Shown here: positions 1 to 47,789 of the stretch, in pieces
Numbering within the stretch: the stretch's first letter is position 1
Layout: every line of letters begins with the position of its first letter
Assembly: GCF_024158605.1 (NCBI RefSeq)
Contig: NZ_JAMZGM010000026.1
Location: 1-47,789, forward strand
From: Sebaldella sp. S0638
GTDB lineage: Bacteria > Fusobacteriota > Fusobacteriia > Fusobacteriales > Leptotrichiaceae
Reading direction: 5' to 3'
DNA length: 47,789 nt
Translations under genes and position numbers: made by a program
Notes under the pieces: generated by a model
Seen by the model: only the letters and a program-made list of their open reading frames with translations
Databases searched by the model: none
What the model was told of the DNA's origin: nothing

Positions 1-55
1 ATTTCGGACACCTGCCTTCTCTCAATTAGTTTACACAATCAAGATTTTTGTGTCC
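1..55. mobile_element. Possible insertion-sequence end at the left edge
   Basis: The reading frame of the adjacent autotransporter leaves family-like sequence at about position 57 and stops at 39-41. The DNA from about 1 to 55 does not look like passenger sequence. It contains GGACA at 7-11 and TGTCC at 51-55 in inverted orientation, plus a TTTACACAATCAAGATTTTT stretch of the kind seen at insertion-sequence termini. No transposase is inside the window, so the element family and exact end are inferred, and a simple frameshift remains possible. Confidence 0.4.
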
Positions 56-3000
56 ACTTTTTCATACTAACACCAAATACTGTATTTCTTTCTCCCTTTA
101 TATTTACTGTGTTTGTTCCTGTTGCATTCATGTTACTTCCTGAATCAAGATATACCCCTACTGAATTATTTTTATTCATATTCAGGGTCATATTAGATAT
201 ATTCAGATCACTGTTTTTTGCATAAAGTCCTGTTCCTGATTCTCCAACACTTATTGTACCTCCGCCGCTTACAGTGGCATTATCTGCATAGACTCCTGTA
301 CTTCCATTAGAAAGTGACATATCTACAGTACCGTTTGATAAGTTTAGAGTTCCTGTACTTCTCACTGCTCCGGTTTTATTGTTATTTACATAAATACCTG
401 TTGCTTTTTCAGAAGTGTTCGCAGTTATGATTCCGTTATTTGTTACATCTACTAGTCCATTTCCATAACCTGCATCAGGCTCAGCAGGATTCTGATAAGA
501 AACTGCATATATTCCCACTCCGCTGTCAGCTATATTTATATTCCCGTTATTAGTAATAACAGAACTGTTTTCACCGAACAAGCCTGCGGAATTCTTTCCT
601 GTTACACTTACATTTGAAACATTATTAATTATTCCGTTATTCGTATATATCCCTACTGACTTATCGCCGGAAAGATTTATAGTTCCGTTATTCTCCATTA
701 CTACATAAGTATTTCCGCCCGGAGTCCCTCTGTAAGTATCTTTTCCTCCTAATGCTATCTGATTGTCCTGTGTTCCTGTTATGACAATACCTGATTCTAC
801 TGTAATTCCTGTAGCTGCTTTATCAGTATTAGCATAAAAATCATCAGGATCATCAAGATTAATTGTTCCAGTACCGTCTAACACCAAAGTACCCTTATTT
901 AAAAGTGTGTTTCCGCCATTTCCTGATATACTTCCAAATAGTCCTGCACCAGTATCAAGATTTTCTAATTCGCTCAGTTTTAATGTTCCGTAATTATTAA
1001 GAACGAATAATCTCGCATCATCAAGTACATTTACATTTAAGTTGTTAAGACCTGCAAAATTTGCATTCAGATAATTGTACAGTGTATCCTGCTGCATTTT
1101 TGACGAATCACCGTCATAGACAAAACCTATACTTCCGCCTGACAGATTAAGAGTCTGGTTTGCTCCTGAAAAGTTTACTTTTATTCCGGCAGTTCCAAGT
1201 GCATATGCGAAAACAGAATTATTTTTAACATTGTATGTATTACTTCCGTTTAAATTAATACTTCCTCCGTTAGCCATGATAAGAGTTCCCTTATTGCTGA
1301 CCTCAAATGTTGCATCACCTGTAATATTTATATTTCCGTCTTTATTATACAGAACTACACTGCCTTCACCAAGAGCTTTATATGTCCCTCCTTCAAGAAA
1401 ATTAATCTCAGATTCTCTATTATATATAGCAGCAGAATTATCACCATGTGTGATTACCGAAATGGATTTTGCTGCTCCGTCTATTGTATTATCAAGTTTC
1501 GATCCCAGAGTATAAAGAACTTTACTAAATGTTTTATTTATTGAGTCATTGTATAGTCCGTGTGAATACTCCCCGTATGTTTCTATATTTCCTGTAAGAT
1601 GGGCTATACCTCCGTAATTATACAAAGCTAGTGTATTATTTACCGGCTTATTTGCTGTTCCGACATTTATATCCGGTTTTATATATAAAATAGGGACAGA
1701 AGCATAAGTACCATTACTCATATTACCTTTATTATAAAAAACTACATTGTTTGAACCTGAATCCGCATCAATGGAAGAAACTACAGAATTATCCATGTAA
1801 GTTTCAAGTAATGTTGATGTTGAACTAAACGTCTTGCTTGTCATATTATATGAATTGTTGCTGTCATTTAGAAACAAAACACTGTTTTTGGCATAATCTC
1901 CAAATTTTATATCATAATCCCTGAAAATTGCTGTTGATGTTCCGGCAGATCCGTTAGGTCTCGTATATATATAAAGACCAATGGAATTTTCGACATAATT
2001 TGGATCATTATTACTTATATTTCCCGTGTAACTGTTTTTTTCTGTTCCGATAGTTACTTTGAATATTGAATTTTCAGCTTTCATATTAGTAGGTGTATAA
2101 TAAACCCCTATGCTGTTGTCACCATGTATATTGATAGGTTTCTCAAGCAGAATTTTCGAATTTGTCTGATCGCTCCCAGGTGTATATCCGCTTAAAGAAG
2201 AATAAACCATTTTTATACCCAAACTATTTGAACCATACATATCAATACTGCCTCTGTTATATGCAGTTAGATATTTCCCTAAATTGACACCTCCTATATG
2301 AAACCCGGTTGAACTTGGTGCCCTGAATTCCATTACTCCATCATTTCCCATAATAAGTCTTTCGCCTTTAGTACCCAGAGTAGCAGAACCCTGAAATGCA
2401 AAACCAATTTGTTCTTTATTCCTTGAATCAGCATATTCTCCTATAATTGTACCGTCATTTACCAGTAAATAATCATTTCTGTTTCCAGTCTGATTATTTT
2501 TATTCATTAACATACCCGCTACTATATAGTTACCAGATATAGTAATAGTCCCGCTGTTTCTAAGGATAGAAAACGGCACATTTGCCGCAGAATCCGGATA
2601 CGCCATAGAACCGCCGAAAGCATAATCAGCATCTGCATTAAGAGCTGACCGGTTTGAATTCAATGGGTATTGTAACATTATAGGTGCATATTGATGACTG
2701 CCCGTTGTATTATCATAGGATGTATAATTTATATTTACAGCACTGCCTATTCTTATACTAGGTGATGATGTAGAAACTACCATCATAGCTGCCATGCTGT
2801 TAATAGAATTAGAATCTGATGTTGGAATAACAGCCGGCTGATTTAGTGTAGCATCGGCTAATGCAGTAGGATCTATACTTCCCACAGCATTATCAAAACT
2901 AAAAGAGGCACTGTTTACAGAATTTGTAATATTTCTGTTAAAAGTATAGTCACCGCTTTCCAGATTATAATTCGAAAATAAACCGCCGTTCCACGTCTGT

Positions 3001-3620
3001 ACTGAAGTAAGCCCAGGATTATAAAATGTCTTATCATACATAGAAGACGAGGAAAACAAACTAGCTGCTGATACTGATACAGTGGGCTGATCAATTATTA
3101 CAACCGGCAATTCCGGTATAACAAATTCCGGTATTGTTATATTATTACTATAACTTACCTCAGGAATAGCGGTAGTATTTTTATTTATATTTACTGCCGG
3201 AGACTTTACCGATACACCATTTATATTTATATTACTATTGTCTATAACCACATTTGGCATACTTATACTTACGTCTATTGTGCCGGATGTGGAAGGAGTC
3301 GGTATTTCATTTACCTCTTTTTCTCCTTTTCTGTCTTTTACATTATAGAAACCTGAAAAGAATATCTGCCATTCCAGATATTCAGGCTTCACAATATAGT
3401 CACTCTGTAAATACAGATCTTTTAATTCTCTGTTTCTCTGATTCAATACCTTTTCCAGCAGCTTATAATTACTGCTGTTTGATATATTTTTATCAAGATT
3501 TTTTGTCATCTTGTTATACATGTTTTCATATTTATTAAATTCATTACTGCTGCCGACTGCTGTAGCACCAGCTAATGAATTTAATGCTAAAAACATCAAT
3601 AATTTTTTATTTCTAAACAT
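39..3620 (-). CDS. Autotransporter-type passenger protein, C-terminus lost
   Basis: This is a surface protein of the fusobacterial autotransporter type. Residues 1-20 form a signal peptide (MFRNKKLLMFLALNSLAGA). About residues 25-75 are a short helical segment typical of the N-terminal region of these proteins. From about 200 onward the protein is Asn/Gly/Ser/Thr-rich with recurring short strands (NNG, GVY, GTI, NKG patterns), the signature of a right-handed beta-helix passenger. At 1193 residues it ends in GVSMKKWTQKS with no C-terminal beta-barrel, which full members need for outer-membrane insertion. The break lies next to a putative insertion-sequence end, so the product is probably not displayed. 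The start has GAAGGAG ten bases upstream and a sigma70-type promoter at 3684-3712. The exact adhesin role cannot be read from the sequence. Confidence 0.8.
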   Translation of the reverse strand: MFRNKKLLMFLALNSLAGATAVGSSNEFNKYENMYNKMTKNLDKNISNSSNYKLLEKVLNQRNRELKDLYLQSDYIVKPEYLEWQIFFSGFYNVKDRKGEKEVNEIPTPSTSGTIDVSISMPNVVIDNSNININGVSVKSPAVNINKNTTAIPEVSYSNNITIPEFVIPELPVVIIDQPTVSVSAASLFSSSSMYDKTFYNPGLTSVQTWNGGLFSNYNLESGDYTFNRNITNSVNSASFSFDNAVGSIDPTALADATLNQPAVIPTSDSNSINSMAAMMVVSTSSPSIRIGSAVNINYTSYDNTTGSHQYAPIMLQYPLNSNRSALNADADYAFGGSMAYPDSAANVPFSILRNSGTITISGNYIVAGMLMNKNNQTGNRNDYLLVNDGTIIGEYADSRNKEQIGFAFQGSATLGTKGERLIMGNDGVMEFRAPSSTGFHIGGVNLGKYLTAYNRGSIDMYGSNSLGIKMVYSSLSGYTPGSDQTNSKILLEKPINIHGDNSIGVYYTPTNMKAENSIFKVTIGTEKNSYTGNISNNDPNYVENSIGLYIYTRPNGSAGTSTAIFRDYDIKFGDYAKNSVLFLNDSNNSYNMTSKTFSSTSTLLETYMDNSVVSSIDADSGSNNVVFYNKGNMSNGTYASVPILYIKPDINVGTANKPVNNTLALYNYGGIAHLTGNIETYGEYSHGLYNDSINKTFSKVLYTLGSKLDNTIDGAAKSISVITHGDNSAAIYNRESEINFLEGGTYKALGEGSVVLYNKDGNINITGDATFEVSNKGTLIMANGGSINLNGSNTYNVKNNSVFAYALGTAGIKVNFSGANQTLNLSGGSIGFVYDGDSSKMQQDTLYNYLNANFAGLNNLNVNVLDDARLFVLNNYGTLKLSELENLDTGAGLFGSISGNGGNTLLNKGTLVLDGTGTINLDDPDDFYANTDKAATGITVESGIVITGTQDNQIALGGKDTYRGTPGGNTYVVMENNGTINLSGDKSVGIYTNNGIINNVSNVSVTGKNSAGLFGENSSVITNNGNINIADSGVGIYAVSYQNPAEPDAGYGNGLVDVTNNGIITANTSEKATGIYVNNNKTGAVRSTGTLNLSNGTVDMSLSNGSTGVYADNATVSGGGTISVGESGTGLYAKNSDLNISNMTLNMNKNNSVGVYLDSGSNMNATGTNTVNIKGERNTVFGVSMKKWTQKS

Positions 3621-3683
3621 TTTTTATTACTCCTTCTTTGTTTGCAACTACAAACATTCTTTAGAAAATTTGTCTTATAACTT

Positions 3684-3712
3684 ATTTTATTCCATCTTTT
3701 CATCAAAATCAA
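3684..3712 (-). promoter_or_regulatory. Promoter of the autotransporter gene
   Basis: Reading the minus strand there is TTGATT, a 17-bp spacer, then TAAAAT, about 65 bases before the start codon. This is a good sigma70-like match and the only clear one upstream of the gene. Confidence 0.5.
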
Positions 3713-3960
3713 TCTTTTTAACAAACAGTTAATTTGCATAATTTATGTTTAGATACTTATTTTATTTTATTTATTTTATAAAAAAATCTATTAAATAAAA
3801 AAACAAATAATTATTATCACTTTATTTTCAGGCAAAAAATGAATTTAGTTTTCAGTTTTTCTTTTATAAAATTCTATTTATTTTTATTTTATATCATTCA
3901 TATTTTGTATTTTCAATTTATGATCAAACCCAAAAATAAACTTAAGTTTATAAAAAAATT
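3713..3960. other. AT-rich intergenic stretch without a gene
   Basis: The gap between the autotransporter start (3620) and the next gene end (4034) is over 400 bases. Apart from the promoter at 3684-3712 and the terminator at 3961-3993, I see only very AT-rich DNA with no open frame carrying a ribosome site. Confidence 0.5.
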
Positions 3961-3993
3961 AAAAAAACATTAGAATATTTATTCTAATGTTTT
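3961..3993 (-). terminator. Rho-independent terminator of the small lipoprotein gene
   Basis: A perfect inverted repeat with 14-bp arms (3964-3977 and 3980-3993) and a two-base loop is followed on the minus strand by a U-run. It lies 40 bases past the stop of the 43-codon gene. Confidence 0.75.
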
Positions 3994-4033
3994 ATAAACT
4001 AAACTTATTTTATTTTTTTACTGAACAAAACTT

Positions 4034-4165
4034 TTACTTCGAGTATCCGGAATCCCTTTCATTATGAATAAATTCAGGGTCTTTAAAATGCTCTGTAGGA
4101 TCTGCTGCCATACAACTTATTAATGATGTTAAAATTGCTAATATAATAAAAATTCTCATATTCAT
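4034..4165 (-). CDS. 43-residue putative lipoprotein
   Basis: This short gene encodes MNMRIFIILAILTSLISCMA followed by a charged tail ending SGYSK. The first 17 residues are a lipoprotein signal peptide and LISC at 15-18 is a lipobox, leaving a mature peptide of about 26 residues anchored by Cys18. It is well supported as a gene: GGAGGCG just before the ATG, a TTGACA-17-TAAAAT promoter at 4198-4226 and a strong terminator at 3961-3993. The function is unknown. It could be an entericidin-like or small envelope lipoprotein, but there is no recognisable motif in the mature part. Confidence 0.7.
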   Translation of the reverse strand: MNMRIFIILAILTSLISCMAADPTEHFKDPEFIHNERDSGYSK

Positions 4166-4197
4166 CGCCTCCAAACTGCATCATTGTTTATACAAGA

Positions 4198-4226
4198 ATT
4201 TTATATCAGAATCTAATAATTGTCAA
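4198..4226 (-). promoter_or_regulatory. Promoter of the 43-residue lipoprotein gene
   Basis: The minus strand has a consensus TTGACA box at 4221-4226, a 17-bp spacer and TAAAAT at 4198-4203, ending about 33 bases before the start codon. Confidence 0.65.
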
Positions 4227-4233
4227 ATAAAAT

Positions 4234-5073
4234 CTATAACAGAATAATTTCATTTTTCATTATTTTTTCTGCTTTTGCTTTAAGTTTTTCAAGATCATCT
4301 GTATTTGGAAGGGGTAATAATTTTTCCTTAAATTCTTCTTTTACTCCAAAATGTCTGTAAGCTATTATTTTATATCTTACTTCAGGATAATCCTTTAATA
4401 TCTCTGCTGTTTTCATTATTGTCTCTTCGGCGTTTATCATAGAATTAACCACGGTTCTTACTTCAAACATTTTATCTTTTTCCAATAAAAACTTCAGATT
4501 TTTCAGCACTTTATCATTGATTACACCTGTAAGTTCCTTATGCTCTTCTGAATCCCATGCTTTTATATCCAACATAAATTTATCTGTTATTTCTATAAAT
4601 TCTCTGTATTTCTCAAGGCTTATATCTATACCGCCGTTAGTATCAACAAAAGCACTCAGATTCATCTTCTTTACTTCTTTAAAAAATTCTGTTATAAAGT
4701 GTGCATTCAGCGTAGCTTCTCCTCCGCTTACAGTGACTCCCTGTATAAATATTTTTACTTTTTCCACTTCTTTTATTAAATCTGTCACAGTATACTTTTC
4801 AGTTTTCGGGCTGGAAAAAAATCTGCATGTTTTTATACATTCATCACAGTCTATACATATCTTTTTATCCCATTTTACGATTCCGTCTTCTGTTTTCAGA
4901 GCGCTAACAGGGCATACCCGCACACATTCACCACAGTTATTGCAAAAATGTATAGTTTCAGGATTATGACAATATGTGCATCTAAAATTACAACCCTGAA
5001 AAAATATTGCCATTCTGTTTCCCGGACCGTCTACATTTGAAAATTTTATTATATTATTTACTACAGCGTACAT
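4234..5073 (-). CDS. yjjW: YjjW family glycyl radical enzyme activase (radical SAM)
   Basis: This radical SAM activase installs the glycyl radical on its partner, YjjI, by reductive cleavage of S-adenosylmethionine. The N-terminus has the radical SAM cluster GCNFRCTYC (Cys-x3-Cys-x2-Cys), followed by two ferredoxin-type 4Fe-4S motifs, CNNCGECVRVC and CIDCDECIKTC, as in activases of the PflA/GRE type. VSGGEATL is the SAM-binding GGE motif. I start it at MYAVVNN (position 5073) because GAGGAG lies seven bases upstream; an ATG 15 bases earlier would put this ribosome site inside the gene. It follows yjjI after a gap that holds a terminator-like hairpin. The family is clear; the YjjW label rests mainly on the YjjI neighbour. 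Confidence 0.88.
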   Translation of the reverse strand: MYAVVNNIIKFSNVDGPGNRMAIFFQGCNFRCTYCHNPETIHFCNNCGECVRVCPVSALKTEDGIVKWDKKICIDCDECIKTCRFFSSPKTEKYTVTDLIKEVEKVKIFIQGVTVSGGEATLNAHFITEFFKEVKKMNLSAFVDTNGGIDISLEKYREFIEITDKFMLDIKAWDSEEHKELTGVINDKVLKNLKFLLEKDKMFEVRTVVNSMINAEETIMKTAEILKDYPEVRYKIIAYRHFGVKEEFKEKLLPLPNTDDLEKLKAKAEKIMKNEIILL

Positions 5074-5090
5074 ATTGTTTCTCCTCAAAA

Positions 5091-5124
5091 AATAAGACCT
5101 GGAATGTAATTTCCAAGTCTTATT
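5091..5124 (-). terminator. Attenuator-like hairpin between yjjI and yjjW
   Basis: On the minus strand an inverted repeat (5117-5124 with 5091-5098, continued by 5111-5114 with 5101-5104) is followed at once by TTTTTT and then the yjjW ribosome site. It looks like a leaky intrinsic terminator that would lower yjjW expression relative to yjjI. Confidence 0.6.
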
Positions 5125-5131
5125 ATATATT

Positions 5132-6619
5132 TTAATGTCTTAATTTTCTATCAAAGGCTTTTGCATTATCTCTTGCACCCATACCAAGAACTGTAGTATC
5201 AGCAAGAACAGCTTCTCCTTTTTCCAGCTTTGCTATTTCTGATTTTTTCACGAGATATCCAGTAACTCTTACTACGTCACTGTCCTCGCTATACACAGAA
5301 ATAAATCTCAGATCTGTGGAGTTAAAAGCTCCTCTTATTATATCCAGTATTGCCTGTGGATTTTTCTTATATGTCTCATCAAATGTAAAGATGTCACCTA
5401 TTCCGCTTGGAAAGTATTTGTGGAAAGGTGCGCTCTGTACAAGATGATTCCATATTTCAGGCTCTTCTCCCACAGGAATTCTGCATCCCGGTGAATCAGA
5501 CGTATCTGTATCTATTCCCACCTGTGCATGAAGCAGGTGATTTCCATCAGTGAAAGGACAATATTTATTTTTATGACCTTTTACTTTTTCATTTAATTTT
5601 TGTATAATCTGCATTCCCAGCTGATTTGCCTTTTCGGAATATCCGAATCTGTCTTCCTGGTTTTCAGCCTTCAAAAGATTATTTACACATTCTGCAAGAC
5701 CTACCACACCGAATAATCCTGTAAATTTATCTCTTTCGATCAAACCTTCCCTTGCAAGAAAATTAGATTCAAAGAATGGAGTTTCCTCTACGATAAATCT
5801 TACTCTTTCATCTATATAACCAAGCATAGTATCAGCAAGATCAGGAAGCACTTCATCCATAAACTGTTCTACACTGTCAGCTTTTTCAGATAATTCACCA
5901 AGCTTTACCCTTACCAGTGTATAAGCTCCTCCTCCTACTTTCAGCCCGTTATAACAGCTTACTATTCCGTACTCTCCCTTAAAATCTTCTGAATATACTT
6001 TATGATTAGCAAAACTTGGTTTTGCAGTAACAAGTGATGTTTCCACAGAGGCAATTGCCAGTCTGTCACTTGTTTCATCACTGTATTTCAGTGTAAGATT
6101 AGGTGTAGGAAGCTGTAACTCTTCCATTACTCTTAATATAATAAATGCCGCTTTTGTTTCTTTAGGCCCTATATTTGCATGGCAGAATGAATCTGTAATT
6201 GTAGTGTCTATATGCTTCAAAAATAATTTTATAGCTCTGTATGCCTCTTCTTCATCTTTTACATACGGCTCCAGCAAATAGTCCAGATTACCTAGATATA
6301 CAGGCATTGTTGTAATTGATGGAACATGTTTGTAAAGCATTAATAAATTATGTGTTGCTTCCCAAATATCATTTGCCGGCTCTATTCCCAGAAACTTGGA
6401 ACCGTTTTTCATGAACTTCCCGTAATCAGGAACTATGTATCTAGGCCTGAAAGGTGCGTTCCCTTCGAATAAATCACATATTATTCCTTCATCTCTGTAT
6501 TTTTGTGCTTTTTCACTGATATTCAAAACATTCAGACTGTTTTCGCCTTCTTTCGCAAGATTCATTACTATCTGCTCATATGTTAGTGTCTTATTTTTAA
6601 TAATGTCTAATGCTCCCAT
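5132..6619 (-). CDS. yjjI: YjjI family glycyl radical enzyme
   Basis: This is an anaerobic glycyl radical enzyme of the short YjjI (DUF3029) type, 495 residues, close to the roughly 510 of the E. coli protein. The C-terminus carries the radical loop RVTGYL with Gly454 as the expected radical site. GIVSCYNGLKVGGGAYTL includes Cys222, my candidate for the thiyl radical cysteine. The substrate of this family is not established. It is preceded by a BMP-type lipoprotein gene (28 bases upstream) and followed by its activase yjjW, so the three genes form one unit driven from 7727-7755. The start has GAAGGTGAG seven to eight bases upstream. Confidence 0.88.
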   Translation of the reverse strand: MGALDIIKNKTLTYEQIVMNLAKEGENSLNVLNISEKAQKYRDEGIICDLFEGNAPFRPRYIVPDYGKFMKNGSKFLGIEPANDIWEATHNLLMLYKHVPSITTMPVYLGNLDYLLEPYVKDEEEAYRAIKLFLKHIDTTITDSFCHANIGPKETKAAFIILRVMEELQLPTPNLTLKYSDETSDRLAIASVETSLVTAKPSFANHKVYSEDFKGEYGIVSCYNGLKVGGGAYTLVRVKLGELSEKADSVEQFMDEVLPDLADTMLGYIDERVRFIVEETPFFESNFLAREGLIERDKFTGLFGVVGLAECVNNLLKAENQEDRFGYSEKANQLGMQIIQKLNEKVKGHKNKYCPFTDGNHLLHAQVGIDTDTSDSPGCRIPVGEEPEIWNHLVQSAPFHKYFPSGIGDIFTFDETYKKNPQAILDIIRGAFNSTDLRFISVYSEDSDVVRVTGYLVKKSEIAKLEKGEAVLADTTVLGMGARDNAKAFDRKLRH

Positions 6620-6647
6620 ATTCTCACCTTCTCAAAACTTGATTTAG

Positions 6648-7694
6648 TTACTTTATCTGGTCTCTCGTAGGATAAACTACTATTTCGCCAGATACTATTT
6701 TTCCTTTTATATCATTTAATTTATCAATATTTTCCTGACCAATAACTTCTTTTGTAAATTCAAAATCTGTAAGCCCCAATCCGTCTTCTTTCAAACCGTA
6801 TTCATAGACTTTTCCTTCAAATTTATCTTCTGTTACTTCTTTTACTGAATTAAACACTGCTGTATCCACTTTTTTAATCATTGATGTAAGTATAGTTCCT
6901 TTTACCAGCCCGTCCTGATTAGAATCTACACCTATTGCATATATTCCTCTGTCTTTGGCAGCCTGGAATACTCCGCTTCCGCTTGCTCCTGATGCGTGAT
7001 ATATTACATCTGCTCCCTGATCTATAATGGCTCCTGCTTTTACCTTAGCTGACGCAGGATCATTAAATGCATTTGTTCCACCTATATACACAGGTAAAAA
7101 TTTTATATCAGGCTTAACATACTTTGCACCCTGTTCAAATCCTATTTCGAATTTCTGTATTACCGGAGCTTCTGCTCCTCCTACATAACCTACTACATTT
7201 GACTTAGACATCATTGCAGCTAAAGCACCTGCTAAAAAAGATCCTTCATGTTCTTTGAATGTAAGTGATGCAACATTAGGCATTCCTTCTATTGTCTCAT
7301 CTATGATAACAAACTTTTGTTCCGGAAATTCTTTTGCTACATTTACTAAAGCATCTTTCATAGTGAATCCTGTAGCCACTATTAAAGCATAATCTCCTGA
7401 TTCTGCGTATTCTCTCAGTTTATTTTCTGCTTCTGTGTTCGGGTCTTTTGGTTCATATTCGTCATAAGTGATACCAAGTTCCGCTTTTGCCTTTTCCAAA
7501 CCTCTTTTTGTAGCGTCATTATACGAGTTATCCCCTAGTCCTCCCGTAGAATAAACCACTGCTACTTTTACATTTGCATCTTTGGCAGTTCCTTCCGCAG
7601 CTGCTGTTCCTGCAGTTTCACCATCGGTGCTTTTTGATCCGCATGATATTAAAAATAACATCATCAAAGTTAAAATGAATAGTGCCTTTTTCAT
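6648..7694 (-). CDS. BMP family (PnrA/TmpC-like) nucleoside-binding lipoprotein
   Basis: This is a substrate-binding lipoprotein of the basic membrane protein family, the periplasmic receptor of purine-nucleoside ABC importers in spirochetes and other bacteria. The signal peptide ends in the lipobox LISC with Cys18 as the lipid anchor, then a low-complexity linker and the binding domain from about residue 43 (VKVAVVYSTGGLGDNSYNDA, the family signature). GVDSNQDG and TSMIKKVDTAVF are further family motifs. It is a close paralogue of the lipoprotein at 8815-9855. No permease or ATPase genes are present here, so the transporter must be encoded elsewhere. It heads the transcription unit with yjjI and yjjW. 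Confidence 0.9.
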   Translation of the reverse strand: MKKALFILTLMMLFLISCGSKSTDGETAGTAAAEGTAKDANVKVAVVYSTGGLGDNSYNDATKRGLEKAKAELGITYDEYEPKDPNTEAENKLREYAESGDYALIVATGFTMKDALVNVAKEFPEQKFVIIDETIEGMPNVASLTFKEHEGSFLAGALAAMMSKSNVVGYVGGAEAPVIQKFEIGFEQGAKYVKPDIKFLPVYIGGTNAFNDPASAKVKAGAIIDQGADVIYHASGASGSGVFQAAKDRGIYAIGVDSNQDGLVKGTILTSMIKKVDTAVFNSVKEVTEDKFEGKVYEYGLKEDGLGLTDFEFTKEVIGQENIDKLNDIKGKIVSGEIVVYPTRDQIK

Positions 7695-7726
7695 TAATCC
7701 TCCTAAAATATCTTTTCTACAACTAA

Positions 7727-7755
7727 ATTATAACCCTCTTTCCTGCTTTTGCCAA
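7727..7755 (-). promoter_or_regulatory. Promoter of the BMP-yjjI-yjjW operon
   Basis: The minus strand has TTGGCA at 7750-7755, a 17-bp spacer and a perfect TATAAT at 7727-7732, about 33 bases before the BMP start codon, which has AGGAGG. Confidence 0.7.
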
Positions 7756-7941
7756 TTAATTTTCACAGACTTCTATATTATTTTAGAATTAATTATTTTA
7801 ATGCAATATTTTTTTATTTTAGTTTAGAAAAAATATCAGACAGCATTACAAGGCTTTATCATGACAATACTATTCCTTACAATTGTATATAACAACATTT
7901 TTTAAACATAAGTTTATAAAATAGAAATTATAAAAATATTT

Positions 7942-8745
7942 TTATTTTAAGTAATTTGAGAAGAATAACAGCTGAAATTTTATTTCTTCTCTCCAATAAT
8001 CCCAATTATGTTTTCCCGGTCTTTCAATATAAGTGTGTTTTATTCCTGCTTCAAGCATTTTTCCGTGGACTTCCCTGTTTATATCAATAAAAAAGTCTTT
8101 ATCTCCGCAGCTTATTACTATATTAAATTTTTTGTCCGTAAGCTTATCAAGGTTATTTTTTACTGCGACACTATCCCACAGCTCTTTATTATCTTCATAG
8201 TTTCCAAAAACTTTCCGTAAATTCCATTTATTATCAAAACCGCTTATTTCTACTGCTCCGCTCATGCTTCCCACATTTCCGAAAGTTTCGGGATAATGAA
8301 ACACTGCATTAAAAGCTCCGAAACCGCCCATGCTGTATCCTGTTACTGCTCTTCCGCTTCTCTTCTTCACTGTTTTATACTTTTTATCTATATATTCCGG
8401 AACCTCTTTTCCTACATATGTCCCGAATTTTAGCTCAGAATTTATCTTGCTGTCATAATACCATTTATTCAGATTTCCGTCAGGCATTACTATTATAAAG
8501 TCATATTCATCGCTAAGCTTCCCTATTTCAGTATGATAATTCATGCTGTCATAATCATTCAGCCAGCCGTGAAGAATATAAACCACTGAATATTTTTTAC
8601 TTGTTTTTCCATAAGTTTTTGGTGTAATTACTGTTGCATTAAAAGTTTTATTCATGGTACTGCTGGTTATTTTTTCCACCTGAACGTTATAAGGCAGAAG
8701 TATAAATGATAATATCAGCATTAAAAATCCCACAGTGAGCTTCAT
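7942..8745 (-). CDS. Secreted esterase D-like alpha/beta hydrolase
   Basis: This is a serine esterase of the esterase/S-formylglutathione hydrolase fold (Pfam Esterase). An N-terminal hydrophobic segment (residues 1-20) suggests export or membrane anchoring. The nucleophile elbow is GYSMGG with Ser138, the acid is probably Asp217 in CGDKDFF and the base His246 in GKHNWDYW. HGW at 59-61 forms the oxyanion region. At 267 residues it has normal length. It lies between two BMP lipoprotein genes on the same strand, 69 bases after the second one with a weak terminator between. CGGAGGAAC precedes the start. The natural ester substrate is unknown; feruloyl or acetyl esters of polysaccharides are possible. 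Confidence 0.82.
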   Translation of the reverse strand: MKLTVGFLMLILSFILLPYNVQVEKITSSTMNKTFNATVITPKTYGKTSKKYSVVYILHGWLNDYDSMNYHTEIGKLSDEYDFIIVMPDGNLNKWYYDSKINSELKFGTYVGKEVPEYIDKKYKTVKKRSGRAVTGYSMGGFGAFNAVFHYPETFGNVGSMSGAVEISGFDNKWNLRKVFGNYEDNKELWDSVAVKNNLDKLTDKKFNIVISCGDKDFFIDINREVHGKMLEAGIKHTYIERPGKHNWDYWREEIKFQLLFFSNYLK

Positions 8746-8776
8746 CTTTGTTCCTCCGTTTTTTCTGTTATAAAGA

Positions 8777-8809
8777 GAAAGTACCCTGTTAAAAAACAGA
8801 GTACTTTTC
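8777..8809 (-). terminator. Terminator-like hairpin after the second BMP gene
   Basis: Arms of about 14 bases (8777-8790 and 8795-8808) with one wobble pair enclose a four-base loop. The U-tract on the minus strand is weak, so read-through into the esterase gene is likely. Confidence 0.5.
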
Positions 8810-8814
8810 TATTA

Positions 8815-9855
8815 TTATCTTGTTGATTTTATCTCTATTTCACCATCAGCAATTTTCTTTTGTATTTCTTCCAGTTTCTTGATGTTTTCTTCACCTATTT
8901 TTTCTCTAGTAAATTTGAAATCTGTTAATCCGACTCCGCCTTCTTTCATACCGTATTCATAGATTTTCCCCTCAAATTTACCATCTTTAGTTTCATTAAT
9001 AATATTGAAAACAGCTGTATCTACTCTTTTCAGCATAGAAGTAAGAATTACGCCTTCTGCCAGTCCGTCCTGATTAGAGTCTACTCCGATAGCATAAACA
9101 CCTTTCTCTTTAGCCGCCTGGAAAACACCTTTTCCACTTGCACCTGCAGCATGGTAAATCACGTCTGCACCTTGAGAAATAAGAGCTTCTGTTCTTGCTT
9201 TAGCAGAAGTAGGGTCATTAAATGCATTTGTTCCGCCAACATAAACTACAAGTACTTTTATATCAGGCTTTACATATTTTGCACCCTGTACATAACCAAC
9301 CTCGAATTTTTGGATAAGAGGTGATTCTGCTCCTCCTACATAACCTATTACATTTGATTTAGACATCATAGCTGCAAGAGCTCCTGCAAGGAATGAACCT
9401 TCATGTTCTTTGAAACTTAATGATGCTACATTTGGCTGACCTTCTATTCTCTCGTCGATTATTGCGAATTTCTGATCAGGGAATTCTTTAGCCACATTTA
9501 ATAATGCATCTTTCATACTGAAACCTGTTGCTATAATCAAGTTGTACTGTCCGCTTTCAGCATAAGTTCTTAACTGATTTTCTGCTTCAGCACTAGGATC
9601 TTTTGGTTCATATTCGTCATATGTGATTCCAAGTTTTGCCTTAGCTTCTTCCAGTCCTCTTTTTGCCGCATCATTAAATGAATCGTCCCCAAGCCCTCCT
9701 GTAGAATAAACTATTGCTACTTTCATATCGCTTGCCGGCGCAGCTGTTTCTGTTTTAGTTTCTGCGGTACCGTCTTTCGGTGCCTCTTCTGTCTTCTTTC
9801 CGCATGATACCAGAAATAATAACGACAGTGTTAAAACTAATAAGATTTTTTTCAT
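8815..9855 (-). CDS. BMP family (PnrA/TmpC-like) nucleoside-binding lipoprotein, second copy
   Basis: This is a paralogue of the lipoprotein at 6648-7694, with long identical runs across the binding domain. Its signal peptide ends in LVSC (Cys18), followed by a Thr/Ala/Glu-rich linker and a BMP domain opening with the same VYSTGGLGDDSFNDA signature. The expected role is binding of nucleosides or a related small ligand for an ABC importer encoded elsewhere. The two copies differ mainly in the linker and in patches of the C-terminal lobe, so they may have different ligand preference. The start follows TAGGAGGAAAGTA. I see no convincing promoter directly upstream. Confidence 0.9.
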   Translation of the reverse strand: MKKILLVLTLSLLFLVSCGKKTEEAPKDGTAETKTETAAPASDMKVAIVYSTGGLGDDSFNDAAKRGLEEAKAKLGITYDEYEPKDPSAEAENQLRTYAESGQYNLIIATGFSMKDALLNVAKEFPDQKFAIIDERIEGQPNVASLSFKEHEGSFLAGALAAMMSKSNVIGYVGGAESPLIQKFEVGYVQGAKYVKPDIKVLVVYVGGTNAFNDPTSAKARTEALISQGADVIYHAAGASGKGVFQAAKEKGVYAIGVDSNQDGLAEGVILTSMLKRVDTAVFNIINETKDGKFEGKIYEYGMKEGGVGLTDFKFTREKIGEENIKKLEEIQKKIADGEIEIKSTR

Positions 9856-10006
9856 TACTTTCCTCCTAGAGTTTATGAAATTTTGATTTTATTAAATTTA
9901 TTACATAAAACATTTAATAATAATACTTATATAAAAATGAGGCTCCAAATCAAATACAGGGTTACCTCAGTTTTATTTTTTAATGCATATTACAGGAAAA
10001 ATATCC

Positions 10007-10324
10007 CTATAAATGACTGTTTATTTTATCTTTTATTTCGTCTTTTGTCAGGAATCCTATCATCTGTTCTGCAACTTCCCCGTCTTTGAAAATGAACATA
10101 GTCGGTACACTTCTTACTCCGTACTCAGCTGCCAGATCTCTTGACTGATCCACATCTACTTTTACTACTTTATAATCAACTTCTTCTGATAAATCATCCA
10201 ATACTGGTCCGAGCATCTGACAAGGACCGCACCATGTAGCAAAAAAATCTACAAGAGTTATTCCTTTTGCACTTACCACTTCACCTTTAAAATCTTCACC
10301 GTTATAATGAAAAACTTTGCTCAT
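10007..10324 (-). CDS. trxA: Thioredoxin
   Basis: This is a classical cytoplasmic thioredoxin of 105 residues. The redox motif WCGPC is at residues 31-35 (Cys32 and Cys35, as in E. coli) and the conserved cis-proline lies in SVPT. It reduces protein disulfides and would act with a thioredoxin reductase encoded elsewhere. It is a single gene with its own promoter at 10370-10398 and CTAGGAGGAAT upstream of the start. Confidence 0.95.
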   Translation of the reverse strand: MSKVFHYNGEDFKGEVVSAKGITLVDFFATWCGPCQMLGPVLDDLSEEVDYKVVKVDVDQSRDLAAEYGVRSVPTMFIFKDGEVAEQMIGFLTKDEIKDKINSHL

Positions 10325-10369
10325 TTTATATTCCTCCTAGATCTAAATTATCGCTTTTATCTTATACTA

Positions 10370-10398
10370 AGTTTACTATACTACCCTTTATTTGTCAA
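10370..10398 (-). promoter_or_regulatory. Promoter of trxA
   Basis: The minus strand carries TTGACA at 10393-10398, a 17-bp spacer and TAAACT at 10370-10375. Confidence 0.55.
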
Positions 10399-10408
10399 TA
10401 TTCCGGAA

Positions 10409-11065
10409 TTACTTAAATATCTCCCCTGCCTCTTTATACCACAGAATCAGGTCTAATTTGTCCATTGTAATTTTTGATTTTTTGGAATATTCTCTCATTT
10501 TACTCTCTATTTCATAATAATTTTTTTCTGTAATAGACTTAGGTACTTCGTCAATTACTCCCAAAGCTGCTATATTCCGAAGTATATGTCTGTCCAGAAT
10601 AGCTATATCACGTCCGAATCCCAGATTTCTCAAAAGATGGTTAGCTTCTTTCATACCCATACCCTTGATATTATCAAAAATCCATTTTCTTGTCTGGAAT
10701 ACGTCGCCCTGCTCACTGAGAATTGTCTTCGGCATAAGCTTGCCGTCCCTTGTCATAAGGTTTCTCAGCTCCACGAGATACTTTGCTTTATTATTCTTAA
10801 ATCTCACAATATTAAGATGTTCTGCTATTTCTTCAGCTTCACCGTCAAACAGCAGCCCGTTTTCCTTTAATATACCTATTGCCTTCCATGCATTTCTGGC
10901 TTTAGACTGCGGCGTCAGTACGCAAAAAGCGACTTCGGCAAAGATATCTTCTTCACCTCCCTTTTCCCAAACCTCCTTAAATTCACCCAGTCTTTTATCT
11001 ACATCATTCCCTATTTCCTTGTATATCTTTTTTATTTCACTGTCCAGTTCTTTATTTACCTTCAT
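10409..11065 (-). CDS. Ogg2-type N-glycosylase/DNA lyase (8-oxoguanine repair)
   Basis: This is a helix-hairpin-helix DNA glycosylase/AP lyase of the Ogg2 type, which removes 8-oxoguanine and nicks the abasic site. The hairpin motif is IKGMGMKEANHLLRNLG, with the Lys in MKEA as likely Schiff-base residue, followed by the catalytic Asp in AILDRHILR. The protein ends in Lys (GEIFK); a C-terminal lysine is a known feature of Ogg2 enzymes that helps recognise 8-oxoguanine. The length of 218 fits the family. There is no C-terminal 4Fe-4S cysteine set, which argues against endonuclease III. Confidence 0.85.
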   Translation of the reverse strand: MKVNKELDSEIKKIYKEIGNDVDKRLGEFKEVWEKGGEEDIFAEVAFCVLTPQSKARNAWKAIGILKENGLLFDGEAEEIAEHLNIVRFKNNKAKYLVELRNLMTRDGKLMPKTILSEQGDVFQTRKWIFDNIKGMGMKEANHLLRNLGFGRDIAILDRHILRNIAALGVIDEVPKSITEKNYYEIESKMREYSKKSKITMDKLDLILWYKEAGEIFK

Positions 11066-11277
11066 TTGTCCTCACTTTGTCAAACTCTTTTATTATATAC
11101 ATTTTACCACATTAATTTTAAAAATGAAAGTTATTTGCATATTCAAATTTCATACTTTTAAAAGAAATATTCTCTAACTCTGATAGTCTGTACTTTACCC
11201 ATTTTTCATTTCTAACTGTTTTTATTTAATAATTAATTTTAAAAATAAAATTTTTACATATTTTGATACTTAAAATT

Positions 11278-11766
11278 CTAATTTGAATTTTTGCTGTATA
11301 TATAATCTGCGAGCCTGTCCATTTCGCCCCACTTCATCAGCCATCCGCTTATATTTGCCCTTGATCTGTTTCTATAAACCAGTGTGATATTTGTACATAA
11401 TGCGGCTCTGTCTGCTGTCTTGTTTATTGTTTTTACATTTACTATCTCTACTTCTTTTGAAGTGAATATACTTTTTACATAGACATAACTCTCATCAATA
11501 ATTATTCTTTTTCTTTTTATAACCATTCTGAACAAAATCTGAAGCAGTATAATCAGAATTAACGTTCCTCCAATAGTCAGCCAGAGTTCAGGTGCGGCAT
11601 TTTTCACATCCCTTATTACAATGTCAGGTTTATTTATAAGCCCTATAACAGGTACCATAAGTAATAAAAACCACATTGCAAAGGCTGTCATGGATAATAT
11701 CCCTGCTGGAAACATCATTCCGAACTTTGACGGCTTTAATATATCACCGGATTTTAACTTAGTCAC
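11278..11766 (-). CDS. Membrane protein with bacterial PH-like domain
   Basis: This is a small membrane protein with two predicted transmembrane helices (about residues 20-43 and 60-81) followed by a beta-rich domain of about 75 residues (KRKRIIIDESYVYVKSIFTSKEVEIVNVKTI) resembling the bacterial PH-like domains of YdbT/YdbS-type proteins. It starts with GTG at 11766, preceded by GGAGAGG, and overlaps the end of the upstream acetyltransferase gene by eight bases, so the two are translationally coupled. The function is unknown. Confidence 0.6.
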   Translation of the reverse strand: MTKLKSGDILKPSKFGMMFPAGILSMTAFAMWFLLLMVPVIGLINKPDIVIRDVKNAAPELWLTIGGTLILIILLQILFRMVIKRKRIIIDESYVYVKSIFTSKEVEIVNVKTINKTADRAALCTNITLVYRNRSRANISGWLMKWGEMDRLADYIYSKNSN

Positions 11767-12310
11767 TTTTCCTCTCCTTTATTTCTCTGTAAGTATTTTT
11801 TTCATAAATATATGAAGGATGGTATAAACCTGTGGGTTCATAATATTCATCCCCTGTATAGGTGAACCCGAGTTTTGTCAGAAGTTTTGCCGAGGCTGCA
11901 TTAGCCGGATTATGCCCTGCAAAAAGCTTTTCCGCCCCTAATTTTTCAAAAGCATATTTTATCATACCTTCTGCTGCTTCTTTTCCGTATCCCTTTCCCC
12001 AGTATTCAGGCTTTAGATGAAAGCCTATCTCGAAAATCTTTTCACTGTTTTTATACGGGCGCAGTCCGCAGCATCCTGTGAACTCGCCTGTTTCCAGCTC
12101 AAAGACAGGCCAATACTGTATACCGTATAATCTTTCATTTTCTATTTCCAGATTTAATCTCTCCGATGTTTCTTCTCTGGTAAATATTCCAGATGCTGAC
12201 AGATATTTCGTCACTTTTTCATCTCCCCACAAAGAATACGCTGTCTCTATATCCTCTTTTTTCCAGTGTGAAAATCCCAGACGTTTTGTCTTTAGAAAAT
12301 ATTCTCTCAT
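11759..12310 (-). CDS. GNAT family N-acetyltransferase (RimJ/RimL-like)
   Basis: This is a GCN5-related acetyltransferase of the RimJ/RimL subgroup (183 residues). The opening FLKTKRLGFSHWKKEDIETAYSLW and the motif A segment EYWGKGYGKEAAEGMIKYAF (acetyl-CoA pyrophosphate binding, GKGYGKEA) are typical, followed by GHNPANAASAKLLTKLGF. Such enzymes acetylate protein N-termini or small amines. The real acceptor cannot be told. It is in an operon with the PH-like membrane protein downstream. Confidence 0.85.
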   Translation of the reverse strand: MREYFLKTKRLGFSHWKKEDIETAYSLWGDEKVTKYLSASGIFTREETSERLNLEIENERLYGIQYWPVFELETGEFTGCCGLRPYKNSEKIFEIGFHLKPEYWGKGYGKEAAEGMIKYAFEKLGAEKLFAGHNPANAASAKLLTKLGFTYTGDEYYEPTGLYHPSYIYEKNTYREIKERKSD

Positions 12311-12436
12311 TATTTTCCTTTCTATTTCATAAGTTTATCTCATTAATCAAAATCTCTGTTAAAAAAATTCCTGATTTCATTTATATTCAGACTTTTCTGA
12401 TTTTTCCGGTGTTTTTTACAGGGTTTCTTATAAAAA

Positions 12437-12724
12437 TTATCCAAACAGCAGTATTCCCGCTATAATAAATAAAGTGAACAATGCTGCCTGTATACCGCAC
12501 ATAAGCACTATAATAACAGACAGTATTCTCTTTTTACTTAGTATAGCCATAATCAGAGAAAGCACCATAATAAAAAAAGGAAAAAGTGTATTTAATGAAA
12601 AAAAAGCCCCGTTAGACAGGTCAATCATTCTATTTCTTCCATATGCACCACTTACCCAGAGACCTATTTGAATCATATTCAAAAGCTGTAAAATATAACT
12701 TCCTATTTGAATTTTCCTTACCAT
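12437..12724 (-). CDS. Small three-helix membrane protein
   Basis: This is a 95-residue hydrophobic protein with three predicted transmembrane segments (about residues 8-27, 43-62 and 69-92) and no motif that I recognise. AAGGAGTG precedes the ATG. It is transcribed in the same direction as the acetyltransferase downstream, 126 bases away. The function is unknown. Confidence 0.6.
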   Translation of the reverse strand: MVRKIQIGSYILQLLNMIQIGLWVSGAYGRNRMIDLSNGAFFSLNTLFPFFIMVLSLIMAILSKKRILSVIIVLMCGIQAALFTLFIIAGILLFG

Positions 12725-12796
12725 TTTTCACTCCTTAAAAACATTTGTAATGTGTTAATTTATGTTTTGATTTCATATTATACTATATTTTAATAT

Positions 12797-12819
12797 AAAA
12801 AAGAACCATCGAAGTTCCA
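12797..12819 (-). terminator. Weak terminator downstream of the 362-residue orphan
   Basis: A short hairpin (GAAC paired with GTTC) is followed on the minus strand by TTTTTT, about 60 bases after the stop at 12878. The stem is short, so this is tentative. Confidence 0.35.
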
Positions 12820-12877
12820 AGCCTTCTTAAATAAAAGAAAAAATCAAAATATCTGCTGTTAGTTGATATTTCGTATA

Positions 12878-13966
12878 TCATGTTACCTCATTATCCAGCC
12901 ATATCTCAATATCTTTTTTCATTTCAAGCACTGAATTATCCAAAAGAATGCGTATTCCCTGACAGCCGCCCTGACAAGGCTCGTTACGCAGTTTTCTGTC
13001 ACAGCCATATCCTTGTGAAATTTTCTCTTGTAAATATAGAGGAAAGCTTTTTATAACATCTGCATATTTATCTGTTTTTTTCGCTCTTACAACTAAACTA
13101 TAGCCGTATTTCACAGATAAACTAAACTCCCATACCCTTTTCTGAAAGATATCCCGTCTGGACAAAGTTTTCTTGCTCTTCTTTGTATTCGCATAAACAA
13201 AATGATTCGCATCATCATAAAGCGTTACGCAAGTCATCTCCATATCTGTATAACGCCGGTGTAATTCCAGCGCGAATTCTTGAAGCTTTTCAGGCAAAGG
13301 CTGTAGAAAATCTTTTAAAACATCAAGAATATCAGAATCTTCCACTTTTATAGTTCTGTAATCATACCGTAACAGGTTATCAGCATTATTATGAAATCTT
13401 ACCCATAATTCCTTCGCCGCTATTGAAAGAGCTTTTAGACCTGTGAGCATTTTGGGATTGTCAGGATACGTTACTTTGAAAAGCTGCCCTTCCGAAAAAT
13501 CAATTTTCTTTGTATCTAAATCAATATCGGAGAAAACAAAACCGCATAGAGTTAAGAACTTTAGACATTCAGTCTGTTTAGAAAAAGGTATTTTGGGTTT
13601 TGATGCAGTGAACAGCGGCATTTTATCAATTAATAATGAATTGCCGTTTTCAGAAATTTTGCCGTGAAAGCCTATTTCAATTAACAGGTGATTAATATTA
13701 TTCAGAAATGGATAATCCTCTAAGTTTTTTGTTTTGCGCGGTTTTGAATATAAATGTCCGTCTGAAATCAAGCGGTCACAAAATATATGCAGATAATCTC
13801 TGAAAGCTATGATGCCGTTCCGTATATTTTCTTCGCTTGCAATATTCTCAAATATGGGCTTTAGTGCATAAGTTTCAGGTATATCTGCCGGTATCATATT
13901 CTTAATATATAAAGCATATTCGTTAATTGGCTTTTGCATTACTGTTTCACCATGATCTGAACTCAT
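12878..13966 (-). CDS. Uncharacterised 362-residue protein with C-terminal cysteine motif
   Basis: I do not recognise this family. The protein is soluble, with no signal peptide or membrane helix. Near the end it has Cys322-x8-Cys331-x3-Cys335 in GCDRKLRNEPCQGGCQGIRI, which looks like a metal-binding or disulfide site. Much of the rest is mixed alpha/beta without a nucleotide-binding loop. The start follows AAAAGGAGTGATAGA and is well placed. It is monocistronic, with long gaps on both sides. Roles in metal handling or as a binding protein are guesses. Confidence 0.6.
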   Translation of the reverse strand: MSSDHGETVMQKPINEYALYIKNMIPADIPETYALKPIFENIASEENIRNGIIAFRDYLHIFCDRLISDGHLYSKPRKTKNLEDYPFLNNINHLLIEIGFHGKISENGNSLLIDKMPLFTASKPKIPFSKQTECLKFLTLCGFVFSDIDLDTKKIDFSEGQLFKVTYPDNPKMLTGLKALSIAAKELWVRFHNNADNLLRYDYRTIKVEDSDILDVLKDFLQPLPEKLQEFALELHRRYTDMEMTCVTLYDDANHFVYANTKKSKKTLSRRDIFQKRVWEFSLSVKYGYSLVVRAKKTDKYADVIKSFPLYLQEKISQGYGCDRKLRNEPCQGGCQGIRILLDNSVLEMKKDIEIWLDNEVT

Positions 13967-14128
13967 TCTATCACTCCTTTTATTGATTTTTTTGCATATA
14001 TATCCTAAATCTTGTATAAAATTTCTTAATTGCTGTATTTTTTATCTTTCATACATTATTTTTTTATGCTTCACTCTTTAGTCTTTCTCTCATTTTCCTT
14101 TTAATTATACCCTACTTTCAGGCATATT

Positions 14129-14152
14129 AAAAGAACCTTTTCAGGCTCTTAA
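14129..14152 (-). terminator. Terminator of the amidase operon
   Basis: The arms AAGAACC (14131-14137) and GGCTCTT (14144-14150) form a seven-pair stem with one wobble, followed by UUUU on the minus strand, about 75 bases after the last gene stops. Confidence 0.6.
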
Positions 14153-14224
14153 AAAGTTTTATTTAATTAATTTATTATATCTTATTCAAATAATTCAAGT
14201 CACTCTGATAATCTATATTCTCCC

Positions 14225-14725
14225 CTACCACTTTATTCCCGCCTTAATTCCGATTCTTGCTTCCTCAAGTTTATTTATCTGCCCTTCCAGATACGCTTCA
14301 AGATATCCTTTATCCTTTTCTGTTATTTTAAGGTTTGTAGTCGCAGCAAAATCATTATTTGTATACTTTGTATTATTTAGTATATTATCTACTGTTTTAG
14401 ATACTATAACATCTGGTATACTGTTTATAGCTTCATTTTTATTATTGGTATTTTCTACATTCAAAGCTGTCCACAGCAAGTCTGTTTCCGGCCAGAATAA
14501 TTCTATAAAAAATTTCAAAACACTGTTTTTAGTATTTGCTAAAACCCATGTTCTCAGAGTATTCAGCAGTAAAACAAGCTTTACTTTATTTAGTACATGT
14601 TTTCCGTAAATATTCAGTAAGTTTACCAGATATTCCGTCACTTTATCAAGTTTGTTTTTTTTGTAAAGAATATATGCGGTTCCTCCTATTAGTAATATAA
14701 GTATAGTTATTATGAATGTATTCAT
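14225..14725 (-). CDS. Single-pass membrane protein coupled to an amidase
   Basis: This 166-residue protein starts with one transmembrane segment (NTFIITILILLIGGTAYILY) and continues with a long, mostly helical Asn/Lys-rich tail. It overlaps the end of the amidase gene upstream by four bases (ATGA-type coupling), which is how phage lysis genes are often arranged. It could be a holin/spanin-like partner or a tail-less remnant, but it has no diagnostic motif and only one clear membrane helix. Confidence 0.55.
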   Translation of the reverse strand: MNTFIITILILLIGGTAYILYKKNKLDKVTEYLVNLLNIYGKHVLNKVKLVLLLNTLRTWVLANTKNSVLKFFIELFWPETDLLWTALNVENTNNKNEAINSIPDVIVSKTVDNILNNTKYTNNDFAATTNLKITEKDKGYLEAYLEGQINKLEEARIGIKAGIKW

Positions 14726-15321
14726 TTTTTCCCCTCCCTGAATTCTAAAACTGCTTCTGTCACAGCTTTTGCCATTGCAGCTATATTTTTATTTCCTGTT
14801 TCCAAATCCTTGCTGTTTGTAATAAAAAAGCTTTCCATCATCACAAAAGGAACTTTTGTATTCTTAAACATTGTCCATCCTCTTTGATTAAGAGCGTCTT
14901 TAGTGTCTTTGGGCTTTCTTCTTCCCTTTATTCCTCTGTCAGGAAGTTTTAGCACATCTGTGAGTTTCTTTTGCAGCAAACCTGCGAGCTTTTTCCCGTT
15001 TATGCTAGTTTCCCAGTAAAGTACCTCGGTTCCCGAAGCTTTTATATCGCTGTTCAGATGAAAGGATAAAATAATGTCGCCAGTCTGAGCTGCTTTGTTC
15101 AAATCACTTACTAATTCTTCGGTATCTGTTTTCCTCAGGATAATTTCATAATTCAGATTATTTTTCTGAAATTCCTGTATCAGATAATTTTTCACAAAAT
15201 TTTCATTCCAGTGAAATTCATCTGTTTTATAATTCTGGTTAACTGCGCCAAAATCTCTTATTATTTTTCCTGATGAAGATTTTCTGCTTCCTCCGTGTCC
15301 TATATCCAACAATATTTTCAT
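14722..15321 (-). CDS. N-acetylmuramoyl-L-alanine amidase (Amidase_3)
   Basis: This zinc amidase cleaves the bond between N-acetylmuramic acid and L-alanine in peptidoglycan. The zinc ligands His9 (DIGHGG), Glu40 and His88 (SFHLNSD) and the catalytic Glu163 (MMESFF) are all visible. It is 199 residues, a bare catalytic domain with no signal peptide and no cell-wall-binding domain, so it resembles a phage endolysin that needs a partner for export. The coupled downstream membrane protein could serve that need. No capsid, tail or integrase genes are nearby, so this may be a domesticated or remnant lysis pair. Confidence 0.85.
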   Translation of the reverse strand: MKILLDIGHGGSRKSSSGKIIRDFGAVNQNYKTDEFHWNENFVKNYLIQEFQKNNLNYEIILRKTDTEELVSDLNKAAQTGDIILSFHLNSDIKASGTEVLYWETSINGKKLAGLLQKKLTDVLKLPDRGIKGRRKPKDTKDALNQRGWTMFKNTKVPFVMMESFFITNSKDLETGNKNIAAMAKAVTEAVLEFREGKK

Positions 15322-15473
15322 AATACCATCTCCTTTACTAATAGTAATATGTCAACTGTTTGGTTGCTTTATGACAAACTCTTATTATTTTGTTTTTACT
15401 TTTTTATAATTCATTGCGAGTGATTTTTATATTATGCGGAAGCAAAATTTCTTTATATGATAATATATTTTTG

Positions 15474-15659
15474 TTAGTTTATTTCAACAGCCTCAAAACT
15501 GTGAGCTGTACTTTTGAAGAAATCTTCCATCTCTTTTAATGAATTAAAGAATGTATCATGTTTATATTTGTTTTCCAGTCTTACTTTTCCTAATTCCTCG
15601 TATGCGTGAAATTCAAATTCTTCGTTTTTATATTTTCCTTTTATAAATAATCCTTTCAT
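15474..15659 (-). CDS. 61-residue orphan protein
   Basis: This small acidic/aromatic protein (MKGLFIKGKYKNEEFEFHAY...) has no signal peptide and no recognised motif. It is supported by AGGAGGAAT seven bases before the ATG. Its place between the toxin-antitoxin pair and the amidase suggests accessory DNA. Confidence 0.5.
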   Translation of the reverse strand: MKGLFIKGKYKNEEFEFHAYEELGKVRLENKYKHDTFFNSLKEMEDFFKSTAHSFEAVEIN

Positions 15660-15870
15660 GGCTATTCCTCCTATTTATTTTATATAGAGATTTTAGCATT
15701 ATAAATAAGATTAATCGAAGTCGAACAGCGGCTTTTTCGGGAGATTTGAAAAATTCAGCATCAGGGATTTTTCGGCATTTAAAACAATATTTTTCATTTT
15801 TCGCAGTTTTTTGAGTTTTTGAGAAAAATATTCATTTATAATTATCTTTATATTCTGAGATATAATAATA

Positions 15871-15909
15871 AAAAAAGGAACTATATTTTCTATTTCAATA
15901 TAATTCCTT
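15871..15909 (-). terminator. Terminator of the RelBE-type operon
   Basis: The arms at 15875-15886 and 15898-15909 pair over 12 positions with one wobble and are followed on the minus strand by UUUUUUU. The hairpin begins at the toxin stop codon. Confidence 0.7.
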
Positions 15910-16183
15910 ATTTATACACATTCTTCCTATGACCAATATTTAAAAGTAAGATAAGAACTGTATCATCATTAATATCTGCAATAATTCTGTAATTTCCTAT
16001 TCTATATCTCCATTCTCCTGAATGGTCTCCTACCAATCCTTTACCATGTATTCTAGGATTTTCACAATTAATAAGTTTCTTTTTTATCCATCCAACAATA
16101 TAAGCACTTTCACTTTTATCCATTTTTTTCAGTTGTTTTAAACATTTTTCAGTATATTCAACATTATATTTTTTTCCTTTCAT
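15908..16183 (-). CDS. RelE/ParE-type toxin
   Basis: This is a type II toxin of the RelE superfamily, 91 residues. It opens with a YNVEYTEKCLKQLKKMD strand-helix unit and ends in WRYRIGNYRIIADI... and the conserved GHRKNVY tail. The WRYRIGxYRI segment provides the basic residues that RelE proteins use for ribosome-dependent mRNA cleavage. It begins two bases after the antitoxin stop codon, the usual antitoxin-first arrangement. Confidence 0.88.
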   Translation of the reverse strand: MKGKKYNVEYTEKCLKQLKKMDKSESAYIVGWIKKKLINCENPRIHGKGLVGDHSGEWRYRIGNYRIIADINDDTVLILLLNIGHRKNVYK

Positions 16184-16185
16184 AA

Positions 16186-16422
16186 TTATAAATCCAATTC
16201 TTTTTCAATATCCGCCTGCGAATATGTTTTCGAATTTTTTTTATATCTTGCCATCTCTTTTTTATATATGTCTAAATCTATTTCATCTTCGATTTTTTCC
16301 AATAAAGTCTTTCTTATTAGATCAGACACAGATATATTATTCATCTTCGCATAATTCTCAATAACCTTTTTTTCTTCTGATTTAACTCTAGCCTGTATTG
16401 TTTGAGTATGATTTAAATTCAC
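16186..16422 (-). CDS. RelB-like antitoxin
   Basis: This is the antitoxin of the pair. The N-terminus (NLNHTQTIQARVKSEEKKVIENYAK...SVSDLIRKTLLEKI) is a ribbon-helix-helix DNA-binding domain, and the charged C-terminal part should wrap the toxin. I choose the GTG at 16422, giving 78 residues, because GGAAG lies eight bases upstream and the promoter -10 is only about 25 bases upstream; a longer ATG-initiated frame would start inside the promoter. Autoregulation is expected from the repeats at the promoter. Confidence 0.85.
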   Translation of the reverse strand: MNLNHTQTIQARVKSEEKKVIENYAKMNNISVSDLIRKTLLEKIEDEIDLDIYKKEMARYKKNSKTYSQADIEKELDL

Positions 16423-16439
16423 AAAAACCACTTCCTTCC

Positions 16440-16475
16440 GTAACACATTGTAACACAAGCATATTTATATGTCAA
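16440..16475 (-). promoter_or_regulatory. RelBE promoter with 10-bp-spaced direct repeats
   Basis: The minus strand has TTGACA (16470-16475), a 17-bp spacer and TACAAT (16447-16452). Two direct copies of TGTGTTAC (16450-16457 and 16440-16447) overlap the -10 box at a spacing of exactly one helical turn. This fits binding of a ribbon-helix-helix antitoxin. Confidence 0.7.
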
Positions 16476-16509
16476 TGATATACTCCTTTTATATTTTTAC
16501 TCCTACAGC

Positions 16510-16539
16510 TTGCATTTCCATATATTTAAATGTTAAAAT
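16510..16539 (+). promoter_or_regulatory. Possible promoter of the Cro-like regulator
   Basis: TTGCAT, an 18-bp spacer and TAAAAT lie 30 bases before the start codon. Confidence 0.4.
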
Positions 16540-16568
16540 ATATTAAATTTTTATTTTTTGGAGGGGTT

Positions 16569-16799
16569 ATGGTTACATCTCGATTAAGAATTTTAATGGC
16601 TGAAAATAAAATAAGAAGTATTTCAGAATTATACAGGTGTTTAGACCAAAGTAACCTGTACATATCAAGGCAGACTTTGCAAAGAATAACACAGGATGAA
16701 GGTGTTAACAAAATGAATTTTGACACTATTCTAAAACTTATGAAATTCTTTAACTGTTCTCTTACTGATCTATTTGAAATTGACTGGGACACTGTTTAG
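16569..16799 (+). CDS. Cro/CI-type HTH transcriptional regulator
   Basis: This 76-residue protein is a single helix-turn-helix domain: RLRILMAENKIRSISELYRC, then ISRQTLQRI as recognition helix, and KLMKFFNCSLTDLFEID at the end, the usual close of short Cro-like proteins. I start at the ATG at 16569, which follows GGAGGGG, rather than at an earlier ATG without a ribosome site. It is divergent from the toxin-antitoxin operon with about 100 bases between promoters. The target is unknown; the neighbouring small-RNA/ORF86 unit is a candidate. Confidence 0.8.
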   Translation: MVTSRLRILMAENKIRSISELYRCLDQSNLYISRQTLQRITQDEGVNKMNFDTILKLMKFFNCSLTDLFEIDWDTV

Positions 16800-16808
16800 T
16801 GTCTTTTT
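16788..16808 (+). terminator. Compact terminator overlapping the regulator stop codon
   Basis: GACACT, a four-base loop GTTT and AGTGTC are followed by TTTTT. The hairpin contains the TAG stop codon of the regulator gene. Confidence 0.75.
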
Positions 16809-16832
16809 ATCTACATTTTTTGGTAAATATAT

Positions 16833-16861
16833 TTGACAATTTAACATATACATATTACAAT
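16833..16861 (+). promoter_or_regulatory. Promoter reading into the ORF86 leader
   Basis: TTGACA, a 17-bp spacer and TACAAT form a near-consensus promoter. It is followed by a strong ribosome-site sequence TTAAAGGAGGTGA (16871-16883) without an ATG at normal distance, and the first obvious gene begins at 17057. Confidence 0.6.
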
Positions 16862-16894
16862 ATATTTGAGTTAAAGGAGGTGAATAAAAAAATT

Positions 16895-16956
16895 AAAAAA
16901 GGCATCTGACTTTTTACGGTCAAATGCCAAAGAACTATATATAATATAAACTTAAC
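16895..16956 (-). ncRNA. Putative small RNA, copy 1
   Basis: A minus-strand promoter (16963-16991) would start an RNA of about 62 bases near 16956. It ends in a hairpin (GGCATTTGAC pairing with GTCAGATGCC, 16901-16928) followed by UUUUUU, a proper intrinsic terminator. No start codon with a ribosome site is present in it. It is antisense to the leader of the plus-strand ORF86 transcript. No known RNA family is recognised. Confidence 0.5.
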
Positions 16957-16962
16957 TCATCT

Positions 16963-16991
16963 ATTATAATATATTTCTATTTTAATTTCAA
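16963..16991 (-). promoter_or_regulatory. Promoter of small RNA copy 1
   Basis: On the minus strand TTGAAA (16986-16991), a 17-bp spacer and a perfect TATAAT (16963-16968). Both boxes are conserved in the second copy although the spacer differs at three positions. Confidence 0.6.
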
Positions 16992-17056
16992 AAAATAACA
17001 TTAAAAAACGTTGAATTTAGAAAACAATAATATTTTTAAGAGGGGGAAATTATTTT

Positions 17057-17317
17057 ATGAACAATAGTCAAAAAGATTTAATATTTTATTTTCTTGAAGA
17101 AATGGACTTAAATAATACTGACAGTACTTCTTTCCATAATCAAACCGTTACTTTAATTGAAAAATTTGAAGAAATCAGCCGGAATCATGACGAACTTAAA
17201 AATACCATGAATGAACTATCTGATCTTTTTATTAATCTGTGTGCATCTATAAAAGCCAGATATTTTGAATACGGTATTATAACTGCTTCGGTAATTGAAA
17301 ATACACGATTTGAATAA
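17057..17317 (+). CDS. 86-residue orphan protein (ORF86)
   Basis: This soluble, acidic, mainly helical protein (MNNSQKDLIFYFLEEMDLNN...) ends in an aromatic/glycine turn ARYFEYGIITASVIENTRFE. It has no signal peptide, membrane helix or catalytic motif that I recognise, and it resembles small phage or mobile-element proteins in style only. The start follows AGAGGGGGAAATTATTTT. It sits between the two halves of a repeat unit whose second copy (18701-18881) lacks the gene, so it was lost there or inserted here. Its leader is overlapped by an antisense small RNA. Confidence 0.6.
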   Translation: MNNSQKDLIFYFLEEMDLNNTDSTSFHNQTVTLIEKFEEISRNHDELKNTMNELSDLFINLCASIKARYFEYGIITASVIENTRFE

Positions 17318-17323
17318 AAATAA

Positions 17324-17355
17324 GGGTCTGTATCCTGTAATTTCAGATACGACCC
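17324..17355. terminator. Bidirectional terminator between convergent genes
   Basis: GGGTC-T-GTATC (17324-17334) pairs with GATAC-GACCC (17346-17355), with T-runs on the plus side and a T-rich stretch on the minus side. It separates ORF86 (plus) from the 105-residue protein gene (minus). Confidence 0.6.
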
Positions 17356-17373
17356 TTTCTATTTATACTTGCT

Positions 17374-17691
17374 TTATTTACATCTCAAACTTCTATCCTG
17401 ATATATTTTTTCCATTTTATCTTCTGCAATATTTTCTTTGTATACAGTACCTGTTTTCATATCCAGTTTTAAATAAGCTCTGTTTACAGTATGTGTATCA
17501 TGATCTTCAAATACTTCATACTTATACTCTTTTCCATTTATTTCCGGACTGAAATATTTCAAATTATCTTCCGGAGAAAAAGTAAGTTTTTGTTTTATCA
17601 CATTCTTTACTAACTTATCAGCATTCAAACTGCAATTCGCAAAATTCATTATCACTGAAACTAAAAATATTCCGATTATTAACTTTTTCAT
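17374..17691 (-). CDS. Small exported protein, 105 residues
   Basis: The N-terminus MKKLIIGIFLVSVIMNFANC is a signal peptide. Cys20 could be a lipidation site, but Asn at position -1 is not a standard lipobox, so the protein may simply be secreted. The mature part has a YKYEVFEDHDTHTVNRAYLKLDMKTGTVYK segment, like two to three beta strands of a small domain. AGGAG lies eight bases before the ATG. It follows the 172-residue gene by 21 bases, so both are probably on one transcript. The function is unknown. Confidence 0.65.
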   Translation of the reverse strand: MKKLIIGIFLVSVIMNFANCSLNADKLVKNVIKQKLTFSPEDNLKYFSPEINGKEYKYEVFEDHDTHTVNRAYLKLDMKTGTVYKENIAEDKMEKIYQDRSLRCK

Positions 17692-17712
17692 TTACATCAC
17701 TCCTATATTTTT

Positions 17713-18231
17713 TTATAAAGTTCCTCCTATAATATCCACATAAAAATAATAAAGATTACTCTCTATCCATCTTACCTGAAATCCATAACGGTCTCCTACA
17801 CTCATCAGGTTATATTTTCGGTCATTGCCTACATAAACCCTGTATTTTGTGTCTTCACACGTTAGCATGCCGCCCTCGGCTTTCTGATCAACATTACTTG
17901 GAATTCTTTTTTGTTTTGCTGTCACTAAACATTCTATAGAGTCAGAAGATTCCCCTTTTTGGGTTGAACCTTCAAAAGCCTCTTTTGCTGTAATAAAATT
18001 AGCTTTATTTTTAACTGCTAAGCAAACCATTCGTAGAAATATTATCTGTTTTAAAATCCCAAATTCTCTCGCATCTATTTTATTAGTAAATACATCTGTA
18101 ATTATTCCGCCATTATAATCATAGTACAAATAGCTTAAAAACCTGACAATAATAAAATAATATTTTTCCCCTCTTCTTTTCCTTTGAAAAAATTTCACTC
18201 TAGATAGAACATTCACTAAATTATATTTCAT
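17713..18231 (-). CDS. 172-residue orphan protein, start uncertain
   Basis: I do not recognise this protein. The first 30 residues are strongly basic and hydrophobic (KFFQRKRRGEKYYFIIVRF), the middle has an ITAKEAFEGSTQKGESSDSIECLVTAKQKR stretch, and the end (YRVYVGNDRKYNLMSVGDRYGFQVRW...FYVDIIGGTL) looks like a small beta domain. No ribosome site precedes the ATG at 18231, so the true start may differ or the 5' part may be degraded. It is co-directional and close to the 105-residue exported protein. Confidence 0.45.
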   Translation of the reverse strand: MKYNLVNVLSRVKFFQRKRRGEKYYFIIVRFLSYLYYDYNGGIITDVFTNKIDAREFGILKQIIFLRMVCLAVKNKANFITAKEAFEGSTQKGESSDSIECLVTAKQKRIPSNVDQKAEGGMLTCEDTKYRVYVGNDRKYNLMSVGDRYGFQVRWIESNLYYFYVDIIGGTL

Positions 18232-18350
18232 TTACTAAATATAATCAAGCAAAATATATTAGGAAGTAAACACTATTTATATTGATTTTATTCAATGTTC
18301 TAATCCAGAGCGAAGGTTTTTTTTATTTCAAGTTTATAGATTCTGTGCTT

Positions 18351-18578
18351 TTATCTGAATCTCGGCGGTCTGGTATCAAGATGTCTGTAATTATTATAAG
18401 GTACTCTCCTATTCTCATATCTTATACATCTTCCCCGTCTGTCTTTTCTTACACATACTTTTCTATAAGTATATCTTCTGTCATTTCGTCTGTTATGCCT
18501 GTCATGTCTGTATGACCCAAATCCTACAGATGATATTGATATTAATAATATCGCCATTGCTAAAATTACTTTTTTCAT
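18351..18578 (-). CDS. Small exported Arg/Tyr-rich protein
   Basis: This 75-residue protein has a clear signal peptide (MKKVILAMAILLISISSVGF) followed by a mature part of about 55 residues that is extremely rich in Arg, Tyr, His and Asn (RHDRHNRRNDRRYTYRKVC...), with two cysteines in KVCVRKDRRGRC that could form a disulfide. I start at 18578, where TTTGGAGGATAAT precedes ATG. Such composition suggests binding to anionic polymers such as nucleic acid, lipopolysaccharide or wall. The similar look of cationic peptides does not prove antimicrobial activity. Confidence 0.65.
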   Translation of the reverse strand: MKKVILAMAILLISISSVGFGSYRHDRHNRRNDRRYTYRKVCVRKDRRGRCIRYENRRVPYNNYRHLDTRPPRFR

Positions 18579-18638
18579 ATTATCCTCCAAATTTCTAATA
18601 TAGTTTAAGTCTAACATTCCTATGTGAAGATAATGTGA

Positions 18639-18664
18639 AATAATAGAATAATTATTCCATTATT
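18639..18664. promoter_or_regulatory. 26-bp near-perfect palindrome
   Basis: The arms match at 12 of 13 positions around the centre GAATAATTATTC. It lies about 60 bases upstream of the Arg-rich protein gene and could be an operator. It is also followed by TTTTTT on the plus strand, so a terminator is an alternative, although no plus-strand gene precedes it. Confidence 0.35.
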
Positions 18665-18701
18665 TTTTCTATCTTTAAAATTTCAATATTTACAGCTGTA
18701 T

Positions 18702-18763
18702 AAAAAAGGCATCTGACTTTTTACGGTCAAATGCCTAGGAACTATCTATAATATAAACTGAAC
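18702..18763 (-). ncRNA. Putative small RNA, copy 2
   Basis: It has the same architecture as copy 1: a minus-strand TTGAAA-17-TATAAT promoter (18770-18798), about 62 transcribed bases, an identical hairpin (18708-18735) and six U residues. Differences from copy 1 avoid the promoter boxes and the hairpin. It lies just past the terminator of the DUF1254 gene. Confidence 0.5.
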
Positions 18764-18769
18764 TTATCT

Positions 18770-18798
18770 ATTATAATACATTTCAATTTTAATTTCAA
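18770..18798 (-). promoter_or_regulatory. Promoter of small RNA copy 2
   Basis: On the minus strand TTGAAA (18793-18798), a 17-bp spacer and TATAAT (18770-18775), as in copy 1. Confidence 0.6.
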
Positions 18799-18848
18799 AA
18801 AATTACATTAAAAAATGTTGAATTCAGAAAACAGTTTAAATAAAATAA

Positions 18849-18881
18849 GGATCTGTATCTGGTAATTTACCATACAGATCC
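18849..18881 (-). terminator. Terminator of the DUF1254 gene
   Basis: GGATCTGTA pairs with TACAGATCC, with an inner TGGTA/TACCA extension. The hairpin starts 25 bases after the stop codon. The U-tract is poor (TTATTTTATTT on the minus strand), so termination may be partial. Confidence 0.6.
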
Positions 18882-18905
18882 TGTTATTATATTTCTATTT
18901 TCAAA

Positions 18906-20381
18906 CTATTTAACTTTAACTACTGCTGGAGGTGTCCACTGTCCGCTGTTTATCGCCTCTTTAGGCCAGTAAGCTCTTACATACAGAGAGAAATCTCCGC
19001 TTTTTGGTGCAGGAAGCCAGTTGCTTTCCTTGTCTTTCGACGGTTTTTCCGCCTGGACATATAATGTCAGCGACCCGTCTTTATTATATTTCAAATCTTT
19101 ATTCTTTGTACCTAATGAATATCTGTTTATATCATTCGGCTCAAAAAAGTGAGCTGAATTATATAATGTTAATGACCAGAAGCCGTTTACAGGCGGTGTC
19201 TGCCCTTTTGCAAATGTTACTGTATATTTGCTGCTTCCGTTTAATCTTACTCTGTTTGAATCAAAATCCTGATAAAAATATTTTGTTTCATTAGATTTAT
19301 TTATAAAAATATTAGATTTTGCCGCTGCTGTTCTTGTATAATAATCTGTTCCGAACTCTGCTCCGTTACTTGTAGTTGTCCAGTTATCTTTCAGCTTAGT
19401 TCCGTAGTTGCTGAATTGGAACAATGGTGTTACTAATTCATTGTCAGCTTCTATTGCTCCCTGAGTGAAGGCTTCTTTTAATTTCGGATTATTCTTTACT
19501 GCTTCAAGTACAGTTTTCATAGTGGCATAAAGGCTTTCCTCCCCGGCTAACGGCGGTACATCCTGTAATATAGCAGGAAGCTCATCCACAAATTTAGCGG
19601 GGTCTACCCACTTCACTTCTTCACTTCCGCCTTGTGATGCAGCCACAGGCAATATTGGTAAATCAGCCCAGCTTCTTTCCTTCATTTTTCCGTCAAATTC
19701 TGAAAGCGGATAAATATCTATCTTATTAATAAACTGCTGTACATCTTTTTTATCTTCTGCAGTGTCATTCATGAATATTCTAGGTACTGCATATGCAATT
19801 TTTGTATCAGAATGAAATACTTTGATTACTTCTTTCGGTACCGTTCCTTTCCAGTCAGGCCCTACTATCATATAGAATCCCGGTTTTGAATTATACATAG
19901 AACCTAATTCTGCTATAGAATCTGTTCTTTGGTTTACTATCTGATAAACCCAGAATCTTCCTTTAAAATCCGGAACCTGTACTATAACAGCATCTTTGTC
20001 AAGAGACATCATTGACTGCCCGTAAACTACGTCCTGATTAGGGCATGCTACTATTCTTCCCGTAGGGTCTGCATAATCGTGAAGCATTGCAATATGATTA
20101 AGCGGTGCAGCGGGAACTTTTCCTACCTGTAATCCAATTGTAGTATTTTGTGAAGTTATCATATATCTGTTATACATATTTGCCATTGGCCAGCCCCAAA
20201 AATATGACATTTTACCTACTTCTTTTACATATGCTTCTGTAAGTTCTATGTTTTCAGCATTTACAGTTTTTGCAGCTGCGGTAGTTGTTTTCGCAGGAGC
20301 AGCGGCAGTTCCTGCCGAGTATCCCGCTGTTGTCAGCATTAATGCCAATAGCGCTACAGAAAATAATTTAGATTTTGACAT
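18906..20381 (-). CDS. Exported DUF1254/DUF1214 protein
   Basis: This 491-residue protein has a signal peptide (about residues 1-22) and an Ala/Thr-rich linker. A DUF1254 domain follows (about 50-180, with YFWGWPMANMYNRY and PNQDVVYGQSMMSLDKDAVIVQVPD), and a C-terminal DUF1214 domain (about 360-490, with FWSLTLYNSAHFF and RAYWPKEAI). The two domains together form a widespread family of unknown biochemical role, located in the periplasm or envelope. The gene is monocistronic with its own promoter and terminator. The start follows AAGGAGGAAATAC. Confidence 0.88.
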   Translation of the reverse strand: MSKSKLFSVALLALMLTTAGYSAGTAAAPAKTTTAAAKTVNAENIELTEAYVKEVGKMSYFWGWPMANMYNRYMITSQNTTIGLQVGKVPAAPLNHIAMLHDYADPTGRIVACPNQDVVYGQSMMSLDKDAVIVQVPDFKGRFWVYQIVNQRTDSIAELGSMYNSKPGFYMIVGPDWKGTVPKEVIKVFHSDTKIAYAVPRIFMNDTAEDKKDVQQFINKIDIYPLSEFDGKMKERSWADLPILPVAASQGGSEEVKWVDPAKFVDELPAILQDVPPLAGEESLYATMKTVLEAVKNNPKLKEAFTQGAIEADNELVTPLFQFSNYGTKLKDNWTTTSNGAEFGTDYYTRTAAAKSNIFINKSNETKYFYQDFDSNRVRLNGSSKYTVTFAKGQTPPVNGFWSLTLYNSAHFFEPNDINRYSLGTKNKDLKYNKDGSLTLYVQAEKPSKDKESNWLPAPKSGDFSLYVRAYWPKEAINSGQWTPPAVVKVK

Positions 20382-20444
20382 GTATTTCCTCCTTGTTTTT
20401 CTAGTTATTGATCCGTTTTCTTATTTTTCTCTTAAGTTAATTTA

Positions 20445-20473
20445 AGTATATCCTATATTTTAAATATTGTCCA
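20445..20473 (-). promoter_or_regulatory. Promoter of the DUF1254 gene
   Basis: The minus strand has TGGACA (20468-20473), a 17-bp spacer and TATACT (20445-20450), with a leader of about 60 bases. Confidence 0.5.
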
Positions 20474-20589
20474 TTATAGTTTTCTTAGATTTAATTATTT
20501 TTTTCTATTTTGAAAAGATATATTTTGGCTCTTGTTATCTATGTTTAAGTGTACACCCTTAAAACTCCCCTTTTTCTCAATTAAAAATA

Positions 20590-20618
20590 TTGACTCAGAA
20601 ATTAATTAATGTTAGCAT
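20590..20618 (+). promoter_or_regulatory. Promoter of the yifB/comM gene
   Basis: TTGACT, a 17-bp spacer and TAGCAT end 21 bases before the start codon. Confidence 0.5.
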
Positions 20619-20639
20619 AAATAAAAGAGGTGGGGGATT

Positions 20640-22133
20640 ATGGCTATTACTATTTTAAGTGCCAGTTTTACAGGGATGAATTCATATATTGTAAATGTGG
20701 AAGTGGATATTTTTAATGGATTACCCGGTTTTTCCATTGTGGGAATGGGTGATACGGCTATTATAGAAAGCAGAGAGAGAATACGAAGCAGTCTGAAAAA
20801 TATAGATGTTATTTTTCCTGCTAAAAAAGTCGTGGTGAATCTTTCTCCAGCAGATATCAGAAAAAAAGGAAGCCAGTTTGACCTGAGTATATGTACAGGA
20901 ATACTGGCTAATTTAGGTTATATTGAAAATATGGCACGGCTGGAAAAGTATCTCATCTTAGGAGAACTTTCACTAAACTGCGCCGTAAAAAGCTGTAAAG
21001 GAATAATAAACGCTGTTATTCTTGCCAAAAACAATAATCTTGAAGGTATTATAATCCCATATGAGAATTACAAAGAAGCCTCATTAATAAAAGGAATAAA
21101 AATAGTTCCCGTAAAGAATCTAAATGATGTATTCAGATTTTTAAACGAAGGGAAATACTATACGATAAAAAACACAGAGCCTGAATCTGAACTTCACATT
21201 GACGATATAGATTTCTCCGATATCAAAGGTCAGTCCCATGCTAAACGAGCTGCTGAAATAGCTGCTGCCGGCGGACATAATCTGTTTCTTATTGGTGATC
21301 CTGGTTCGGGAAAATCCATGATAGCTAAAAGGGTTATCACTATACTCCCTCATATGCATGAAGAAGAAATAATAGAAACTACACGTATATACAGTATCGT
21401 AGGTATGCTCTCGCCGGAATTCCCCGTAGTTTCCCAAAGACCGTTCAGAGCTCCGCACCATACCGCGTCTACGGTTTCACTTGTAGGTGGTTCACAGCGT
21501 CCGGGCGAAATTTCACTTGCTCTAAACGGCATCTTATTTCTTGACGAACTTGGCGAATATCCCCTGAAATTACTGGAAGTATTAAGACAGCCCCTTGAAG
21601 ACGGGAAAGTAACCATATCAAGGGCTGATTTTTCTGCTGTATATCCTGTTAGCATGATTCTCATTACAGCATCTAACCCCAGCCCCAGCGGATATTTCCC
21701 TGATGATCCCCGCTGCACTGATACTCTGCGTGATATAAAAAGATATATAAAGAAATTCTCTGGGCCATTATTAGACCGTATGGATCTTTATGTAGAGCTG
21801 AAAAAGCTTTCCCATACAGAGATTTTGAGTATGACTAAGGGAGAATCTTCGTCTGAAATCAAGAAACGTGTTTTAAAAGCACGTAAAATACAGTATTTCA
21901 GATATAAAAGCATAAAATTAAATAAAGATATGAAAAAGAAAGACATAGAAAAATACTGTGAATTAACTGATGAAATGTTTGAGTTTTTGAACTCAGTAAT
22001 AGAAAAATTTGATCTGTCTGCGAGAGCTTATGATAAAGTATTGAAAGTAGCAAGAACCATAGCAGACCTTGAAGGAACAGAAAATATACAAATACATCAT
22101 TTATCTGAAGCTTTGAATTACAGGAAAAAATAA
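20640..22133 (+). CDS. comM: YifB/ComM family AAA+ ATPase (Mg chelatase-like)
   Basis: This AAA+ protein of 497 residues belongs to the YifB/ComM family; ComM is a helicase that promotes branch migration when single-stranded DNA is integrated during natural transformation. The N-terminal ChlI-like domain (1-170) contains GLPGFSIVGMGDTAI and VNLSPADIRKKGSQFDL. The Walker A motif is GDPGSGKS at 219-226 and Walker B is FLDELGE; RAPHHTAS is another family motif. AGAGGTGGGGG precedes the ATG. No zinc-finger insertion is seen. It stands alone, divergent from the DUF1254 gene. Confidence 0.92.
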   Translation: MAITILSASFTGMNSYIVNVEVDIFNGLPGFSIVGMGDTAIIESRERIRSSLKNIDVIFPAKKVVVNLSPADIRKKGSQFDLSICTGILANLGYIENMARLEKYLILGELSLNCAVKSCKGIINAVILAKNNNLEGIIIPYENYKEASLIKGIKIVPVKNLNDVFRFLNEGKYYTIKNTEPESELHIDDIDFSDIKGQSHAKRAAEIAAAGGHNLFLIGDPGSGKSMIAKRVITILPHMHEEEIIETTRIYSIVGMLSPEFPVVSQRPFRAPHHTASTVSLVGGSQRPGEISLALNGILFLDELGEYPLKLLEVLRQPLEDGKVTISRADFSAVYPVSMILITASNPSPSGYFPDDPRCTDTLRDIKRYIKKFSGPLLDRMDLYVELKKLSHTEILSMTKGESSSEIKKRVLKARKIQYFRYKSIKLNKDMKKKDIEKYCELTDEMFEFLNSVIEKFDLSARAYDKVLKVARTIADLEGTENIQIHHLSEALNYRKK

Positions 22134-22434
22134 TCAGTATTTTATGCTGAATTACATATAAACGAAAGATAAGGTTTATATAAGCTTATTAGGGTCATTC
22201 TTTTTATAGCCCTAAAATATATATATTTCATAAAATAATAAAAGGTTACAAAAAGTGATAATGCCGTAAAGCAAAAAACAGAAAAATTAAAAAGGGCAAA
22301 ATGCCCTTCTTCACAGTATCATAATTACTAAAAGCTCTGATTACACTGATAGAATTACTTCCAATACAGTAATTATGATTCTTTCTTAGCTTTACATTTC
22401 CGTAAAACTCTTTTTATTATATAAATTATCCGGA
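22134..22434. other. Intergenic region with long-range inverted repeat
   Basis: This 301-base gap holds no open frame with a ribosome site. It contains a minus-strand terminator (22287-22308) and a perfect 12-bp inverted repeat, ATCATAATTACT at 22318-22329 and its complement at 22368-22379, around 38 bases. Read on the minus strand, this would form a large stem-loop in the 3' untranslated part of the next gene. Confidence 0.5.
22287..22308 (-). terminator. Terminator downstream of the 144-residue membrane protein
   Basis: AAGGGCA (22292-22298) and TGCCCTT (22302-22308) form a seven-pair stem with a three-base loop, followed on the minus strand by UUUUUAAUUUUU. Confidence 0.65.
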
Positions 22435-22869
22435 TTAATGCATATCAAACCAAATACCATAAAGCATCAGATAAGAAACCAAAATACCCATAATTTTTAT
22501 AATTTTATGTGCTTTATTCAAATTTTCCTTACTGCCTAATTCCTCTAAGTTTTCCCCTACATGCTCATTTTGAGTATTGTACTTTTTATGAAACCGAACC
22601 TGTCCGGTAAAAAGCATATACATTCCATATGGTATCCCGAGTATGCCAAGCACTACCCAAATTGTCATTGTTACAGCAATAATAATCATAAAGCTGTCTC
22701 TCTCTATATGTAAATCTAAAGTTTTAACAGCAATCCCCACTCCATATGGAACTACTATAGATAAAATAAATAAAACCACGCCTCTCTTTAAGTTTATTAA
22801 TTTATCACTATATATCGCTATTGTTGTTATAATCAGAGTGATTATAAAAAAAATTATTTTTACAGCCAT
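22435..22869 (-). CDS. Four-helix membrane protein of unknown function
   Basis: This 144-residue protein has four predicted transmembrane segments (about 3-20, 29-49, 60-88 and 123-141). A hydrophilic loop (GQVRFHKKYNTQNEHVGENLEELGSKENLNK) lies between the third and fourth. No family motif is recognised. The start MAVK is preceded by TAGGAGAATACATC. It is apparently monocistronic. Confidence 0.6.
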   Translation of the reverse strand: MAVKIIFFIITLIITTIAIYSDKLINLKRGVVLFILSIVVPYGVGIAVKTLDLHIERDSFMIIIAVTMTIWVVLGILGIPYGMYMLFTGQVRFHKKYNTQNEHVGENLEELGSKENLNKAHKIIKIMGILVSYLMLYGIWFDMH

Positions 22870-22955
22870 GATGTATTCTCCTAATCTTTCTAATGTTTTA
22901 TAAATATGCTACACTTTAATATTATACACAAGCAGCAATTAAATCTGCCTTTCAC

Positions 22956-23399
22956 CTATTTAGCCAAAATTACCAGTCCGTCTATTACATTAAATCCGTT
23001 TTTCTCATAGAATTTCTGTGCCGGATACCCTGCTTCCGTATTTAAAATTATAGCGTTCATTCCCTTTTTTTCTATATCCTCTTCAATCTCCCGTATAAAC
23101 CAGCTTCCTATACCGCTGCCCTGCATTTCATAACTCACGCAGAACTCATCAATGTAATACTCTGTTCCATTAATCCACGGCTTTTTAAAACCAACACTTA
23201 AAGCAACAACTTTATCACCCAGCATTGCTGCGTAACCTGTAAAATAATTATTTCCAAAATGATTATTAAAAAAATCAACTACCTGCTCTCTGGATTCATA
23301 CACATCATTCCACGGCTCTTTAGTAAATGTATTAATAAATAAATCAACATAACTGTCTATCATATTTTTCTTCATTTCCAATAAGATTATATTTTTCAT
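22956..23399 (-). CDS. GNAT family N-acetyltransferase
   Basis: This 147-residue acetyltransferase has the GNAT core: YYIDEFCVSYEMQGSGIGSWFIREIEE carries motif A (Q/R-x-x-G-x-G/A, here QGSGIG), and ILNTEAGYPAQKFYEKNGF is motif B. I start at 23399, where GGGAG lies seven bases upstream, rather than 39 bases earlier where no ribosome site exists. The acceptor may be an amine, an antibiotic or a protein; it cannot be told. Confidence 0.85.
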   Translation of the reverse strand: MKNIILLEMKKNMIDSYVDLFINTFTKEPWNDVYESREQVVDFFNNHFGNNYFTGYAAMLGDKVVALSVGFKKPWINGTEYYIDEFCVSYEMQGSGIGSWFIREIEEDIEKKGMNAIILNTEAGYPAQKFYEKNGFNVIDGLVILAK

Positions 23400-23509
23400 A
23401 TCAATACTCCCATTCCAAATTACTAAAAAGTATAACATAATTATACTGCTTTGACAATTTTAGGTTTTTTATTTAATCCATGCAGCATTTACTGCTTAAA
23501 ATATGTAAT

Positions 23510-23538
23510 TTGATTTTTTTTACTAAATAAACTATAAT
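23510..23538 (+). promoter_or_regulatory. Promoter of the DUF4189 gene
   Basis: TTGATT, a 17-bp spacer and a perfect TATAAT lie 46 bases before the start. An imperfect inverted repeat TATTC-N6-GAATA follows at 23547-23562 and could be an operator. Confidence 0.55.
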
Positions 23539-23584
23539 TGACTTATATTCAATGTCGAATAAATAAAATCAAAGGAGATCAAAT

Positions 23585-24079
23585 ATGAGAAAATTATTGT
23601 TATTTACATTAGTCTTATTTGGAATCTTGAGTGTACAATCTTTAGCATGGAATTACGGATGCGGAGAAAATATCCCGCCTGATGTGTGCGGTGCAAGCAA
23701 TGGCGGTAACAGCAGCGGTGATTCATGGATTATAACGCCGACTATAGGAGCAGTTGCTATAGACCCTGACACAGGAAAATGGGCAAGTATTTCCAATACT
23801 ACAGATAGAAAAGCGGCTAAAAACAGTGTATTGGAACGTTGTGGTGCTGACTGCAAAGTTATTATGGTAGACAGCAAAAGATGTGTTGGTGTTGCTTATT
23901 CCAAAGGCGATAAAGCTTTCGGCTCTGACTCTGCTACAGATAATATCGGCGGAATCGGTTATAATACACGTGTACAGAGATCTAATGAAAAAGCACTGAA
24001 AAAATGTGAGAAAAGCGGCGGAAAAAGCTGTAAAGTAATAGTAAATGTCTGTGCTGTAGAAGGAACCACTAAATATTGA
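23585..24079 (+). CDS. Exported DUF4189 protein
   Basis: This 164-residue protein has a signal peptide (MRKLLLFTLVLFGILSVQSLA), a Gly/Ser/Asn-rich linker and a DUF4189 domain (about 50-160). The domain shows the usual GAVAIDPDTGKWAS opening, the A...SVLERCG.DCKV pairing and a second Cys-rich half (KALKKCEKSGGKSCKVIVNVC). Eight cysteines in the mature part suggest several disulfides in the periplasm. The role of the family is not known. AAAGGAGATC precedes the ATG, and a strong terminator follows. Confidence 0.85.
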   Translation: MRKLLLFTLVLFGILSVQSLAWNYGCGENIPPDVCGASNGGNSSGDSWIITPTIGAVAIDPDTGKWASISNTTDRKAAKNSVLERCGADCKVIMVDSKRCVGVAYSKGDKAFGSDSATDNIGGIGYNTRVQRSNEKALKKCEKSGGKSCKVIVNVCAVEGTTKY

Positions 24080-24108
24080 CTTATTTGATAAATTTACTAT
24101 ATATGAAA

Positions 24109-24146
24109 AAGAACCTGACTGTAGTTTTTCAGCCGGGTTCTTTTTT
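24109..24146 (+). terminator. Terminator of the DUF4189 gene
   Basis: AAGAACC (24109-24115) pairs with GGTTCTT (24136-24142), with an inner CTG/CAG pair, followed by TTTTTT. Confidence 0.7.
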
Positions 24147-24179
24147 ATAATATCGTTTCTGCTCTAATCGTTCCAAAAC

Positions 24180-25100
24180 TTATTCTTCCGCTTTTCCAAA
24201 ATACTTTACTTTCTTAAAATTTATTTTATTTTCTGAAATCAACAGTCCCGCAAACGTAATAATCACTCCACATACAGAAACAACAGTAAGTTTTTCTCCC
24301 AAAACTGCCGCCGCACTCAAAACTGTAACTATCGGTACTATATAAATATACACGCTTGTTTTTACGGCACCGAGTATATTAACAGCTGTATTCCATGCTG
24401 CAAAACACAAAGCCGAAGCCCCGGCTCCCAAAAATATAATATTAAATAAATTTACCGGATCTGCAAATCTGATAAATTCCCATTTAAAATCAGACATTAG
24501 TATAGCTGGAATCATAAAAAACAATCCGTAAAAAAATACACGCTTTGTACTTTCCAGATTACTATATCCGAATTTACTGGCTTTTTTCATTAGTATAGAG
24601 TAAAGCGACCAGAAAAATGCTGCAAGTAAAGCTAAAAAATCTCCCATTGGATTCAAATTCAAATTAACCATTCCGTTAAAGGATATAAGTGCTATCCCTG
24701 CCAAAGCTATAACAAAACCAATGAAAAAACTCGCATCAGGTTTTTCTTCATCTGAAAAATAAAACGATAAAATCCCTGTAAAAAACGGTGACAATGATAC
24801 GATTACTCCCGCATTGGAAGCTGTAGTATGCAGCAATGCTATATTTTCCATAAGAAAATACATTGTTATTCCGCAGAATCCCGCGGCTGCGAATATAAAT
24901 TCCTGCCTTACATTTTTCACTGATATTTTATGCGGACATAGTATAAAAAGAACAGTGAATCCTATAATAAAACGAAAAAACAATATTTCCACAGGAGCAA
25001 AACTTCTTAATAATATTTTAGTTGAAGTAAAAGTTGTTCCCCATACCAATATTGCAGTTAATGCAAAAAGATGTCCCGATATTTCTTTTTTTGTTCTCAT
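24180..25100 (-). CDS. EamA/DMT family exporter
   Basis: This 306-residue protein has ten predicted transmembrane helices in two EamA repeats (about 10-135 and 150-290), the drug/metabolite transporter layout. Signature pieces are WGTTFTSTKILLR near the start and ALCFAAWNTAV...YIYIVPIVTVLSAAAVLGEKLT in the second repeat. These carriers export amino acids, metabolites or toxic compounds by exchange with protons. It starts 12 bases after the AraC regulator gene ends and has AGGAGAG upstream, so regulator and exporter share a transcript. Confidence 0.88.
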   Translation of the reverse strand: MRTKKEISGHLFALTAILVWGTTFTSTKILLRSFAPVEILFFRFIIGFTVLFILCPHKISVKNVRQEFIFAAAGFCGITMYFLMENIALLHTTASNAGVIVSLSPFFTGILSFYFSDEEKPDASFFIGFVIALAGIALISFNGMVNLNLNPMGDFLALLAAFFWSLYSILMKKASKFGYSNLESTKRVFFYGLFFMIPAILMSDFKWEFIRFADPVNLFNIIFLGAGASALCFAAWNTAVNILGAVKTSVYIYIVPIVTVLSAAAVLGEKLTVVSVCGVIITFAGLLISENKINFKKVKYFGKAEE

Positions 25101-25112
25101 TTTTCTCTCCTG

Positions 25113-25934
25113 TCAAATACTTTCTTTATATAATTTTTGATACTGTTTTGGTGTAAGCCCGATAAGGCTCTTAAAAAATCTTGTAAAATGGCTCTGATCA
25201 GAAAAACCTGTATTCAAAGCTGTTTCTGCCGGTGTACTGCCTTCTTCCAGATATATTCTGGCTTTCTCTATCCTGATTGTTTCCAAATACTGATAAGGTG
25301 TTAAACCATGTATTTTATTAAAATTTCTAAGCAGAGTAAACTTATTCTGTCCTGCTATTTTGCTGAAATCATCAAGTGACAGCTTCTGGCAGTAATTATT
25401 CTCCATATATCTGCATAAACGTCTTATTTCGGCTGTTGCTGTTATTTCATCATTTTGGTCCTGTTCTGTATATTTTTCAAATAACTTTTCAATAATTTTA
25501 TAAAATACTGCCCTTCTTGTTTCGCTGCTCTCTGAGCCGATAACAATCATGCTGTGCAGTTCTTTCAGCAGAGATAGTATTTCATCATCTGAAAAAACTG
25601 TTTTTGAAAATACCGGCAGATAATCGTAACCATAGATTTTTTCCACAGCTTCCTTCATTACTTCTTTTTTTATATTAATGCACCGCCAGTCAAGTGCCTC
25701 GTCATTAACCTGCAAGCATGTATGACTGTCAAAAGGATTCAACACCACCATATCTCCCGGATTTATTATATAATCTTTATTTTTGCAGTACAAACGACGC
25801 TGTCCGTTTTCTACAAAACCTATAACGTAATATTCATGAAAATGATTAGGAAATTTCTGCATTATTCCATAAAACCAGTAAGCTTCTGCTTCCAGTTCCC
25901 TGTCCAAATATACCCGGCGCTTTTCAAGTCCCAT
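25113..25934 (-). CDS. AraC family transcriptional regulator
   Basis: The N-terminal half is an AraC-type cupin ligand domain (HFHEYYVIGFVENGQRRLYCKNKDYIINPGDMVVLNPFDSH). The C-terminal half has the two AraC helix-turn-helix units, LSLDDFSKIAGQNKFTLLRNF and TPAETALNTGFSDQSHFTRFFKSLIGLTPKQY, the latter being the family signature. I start at 25934 because GGAAGGAG stands five bases upstream; an ATG 15 bases before would contain that site. It is cotranscribed with the DMT exporter it may control. Confidence 0.9.
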   Translation of the reverse strand: MGLEKRRVYLDRELEAEAYWFYGIMQKFPNHFHEYYVIGFVENGQRRLYCKNKDYIINPGDMVVLNPFDSHTCLQVNDEALDWRCINIKKEVMKEAVEKIYGYDYLPVFSKTVFSDDEILSLLKELHSMIVIGSESSETRRAVFYKIIEKLFEKYTEQDQNDEITATAEIRRLCRYMENNYCQKLSLDDFSKIAGQNKFTLLRNFNKIHGLTPYQYLETIRIEKARIYLEEGSTPAETALNTGFSDQSHFTRFFKSLIGLTPKQYQKLYKESI

Positions 25935-26018
25935 TTTTTCTCCTTCCATTTACATTGAATATATAATAAAGTAAAAATTTTTTATTGAATAATATTGACT
26001 TTTTACCTTTTTCTTATT

Positions 26019-26915
26019 TTAGGTATGAGATAAATCAGGAAATTTCAGTTTATTGCTGTCAAAAATAATTTTATCTCTGCTGTAAACAAACAACACATTA
26101 TCTCTGTCAGTTTTCAGCACATTCTGATAATGACTACCCTCATATGCAAACCCCAGCACGGCTTTTTCTGTTTCAGCTAAAGACATTATGTCTATAATAT
26201 TATCCAAGTCAATTTTCTTGGAAGAAAAAACATCATATAAATAAAGTACATTTCCGTCATATTCAGCAATAACAATAATATCAAGATTTTCGATATAATA
26301 CACAAAATTTTTCATAAAAAGCGTACAGTAAAACATAACAAGCTCAGGATTTCCCAGCATTGATACTTTGAATAAAGGTATACTGTCTCTGACTTTTCTG
26401 TATAAAAACTCTTTATTTTCTGAATTATTCATATCAAGTCTTTTTACTTGAGCATTCGTTTTCAAATAACTTATATCCTTAGAATAATTATATTCTTTAG
26501 CTTCCCTAAATCCCATTTTCGGATAAAAATCAAGAACACTTTTATTGGCAAAAAGATATATCAGATCACACTCTGACTCTATCTCCTTTATTACCCTTTC
26601 CATAAGATAACGGCTCAATCCCTGATTTCTGTATTTCTTATCAGTCATAACAGTTCCTATCTGCACATAATTTTTCTCTTCTCCCAAAATAGAAAACTTT
26701 ATCTTATTCACAGAAACATTAGAAACTGCAGTTCCTTCATCGAACAATGTATAAGGTATGTGCTTTTCTCCCCAGTATCCGTTCTGATACCATGCTTCAA
26801 AACTAAATCCATATGTTTTCTCAGTTAATTTATTATACTCTTCCCGCAGTTCATTGTCTTCCCTGTAATCTTTTGCAAAACCGTATTTCTTCCCGTTTAT
26901 AAATAAATATTCCAT
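26019..26915 (-). CDS. GNAT family N-acetyltransferase with C-terminal extension
   Basis: Residues 60-150 form a GNAT domain: VQIGTVMTDKKYRNQGLSRYLMERVIKEI has the acetyl-CoA loop (RNQGLS) and ANKSVLDFYPKMGFREA the motif B region. The remaining 145 residues resemble a second, degenerate GNAT-like fold or sterol-carrier-like tail, as in several two-domain acetyltransferases. GAGGGAA lies four bases before the ATG. It follows the 125-residue gene by 30 bases. The substrate is unknown. Confidence 0.78.
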   Translation of the reverse strand: MEYLFINGKKYGFAKDYREDNELREEYNKLTEKTYGFSFEAWYQNGYWGEKHIPYTLFDEGTAVSNVSVNKIKFSILGEEKNYVQIGTVMTDKKYRNQGLSRYLMERVIKEIESECDLIYLFANKSVLDFYPKMGFREAKEYNYSKDISYLKTNAQVKRLDMNNSENKEFLYRKVRDSIPLFKVSMLGNPELVMFYCTLFMKNFVYYIENLDIIVIAEYDGNVLYLYDVFSSKKIDLDNIIDIMSLAETEKAVLGFAYEGSHYQNVLKTDRDNVLFVYSRDKIIFDSNKLKFPDLSHT

Positions 26916-26945
26916 CTTATTCCCTCACTATAGCCGTATTTTCAG

Positions 26946-27323
26946 CTATTCTCCATTATTAATAAGCCTTTTTACACTTTCGTTATGCCACGGATATGGT
27001 ATTACATATTTGTTTATCTTATATTTTAATTTTTTACCATCAGAAAAATTTATAATCAATGTATGACTAAGAAGCCCTTTTTTCAGTTCAAACCCGTCTA
27101 TTTCATCAAAAATTTTCAAAACCACAGGATTTTTATCCTCCAAAGCTCCCAAAACCGTCACAGGCAGCATAACTATACAGTTTTTTCCTGTTCCGAATAT
27201 CTGCATATCTGCAAAACCTGTTAACTTTGATAATTTATATCCAAATATAAAATTATTATAATTATTTTCAATATTATATTTTTTCAAAATTTCTTCCAAT
27301 GTTTCCATTGTTATTTTAGCCAT
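26946..27323 (-). CDS. 125-residue protein of unknown function
   Basis: This soluble protein opens with a short helix and continues with beta strands (NNFIFGYKLSKLTGFADMQIFGTGKNCIVMLPVTVLG... LKYKINKYVIPYPWHNESVKRLI). The pattern is reminiscent of PH-like or YokE-type domains but lacks a decisive motif. GGGAGG lies eight bases upstream of the ATG. It is the first gene of a two-gene unit with the acetyltransferase. Confidence 0.6.
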   Translation of the reverse strand: MAKITMETLEEILKKYNIENNYNNFIFGYKLSKLTGFADMQIFGTGKNCIVMLPVTVLGALEDKNPVVLKIFDEIDGFELKKGLLSHTLIINFSDGKKLKYKINKYVIPYPWHNESVKRLINNGE

Positions 27324-27444
27324 TCACACAACCTCCCTGAATAATTTTCTATCTGATTTTATTTTCTCATGTATAATCGTATCTATTTTATAATAACATT
27401 TTACTATTCTTTTTAGAAGAAAAGAATTATTTATTTTTGTATTT

Positions 27445-27468
27445 AAAAAAAGCCCGAAGGGCCTTTTA
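27445..27468 (-). terminator. Terminator of the metal-binding domain gene
   Basis: GCCC-GAA-GGGC with flanking A/T pairs is followed on the minus strand by UUUUUUU, about 30 bases after the stop codon at 27496. Confidence 0.7.
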
Positions 27469-27495
27469 ATGTATGTTAACTGTACTATCAAAATA

Positions 27496-27708
27496 CTAAA
27501 TTATTTCTGTAACAGTATAATGTCCTGAACTGGTAATAATATTTTCTATCAACTCATTATCAACATCTCTTGATAATTCAAGCGAAACAATACCTTCCGC
27601 AGGATTGATTTCCACCTTTTCTGTTTCTGTAAGACCCTTTAGTGCATTTTCTATTTTTGATGTGCACCCTGAACAACAAATTCCATTTATTTTAATAGAT
27701 TTTTTCAT
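27496..27708 (-). CDS. Heavy-metal-associated (CopZ-like) domain protein
   Basis: This 70-residue single HMA domain has the metal-binding loop GICCSGC (Cys11, Cys12, Cys15). Normal members have GMxCxxC; the extra Cys11 is unusual and would allow a third sulfur ligand. The rest fits the ferredoxin-like fold (KIENALKGLTETEKVEINPAEGIVSLEL). It may be a copper or other soft-metal chaperone. No P-type ATPase is adjacent. AAAGGAGAC precedes the start. Confidence 0.82.
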   Translation of the reverse strand: MKKSIKINGICCSGCTSKIENALKGLTETEKVEINPAEGIVSLELSRDVDNELIENIITSSGHYTVTEII

Positions 27709-27738
27709 TATCTGTCTCCTTTATTTTGAAATAAAAAT

Positions 27739-27767
27739 ATTATAACATACAAACTATTTTTTTGTAA
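27739..27767 (-). promoter_or_regulatory. Possible promoter of the HMA gene
   Basis: The minus strand has TTACAA, a 17-bp spacer and a perfect TATAAT. ACAAA and TTTGT in inverted orientation lie across the -35 and spacer and could be a metal-regulator site. Confidence 0.4.
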
Positions 27768-27916
27768 GGGAATTTTTCTGCATTATTTCAAACTGCTCTA
27801 AAGGATTTCTCACAAAAACAGGGATTTTTTCTTATCTAACTCTGCGATTTCTCCGTTATAAACCATATTTCATCTGATTGTAGTGTTCCGTCACCTGAAT
27901 TTCAATACTTTATTTA

Positions 27917-29092
27917 CTATTGTGCTTTCATACTTTCTTCTAAAATACCAACAATTTCATCATGATTAAGCACTTTATAACCGCCCTCAAGAATAAAAGA
28001 ACCTTTTGCAATGCCGTCCAACATATCTTCTGTAGCGCCTAATTCTTTGATACTCATTGTAAGTCCTATTTCTTTCATCCATTTCTCCATGCATGCAAGC
28101 CCTTCCAAAGCAACCTGTTCGTCACTTCTACCTTCAGGATTTACATTCCATACATTTACGGCAAAACGTTTGAATTTTGCAAGACCATACGGCATAATAT
28201 GCTTATAATAAGGAATTGATATTGCTGAAAGTGTCATTCCGTGTGTTGCATCAGTATATCCTCCTATAGACTGCCCGATCATATGCACCATCCAGTCAGT
28301 AGATTTCCCTTTTGCAACAAGTGTATTTAATGCCCATGTTGCGATCCACATAATATTACTTCTTGCTTCATAATCTTCAGGATTTTCCACAGAAATTTTT
28401 GAAGAATGAATAAGTGATTTTAACAGACCCTCCATAAGATAATCTGATGTATTATCATCTTCACCTGAAAAGTATTGCTCAAGAATATGAGACATAATAT
28501 CGAAGAATCCAGCAACCATTTGATATTGCGGCAAAGTAAATGTATAAACCGGATTCAAAACAGCAAATTTTGGAAATACATTTTCGCCGAATACATGACC
28601 GATTTTTAACTTACTTTCAGGGTTTGTAATAACAGAACCGCCGTTCATTTCAGAACCTGTTCCCACCATTGTCAAAACAGAACCTACAGGAATGATTTTA
28701 TTATCCACATCTTCCATACGTAAAAAATATTTATCCCAAGGATCTTCATCACTGTAGACAGAAACAGATACAGCTTTTGCATAATCACAGACAGAACCGC
28801 CGCCCACTGCTAAAATAAGATCAACATTACCTTCTTTTGCTCTTCTGCATCCTTCGTATAATTTTTCTACAGTAGGATTAGGCATAACTCCGTCATCTTC
28901 AAAAATCTCTTTGTTATTAGCTTTCAAAATTTTTACGACTTCATCATAAATACCATTTTTTTTAATTGATCCTCCGCCGTAAACCAGTAATACATTCTTT
29001 CCGTATTTTGGCAGTTCTTCATTCAGACCATTTAAAGAGTCTTTCCCAAAATATAATTTTGTTGGATTTGAATAAGTAAAATTCCCTAACAT
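27917..29092 (-). CDS. Iron-containing alcohol dehydrogenase (BdhA/YqhD-like)
   Basis: This 391-residue NAD(P)H-dependent alcohol dehydrogenase is of the butanol dehydrogenase/YqhD branch. YGGGS and AVGGGSVCDYAKAV are the nucleotide-binding motifs. Metal ligands are visible in GFFDIMSHILEQYFS (Asp and His), VHMIGQ (His) and DATHGM (His). It reduces aldehydes to alcohols, in fermentation or detoxification. It is divergent from a MerR regulator and its promoter has the MerR layout (29183-29213), so control by that regulator is very likely. YqhD-type enzymes commonly act on reactive aldehydes. Confidence 0.9.
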   Translation of the reverse strand: MLGNFTYSNPTKLYFGKDSLNGLNEELPKYGKNVLLVYGGGSIKKNGIYDEVVKILKANNKEIFEDDGVMPNPTVEKLYEGCRRAKEGNVDLILAVGGGSVCDYAKAVSVSVYSDEDPWDKYFLRMEDVDNKIIPVGSVLTMVGTGSEMNGGSVITNPESKLKIGHVFGENVFPKFAVLNPVYTFTLPQYQMVAGFFDIMSHILEQYFSGEDDNTSDYLMEGLLKSLIHSSKISVENPEDYEARSNIMWIATWALNTLVAKGKSTDWMVHMIGQSIGGYTDATHGMTLSAISIPYYKHIMPYGLAKFKRFAVNVWNVNPEGRSDEQVALEGLACMEKWMKEIGLTMSIKELGATEDMLDGIAKGSFILEGGYKVLNHDEIVGILEESMKAQ

Positions 29093-29182
29093 ATTATCTT
29101 TCCTCCTAATTTTTTAATTTATTAAATCTTTACTATTTGAAGCATTTACTTAAATATGCTACAATATTTTCAACTTAATTCA

Positions 29183-29213
29183 ATTGTACAACTTAAAGTT
29201 AACTTTAAGTCAA
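29183..29213 (-). promoter_or_regulatory. MerR-type promoter of the alcohol dehydrogenase gene
   Basis: The minus strand has TTGACT (29208-29213), a 19-bp spacer and TACAAT (29183-29188). A perfect 20-bp palindrome, ACTTAAAGTTAACTTTAAGT at 29191-29210, fills the spacer. An over-long 19-bp spacer with the dyad between the boxes is the hallmark of promoters activated by MerR proteins through DNA distortion. Confidence 0.85.
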
Positions 29214-29250
29214 CAAAAATTTTTATTATTTGTGTAAGGAGATAATTTAT

Positions 29251-29706
29251 ATGTTATATAGTATAGGGGAAATGTCGAAAATGATGAATATAGCACCTTC
29301 AACACTTCGTTATTATGATAAGGAAGGACTGCTTCCATTTGTAAAGCGTTCTGACGGCGGCATCCGCCAATTCGGCGAATCGGACTTTGAATGGCTTTCC
29401 ATTATACACTGCTTAAAACAGGCGGGAATGCCCATAAAAGATATAAAAAAGTATCTTGATATGATAACAGAGGGTGATTCAAACATTGGGAAACGTCTGG
29501 AGATTTTTAAAAAACAGCGTGCCAAAGTGGAGAAACAAATTGAGGAGTTAACACAGACTCTCAGAGTTCTTGAGTATAAATGCTGGTATTATGAAATTGC
29601 GAAAGAAAAGGGGTCTGTTGACCCTGTGGAGAATATGAATATTGAAGATATGCCTGAAAAATACGGACAGGTTAAAGAAAAACTGAACAGCCTGAAACTA
29701 AAGTAA
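29251..29706 (+). CDS. MerR family regulator (AdhR/NmlR-like)
   Basis: This 151-residue MerR-type regulator has the winged helix LYSIGEMSKMMNIAPSTLRYYDKEGLL, followed by a long dimerisation helix (KRLEIFKKQRAKVEKQIEELTQTLRVLEYKCWYY). It lacks the C-terminal metal-binding cysteines of MerR/CueR. Cys54 (IIHCLK) is at the position of the Cys that NmlR of Neisseria and AdhR of Bacillus use for aldehyde or thiol stress. I start at 29251, with AAGGAGAT upstream. It should regulate the divergent alcohol dehydrogenase. Confidence 0.87.
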   Translation: MLYSIGEMSKMMNIAPSTLRYYDKEGLLPFVKRSDGGIRQFGESDFEWLSIIHCLKQAGMPIKDIKKYLDMITEGDSNIGKRLEIFKKQRAKVEKQIEELTQTLRVLEYKCWYYEIAKEKGSVDPVENMNIEDMPEKYGQVKEKLNSLKLK

Positions 29707-29818
29707 TATTTATCCGGAAATTCAGCTGATAATCAGAACATAATTCATGTAAAAAGTAAGTTCTAATGAACGGATTACATTTTGAAACCTGAAATTGAAT
29801 CTCTCAATATTGTAAAAT

Positions 29819-29867
29819 AAGTGTAACTGTCTGAGTATCTGAGCATACTTCTGCAATTACACTTTTT
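29819..29867 (+). terminator. Terminator of the MerR regulator gene
   Basis: AAGTGTAA (29819-29826) pairs with TTACACTT (29857-29864), followed by further T residues. The loop of 30 bases is long and may fold further. Confidence 0.55.
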
Positions 29868-29878
29868 TAGCAATAAAA

Positions 29879-29898
29879 AATAAGCCCTAAAGCCTATT
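29879..29898 (-). terminator. Terminator of the accB-to-phosphatase transcript
   Basis: On the minus strand AATAGGC and GCTTATT pair over seven positions with one wobble, followed by UUUU, 20 bases after the phosphatase stop codon. Confidence 0.5.
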
Positions 29899-29918
29899 TT
29901 CTATTAAAGTTATGTAAA

Positions 29919-31379
29919 TCAATCTCTTTCAATCAGCAGAAAAGTCAAATCATCCTCCAGCTTTTCACTTTCTGTGAATTTATATAATTCTCCCAGAATA
30001 ATATCAAGTATATTATCAGAATTTTTACTTTTCAAAAGTATATCTTTTATTCTTTCAATCCCGAAAAACTCTCCGGCATTATTTCTCGCCTCTACTATTC
30101 CGTCTGTATACAGAAGAAGTTTATCTCCTTTATTAAAATCAGTGGTTTTCTCCTCAAAATTCACAATATCAGGAAAATCAATTTTTGAAAATAAGCCCAG
30201 TACCTGACCTTCTGTATTAAGTTCTTCTATTTCATCAGTATGCCCTCTCAGAAGAAAGGCACTTTCCTGTGCTGCTTTACAAAATTTCATTTTATGATTA
30301 TAAAAATCTATCATTAAGTAAAACAAACTAATAAACTTACCTCTCGGAAAAACTCTTATTACATCTTCATTAAGTGTTTCTGTGAGTTTAGCTGTATCTG
30401 TTATATCATATCCATAGTTAAGAATATACACTTTAAGCATAGTTGACAATAACGAAGCCGGTATTCCATGCCCTGATATATCTGCGAACGCCACTGCAAA
30501 ATTATTCTCGTCAACCTCCAGAATATCACAAAAATCTCCGCCTATATCCTGTGAAGGTTTATAAATGTATCTGATACGGTATTCCCCAAAATGAAGATCA
30601 TTTTTAGGCATAAGGCTTTTCTGTATTTCAGAAGCAAGTGTAAGCTCTTTCTCAAGATTATTATAAAGTATAGTCAGCTCTTTTTCCCTTTTTTGAATCT
30701 CTCTGAAAAGTCTTGCATTTTCCTTTACCAGCTCTGACTCCACAGCTACTCTCTTTACAGCATTACTAATTTCTTCCCTTTTAAAAGGCTTTCTCACTAT
30801 TTCATTTACACCAAGTCTTATAGTAGTCAGTGCCTGTTCCAGATCACTGTCATTGGAAAGAAGAATTATAGGTATATTTTTATCTAAATGCTTTATCCTT
30901 TTTATTACTTCAAAAAAATTCTTTTTCTCATCTTTATACTCAAGAATTACCACATCTTCATCTATTTTCTTTTTCATAAGAAAATCTTTTGATGAATATT
31001 CAGTTACGTTAAATCTGTCATTTGTAAGAATATTGGTAATGAGTTCTTTTACGAACTGTTCATTATTAACATTAGCAACTTTAAATTTTATGAACCTTTT
31101 CAGATTTTCGTATTCTTTATAAGTATTGAAAATAGAGAAATATTTATTATACTTTTCAAGAAGAAGCTTTTTAAATGAAGCTTCGTCTCCCACAATGAAA
31201 ATTACCGGTCTCTTGCGTAAAACGGCCTCTCTTTGTATAAATAACATAAAATACAAAATTTGGGGATTAATAAAATTATCCCCAAAATCAATTAATATAT
31301 TATCATTTGTCTCTTTTTCAAAAAGAGTAAAAATTTCACTCTTTGAAGTTTCTATATCTTTAAATATCACTATTTCCAT
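29919..31379 (-). CDS. STAS-like/receiver/PP2C (SpoIIE-type) phosphatase
   Basis: This 486-residue signalling protein has three modules. Residues 1-100 look like a STAS fold (NILIDFGDNFINPQILYFMLF...) without the usual phosphorylated Ser. Residues 110-215 look like a response-regulator receiver (DEDVVILEYKD...IPIILLSND...VRKPF), where Glu147 occupies the position of the phospho-acceptor Asp. A coiled coil (about 213-255) leads into a SpoIIE/RsbU PP2C phosphatase domain (260-486) with metal ligands in IGGDFCD (Asp282) and ADISGHG (Asp300). Such phosphatases dephosphorylate anti-anti-sigma factors in partner switching. It starts 16 bases after nusB ends, with CGGAGAAA upstream. Confidence 0.85.
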   Translation of the reverse strand: MEIVIFKDIETSKSEIFTLFEKETNDNILIDFGDNFINPQILYFMLFIQREAVLRKRPVIFIVGDEASFKKLLLEKYNKYFSIFNTYKEYENLKRFIKFKVANVNNEQFVKELITNILTNDRFNVTEYSSKDFLMKKKIDEDVVILEYKDEKKNFFEVIKRIKHLDKNIPIILLSNDSDLEQALTTIRLGVNEIVRKPFKREEISNAVKRVAVESELVKENARLFREIQKREKELTILYNNLEKELTLASEIQKSLMPKNDLHFGEYRIRYIYKPSQDIGGDFCDILEVDENNFAVAFADISGHGIPASLLSTMLKVYILNYGYDITDTAKLTETLNEDVIRVFPRGKFISLFYLMIDFYNHKMKFCKAAQESAFLLRGHTDEIEELNTEGQVLGLFSKIDFPDIVNFEEKTTDFNKGDKLLLYTDGIVEARNNAGEFFGIERIKDILLKSKNSDNILDIILGELYKFTESEKLEDDLTFLLIERD

Positions 31380-31395
31380 ATTTTTCTCCGATAAT

Positions 31396-31788
31396 TCAGC
31401 TCACCAGATCTGCAAGTATTCCGTTTATGAAATCCGGTGTTTTATCTTCACCATATTTTTTAGCCAGTTCCACTGTTTCATTAATAACTATCTCATGTCC
31501 GGTACCTGCTTCTGTTATTTCATAAAATGACATTTTCAGAAGCGTCTTCTCCACAGTTCCCAATCTATCAAAGGACCAGCCGACAAGCTTGGATTTTATT
31601 TTATCTTCGATACTTTCTTTATGTTCGGTAACATTCTTTATGTATTCTCTCATAAATTCAATATCTTCTTCTTTGGTAATGTCATTTTCCTCAAGAACTT
31701 CTGCCAGTCTCATATCCATGTCATTATCCACAAGTTCTCTTTCAAACAACAGTTTAAATATCTCTTCCCTAAGCTTTCTTCTACCCAT
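31396..31788 (-). CDS. nusB: Transcription antitermination protein NusB
   Basis: This 130-residue protein matches NusB: GRRKLREEIFKLLFERELVDND at the start, RLGTVEKTLLKMSFYEI in the middle and VINETVELAKKYGEDKTPDFINGILADL at the end. NusB with NusE binds the boxA element of rRNA transcripts and prevents early termination. It is located between amaP and the phosphatase gene, and accB-accC-asp23-nusB order is also known from Bacillus. Confidence 0.94.
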   Translation of the reverse strand: MGRRKLREEIFKLLFERELVDNDMDMRLAEVLEENDITKEEDIEFMREYIKNVTEHKESIEDKIKSKLVGWSFDRLGTVEKTLLKMSFYEITEAGTGHEIVINETVELAKKYGEDKTPDFINGILADLVS

Positions 31789-31800
31789 TTCGGTCCTTTC

Positions 31801-32472
31801 TTATTTTGTTTCCTGTAAGTTAATCTCTTTATTTTCTTTCTCTTCTTCTTCTTTCATTCCTGAAATTTTCAGTGTAGACTCAAATTCTGGTTTTTCTTTA
31901 TAGTCCAGTATTTTAGTATCTGTATTTTCAGCATAGAAAGTATAAATTTCCTGATTTTGTATAAGTTTTTTTATCTTAAAGTATGATTTTTTCAGCTCTA
32001 CCCCGGTAGAATTAAAAAGATACTCCACCAGTTCATTTTGCAGCTCCTGAAGCCTGCTGTTCAAGTCTTTTATTGAGTATAATTCCAAAACTGCATGTAT
32101 TACCACGCCACGCCCTTTTTGAGCTGTTTTGGTCTTTATTGATTTTATAAACTTCTGGGCTCCGAGATACTCCTTTACCAGATTGTTTATAGTTTTATAT
32201 GTTACGGTAATTTCACCGCTTTTACTTTTTATTACTTTATTTTCAGAGTACTTTGTCAGTTTGTGGACAAAATATAAAACGAAAATTATGAGATACACTA
32301 CTATTAATAATACTAAAATTATTATTACCTGCGGATCAGATAAATCTATTCTTCTCTGCACCGCTTCGAGATATCCCGTTTTCATTACTACATCTGACAG
32401 ACCCATTGTTACTATAATAAGACTTCCTGATATTATCGATAACCAAGCTAAAAATACTAAAAATGTTATCAT
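31801..32472 (-). CDS. amaP: AmaP-like membrane anchor of Asp23
   Basis: This 223-residue protein has two transmembrane helices (about 2-23 and 48-70) and a cytoplasmic C-terminal domain (GEITVTYKTINNLVKEYLGAQKFIKSIKTKTAQKGRGVVIHAVLELY) related to Asp23-family folds. In staphylococci AmaP anchors Asp23 to the membrane. Here it follows asp23 after 100 bases and precedes nusB by 12 bases. The name is based on layout, context and the two-helix hairpin, not a search. Confidence 0.75.
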   Translation of the reverse strand: MITFLVFLAWLSIISGSLIIVTMGLSDVVMKTGYLEAVQRRIDLSDPQVIIILVLLIVVYLIIFVLYFVHKLTKYSENKVIKSKSGEITVTYKTINNLVKEYLGAQKFIKSIKTKTAQKGRGVVIHAVLELYSIKDLNSRLQELQNELVEYLFNSTGVELKKSYFKIKKLIQNQEIYTFYAENTDTKILDYKEKPEFESTLKISGMKEEEEKENKEINLQETK

Positions 32473-32572
32473 TTTTGCCTCCTTAAGCTACGCTTTGTCT
32501 AATTCATATCCAATATTAATATAACAAAGTGTTTCTACATTGCCGTGATTTGTTATCCTAAAGCACAGGTTT

Positions 32573-32989
32573 CTATAATTCGCTTTCATCCACTATTTCT
32601 TCAGCATCCAAAGGTTTTACATCTGAATTTTCCAATTTTGGAGTATCAGCTTTTACTATTTTCTGAATATATACATTTACTTCCTGTACTTTTAATCCAG
32701 TCATTTCAGTAATTGCCTTAACTACTCTTTTCTGTATTTCTCCCGCAAGTGCCGGAAGCTGGAATCCCATTGTTGCTATTACATATAAATCTATTGTACA
32801 TTCAGTTTCTCCTACTTCTACCTCAATTCCTTTATTACCCGAAGATGAAACAGATTTAAAAAATTTCGTAAATTCATTTTTAGGCTCTGCACCTGCTAAA
32901 CTGTATACCCCTTCTACGTCTGAAGCAACTGAACTTGCTATTGTAGCTACTACTTCCGAAGAAATGCTTATATTTCCTAAATCATTCAT
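32573..32989 (-). CDS. Asp23/Gls24 family envelope stress protein
   Basis: This 138-residue protein has the Asp23/Gls24 (YqhY) signature: ISISSEVVATIASSVASDVEGVYSLAG, then IEVEVGETECTIDLYVIATMGFQLPALAGEIQKRVVKAITEMTGLKVQEVNVYIQKI. In Bacillus the homologue YqhY sits in the accB-accC operon, and its loss disturbs acetyl-CoA carboxylase activity. The same arrangement is found here, so a role in membrane lipid homeostasis is likely. AGGAGGAAC precedes the start. Confidence 0.9.
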   Translation of the reverse strand: MNDLGNISISSEVVATIASSVASDVEGVYSLAGAEPKNEFTKFFKSVSSSGNKGIEVEVGETECTIDLYVIATMGFQLPALAGEIQKRVVKAITEMTGLKVQEVNVYIQKIVKADTPKLENSDVKPLDAEEIVDESEL

Positions 32990-33007
32990 ATTTGTTCCTC
33001 CTAAATT

Positions 33008-34354
33008 TTAATTATTAAAATGTGTTTCAATAAAGTTAGTAAATATCTCCCCGCTTTCGAAATCCTCATTGTCAAGGACTTTCAGATGAAACGGTATTGT
33101 AGTGTCTATTCCTTCAATTATAAACTCCTGAAGCGCTCTCTTCATTCTAATGATAGCTTCTTCTCTGGTATTTCCCCATACGATAAGCTTAGCAATCATA
33201 GAATCATAGTAAGGCGGTATATCATATCCCTGATAAGAATGTGAATCCACTCTTACACCTGCCCCTCCTGAAGTTATGTAAGTCTCAAGAGTTCCCACAG
33301 AAGGAAGAAAGTTGCTTTCCGGATCTTCTGCATTTATTCTGCACTCTATTGCATGTCCTTTTATCTCTATATCTCTTTGTGTGAAACTCAGTTTTTCTCC
33401 TGCTGCTACTCTTATCTGCTCTTTTATCAGATCTACTCTTGTTATTTCTTCAGAAATAGTGTGTTCCACCTGTATTCTCGTATTCATTTCCATAAAATAG
33501 AAATTCCCTTTTTTATCCACAAGGAATTCCAATGTTCCCACGCTGTCATACTTTATCCCTTTGGCAAGTGCTACAGCTGTTTTCCCCATTTTTTCCCTTA
33601 TGCTTTTGTTTATTCCTGCAGAAGGTGCCTCCTCTATAAGCTTTTGGTGTCTTCTTTGTATAGAACAGTCTCTTTCTCCAAGATGAACTACATTACCGAA
33701 TTTATCCCCGATAATCTGGATTTCCACGTGTCTTGGTTCCTCTACGTATTTTTCTATATATACATCAGGATTTCCAAATGCTGCCTGTGCTTCTGTCTGA
33801 GCGGCAACCATGTTTTCTTCCAGTTCCTTTTCGTTTCTGGCTATTCTCATCCCTTTTCCTCCGCCTCCGGCAGTTGCTTTTATGATAACAGGATAAGTTA
33901 TTTCCTTTTTAGCAAGAATCTTAGCTTCTTTAATGTCTTTTATTATTCCGTCAGAACCTTTCGTAATAGGCACTTTATGTGCTATAGCCGTGGCTCTGGC
34001 TGTTGCCTTATCCCCCATTTGACTGATAACTTCAGGACTTGGTCCTATGAATACTATATTATTTTCAGCACATATTTTAGCGAATCCTGCATTTTCTGCA
34101 AGAAATCCATATCCGGGATGTATCCCTTCAGATTCTGTTACAAGTGCCGCCGAAATTATATTTGGTATTTTCAGATATGATTCTGAAGCACTCGCAGGCC
34201 CTATACATACAGCCTCATCAGCAAGTTTCACATGTAATGAATCCTTATCCGCCTCTGAATACACTGCTACTGTTTTAATCCCAAGTTCCCTAGCTGCCCT
34301 GATAATCCTAACAGCAATCTCTCCTCTATTGGCAACTAATATCTTTTTAAACAT
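33008..34354 (-). CDS. accC: Biotin carboxylase subunit of acetyl-CoA carboxylase
   Basis: This 448-residue enzyme carboxylates biotin on its carrier protein with ATP and bicarbonate. It has the N-terminal [24 protein letters not shown], the ATP-grasp glycine loop [33 protein letters not shown] and the catalytic [22 protein letters not shown] segment. All the core residues I can check are present, so the enzyme should be active. The gene follows the carrier-protein gene by 15 bases. Partner accA and accD genes are not in the window. Confidence 0.95.
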
Positions 34355-34369
34355 TTTTCCTCCTAATAA

Positions 34370-34765
34370 TTATTCACTTATCTCAATCTCAAATAAATTT
34401 TTCCCGTAATCTACAATTGATTGATCTGCTACAAAAATTTCAGTAAGTATTCCGCTCACCGGAGCTTTTATATCTGTTGTTACCCCTATTGTTTCTATTG
34501 TAGCAAGTTTCGTTCCAGCTTTTACTTCCATTTCTTTTTCAATATTTAAAAATTTTATTTTCCCAACATTTTTAGATTTTACTATTTCTTTTGCCGGTTC
34601 AGGCTCTTCAAGAAAAACAACTTTTTCCTGAACACTCTGGAAATTCGTATTCGGACTCTTGGTATTTTTCAGATGCAGTTTTTCTGCCCCGATATTTACC
34701 TTAATTTCTCCCAGGTCTTCTTCCTTTATAAGTTTCATTAACTCCTTTATTTCTTTTAATTCCAT
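34370..34765 (-). CDS. accB: AccB-like biotin carrier protein lacking the biotin lysine
   Basis: The 131-residue protein has the AccB plan: an N-terminal helix MELKEIKELMKLIKEEDLGE, a linker and a C-terminal biotinyl-type fold (about 62-131). In normal AccB the acceptor Lys lies in E-A-M-K-M, but here the aligned residues 91-95 are Glu-Thr-Ile-Gly-Val, so Gly94 replaces the lysine. The flanking VKAGTKLATIE and IKAPVSGILTEI align well, and the DNA shows no frameshift. The protein should not accept biotin. Its location ahead of accC with a shared promoter is the standard one. It could be a structural or regulatory subunit, with another carrier protein doing the carboxyl transfer. Confidence 0.85.
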   Translation of the reverse strand: MELKEIKELMKLIKEEDLGEIKVNIGAEKLHLKNTKSPNTNFQSVQEKVVFLEEPEPAKEIVKSKNVGKIKFLNIEKEMEVKAGTKLATIETIGVTTDIKAPVSGILTEIFVADQSIVDYGKNLFEIEISE

Positions 34766-34793
34766 TTCTCCTCCTGCAAAAAATCTTTATATA

Positions 34794-34852
34794 ATTTTAC
34801 CACACAGTCGTTCTTTTTGCAATCTAATAGTTAAACTGGCTGTTTGAACAGC
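34794..34852 (-). promoter_or_regulatory. Promoter of the accB operon with upstream palindrome
   Basis: On the minus strand TTGCAA (34817-34822), a 17-bp spacer and TAAAAT (34794-34799). A 6+6 bp inverted repeat, GCTGTT-TG-AACAGC (34839-34852), lies just upstream of the -35 box and may bind a regulator of fatty-acid synthesis. Confidence 0.55.
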
Positions 34853-34967
34853 TAATTCTCACACAAAACTGTTTAATATTTATGCTTTTTATCTTTAATT
34901 TTTCTGTAAATTTTGTCAGACTTAGATTACTCTATACACATTTTATCATTATTTTACAAAATATATA

Positions 34968-37900
34968 CTACTTTATTTTTATTTTTTTATAATCAAGAAG
35001 TTCCGAAAGCTCTTCAATGAACTTGCTTGTAATACTTACCCTGTATTTTTCGCTTAATTTTATTATCTCTTTTTTGCCGGCTTCATTTACTGCGAAGTAA
35101 ACCTGATTTGTCCCTTTATTTTCAGTTATGATTTTTTTTACCTGAACCATTTTGCCTTTTGTTTCTTCGTCTATTAGTATATAAAGCTTTAATTTACGAT
35201 TCTCGTCTATATCCTTCAATGAATTTATACTGGTCATATTAACATTAAGTCTTCCGATGTTATCTGATGATACTGTTCCTTCCGCTATTACCACATTCCC
35301 GTCAAATATTTCATGGCTGAAATTTATATAATCTCTCGGAAAACATACGACTTCCGTCTTTGTGCCGTAATCCTCAATAAAGAATCTTGCCATAGGTTCC
35401 CCGGTTTTTTTGGTAATCATTTTCTTTATATCTTTTACCAGCCCTATTACCCTTACTCTTTTGCCCTGTTTCAAATTATCCATACGGCTTTTGTCTATTG
35501 TATCCATAAGAATTTTGTAATTATCGAGGGGATGCTTAGATAGATATACACCCAAAAATTCCTTTTCTTTTTCCAAAAGAAGGCCTTCACTGTATTCCTC
35601 CGACTTCTCTATAGAAAATATCCCTATTTTCTGAGACTTTCCTCCAAATAATATCATCTGAAGATCTTCCTCGGAATTGAATTTTTTCTCACACCATTCC
35701 AAAACTTTATCTATTGATAAAAACATCTCTTTTCTGTTATTGTGTATTTTATCAAGACTTCCTGAAAATACAAAAGCTTCCAGCTGTTTTTTATTAAGCC
35801 CTTCTTTTTTCAGCTTATACACAAAATCTTCATAAGAATCAAATTTCTCGTTCTTTCTTACCTCTATAACCTTTTTTACTATATTTATCCCTACATGCTT
35901 TATAGCCAGAAGCCCGAAACGTATTCCGTCTTTTTCAGCAAGAAATTCATATGCTGACAGATTCACGTCAGGAAGAAGCACTTTCACTCCCTTATCCCTT
36001 GCTTCATTTATAAAAAGCGAGAGCCTGTCTATATTATACATTTCCGTGGACATTGTGGCAGCAAAAAACTCTTTAAAATAATTAGTTTTCAGATATGCCG
36101 TCCAGTAAGCCACAAGTGCGTAAGCCACAGAGTGCGACTTTGGAAATCCGTATCCGGAAAATTTATCTATGAGATTAAATATCTCTTCTGCCTTATCAGG
36201 AGTAATATTATTTTCCACAGCTCTTTTTATAAATATTTCTCTGTTTTGAGCCATTAACTCGGGAATTTTTTTCCCCATTGCACGCCGGAGGCTGTCCCCT
36301 TCCCCCATAGTATAATTGGCAAGCACATTTACTATTTTCAAAACCTGTTCCTGATAAAGTATTACCCCGTATGTCTCACTTAAGACATCTATTAATGCAT
36401 CATGGGGATATTTTATTGCGGCACCTTCATTTTTACTTGCTATAAAGTCATCCACCATTCCGCTCCGCAAAGGTCCCGGTCTGTACAAAGCCAGCAGTGC
36501 CACTATATCTTCGAACTTCTCTATTTTCATTTTCTGCATAAGTCTTCTGATACCGGGAGATTCACACTGAAATACCCCTAATGTATCTCCTGCTGTGAGC
36601 ATTTTATACGTTTCTTCGTCATCAAGAGGTATATCGTCGAGTTCCATGACTTTTTCCTGTGTTACCCTTATATTCTCCATGGTTTTCCTCAGAATCGTAA
36701 GGTTTTTCAATCCCAGAAAATCCATCTTAAGTATTCCCAAATTTTCCAGTTCTTTCATCTGATACTGTGTAGACAGAAAAGAAGCCCGTCCGTCTGAATA
36801 AGTGGGTATTTCATCATCAAGAATATCTTTGGAAATAACCATTCCCGCGGCGTGAACCGATGCATGTCTTACTTTCCCCTCTAGTTTCAGGGAATAATCT
36901 ATTACATCCCTTACCTCATTATCACTGTTATAAAGATCTTTTAACTCACGGACATTTTTCAATGCATCTTCCAGTTCTGAAAAATGCGGTATTAGTTTTG
37001 CCACTTTATCTACTTTTTTCAGGCTGATATCCAGAACTCTTCCTACATCCCTGATTGCCGCTCTGGCTTTTAAAGTACCAAAAGTAATTATATGTGCCAC
37101 TTTTTCATGCCCGTATTTCTTTACTACGTAATCTATTACCTCTTCTCTCTGCTCCTGATCAAAGTCTATATCTATATCAGGCATTGAAATTCTTTCAGGA
37201 TTCAGAAAACGTTCAAAGATCAGGTTATATTTTATTGGATCTACTTCTGTTATGTTCAGGGCATATGAAACTATGCTTCCTGCTGACGACCCCCTTCCGG
37301 GTCCCACATAGATACTGTTATCTTTTGCATATTTAATAAAATCCCAGACTATTATAAAATAACCGTTATAACCCATTTTATTTATTATATCAAGCTCATA
37401 ATCCGCTCTTTCAGTAATTTTTTCCTCAAGAGGTTCTCCGTATTTCTTCCTAAGCCCGTCATACACAAGCTCTCTTATATACTCTGCCTCGCTTTTCCCT
37501 TCTGGAAGATCATATTCAGGGAACTTAAATTTATCAAACTCAAAAGTCACATTACATTCTCTTGCTATTTTCACACTGTTATCAATAGCTTTTTCATATC
37601 CTGAAAAATTTTCTTTCATCTGTTCTGCTGATTTCAAATAAAGATCATTATTTTTTAGTTCTGTATTTTCCGAATTTATTTTGGTTCCGTCTTTTATGGA
37701 GATCATTATTTTTTGCAGGACACTGTCGCCGAAATTAGGATAATATACATCATTGCTCGCCACATATTCCGCGTTGCATTCCTCTGCCATTTCTATATAA
37801 AGCTTTATCTTATCCTTTAGTCTCTCCGCGGCAGGCACTTCCACATAAAAGCTTTCGCCGAAATCCTGTACAAGCTTAGTAATTATATTCTTAAACTCGC

Positions 37901-38336
37901 TGTATTTATAAGTCAGTATTGACTCAGTCAGTTCGCTGTTTATCCCACCTGAGAGTATAAAAAGACCCTCAGAATATTTTTTTAATTCTTCATATCTTAT
38001 TTTATTCCTGCTTCTGCTGAATCTGCTGAATGACAATGATGAAAGCTTACACAGATTCTTATAGCCTGTCTGGTTTCTTGCAAGCAGTGTCAGCGAAAAT
38101 TCACCTTCGGAAAAAAAACCGTCCATAAATATTTCAAGCCCGATTATAGGCTTTATTCCCTTTTTAAAAGCCTTTTCATAAAATTCAACCACGCCGAACA
38201 TAGCTGTGTCAGTCACAGCCAATTGCTTAATATTCAGTTTTTTCGCCCTGTCCAGATATTCTTCTATTTTGCCTACTCCCTCAAGAAGTGAATATTCTGT
38301 ATGCAGTTTTAAATGTACAAACTCTTCTCTCATCAT
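34968..38336 (-). CDS. dnaE: DNA polymerase III alpha subunit (DnaE)
   Basis: This 1122-residue replicative polymerase catalyses chromosomal DNA synthesis. It starts with the PHP domain (VHLKLHTEYSLLEGVGKIEEYL). The palm has GPGRGSSAGSIVSYAL and the acidic catalytic pair in MPDIDIDFDQEQREEVIDYV. The fingers follow (GVFQCESPGIRRLMQKMK, LYRPGPLRSGM), then an HhH and an OB-fold C-terminal region (KRVRVIGLVKDIKKMITKKTGEPMARF). Length and order fit DnaE1 of the Gram-positive/Fusobacterium type. It begins 12 bases after the HAD phosphatase gene. Confidence 0.95.
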   Translation of the reverse strand: MMREEFVHLKLHTEYSLLEGVGKIEEYLDRAKKLNIKQLAVTDTAMFGVVEFYEKAFKKGIKPIIGLEIFMDGFFSEGEFSLTLLARNQTGYKNLCKLSSLSFSRFSRSRNKIRYEELKKYSEGLFILSGGINSELTESILTYKYSEFKNIITKLVQDFGESFYVEVPAAERLKDKIKLYIEMAEECNAEYVASNDVYYPNFGDSVLQKIMISIKDGTKINSENTELKNNDLYLKSAEQMKENFSGYEKAIDNSVKIARECNVTFEFDKFKFPEYDLPEGKSEAEYIRELVYDGLRKKYGEPLEEKITERADYELDIINKMGYNGYFIIVWDFIKYAKDNSIYVGPGRGSSAGSIVSYALNITEVDPIKYNLIFERFLNPERISMPDIDIDFDQEQREEVIDYVVKKYGHEKVAHIITFGTLKARAAIRDVGRVLDISLKKVDKVAKLIPHFSELEDALKNVRELKDLYNSDNEVRDVIDYSLKLEGKVRHASVHAAGMVISKDILDDEIPTYSDGRASFLSTQYQMKELENLGILKMDFLGLKNLTILRKTMENIRVTQEKVMELDDIPLDDEETYKMLTAGDTLGVFQCESPGIRRLMQKMKIEKFEDIVALLALYRPGPLRSGMVDDFIASKNEGAAIKYPHDALIDVLSETYGVILYQEQVLKIVNVLANYTMGEGDSLRRAMGKKIPELMAQNREIFIKRAVENNITPDKAEEIFNLIDKFSGYGFPKSHSVAYALVAYWTAYLKTNYFKEFFAATMSTEMYNIDRLSLFINEARDKGVKVLLPDVNLSAYEFLAEKDGIRFGLLAIKHVGINIVKKVIEVRKNEKFDSYEDFVYKLKKEGLNKKQLEAFVFSGSLDKIHNNRKEMFLSIDKVLEWCEKKFNSEEDLQMILFGGKSQKIGIFSIEKSEEYSEGLLLEKEKEFLGVYLSKHPLDNYKILMDTIDKSRMDNLKQGKRVRVIGLVKDIKKMITKKTGEPMARFFIEDYGTKTEVVCFPRDYINFSHEIFDGNVVIAEGTVSSDNIGRLNVNMTSINSLKDIDENRKLKLYILIDEETKGKMVQVKKIITENKGTNQVYFAVNEAGKKEIIKLSEKYRVSITSKFIEELSELLDYKKIKIK

Positions 38337-38348
38337 TCAATCACCAGT

Positions 38349-39137
38349 TTAGATCAATTTTTCCAAAATCTGTGCTACTCCGTCTTCGTTATTCGTTGCA
38401 ATAATTTTTTCTTTATCAAATATTTCTTTGAGATTTTCAGGGGCATTTCCCATTAAGTAACCGTATTTCACATAACTGAGCATCTCTTTATCATTCCAGT
38501 GGTCTCCGAAAGCCATGGCATTTTCTCTGGAAATTCCGCTTTCTTCTAACACTTTTTTTACAGCACTTCCTTTATTTACACCATTTTGCAGAATCTCCAT
38601 ATAATACTCACTTGAAAATACATATTCCACTCCTGAAAGCCTTTTCTCAAGTATTTTTTTCATCTCTTCAAGCCTGTTATATTCTGCTACAAAGAGAGCC
38701 TTTGTGGATTTTTTCCCGACGAAATCGTCAAAATTTATAAGATTCCATTTGATATCTGTTAGGCTTGAATAATATTCTGCCTCTTTACCTGCATTTTCCA
38801 CGTACCATTTATCATCTTTATATAAATTCAGGTGAATTTTATACTCACGTGATATCTCTATGAGCTTTTTTACTGTTTCTTCGTCAAGCGGTCTTTCTGA
38901 AAGCACTTCTTTTGTTTTCAGATTAATTATTCTTGCTCCGTTATAATTAATTGCCAGATCATCAAGACCTAGTTTTTCTACATATGAAGAGGCAGATTCC
39001 CAGCTTCTTCCTGTGGATACATATATGTTTATCTGTTTTTTCAGCTCTGTTATTACATCCAAAAGTCTTTTTGATATACTTTTGTCATCATGCAGAACTG
39101 TTCCGTCCAAGTCTAAAAATACCGATTTTACATCCAT
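38349..39137 (-). CDS. Cof-type HAD family phosphatase
   Basis: This 262-residue phosphatase of the Cof/YidA subfamily acts on sugar phosphates or flavin-type phosphates. The nucleophile motif is FLDLDGTVLHDD (about residues 7-18), the second motif YVSTGRSW, and the last acidic motif GDHWNDKEML. A type C2 cap lies between. It precedes dnaE by 12 bases. GGGAGG lies 12 bases upstream of the ATG. Confidence 0.9.
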   Translation of the reverse strand: MDVKSVFLDLDGTVLHDDKSISKRLLDVITELKKQINIYVSTGRSWESASSYVEKLGLDDLAINYNGARIINLKTKEVLSERPLDEETVKKLIEISREYKIHLNLYKDDKWYVENAGKEAEYYSSLTDIKWNLINFDDFVGKKSTKALFVAEYNRLEEMKKILEKRLSGVEYVFSSEYYMEILQNGVNKGSAVKKVLEESGISRENAMAFGDHWNDKEMLSYVKYGYLMGNAPENLKEIFDKEKIIATNNEDGVAQILEKLI

Positions 39138-39230
39138 TTTTATTTTCTTCCTCCCGCATATTTAGTATCTTATTTATTTTATTGCCGCTAATATAAATAT
39201 AACAATATCAACAGCTTATAATTACCAATC

Positions 39231-41132
39231 TTATCCATCAATACAAGATTCTATATTTTTGCAGTTATTCAAATAATCAAGAGCTATATCCAGAATATTC
39301 AAAAACAAAAAATCCGGTGATGCTGTTACTCCATGATTAAGTATTTTTGCATAAAAATCCAGAAAAGTCATATTTTCTTTCTCTTTGTCAAAGCTTCGCA
39401 AAATCTCTATTGTTTTATAATTCTTCACAATATATCCCGTATTGCCCAATGTTTTCATATTTCTTTCCAGATCAAAAATAAATTCTTTTTCTCCGATTAT
39501 TTTCATTGCTTTTTCCAGTTTTATAAAAGTAGAATATATATTTATTCCGTTATATTTATAATAAATTTTCTCGAATTTCTGCATATTTTTCTTAGATGTA
39601 AATTTTTTCAGAAATTCTTCATATCTTTCATCTGTTAATATATCTGACACATTATCCGTTCTGAATTTTTTACCAAACCAGTTTAGTGAAAATATTGATT
39701 CTACCTCTTTTATTTTGGAATAATTCAGATTCTTTTTCTCTGACTCCAGTATTTTCTCATTTCTCAAAAGGTAAAAATATTCTTTCTCGATTGTGTAATA
39801 AACATCTACGGCTTTAGCCGGAGAAACTCCGCTTTCTATTATGCCGTCAATTATGCTTATATAGATTTCCACTATATAATTCAGTATGGTATTCTTCCAG
39901 TCAATAAGCCTTTCTTCCCCTTTATCGCCGTAATAATAATGAAGCCTTCTAAAATTATGTATTGATTCAAACAGCCTTTTCTCATTATCTGTATAAAGTT
40001 TCAGATATTTACTGTATTTTTCAGGAAGTTTTTTTACTTTTATCAAAAAATATTTAAGTATATGAACATAGACCTCTTCATACCACTTTTTCACAGCTTC
40101 GGCAAAATCATCAATTTTGTAAATTTCCTGAAAATTTTCTATCATTTCAAAAGTAAAGTCATTATATTCAAAGTCTATTCCTGTTATTTTCAAAAGGATT
40201 TCATTTCCTTTTATTTTTTCAGCTGACAGCTTCATCTCCCTGTCAGTTTTGTATAATTTTAAAAAATCATTTCTTCTTTCTTCATGAATAATACATTTAT
40301 TAGCCAGTGAAATATCCTCATTTGTTTTTACCATATTTACAAAATCGATAACAGCGTAAAGATATCCCTGATCTCCCTGTTTTTCCCTGCTTATAAAATA
40401 TTTATGATCCAGTACAAATATAAACAGATCATTTATATTAAAGCCTTCGTAATACTCTGTCATAGAATTAGACTCAAGAATACCCGTAATACTTCTGAAA
40501 ATATCCCTGCGCCAATATCTTGCGGCTTCCTTATAAGTGCATTTTACGGATTTTTTTTCAAGAAGAAATTTTTGATATGATTTTATTTCGGTATCCAGTC
40601 TGTCGTATCTTCCAAGTTCTGTGAAAACAATATCCTGTATATCTGTTTCTTTTTCAAAAATAAATTTTTCCCTGTATACAAGATCTTCTGTATCTTCACC
40701 TGAAGGGAGAAATTCAGTAACTTCCGCCTCTATACTGGGATAATGCAGAAACTTCGCCACCGAAACACGGTGGTTTCCGTCATAAACATAGTAAGTATCT
40801 TTTATTTTATATAAAATTACAGGTGGCAGTGACTCTTCCTTCATACAGGCTACATAAATCTTTGTCCATCTTTCCTTTATTACTTCATTTTTCGGAACAA
40901 AATTTTTATCAAAATCCTTATATTTTTCCACGCTTCCTGCTATTTGATCCACTCTTACGTCCCTTATCCCGAGAATAGAACTATTATACGCCTGTTCCTG
41001 TTTCTGTACATTTTTAAAAGATTCCAGCCCGCTTTTTTGTTTATTTATACCAAATAGTCCTTTAGATGTCTTAATAAATTTCTTATATGCATTTTCTGCT
41101 TCTCTCTGTAAGTTTTCATTATACAGATCCAT
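39231..41132 (-). CDS. ParB/sulfiredoxin-fold domain protein, 633 residues
   Basis: Residues about 55-142 form a ParB/Srx-like domain: DVRVDQIAGSVEKYKDFDKNF, ERWTKIYVACMKEESLPPVILYKIKDTYYVYDGNHRVSVA, with the conserved DGNHRVSVA loop at 118-126. A similar domain heads DUF4032-type proteins of Actinobacteria and Chloroflexi, where it precedes a helical domain. The remaining 490 residues are mostly helical with many Lys/Glu/Tyr residues and no motif that I recognise. It is not a chromosome partition ParB, because there is no KorB-like HTH or ParA neighbour. The gene follows a metallophosphoesterase by 22 bases, so the two may act together. Confidence 0.7.
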   Translation of the reverse strand: MDLYNENLQREAENAYKKFIKTSKGLFGINKQKSGLESFKNVQKQEQAYNSSILGIRDVRVDQIAGSVEKYKDFDKNFVPKNEVIKERWTKIYVACMKEESLPPVILYKIKDTYYVYDGNHRVSVAKFLHYPSIEAEVTEFLPSGEDTEDLVYREKFIFEKETDIQDIVFTELGRYDRLDTEIKSYQKFLLEKKSVKCTYKEAARYWRRDIFRSITGILESNSMTEYYEGFNINDLFIFVLDHKYFISREKQGDQGYLYAVIDFVNMVKTNEDISLANKCIIHEERRNDFLKLYKTDREMKLSAEKIKGNEILLKITGIDFEYNDFTFEMIENFQEIYKIDDFAEAVKKWYEEVYVHILKYFLIKVKKLPEKYSKYLKLYTDNEKRLFESIHNFRRLHYYYGDKGEERLIDWKNTILNYIVEIYISIIDGIIESGVSPAKAVDVYYTIEKEYFYLLRNEKILESEKKNLNYSKIKEVESIFSLNWFGKKFRTDNVSDILTDERYEEFLKKFTSKKNMQKFEKIYYKYNGINIYSTFIKLEKAMKIIGEKEFIFDLERNMKTLGNTGYIVKNYKTIEILRSFDKEKENMTFLDFYAKILNHGVTASPDFLFLNILDIALDYLNNCKNIESCIDG

Positions 41133-41154
41133 AACACATTACCTCTTTATTTCT

Positions 41155-41757
41155 TCATTTTTCAATCTCAAGCAGTTTATAACCAAAAACATTCATTATC
41201 CTCGTCTCACCCACATAAGTTTCCTGCACTGCAAGATAATTATGAAGATGCACATGACCATGAACCCACAGCTTCGGCTTAAACCATTTTATTACTTTAT
41301 TAAATATCTTAAATCCCTCATGGACTTTCTCGTCAGTGTCATGTATACCTTTTGGCGAAGCATGAGACACCACAATATCAACTCCCCGCCATAAGCTGAA
41401 AATATTCTTTATCACCTTGCATGTCATCTGAAAATCCGTGTACTGATGTTCCTTGTGTGAATAAAGCTTTGAGCCGTCCAATCCGAAAATCCTCAGTCCC
41501 TTATACTTTAAAAACTTTCCGTCTATATTTTTCGCAAATGTAATGGGATGATCTTTATGATAAATATGATTACCATTTACATAAATCAGATCTTTATCCA
41601 GTGTGGATACAAGAAAATCTATATATCTGTTGGAGACATCACCTGCAGATATTATAAAATCAATATCCCTGAATTTATTTTTCATAGATTCCAGATTCAT
41701 ATTAGACAGGATATCTATGTCACTGACACATAAAATCTTATACTTTTTCTTCATCAT
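41155..41757 (-). CDS. Metallophosphoesterase (calcineurin-like)
   Basis: This 200-residue protein belongs to the calcineurin-like phosphoesterases. The metal motifs are CVSDID (usual D-x-H here D-I-D), SAGDVSN, VNGNHI, VVSHASP and VHGHVHLHN. The lack of the first His is a mild deviation. I start at the ATG at 41757, five bases after AGGA; an in-frame ATG 42 bases earlier has no ribosome site. The substrate could be a cyclic nucleotide, a phosphoprotein or a nucleotide. It shares a transcript with the ParB-like gene. Confidence 0.82.
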   Translation of the reverse strand: MMKKKYKILCVSDIDILSNMNLESMKNKFRDIDFIISAGDVSNRYIDFLVSTLDKDLIYVNGNHIYHKDHPITFAKNIDGKFLKYKGLRIFGLDGSKLYSHKEHQYTDFQMTCKVIKNIFSLWRGVDIVVSHASPKGIHDTDEKVHEGFKIFNKVIKWFKPKLWVHGHVHLHNYLAVQETYVGETRIMNVFGYKLLEIEK

Positions 41758-41922
41758 TTCATTCCTTTTAACTTCCAGTATAGTTAAAACACGTTGCAAT
41801 TACTGCTATTTTGATAATGAAAAATATTTTTATACAGAAAAAACGAAATTTCTGCTGCCGCATTCTGTCTGACTGATTAAACAATACAGAATAAAGTACA
41901 ACATTAAAGTCTTTTTTGAATT

Positions 41923-42804
41923 TTACTCGTCATATCCAAGTTCTTTTAAAAAGTCTTTTTTCTTTCTCCAGTTTTTCTTTACTTTTACCCATAAATTCAA
42001 AAAGACTTTCTTTTCAAGAAGAGCTTCTATTTCAAGTCTTGCTTCACTTCCTACTTTTTTCAGCAGATTCCCGTCTTTTCCTATGATGATCCCCTTCTGC
42101 GAATCTCTTTCCACATAGATATTTATGTCGTATTTAGCTATTTTAGGAGTATTTTCTATATTTACTATCTCTATTGCTATACTGTGAGGTATCTCGTCTT
42201 TTGTATAAAATAAAAGTTTTTCCCTTACAATCTCTCTTATCATCTTATTTATGGAAATATCAGTATACATATCCTCAGGATAGTACCATACATCTGATGT
42301 GAGGTATTCCTGAAGCTCTCCGTATATTTTATGCATCCCTATTCCATATTCAGCTGCTATTGTAATAATCTTGTCAAAATCACCGAGTTTTTCCTTTATT
42401 TCTTCAAGTTTATCCTGTATCTCCTGATCACTCATTTTGTCAGTTTTGTTTATCACAAGTACCACGGGAGTATTTACCGCTTTTACATGATCATTTACAA
42501 ATTCATCGCCTGTACTTATTTCCTGAGTACCATCGAGCAGAAACATTATCGCGTCTACTCCTTTTAATGTTTCCAAGGCTACATTTGTCATATGTTCACC
42601 CAGAAGATGTCTGGGTTTGTGAATTCCCGGAGTATCCATAAAAATATACTGGTTTTCCCCTTTATTCACTATACCTTTTATTCTGTCTCTTGTTGTTCCA
42701 GATTTATTTGAAACTATTGCTACCTTTTCCTCTATTAGTTTATTCATCATAGTAGACTTTCCTACATTTGGTCTTCCTACTATTGCTATGAATCCTGAAC
42801 GCAT
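41923..42804 (-). CDS. era: GTPase Era
   Basis: This 293-residue GTPase binds the 3' end of 16S rRNA and assists 30S assembly. G1 is GRPNVGKST (10-18), G3 DTPGIHKP, G4 NKTD and G5 a variant ITIAAEYG. The C-terminal KH domain is YVERDSQKGIIIGKDGNLLKKVGSEARLEIEALL. The end VKVKKNWRKKKDFLKELGYDE is typical. It has its own promoter at 42925-42954. Confidence 0.95.
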   Translation of the reverse strand: MRSGFIAIVGRPNVGKSTMMNKLIEEKVAIVSNKSGTTRDRIKGIVNKGENQYIFMDTPGIHKPRHLLGEHMTNVALETLKGVDAIMFLLDGTQEISTGDEFVNDHVKAVNTPVVLVINKTDKMSDQEIQDKLEEIKEKLGDFDKIITIAAEYGIGMHKIYGELQEYLTSDVWYYPEDMYTDISINKMIREIVREKLLFYTKDEIPHSIAIEIVNIENTPKIAKYDINIYVERDSQKGIIIGKDGNLLKKVGSEARLEIEALLEKKVFLNLWVKVKKNWRKKKDFLKELGYDE

Positions 42805-42924
42805 ATTACACCTCTTTATTTAATATATTAATTTTTTTCTGTTGACTTTTCTTATAAAACATTGCATAAACATCACTGAAAATAAGATTTTTCTTTCCTG
42901 TGTATGATTTTTATTATTTTTTAT

Positions 42925-42954
42925 ATTGTACCACATTAAAAACCACAGAATCAA
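42925..42954 (-). promoter_or_regulatory. Possible promoter of era
   Basis: On the minus strand TTGATT, an 18-bp spacer and TACAAT, with a leader of about 115 bases before the era start. Confidence 0.4.
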
Positions 42955-42988
42955 TAAAAACCGGAAAAGCCGAAATCTTATAAAAAAC

Positions 42989-44293
42989 CTACTCCGCCCT
43001 TTCTTTATAGCTCATATAGACTTCATTCAGCTTATTTATGCCAAAGTATTTTTCATAAAGCTCAACAGTGTATAAATCCATCATTCCTGAAAGATAATCT
43101 ATTATGTTACGTTCTTTATCTGATTTCCAGTTTATTCTGTATTCTTCTGGAAGTAAAATACCGTTTCTGTTAAACTTTTCATCCATAAATAATTCAAACA
43201 GGCTTCTTAGAATTATTTCTCCCCGTTTTTCATAAATCACAACATTACTTTCCCTGTTTATCAGCTTAAATATCAGTTTCTTTAATTCTGAAGCCAGATT
43301 TCCGTATTCGTTGAAATAAAGTCTTTTTACCCCGTTTTCCTCGACGCAGATAATATCCTGTATTAAATCATTTACTATATTGCCTCTTACATTTTTTCTG
43401 AAAATTTTGCTGTATTCCTCAGTTGTATTAGATTCTTCTGCCTCTTCATGAGCATTTTCAAAGACATTTTTTACAAGTTCGTATTCTCGCTCGCTCAAAT
43501 TTTCTTTTTTCAGCTGATTCATAAACTCTCTGTCATTAAAAAATTTCAGATTCAAGGCATCCTCAAGGTCATGTCCTATATACGCTATTTCATCTGCAAG
43601 ATCCATTATCTGTGCATCAAGTGTCATAGGCTTTATCCCAGTTTTATCCACAATAGACTTTATCACTTCATAATCATCAGCGTATAAGAATCTTTTCTGT
43701 CTCTCTGTATTTTTATTAAAAGACTTTACTATTGACAAAAGACTTCTTTTAGACAGATTCAAGCCTTGTATTCCGCCTTTTGCCCTTTCCAGTCTCGTTA
43801 ATATACGTAATGTCTGAGCATTTCCTTCAAAACCTTCAAGACCGTTTTCCACTGCAAGCCTGTCAAGCACTGTCTCTCCGTAATGACCAAAAGGAGGATT
43901 TCCCAGATCATGAGCCAGCGAAGAAAATTCCAGAACATAGTTATCTTTTATGGAATAAAAATTATCATCCCCAAGCTCATCAGGAAAAATACTGATAAAA
44001 TAATCTACTATTCCCCTTGCTATCTGTGACACCTCTATACTGTGCGTAAGCCTGTTTCTGTAATGTTCTGCATAATTAACATCCAGAAGCTGCATTTTCC
44101 CCTGAAGGCATCTGAACGAAGACGAATGTATAAGCCGTGCATAATCCTTTTGGTAAGGGTTTCTCTCTACTTTGCTTATTATTTTTTTCTTTTCGTTTTC
44201 GAGACGTTCTTCAAACACCGGCTTATTCAGCTCGGCATATTTTTCTTTCAGATACTTAAGCAGTTTCCCGTTATTTTCCGAAGTTCTCGGCAT
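42989..44293 (-). CDS. dgt: Deoxyguanosinetriphosphate triphosphohydrolase-like protein
   Basis: This 434-residue HD-domain enzyme hydrolyses dNTPs to deoxynucleoside and triphosphate. The HD motif pieces are RLTHSIEVSQIARG (His) and LAHDLGNPPFGHYGE (His-Asp), with AIAYIGHDLEDAL-type DEIAYIGHDLEDALN later. SSFRCLQGKMQL near residue 60 is typical. I start at 44293, the ATG following AGGGAA, because the ATG 12 bases earlier contains that site. It is a single gene. Confidence 0.92.
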   Translation of the reverse strand: MPRTSENNGKLLKYLKEKYAELNKPVFEERLENEKKKIISKVERNPYQKDYARLIHSSSFRCLQGKMQLLDVNYAEHYRNRLTHSIEVSQIARGIVDYFISIFPDELGDDNFYSIKDNYVLEFSSLAHDLGNPPFGHYGETVLDRLAVENGLEGFEGNAQTLRILTRLERAKGGIQGLNLSKRSLLSIVKSFNKNTERQKRFLYADDYEVIKSIVDKTGIKPMTLDAQIMDLADEIAYIGHDLEDALNLKFFNDREFMNQLKKENLSEREYELVKNVFENAHEEAEESNTTEEYSKIFRKNVRGNIVNDLIQDIICVEENGVKRLYFNEYGNLASELKKLIFKLINRESNVVIYEKRGEIILRSLFELFMDEKFNRNGILLPEEYRINWKSDKERNIIDYLSGMMDLYTVELYEKYFGINKLNEVYMSYKERAE

Positions 44294-44510
44294 AAGTTCC
44301 CTCATTTCTTTATATAATAAAATTTTTTTATAATCTTAAATTTCTCTTTTATATTATAACATAAAATCACTTTATATGCTTTATTTCGGTAAACGCTTTT
44401 TTTCATACCGCAGAAACCATTTTTACATATCAAATACAGTTTTTTAAATAACATAATATTCTTTGATAAAACTTAGAGAAAACTAAGCTTTATTAAGATA
44501 AAAAATAACG
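44294..44510. other. Divergent intergenic region between dgt and ohyA
   Basis: The full gap to 44597 is about 300 bases. Besides the oleate hydratase promoter, I see an AT-rich minus-strand TATAAT near 44350-44360 without a good -35, and an inverted repeat CTTAG-N6-CTAAG (44472-44487) just upstream of the ohyA promoter, which could be an operator. No gene is visible. Confidence 0.4.
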
Positions 44511-44539
44511 TTGACTTTGATTTTTTTTCAGAGTATAAT
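44511..44539 (+). promoter_or_regulatory. Promoter of the oleate hydratase gene
   Basis: TTGACT, a 17-bp spacer and a perfect TATAAT stand about 58 bases before the ATG. Confidence 0.65.
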
Positions 44540-44597
44540 TTGTTAACAAAAAACATTTATATTCTTTTTAATCATATAATGACTGGAGGCAAATATT

Positions 44598-46196
44598 ATG
44601 TCAGCAGAAAATGTGAGGAACAGAAAGGCGTATTTTATAGGAGGAGGTGTAGGTGCACTTTCCGGTGCGGTTTTTCTTATCAGAGACGGAAAGATGCCCG
44701 CAGAAAACATTCATATATATGAAAAACTAAATATAAGCGGCGGAAGTATGGACGGAAGCGGAAATGCAGATGACGGATATGTTATCAGGGGAGGACGTAT
44801 GTTTGACTATGAGCAGTATCCCGCACTCTGGAATGTCCTTTCGGAAATACCGGCTATTTCCAATAAAAATATCTCAGTTTATGATGAAATAAAAGATTTT
44901 AATGAAAAAGTACAGACAAACGGCAAAGCCCGTCTTGTGGACAGAAACGCTCAGATAACCGATGTTTCTTCCATGGGTTTTGATGAAAGCGACAGAATAT
45001 CACTTGTAAAACTTATGGTAAAATCTGAACATTCTCTTGAAGATATTACCATTGAAGACTTCTTTTCACCTCATTTTTTTACTACCAATTTCTGGTATAT
45101 GTGGGCCACTACTTTTGCTTTTGAACCCTGGCACAGCGCTATAGAGTTCAAGAGATACCTGCATATTTTCATTCATGAATTTCCTAGAATAAATAATCTT
45201 TCCGGAGTAAAGCGTTCTCTTTATAATCAGTACGATTCTGTTATCCTCCCTATGGAATTATGGCTGAAAGAACAGGGTGTTGTTTTTGAATACGATTGTG
45301 AAGTAAAAGACATAGAATTTAATACCATTGAAAATAATGAAAAAAGCGTTTCAAAATTATACATTTCGCGAAACGGTACTAATGAAAACGTTAATATAAA
45401 TCATGATGATATAGTCATAATTACAAACGGTTCCATGACAGCTGCCACTACGCTGGGAACTATGACATCCCCGCCTGTTTTTTCAAAGTCAAACCTTGGC
45501 ACTTCATGGGAATTCTGGGAGAAGATATCTGCCGGAAAGCCTGAATTTGGTAATCCAAAAGTTTTTGACAGTGACATTGACCGGAGTTTCTGGGAGTCAT
45601 TTACTGTAACATGTAATAAAGACAATAAATTCCTTGATATGATGGAAAAGTTTTCGGGTAATACACCGGGAACAGGTGCCTTAGTTACCCTGAAAGATTC
45701 AAACTGGCTTATGTCTATAGTTATAGCATATCAGCCGCATTTTCTGAATCAGCCTGAGGGGGTCACGGTTTTCTGGGGATATGGTCTGTTTCCAAACAGG
45801 GAAGGCGACTATATTAAGAAAAAAATGACAGAATGTACAGGAGAGGAAATACTTGCCGAACTTCTTCATCACTTGAAATTTGACGACTATATTCCGGAAA
45901 TGATCAGTACATCGAATTGTATTCCTTGTATTCTTCCTTTTATCACCAGTCAGTTTATGCCGCGAAAAATTTCTGACAGACCCCGTGTAAGACCTGCGGG
46001 ATATAAAAATCTTGCTTTTATCGGGCAGTTTGTGGAAATTCCCGAAGGTGTGGTATTTACCGTAGAGTATTCTGTGAGAACTGCTATGACTGCTGTTTAT
46101 GACTTTCTGGAAATTGATAAGAAAATACCTGCTTATTTCAAAGGCGATAAGGATATAATGGTGTTGTTTGATTCATTTGTTACTATGCATAAATAA
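44598..46196 (+). CDS. ohyA: Oleate hydratase (FAD-dependent fatty acid hydratase)
   Basis: This 532-residue enzyme adds water to cis-9 double bonds of oleic and related acids, giving 10-hydroxy fatty acids; it uses FAD structurally. Evidence is the dinucleotide loop AYFIGGGVGALSGAVFLIRD (11-30), GGSMDGSGN, the long FEPWHSAIEFKRYLHIFIHEF helix that shapes the substrate pocket, and the C-terminal CIPCILPFITSQFMPRKISDRP. The family is around 550-650 residues, so this is a short form. GGAGG is eight bases upstream of the start. It is monocistronic with its own terminator. It probably detoxifies unsaturated host or dietary fatty acids. Confidence 0.92.
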   Translation: MSAENVRNRKAYFIGGGVGALSGAVFLIRDGKMPAENIHIYEKLNISGGSMDGSGNADDGYVIRGGRMFDYEQYPALWNVLSEIPAISNKNISVYDEIKDFNEKVQTNGKARLVDRNAQITDVSSMGFDESDRISLVKLMVKSEHSLEDITIEDFFSPHFFTTNFWYMWATTFAFEPWHSAIEFKRYLHIFIHEFPRINNLSGVKRSLYNQYDSVILPMELWLKEQGVVFEYDCEVKDIEFNTIENNEKSVSKLYISRNGTNENVNINHDDIVIITNGSMTAATTLGTMTSPPVFSKSNLGTSWEFWEKISAGKPEFGNPKVFDSDIDRSFWESFTVTCNKDNKFLDMMEKFSGNTPGTGALVTLKDSNWLMSIVIAYQPHFLNQPEGVTVFWGYGLFPNREGDYIKKKMTECTGEEILAELLHHLKFDDYIPEMISTSNCIPCILPFITSQFMPRKISDRPRVRPAGYKNLAFIGQFVEIPEGVVFTVEYSVRTAMTAVYDFLEIDKKIPAYFKGDKDIMVLFDSFVTMHK

Positions 46197-46214
46197 TATA
46201 TTAAATTAAATATT

Positions 46215-46252
46215 AAGGGTAAAAGAACTGCACGATCTTTTACCCTTTTTTT
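46215..46252 (+). terminator. Terminator of the oleate hydratase gene
   Basis: AAGGGTAAAAGA (46215-46226) and TCTTTTACCCTT (46236-46247) form a perfect 12-bp stem with a nine-base loop and a T-run after it. Confidence 0.85.
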
Positions 46253-46291
46253 ATTCCTAAATTCTGATTATAAATCAAACTGCATATAAAA

Positions 46292-46315
46292 AGAGCTGAT
46301 TTCGCTGGCAGCTCT
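46292..46315 (-). terminator. Terminator of the small acetyltransferase gene
   Basis: On the minus strand AGAGCTG (46309-46315) pairs with CAGCTCT (46292-46298), followed by UUUUU, about 17 bases after the stop codon. Confidence 0.75.
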
Positions 46316-46331
46316 CCTGTGTTATAAATTT

Positions 46332-46610
46332 TTATTTCATTAAAACATCGTGAATATCATTATTCTTATCAAATATTAATTTTGCAAATGGGCATAAAGG
46401 CAGTATTTTCAGATTATTTTTTCTGGCAAAATCTACTCCTGCCATTACAAGGCTCTTCCCTACTCCTTTTCCTTCCGCCGGAATTTCTACTACAGTGTGG
46501 TCTATAATGAACTTGTCATCTCCTATCCATGTATAAGTCATATGTCCTAACATTTCGTTATTTTCCCATGCTTCAAACTGTTTCTGTTCTTTTTTGTGAA
46601 TTATTTCCAT
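46332..46610 (-). CDS. Small GNAT (YjdJ-type) acetyltransferase
   Basis: This 92-residue protein is a minimal GCN5-related acetyltransferase. FIIDHTVVEIPAEGKGVGKSLVMAGVDFARKNNLKILPLCPFAKLIF contains the acetyl-CoA loop EGKGVGKSL and the compact LPLCPFAK end typical of YjdJ/Gtn-like proteins, sometimes called the CG family. GGAGG lies ten bases before the ATG. The substrate is unknown. Confidence 0.85.
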   Translation of the reverse strand: MEIIHKKEQKQFEAWENNEMLGHMTYTWIGDDKFIIDHTVVEIPAEGKGVGKSLVMAGVDFARKNNLKILPLCPFAKLIFDKNNDIHDVLMK

Positions 46611-46800
46611 AGATATTCATCCTCCGTCTTCTTTAAGTTACTCCGTTGTGTGGAATTTTTTGTATACTTTATTTATTTCTAATTTAAATATATTATAATA
46701 TTATTTCCTTAGTTTTCTATTATTCTTTGAGTTTATTTTTACTAAATCTATATATTGAATTTTTATTTTATATTTTGATCACAAATGCCGGGAAATGATA

Positions 46801-47709
46801 TCATTCACGTATAATCCCTTTTTGCAGTCCTGTAAAAAATTTTATTATTCCCTTCAAAGCTGTTTGATTTCTAGAATAGCTGAAATTTTCATAAACTATT
46901 TTCTTTTTTCCATTTTCAAATTCATATACTGCCGCTCCCTCAGCTGAATTTTTATCTCTTGTAATGTATACCCTTATTAATTTATTTTCTAACTTTAACA
47001 TTTTCAAATAATTCTCTATTTTCACCATCAGGTTGTCTATAGATTCTTTTGTAATATCTTTATTTAAAGTTATTAATAAACTTCTATCCACATTCATATT
47101 TATATTTTTTTCATTTTGCCCGAATATATACAAATACCCCATTTCTTCATCAGAATATTTGAACCCTATATCTATTTTTTCTGTTGTTAAATATACTTCT
47201 TCTAATACAGGCATATTATTTAATATTTTAAGCAGCTCTTCTACATTCTTTATGTTTGAAATATTCGTGGAATAAACTACATTCTGCGGTTCAAAATAAA
47301 ATATTTCAAGAAAATCCAGCAAAATGATTCCTAATATCAGACTAAAAAATATTTTTACTGCTAATTGAAACTTCTTTCCTTCTTTTCTAAATTTCAAAAA
47401 TATTATAGTCAAAATTTCGATTAACAAAGTTATTAAATATGTGTATATTATGAATTTGTTCATCCGCTTGTTAAAATCACTATAAGCGGAAAATTTAATC
47501 AAATAGGCACTAAAACTAAAAACGAATAATAATAAATAGAAATTATACTTTTTCACTTTGAATACTACTAAAAAATAGAAAATCATCATAAATATGATAT
47601 TAATAAATAGCATTATACCTGTAGTTTTATTAGAATAACCGTTAGATAACAGTACAATATTTTTCCCTAATAAAAAAAGAAAAAAATAATATATTACATT
47701 TTTCAACAA
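46801..47709 (-). CDS. Membrane protein with C-terminal soluble domain
   Basis: This 302-residue protein has five predicted transmembrane segments (about 3-21, 31-51, 55-72, 85-106, 115-135). A soluble region of about 165 residues follows (VEELLKILNNMPVLEEVYLTTEKIDIGFKYSDEEMGYLYIF...). No known motif is seen. The ATG at 47709 has no ribosome site, and the sequence begins inside a hydrophobic helix, so the 5' part may be missing or the start may be elsewhere. The function is unknown. Confidence 0.55.
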   Translation of the reverse strand: MLKNVIYYFFLFLLGKNIVLLSNGYSNKTTGIMLFINIIFMMIFYFLVVFKVKKYNFYLLLFVFSFSAYLIKFSAYSDFNKRMNKFIIYTYLITLLIEILTIIFLKFRKEGKKFQLAVKIFFSLILGIILLDFLEIFYFEPQNVVYSTNISNIKNVEELLKILNNMPVLEEVYLTTEKIDIGFKYSDEEMGYLYIFGQNEKNINMNVDRSLLITLNKDITKESIDNLMVKIENYLKMLKLENKLIRVYITRDKNSAEGAAVYEFENGKKKIVYENFSYSRNQTALKGIIKFFTGLQKGIIRE

Positions 47710-47783
47710 TTGAGAGCCTGTGATAAAAAGTCTGTAAATAAAAAAATCTTTTTATGATAAACTAAAAACAGGAGGACTTTATT
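47710..47783 (+). promoter_or_regulatory. Leader of the gene at the right edge, possibly an IS end
   Basis: GAGAGCCTGTGATAAAAAGT (47721-47740) resembles an insertion-sequence terminus in style. It is followed by a TATGAT-like box, then AGGAGG ten bases before an ATG. Whether this is an IS promoter or the leader of an ordinary gene cannot be decided from the window. Confidence 0.3.
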
Positions 47784-47789
47784 ATGAAA
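47784..47789 (+). CDS. Start of a gene cut by the right edge
   Basis: Only ATG AAA (Met-Lys) is inside the window. The AGGAGG sequence ten bases upstream makes it a credible start. The product cannot be named. Confidence 0.4.

Follow-up and report, generated by a model that had tools for sequence, protein, structure and literature searches.

We propose that the 47,789-nt stretch of Sebaldella sp. S0638 DNA analysed here (the window) probably encodes a cis-antisense RNA that is a divergent member of a Fusobacteriota prophage family and would repress the operon starting at 17057 in a way similar to the sar RNA of phage P22, with a nearby second copy of its cassette representing a gene-less duplicate. 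In the proposed mechanism, the minus strand of copy 1 would yield an RNA of about 62 nt whose target is the 5' half of the leader that precedes the gene at 17057; it would pair fully with this leader and repress the operon, most likely through a refolding of the leader that reduces access to the ribosome site. We infer that the RNA is transcribed and repressive, acts at the ribosome site and takes part in lysogeny; as the family is placed just ahead of phage antirepressor genes, it probably aids prophage silencing.

The two copies are ungapped direct repeats at 16894-17026 and 18701-18833, with 92% identity (10 mismatches in 133 positions), as described in the original prediction. Both carry TTGAAA-17-TATAAT on the minus strand, followed after about 62 nt by a hairpin and six T. 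The mismatches do avoid the -35 and -10 boxes and the terminal 35 nt, but the corresponding chance of about 0.01 is only suggestive because these boundaries were picked post hoc. Two occurrences of the hairpin sequence were counted in the window, and none in 100 shuffles. A repeat or mobile element was rejected, since only these two were full-length among the 42 matches listed for the genome from which the window comes and, among the inverted repeats shown, no long one flanks the copies. Searched against 60 genomes, its own included, the repeat gave otherwise short and A+T-rich matches, the best with an E-value of 7.8e-7 over 41 of the 133 positions. The hairpin fared no better when sought elsewhere, as had been suggested: outside the window, no match with fewer than three mismatches was retrieved from the 60 genomes, and at three mismatches a backward control of the hairpin pattern also matched in 5 of the 60. 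Exact hairpin patterns were absent from both genome_contigs and viral_contigs, and blastn against plasmids and phages returned nothing. The absence of a recognised RNA family was borne out by Rfam 15, with no match in the window and none above the gathering threshold in 10 related loci; at E-values up to 1, the sole match in 16500-19200 was a sub-threshold snR13 located outside the repeats.

The predicted antisense RNA of copy 1 covers 16895-16956 (minus strand, 5' end near 16956), on the evidence of its promoter, a terminator at 16928-16895, its fold and its register in the family model R2 presented below. The promoter (16963-16991, minus strand, TTGAAA-17-TATAAT) lines up with the antisense boxes conserved in R2, and the terminator hairpin (hairpin a) lies at 16901-16928 (minus strand). 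Its orphan counterpart in copy 2 (18701-18763, minus strand) differs at 4 of 63 nt and is preceded by the same promoter motif at 18770-18798 (minus strand). Each promoter matches the consensus at 11 of 12 positions, each terminator consists of a 10-11 bp stem then six T, and the predicted RNAs have more favourable folds than shuffled sequences (z about -4.3). When both strands were folded and compared by eye, the single G-U pair of the window hairpin on the antisense strand appeared as A-C on the sense strand. Of the original claim of a small RNA, the promoter-hairpin unit and a predicted RNA, non-coding and about 62 nt long, can be kept, but not the free-standing status, copy 1 lying antisense within a gene leader.

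Upstream of this leader, a gene for a Cro/CI-type regulator (16530-16799, plus strand; HTH_26, Pfam PF13443, E 4e-12) has relatives at loci of the genomes G003 and G002. It is followed by a predicted sense promoter (16833-16861, plus strand, TTGACA-17-TACAAT, 11 of 12 consensus matches), from which the start of the leader was deduced (16868-17056, plus strand), the 5' half of the leader being complementary to the antisense RNA. The presumed target is an 86-aa gene (17057-17317, plus strand) of a remotely DUF6809-like family, the matches to DUF6809 being weak and limited to 2 of the 10 members, with a best E-value of 0.0014. A hairpin seen by eye 3' of the gene (17322-17360), perhaps a terminator, has a counterpart in copy 2 and is unlisted by the terminator scan. 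Downstream of the leader, the 86-aa gene stands alone before an opposite-strand gene, and no antirepressor was found after it at this locus. A nearby endolysin gene suggests a prophage remnant. A leader peptide was also considered and rejected: inspection by eye found no usable start codon after a stretch at 16873 that strongly resembles a ribosome site, and showed that the reading frame is not preserved in copy 2.

Because A+T-rich chance matches make DNA similarity unusable for finding relatives, these were reached through homologues of the neighbouring protein, then their leaders, and finally a covariance model. Six leaders belonging to a different family of the order served to build a first model, R1, which was run on 98 Fusobacteriota genomes and retrieved 40 places in 29 of them; one further locus brought the set to 41. 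Among the 41 aligned places, 37 carry TTGN3-17-TAYAAT on the antisense strand, as against 18 of 8200 shuffles, and none carries it on the sense strand. The 5' hairpin (hairpin a) comprises 309 Watson-Crick cells, 48 A-C cells corresponding to antisense-strand wobbles and only 3 G-U cells; in these alignments its pairing is preserved through wobbles on the antisense strand. The covariation test proposed with the original prediction, run on the leader family without the window copies, was positive, with 204 double-change cells for a shuffle mean of 52 and at most 45 when slid. An antirepressor domain is encoded downstream in 30 of the 41 places and none was found in the other 11; a small DUF6809-like protein often comes first in these operons. 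P22_AR_N proteins follow three leaders (L199, L216 and L229, the last in the window's own genome). The gene upstream is usually small and SymE/AbrB-like, with an Arc-like protein at one leader (L219), and homologues of the upstream protein bear the name SymE in two fusobacterial phage records. In the family plan, an antisense leader would stand between a gene for a small DNA-binding protein (SymE/AbrB-like in most cases, Arc-like in some, Cro/CI-type in the window) and an antirepressor operon. For C. difficile-type phage loci that carry a SymE-like homologue, the best model match (E 0.24) was unconvincing. No relative was retrieved from viral_contigs with the protein; one leader DNA pattern matched two of these contigs and another none, and blastn of two leaders against phages returned nothing.

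The second model, R2, was built without the window and run with filters off on the window plus the locus L097. It ranked copy 2 first (25.7 bits, E 0.021) and copy 1 third (23.2 bits, E 0.065), at E-values that are marginal, with a match at 24058-24148, of no apparent meaning, between them; the cassette of L097 (G003_1588) was not found. Over 368 kb, copy 2 was again the top match (E 0.15) and copy 1 was unreported, as was the window with R1 at E 0.05. In the R2 alignment, the two boxes and the two hairpins of the model fall in register with the window copies. Both copies thus display the TTGN3-17-TAYAAT antisense promoter in register, and the window shares with the family the antisense-strand hairpin with its U tract and wobble, as well as the small DNA-binding gene upstream (HTH_26), but lacks the downstream antirepressor operon.

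The family of the 86-aa gene comprises 10 aligned members in the genus, including that of the window, and remoter ones. The antisense cassette lies upstream of the gene in 2 of the 10 same-genus loci (the window among them) and in two remoter loci, L149 and L147, that is 4 of 12 family loci as compared with 1 of 313 background ORF regions; stems were accepted from 7 bp in the family and from 9 bp in the background, the four positives having 10-12 bp. The regulator-leader-gene order with an opposite-strand promoter-terminator cassette was observed at two other same-genus loci, a third having the cassette without the regulator; it is the layout, not the sequence, that recurs across relatives, both within the genus and in the wider Fusobacteriota leader family. 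The cassette is absent from 8 of the 10 same-genus loci, of which G002:C123 and G003:1701 have by eye a regulator gene upstream, as probably does G002:C96/C148, split over two contigs. Only 5 of the 16 remoter loci scanned were flagged. Folding tests of a ribosome-site switch supported it for the window, L149, L097 and L177 (0-2 of 60 shuffles with an equal drop), weakly for L147 (5 of 60), and failed for L172, L178, L065, L174 and L180.

Copy 2 is best read from its sequence as a local duplicate minus gene and sense promoter, rather than as a second independent unit. The repeat extends past its right end, which had been overlooked: 18835-18875 matches 17310-17350 at 32 of 41 positions, a level reached by none of 500 shuffles, and copy 2 therefore corresponds to a longer duplicate minus 17027-17309, a segment that contains nearly the entire 86-aa gene and its ribosome site. 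Directly after copy 2, 18835-18880 would be what is left of the duplicated unit's 3' end, on the basis of this similarity and of a hairpin seen by eye. This copy could act in trans on the mRNA of copy 1, or be a relic.

Other readings of the locus were weighed. That the whole is a decayed, locally duplicated prophage leader, with a cassette untranscribed or without effect, seems unlikely to us: the missing antirepressor partner, the prophage remnant suggested by the endolysin gene and the modest significance of the mismatch pattern would agree with it, but both promoters have stayed near consensus and both terminators perfect while the adjoining 41 nt drifted to 78% identity. Copy 2 has kept its promoter boxes and hairpin intact with no sense gene, and no sense promoter is listed immediately to its left, as might be expected if a free-standing small RNA gene acting in trans were present in two copies, with targets elsewhere and an accidental position in the leader; we hold this to be quite improbable, as copy 1 shares its leader position with relatives' cassettes of different sequence and copy 2 looks derived from the copy 1 unit by deletion. 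Least credible of all, an antitoxin RNA of a type I toxin-antitoxin system would be paired with a hydrophobic peptide toxin. In G003 and G002, promoter-65 nt-hairpin cassettes adjoining hydrophobic ORFs of 18-19 aa do occur close to the related regulator loci, and one weak candidate, a 21-aa ORF (18873-18808, minus strand; mean hydropathy 1.1), emerged from a scan of 14-21 kb. By eye, however, this ORF lies outside the pairing stretch of the RNA and has no counterpart in copy 1, and the relatives' cassettes share the strand of their peptide ORF and have no obvious likeness to that of the window.

The preferred reading, a cis-antisense RNA of the leader, finds a close parallel in the immunity I region of P22 (mnt, arc, sar, ant), where, as predicted for the family, a short antisense RNA is directed against antirepressor mRNA next to small repressor genes; sar is a transcript known to repress translation. 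The family differs from it by an antisense promoter within the leader itself, by a mostly SymE/AbrB-like upstream protein and by the several antirepressor types served, and in the window the target is the 86-aa gene instead of an antirepressor (ant); the window RNA would be sar-like in its working, yet is not classed as sar. Countertranscribed RNAs of plasmids, such as CopA of R1, are likewise short, terminator-ended antisense RNAs acting on a structured mRNA leader, but the family's target is no replication gene; a possible short leader ORF at L147 parallels some of these plasmids. SymR pairs with the 5' end of symE, and the predicted antisense RNA of the family also adjoins a SymE-like gene, but spans the stretch past its stop codon, which is the leader of the next gene.

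Antirepressors help decide the exit of prophages from dormancy, and P22 provides a known case of one under antisense control. Such P22-like logic, if the family is real, would be spread through Fusobacteriota (29 of 98 genomes searched) with several antirepressor types, and would give a tangible means of approaching prophage induction in the phylum. A more far-reaching and rather doubtful version would be a phylum-wide prophage antisense switch, unrelated in sequence to P22 sar and movable ahead of four antirepressor kinds, in which the target-less copy 2 serves as a trans immunity RNA against the mRNAs of copy 1 and related prophages. An orphan antisense copy would exemplify a cis RNA turned trans regulator.

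The two direct repeats at 16894-17026 and 18701-18833 (copy 1 and copy 2) were confirmed as originally described, and each carries on the minus strand a near-consensus promoter followed by about 62 nt that close with a perfect intrinsic terminator. The predicted minus-strand RNAs have a fold z of about -4.3 relative to shuffles. When the repeat was sought in the organism's own genome (4.27 Mb, 292 contigs) and in relatives, copies 1 and 2 were the only full-length ones among the 42 matches listed for the own genome. Over the 60 genomes searched, own one included, the other repeat matches were short and A+T-rich and no match to the hairpin pattern with fewer than three mismatches occurred outside the window; repeat and hairpin searches of contig, viral, plasmid and phage collections gave no match.

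Copy 1 lies between two plus-strand genes, a Cro/CI-type regulator gene (16530-16799, HTH_26 match) and the gene of an 86-aa protein (17057-17317). The terminator scan flagged a site at the end of the regulator (16786-16805) and the promoter scan a plus-strand promoter after it (TTGACA-17-TACAAT, 16833-16861), so that the minus-strand RNA would base-pair with the beginning of the mRNA leader that precedes the 86-aa frame. The small-RNA unit of the original prediction is a real feature, differently placed: copy 1 lies antisense within the leader of the 86-aa gene. A strong ribosome-site-like stretch, AAAGGAGGTG (16873-16882, plus strand), without a usable start codon, stands directly 5' of the antisense-complementary region. 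To the left of copy 1, on the minus strand, a ParE-type toxin gene with its DUF6290 partner gene (15908-16458) adjoins the regulator, and an endolysin gene (Amidase_3) followed by a small ORF with a membrane-type N-terminal stretch (14225-15321) suggests a prophage remnant. Elsewhere the window holds a 300-nt direct repeat (6680-6979 and 8835-9134, 72% identity).

Similarity resumes 3' of copy 2, where 18835-18875 agrees with 17310-17350 at 32 of 41 positions, a value reached by 0 of 500 shuffles; the whole unit therefore seems to have been duplicated, with copy 2 lacking 17027-17309, a stretch that comprises nearly all of the 86-aa gene and its ribosome site. The promoter scan of the window listed no plus-strand promoter immediately left of copy 2. 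Its RNA differs from that of copy 1 at 4 of 63 positions, with a computed duplex on the copy 1 leader of -81.9 kcal/mol versus -98.3 for the cognate RNA. Beside copy 2 lies a mildly hydrophobic 21-aa ORF (18808-18873, minus strand) with an AGGA stretch upstream and no counterpart at copy 1.

Homologues of the 86-aa protein occur within the genus and, remotely, elsewhere (matches in 18 of 98 genomes of the phylum); their Pfam links are weak, DUF6809 being touched by two of ten members (best E 0.0014). A scan of the 250 nt ahead of each of ten genus members, shortened to 123 nt where one abuts a contig end, for an opposite-strand promoter and terminator revealed this cassette in two, the window and locus L097 (G003_1588). 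It was also present in the remoter members L149, with a regulator gene upstream, and L147, where no regulator gene was found, giving 4/12 versus 1/313 ORFs in sixteen 20-kb background stretches; the minimum stem was 7 bp in the family scan and 9 bp in the background scan, all four family stems having 10-12 bp. The upstream scan found no cassette at G002:C123 and G003:1701, both with the regulator gene upstream, and G002:C96/C148, split over two contigs, is by eye probably a third such member. The closest relative in genome G003 of the window's regulator (L152, G003:C1:1896785-1897021, 56%) adjoins a gene resembling that at 20640-22133 of the window, with neither 86-aa gene nor cassette within 800 nt downstream.

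The same genus contains type I toxin-antitoxin-like loci with hydrophobic ORFs of 18-19 aa (MSILLTVIIFFMIIAKVLY type, ribosome site GATTGGNGGAAT), at L107 (10005-9946), L108 (8806-8865, 9458-9517, 10407-10351), L161, L162, L164, L165 and L167. By eye, most are preceded by a cassette of promoter, 65 nt and hairpin, in which a CAATC-like stretch is complementary to GATTGGNGGAAT. Nine pattern sites were found in 4 of 33 genomes, seven encoding the 18-19 aa peptide type, L161 a longer version and L160 an ordinary protein; sites also occur on G000:C165 and on both small G003 contigs.

Among 16 loci of remoter homologues, an antisense terminator and promoter were flagged at five (L172, L174, L177, L178, L180) and seen by eye at L173 and L065, none being apparent at the rest. 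A covariance model (R1) built from six of these leaders, which come from a single other family of the order (presumably Fusobacteriaceae), matched 40 places distributed over 29 of 98 genomes; three of the places belong to the genome of the window itself. Thirty loci were inspected with their neighbours, eight further stretches were fetched, and the R1 matches were aligned with L149 (41 rows, 40 distinct). By eye, the upstream gene at the 30 inspected loci is small and SymE/AbrB-like in 24 (three tested representatives were assigned to PHROG 2329), Arc-like in two (one tested), another protein in two and not listed in two (L194, L206), both of which seem to have a disrupted SymE-like frame. An antirepressor domain (Bro-N, ANT, AntA, Rha or P22_AR_N) is found in the first or second downstream gene, or close by, at 30 of the 41 places, counting L197 and L200, whose Rha score is below the Pfam cut-off (in L200 an ORF6C domain additionally passes its cut-off), and L225, where a fragment of 82 aa at a distance of about 500 nt narrowly passes the cut-off. 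No antirepressor was found at L203, L206, L210, L214, L215, L217, L220, L221, L222, L224 and L228, of which L215 and L217 have no suitable first gene, L224 only far-downstream ORFs, and L220 had its genes left out of the scan.

Several sequence features speak for an antisense RNA. TTGN3-17-TAYAAT occurs there in 37/41 leaders, on the sense strand in 0/41 and in 18/8200 shuffles; a laxer promoter test (8 of 12) accepted 41/41 leaders, yet also 1001/2050 shuffles. Five consecutive A residues, which would give an antisense transcript its U tract, precede the 5' hairpin in 37/41 rows. This hairpin has 48 A-C cells, equivalent to antisense-strand G-U wobbles, versus 3 sense-strand G-U, and the rows had been aligned to a model of the sense strand, a bias running against this result; the second hairpin has 11 A-C and 20 G-U cells. 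Covariation, named originally as a check, was far above shuffled and slid controls in the 41-row family, in counts uncorrected for relatedness.

A second model (R2) used the 41 rows and excluded the window. Run with filters off on the window and L097, it gave copy 2 the top rank (25.7 bits, E 0.021); a match at 24058-24148 (24.3 bits) came next, copy 1 followed in third place (23.2 bits, E 0.065), and the L097 cassette was missed. Both copies matched on the expected strand, with their hairpins and promoter boxes aligned to those of the model. With 320 kb of background and default filters, copy 2 came first (E 0.15; best background match 20.3 bits) and copy 1 was absent from the output. Bridging loci were matched in the R1 search at E 6e-5 (L147) and 0.0027 (L149). 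The window is therefore a probable member of the family, with marginal R2 E-values, on the basis of layout, register and bridging loci more than of score.

The predicted antisense RNA would likely pair with the leader mRNA and thereby repress the downstream gene, a ribosome-site switch being one possible route. Several leaders have a ribosome site able to pair with a stretch further upstream. When the portion bound by the antisense RNA was masked in ten leaders, predicted ribosome-site access dropped in the window, L149, L097 and L177 (as large a drop in 0-2 of 60 shuffles); L147 showed a weak drop (5/60), and L172, L178, L065, L174 and L180 did not show it. The 5' hairpin is, in many of the R1 places, bordered by the stop codon of the preceding gene, an arrangement that suggests translational coupling. 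By eye, the leader of L147 may contain a short ORF (about 1370-1430, plus strand) that has a ribosome site of its own and overlaps the antisense-covered part; this recalls some plasmid copy-control leaders.

R2 also matched named fusobacterial phages. The leader of phiFN37 (E 2.8e-8) is flanked by genes annotated as SymE and Rha-like, the latter scoring below the Pfam cut-off for Rha; that of FNU_1P (4.5e-6) and that of JD-Fnp3 (2.7e-5) each have a hypothetical gene on either side and are not next to the phage's SymE-like gene, and the genes after them have no Pfam match. Two viral contigs matched the family model below 1e-13. SymE-like homologues are present in Clostridioides phages (L237, L238, L239, L240, L241), where, in the four annotated records, about 280-350 nt separate the SymE-like gene from a following gene annotated ParaA, AAA ATPase or hypothetical; R2 gave no convincing match at these five loci. 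Titles and opening lines of abstracts, with subscription journals mostly uncovered, contained no description of this leader family, and under the same coverage no literature was found on Sebaldella antisense RNA, on DUF6809 or on Fusobacterium prophage antirepressors with antisense RNA. The accessible text of an F. nucleatum transcriptome paper mentions antisense transcription, and the word phage is absent from it (PMC11005410). The antisense-leader family of Fusobacteriota appears to be previously undescribed.

The immunity I region of phage P22 controls the antirepressor ant through the repressors mnt and arc and the antisense RNA sar (PMC2629481), and sar pairs with the ant mRNA, blocking its translation (PMC13397905). 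Copy 1 is predicted to encode a cis-antisense RNA within a leader of prophage type, copy 2 is its apparent orphan duplicate, and the antisense leaders of Fusobacteriota probably work like P22 sar.
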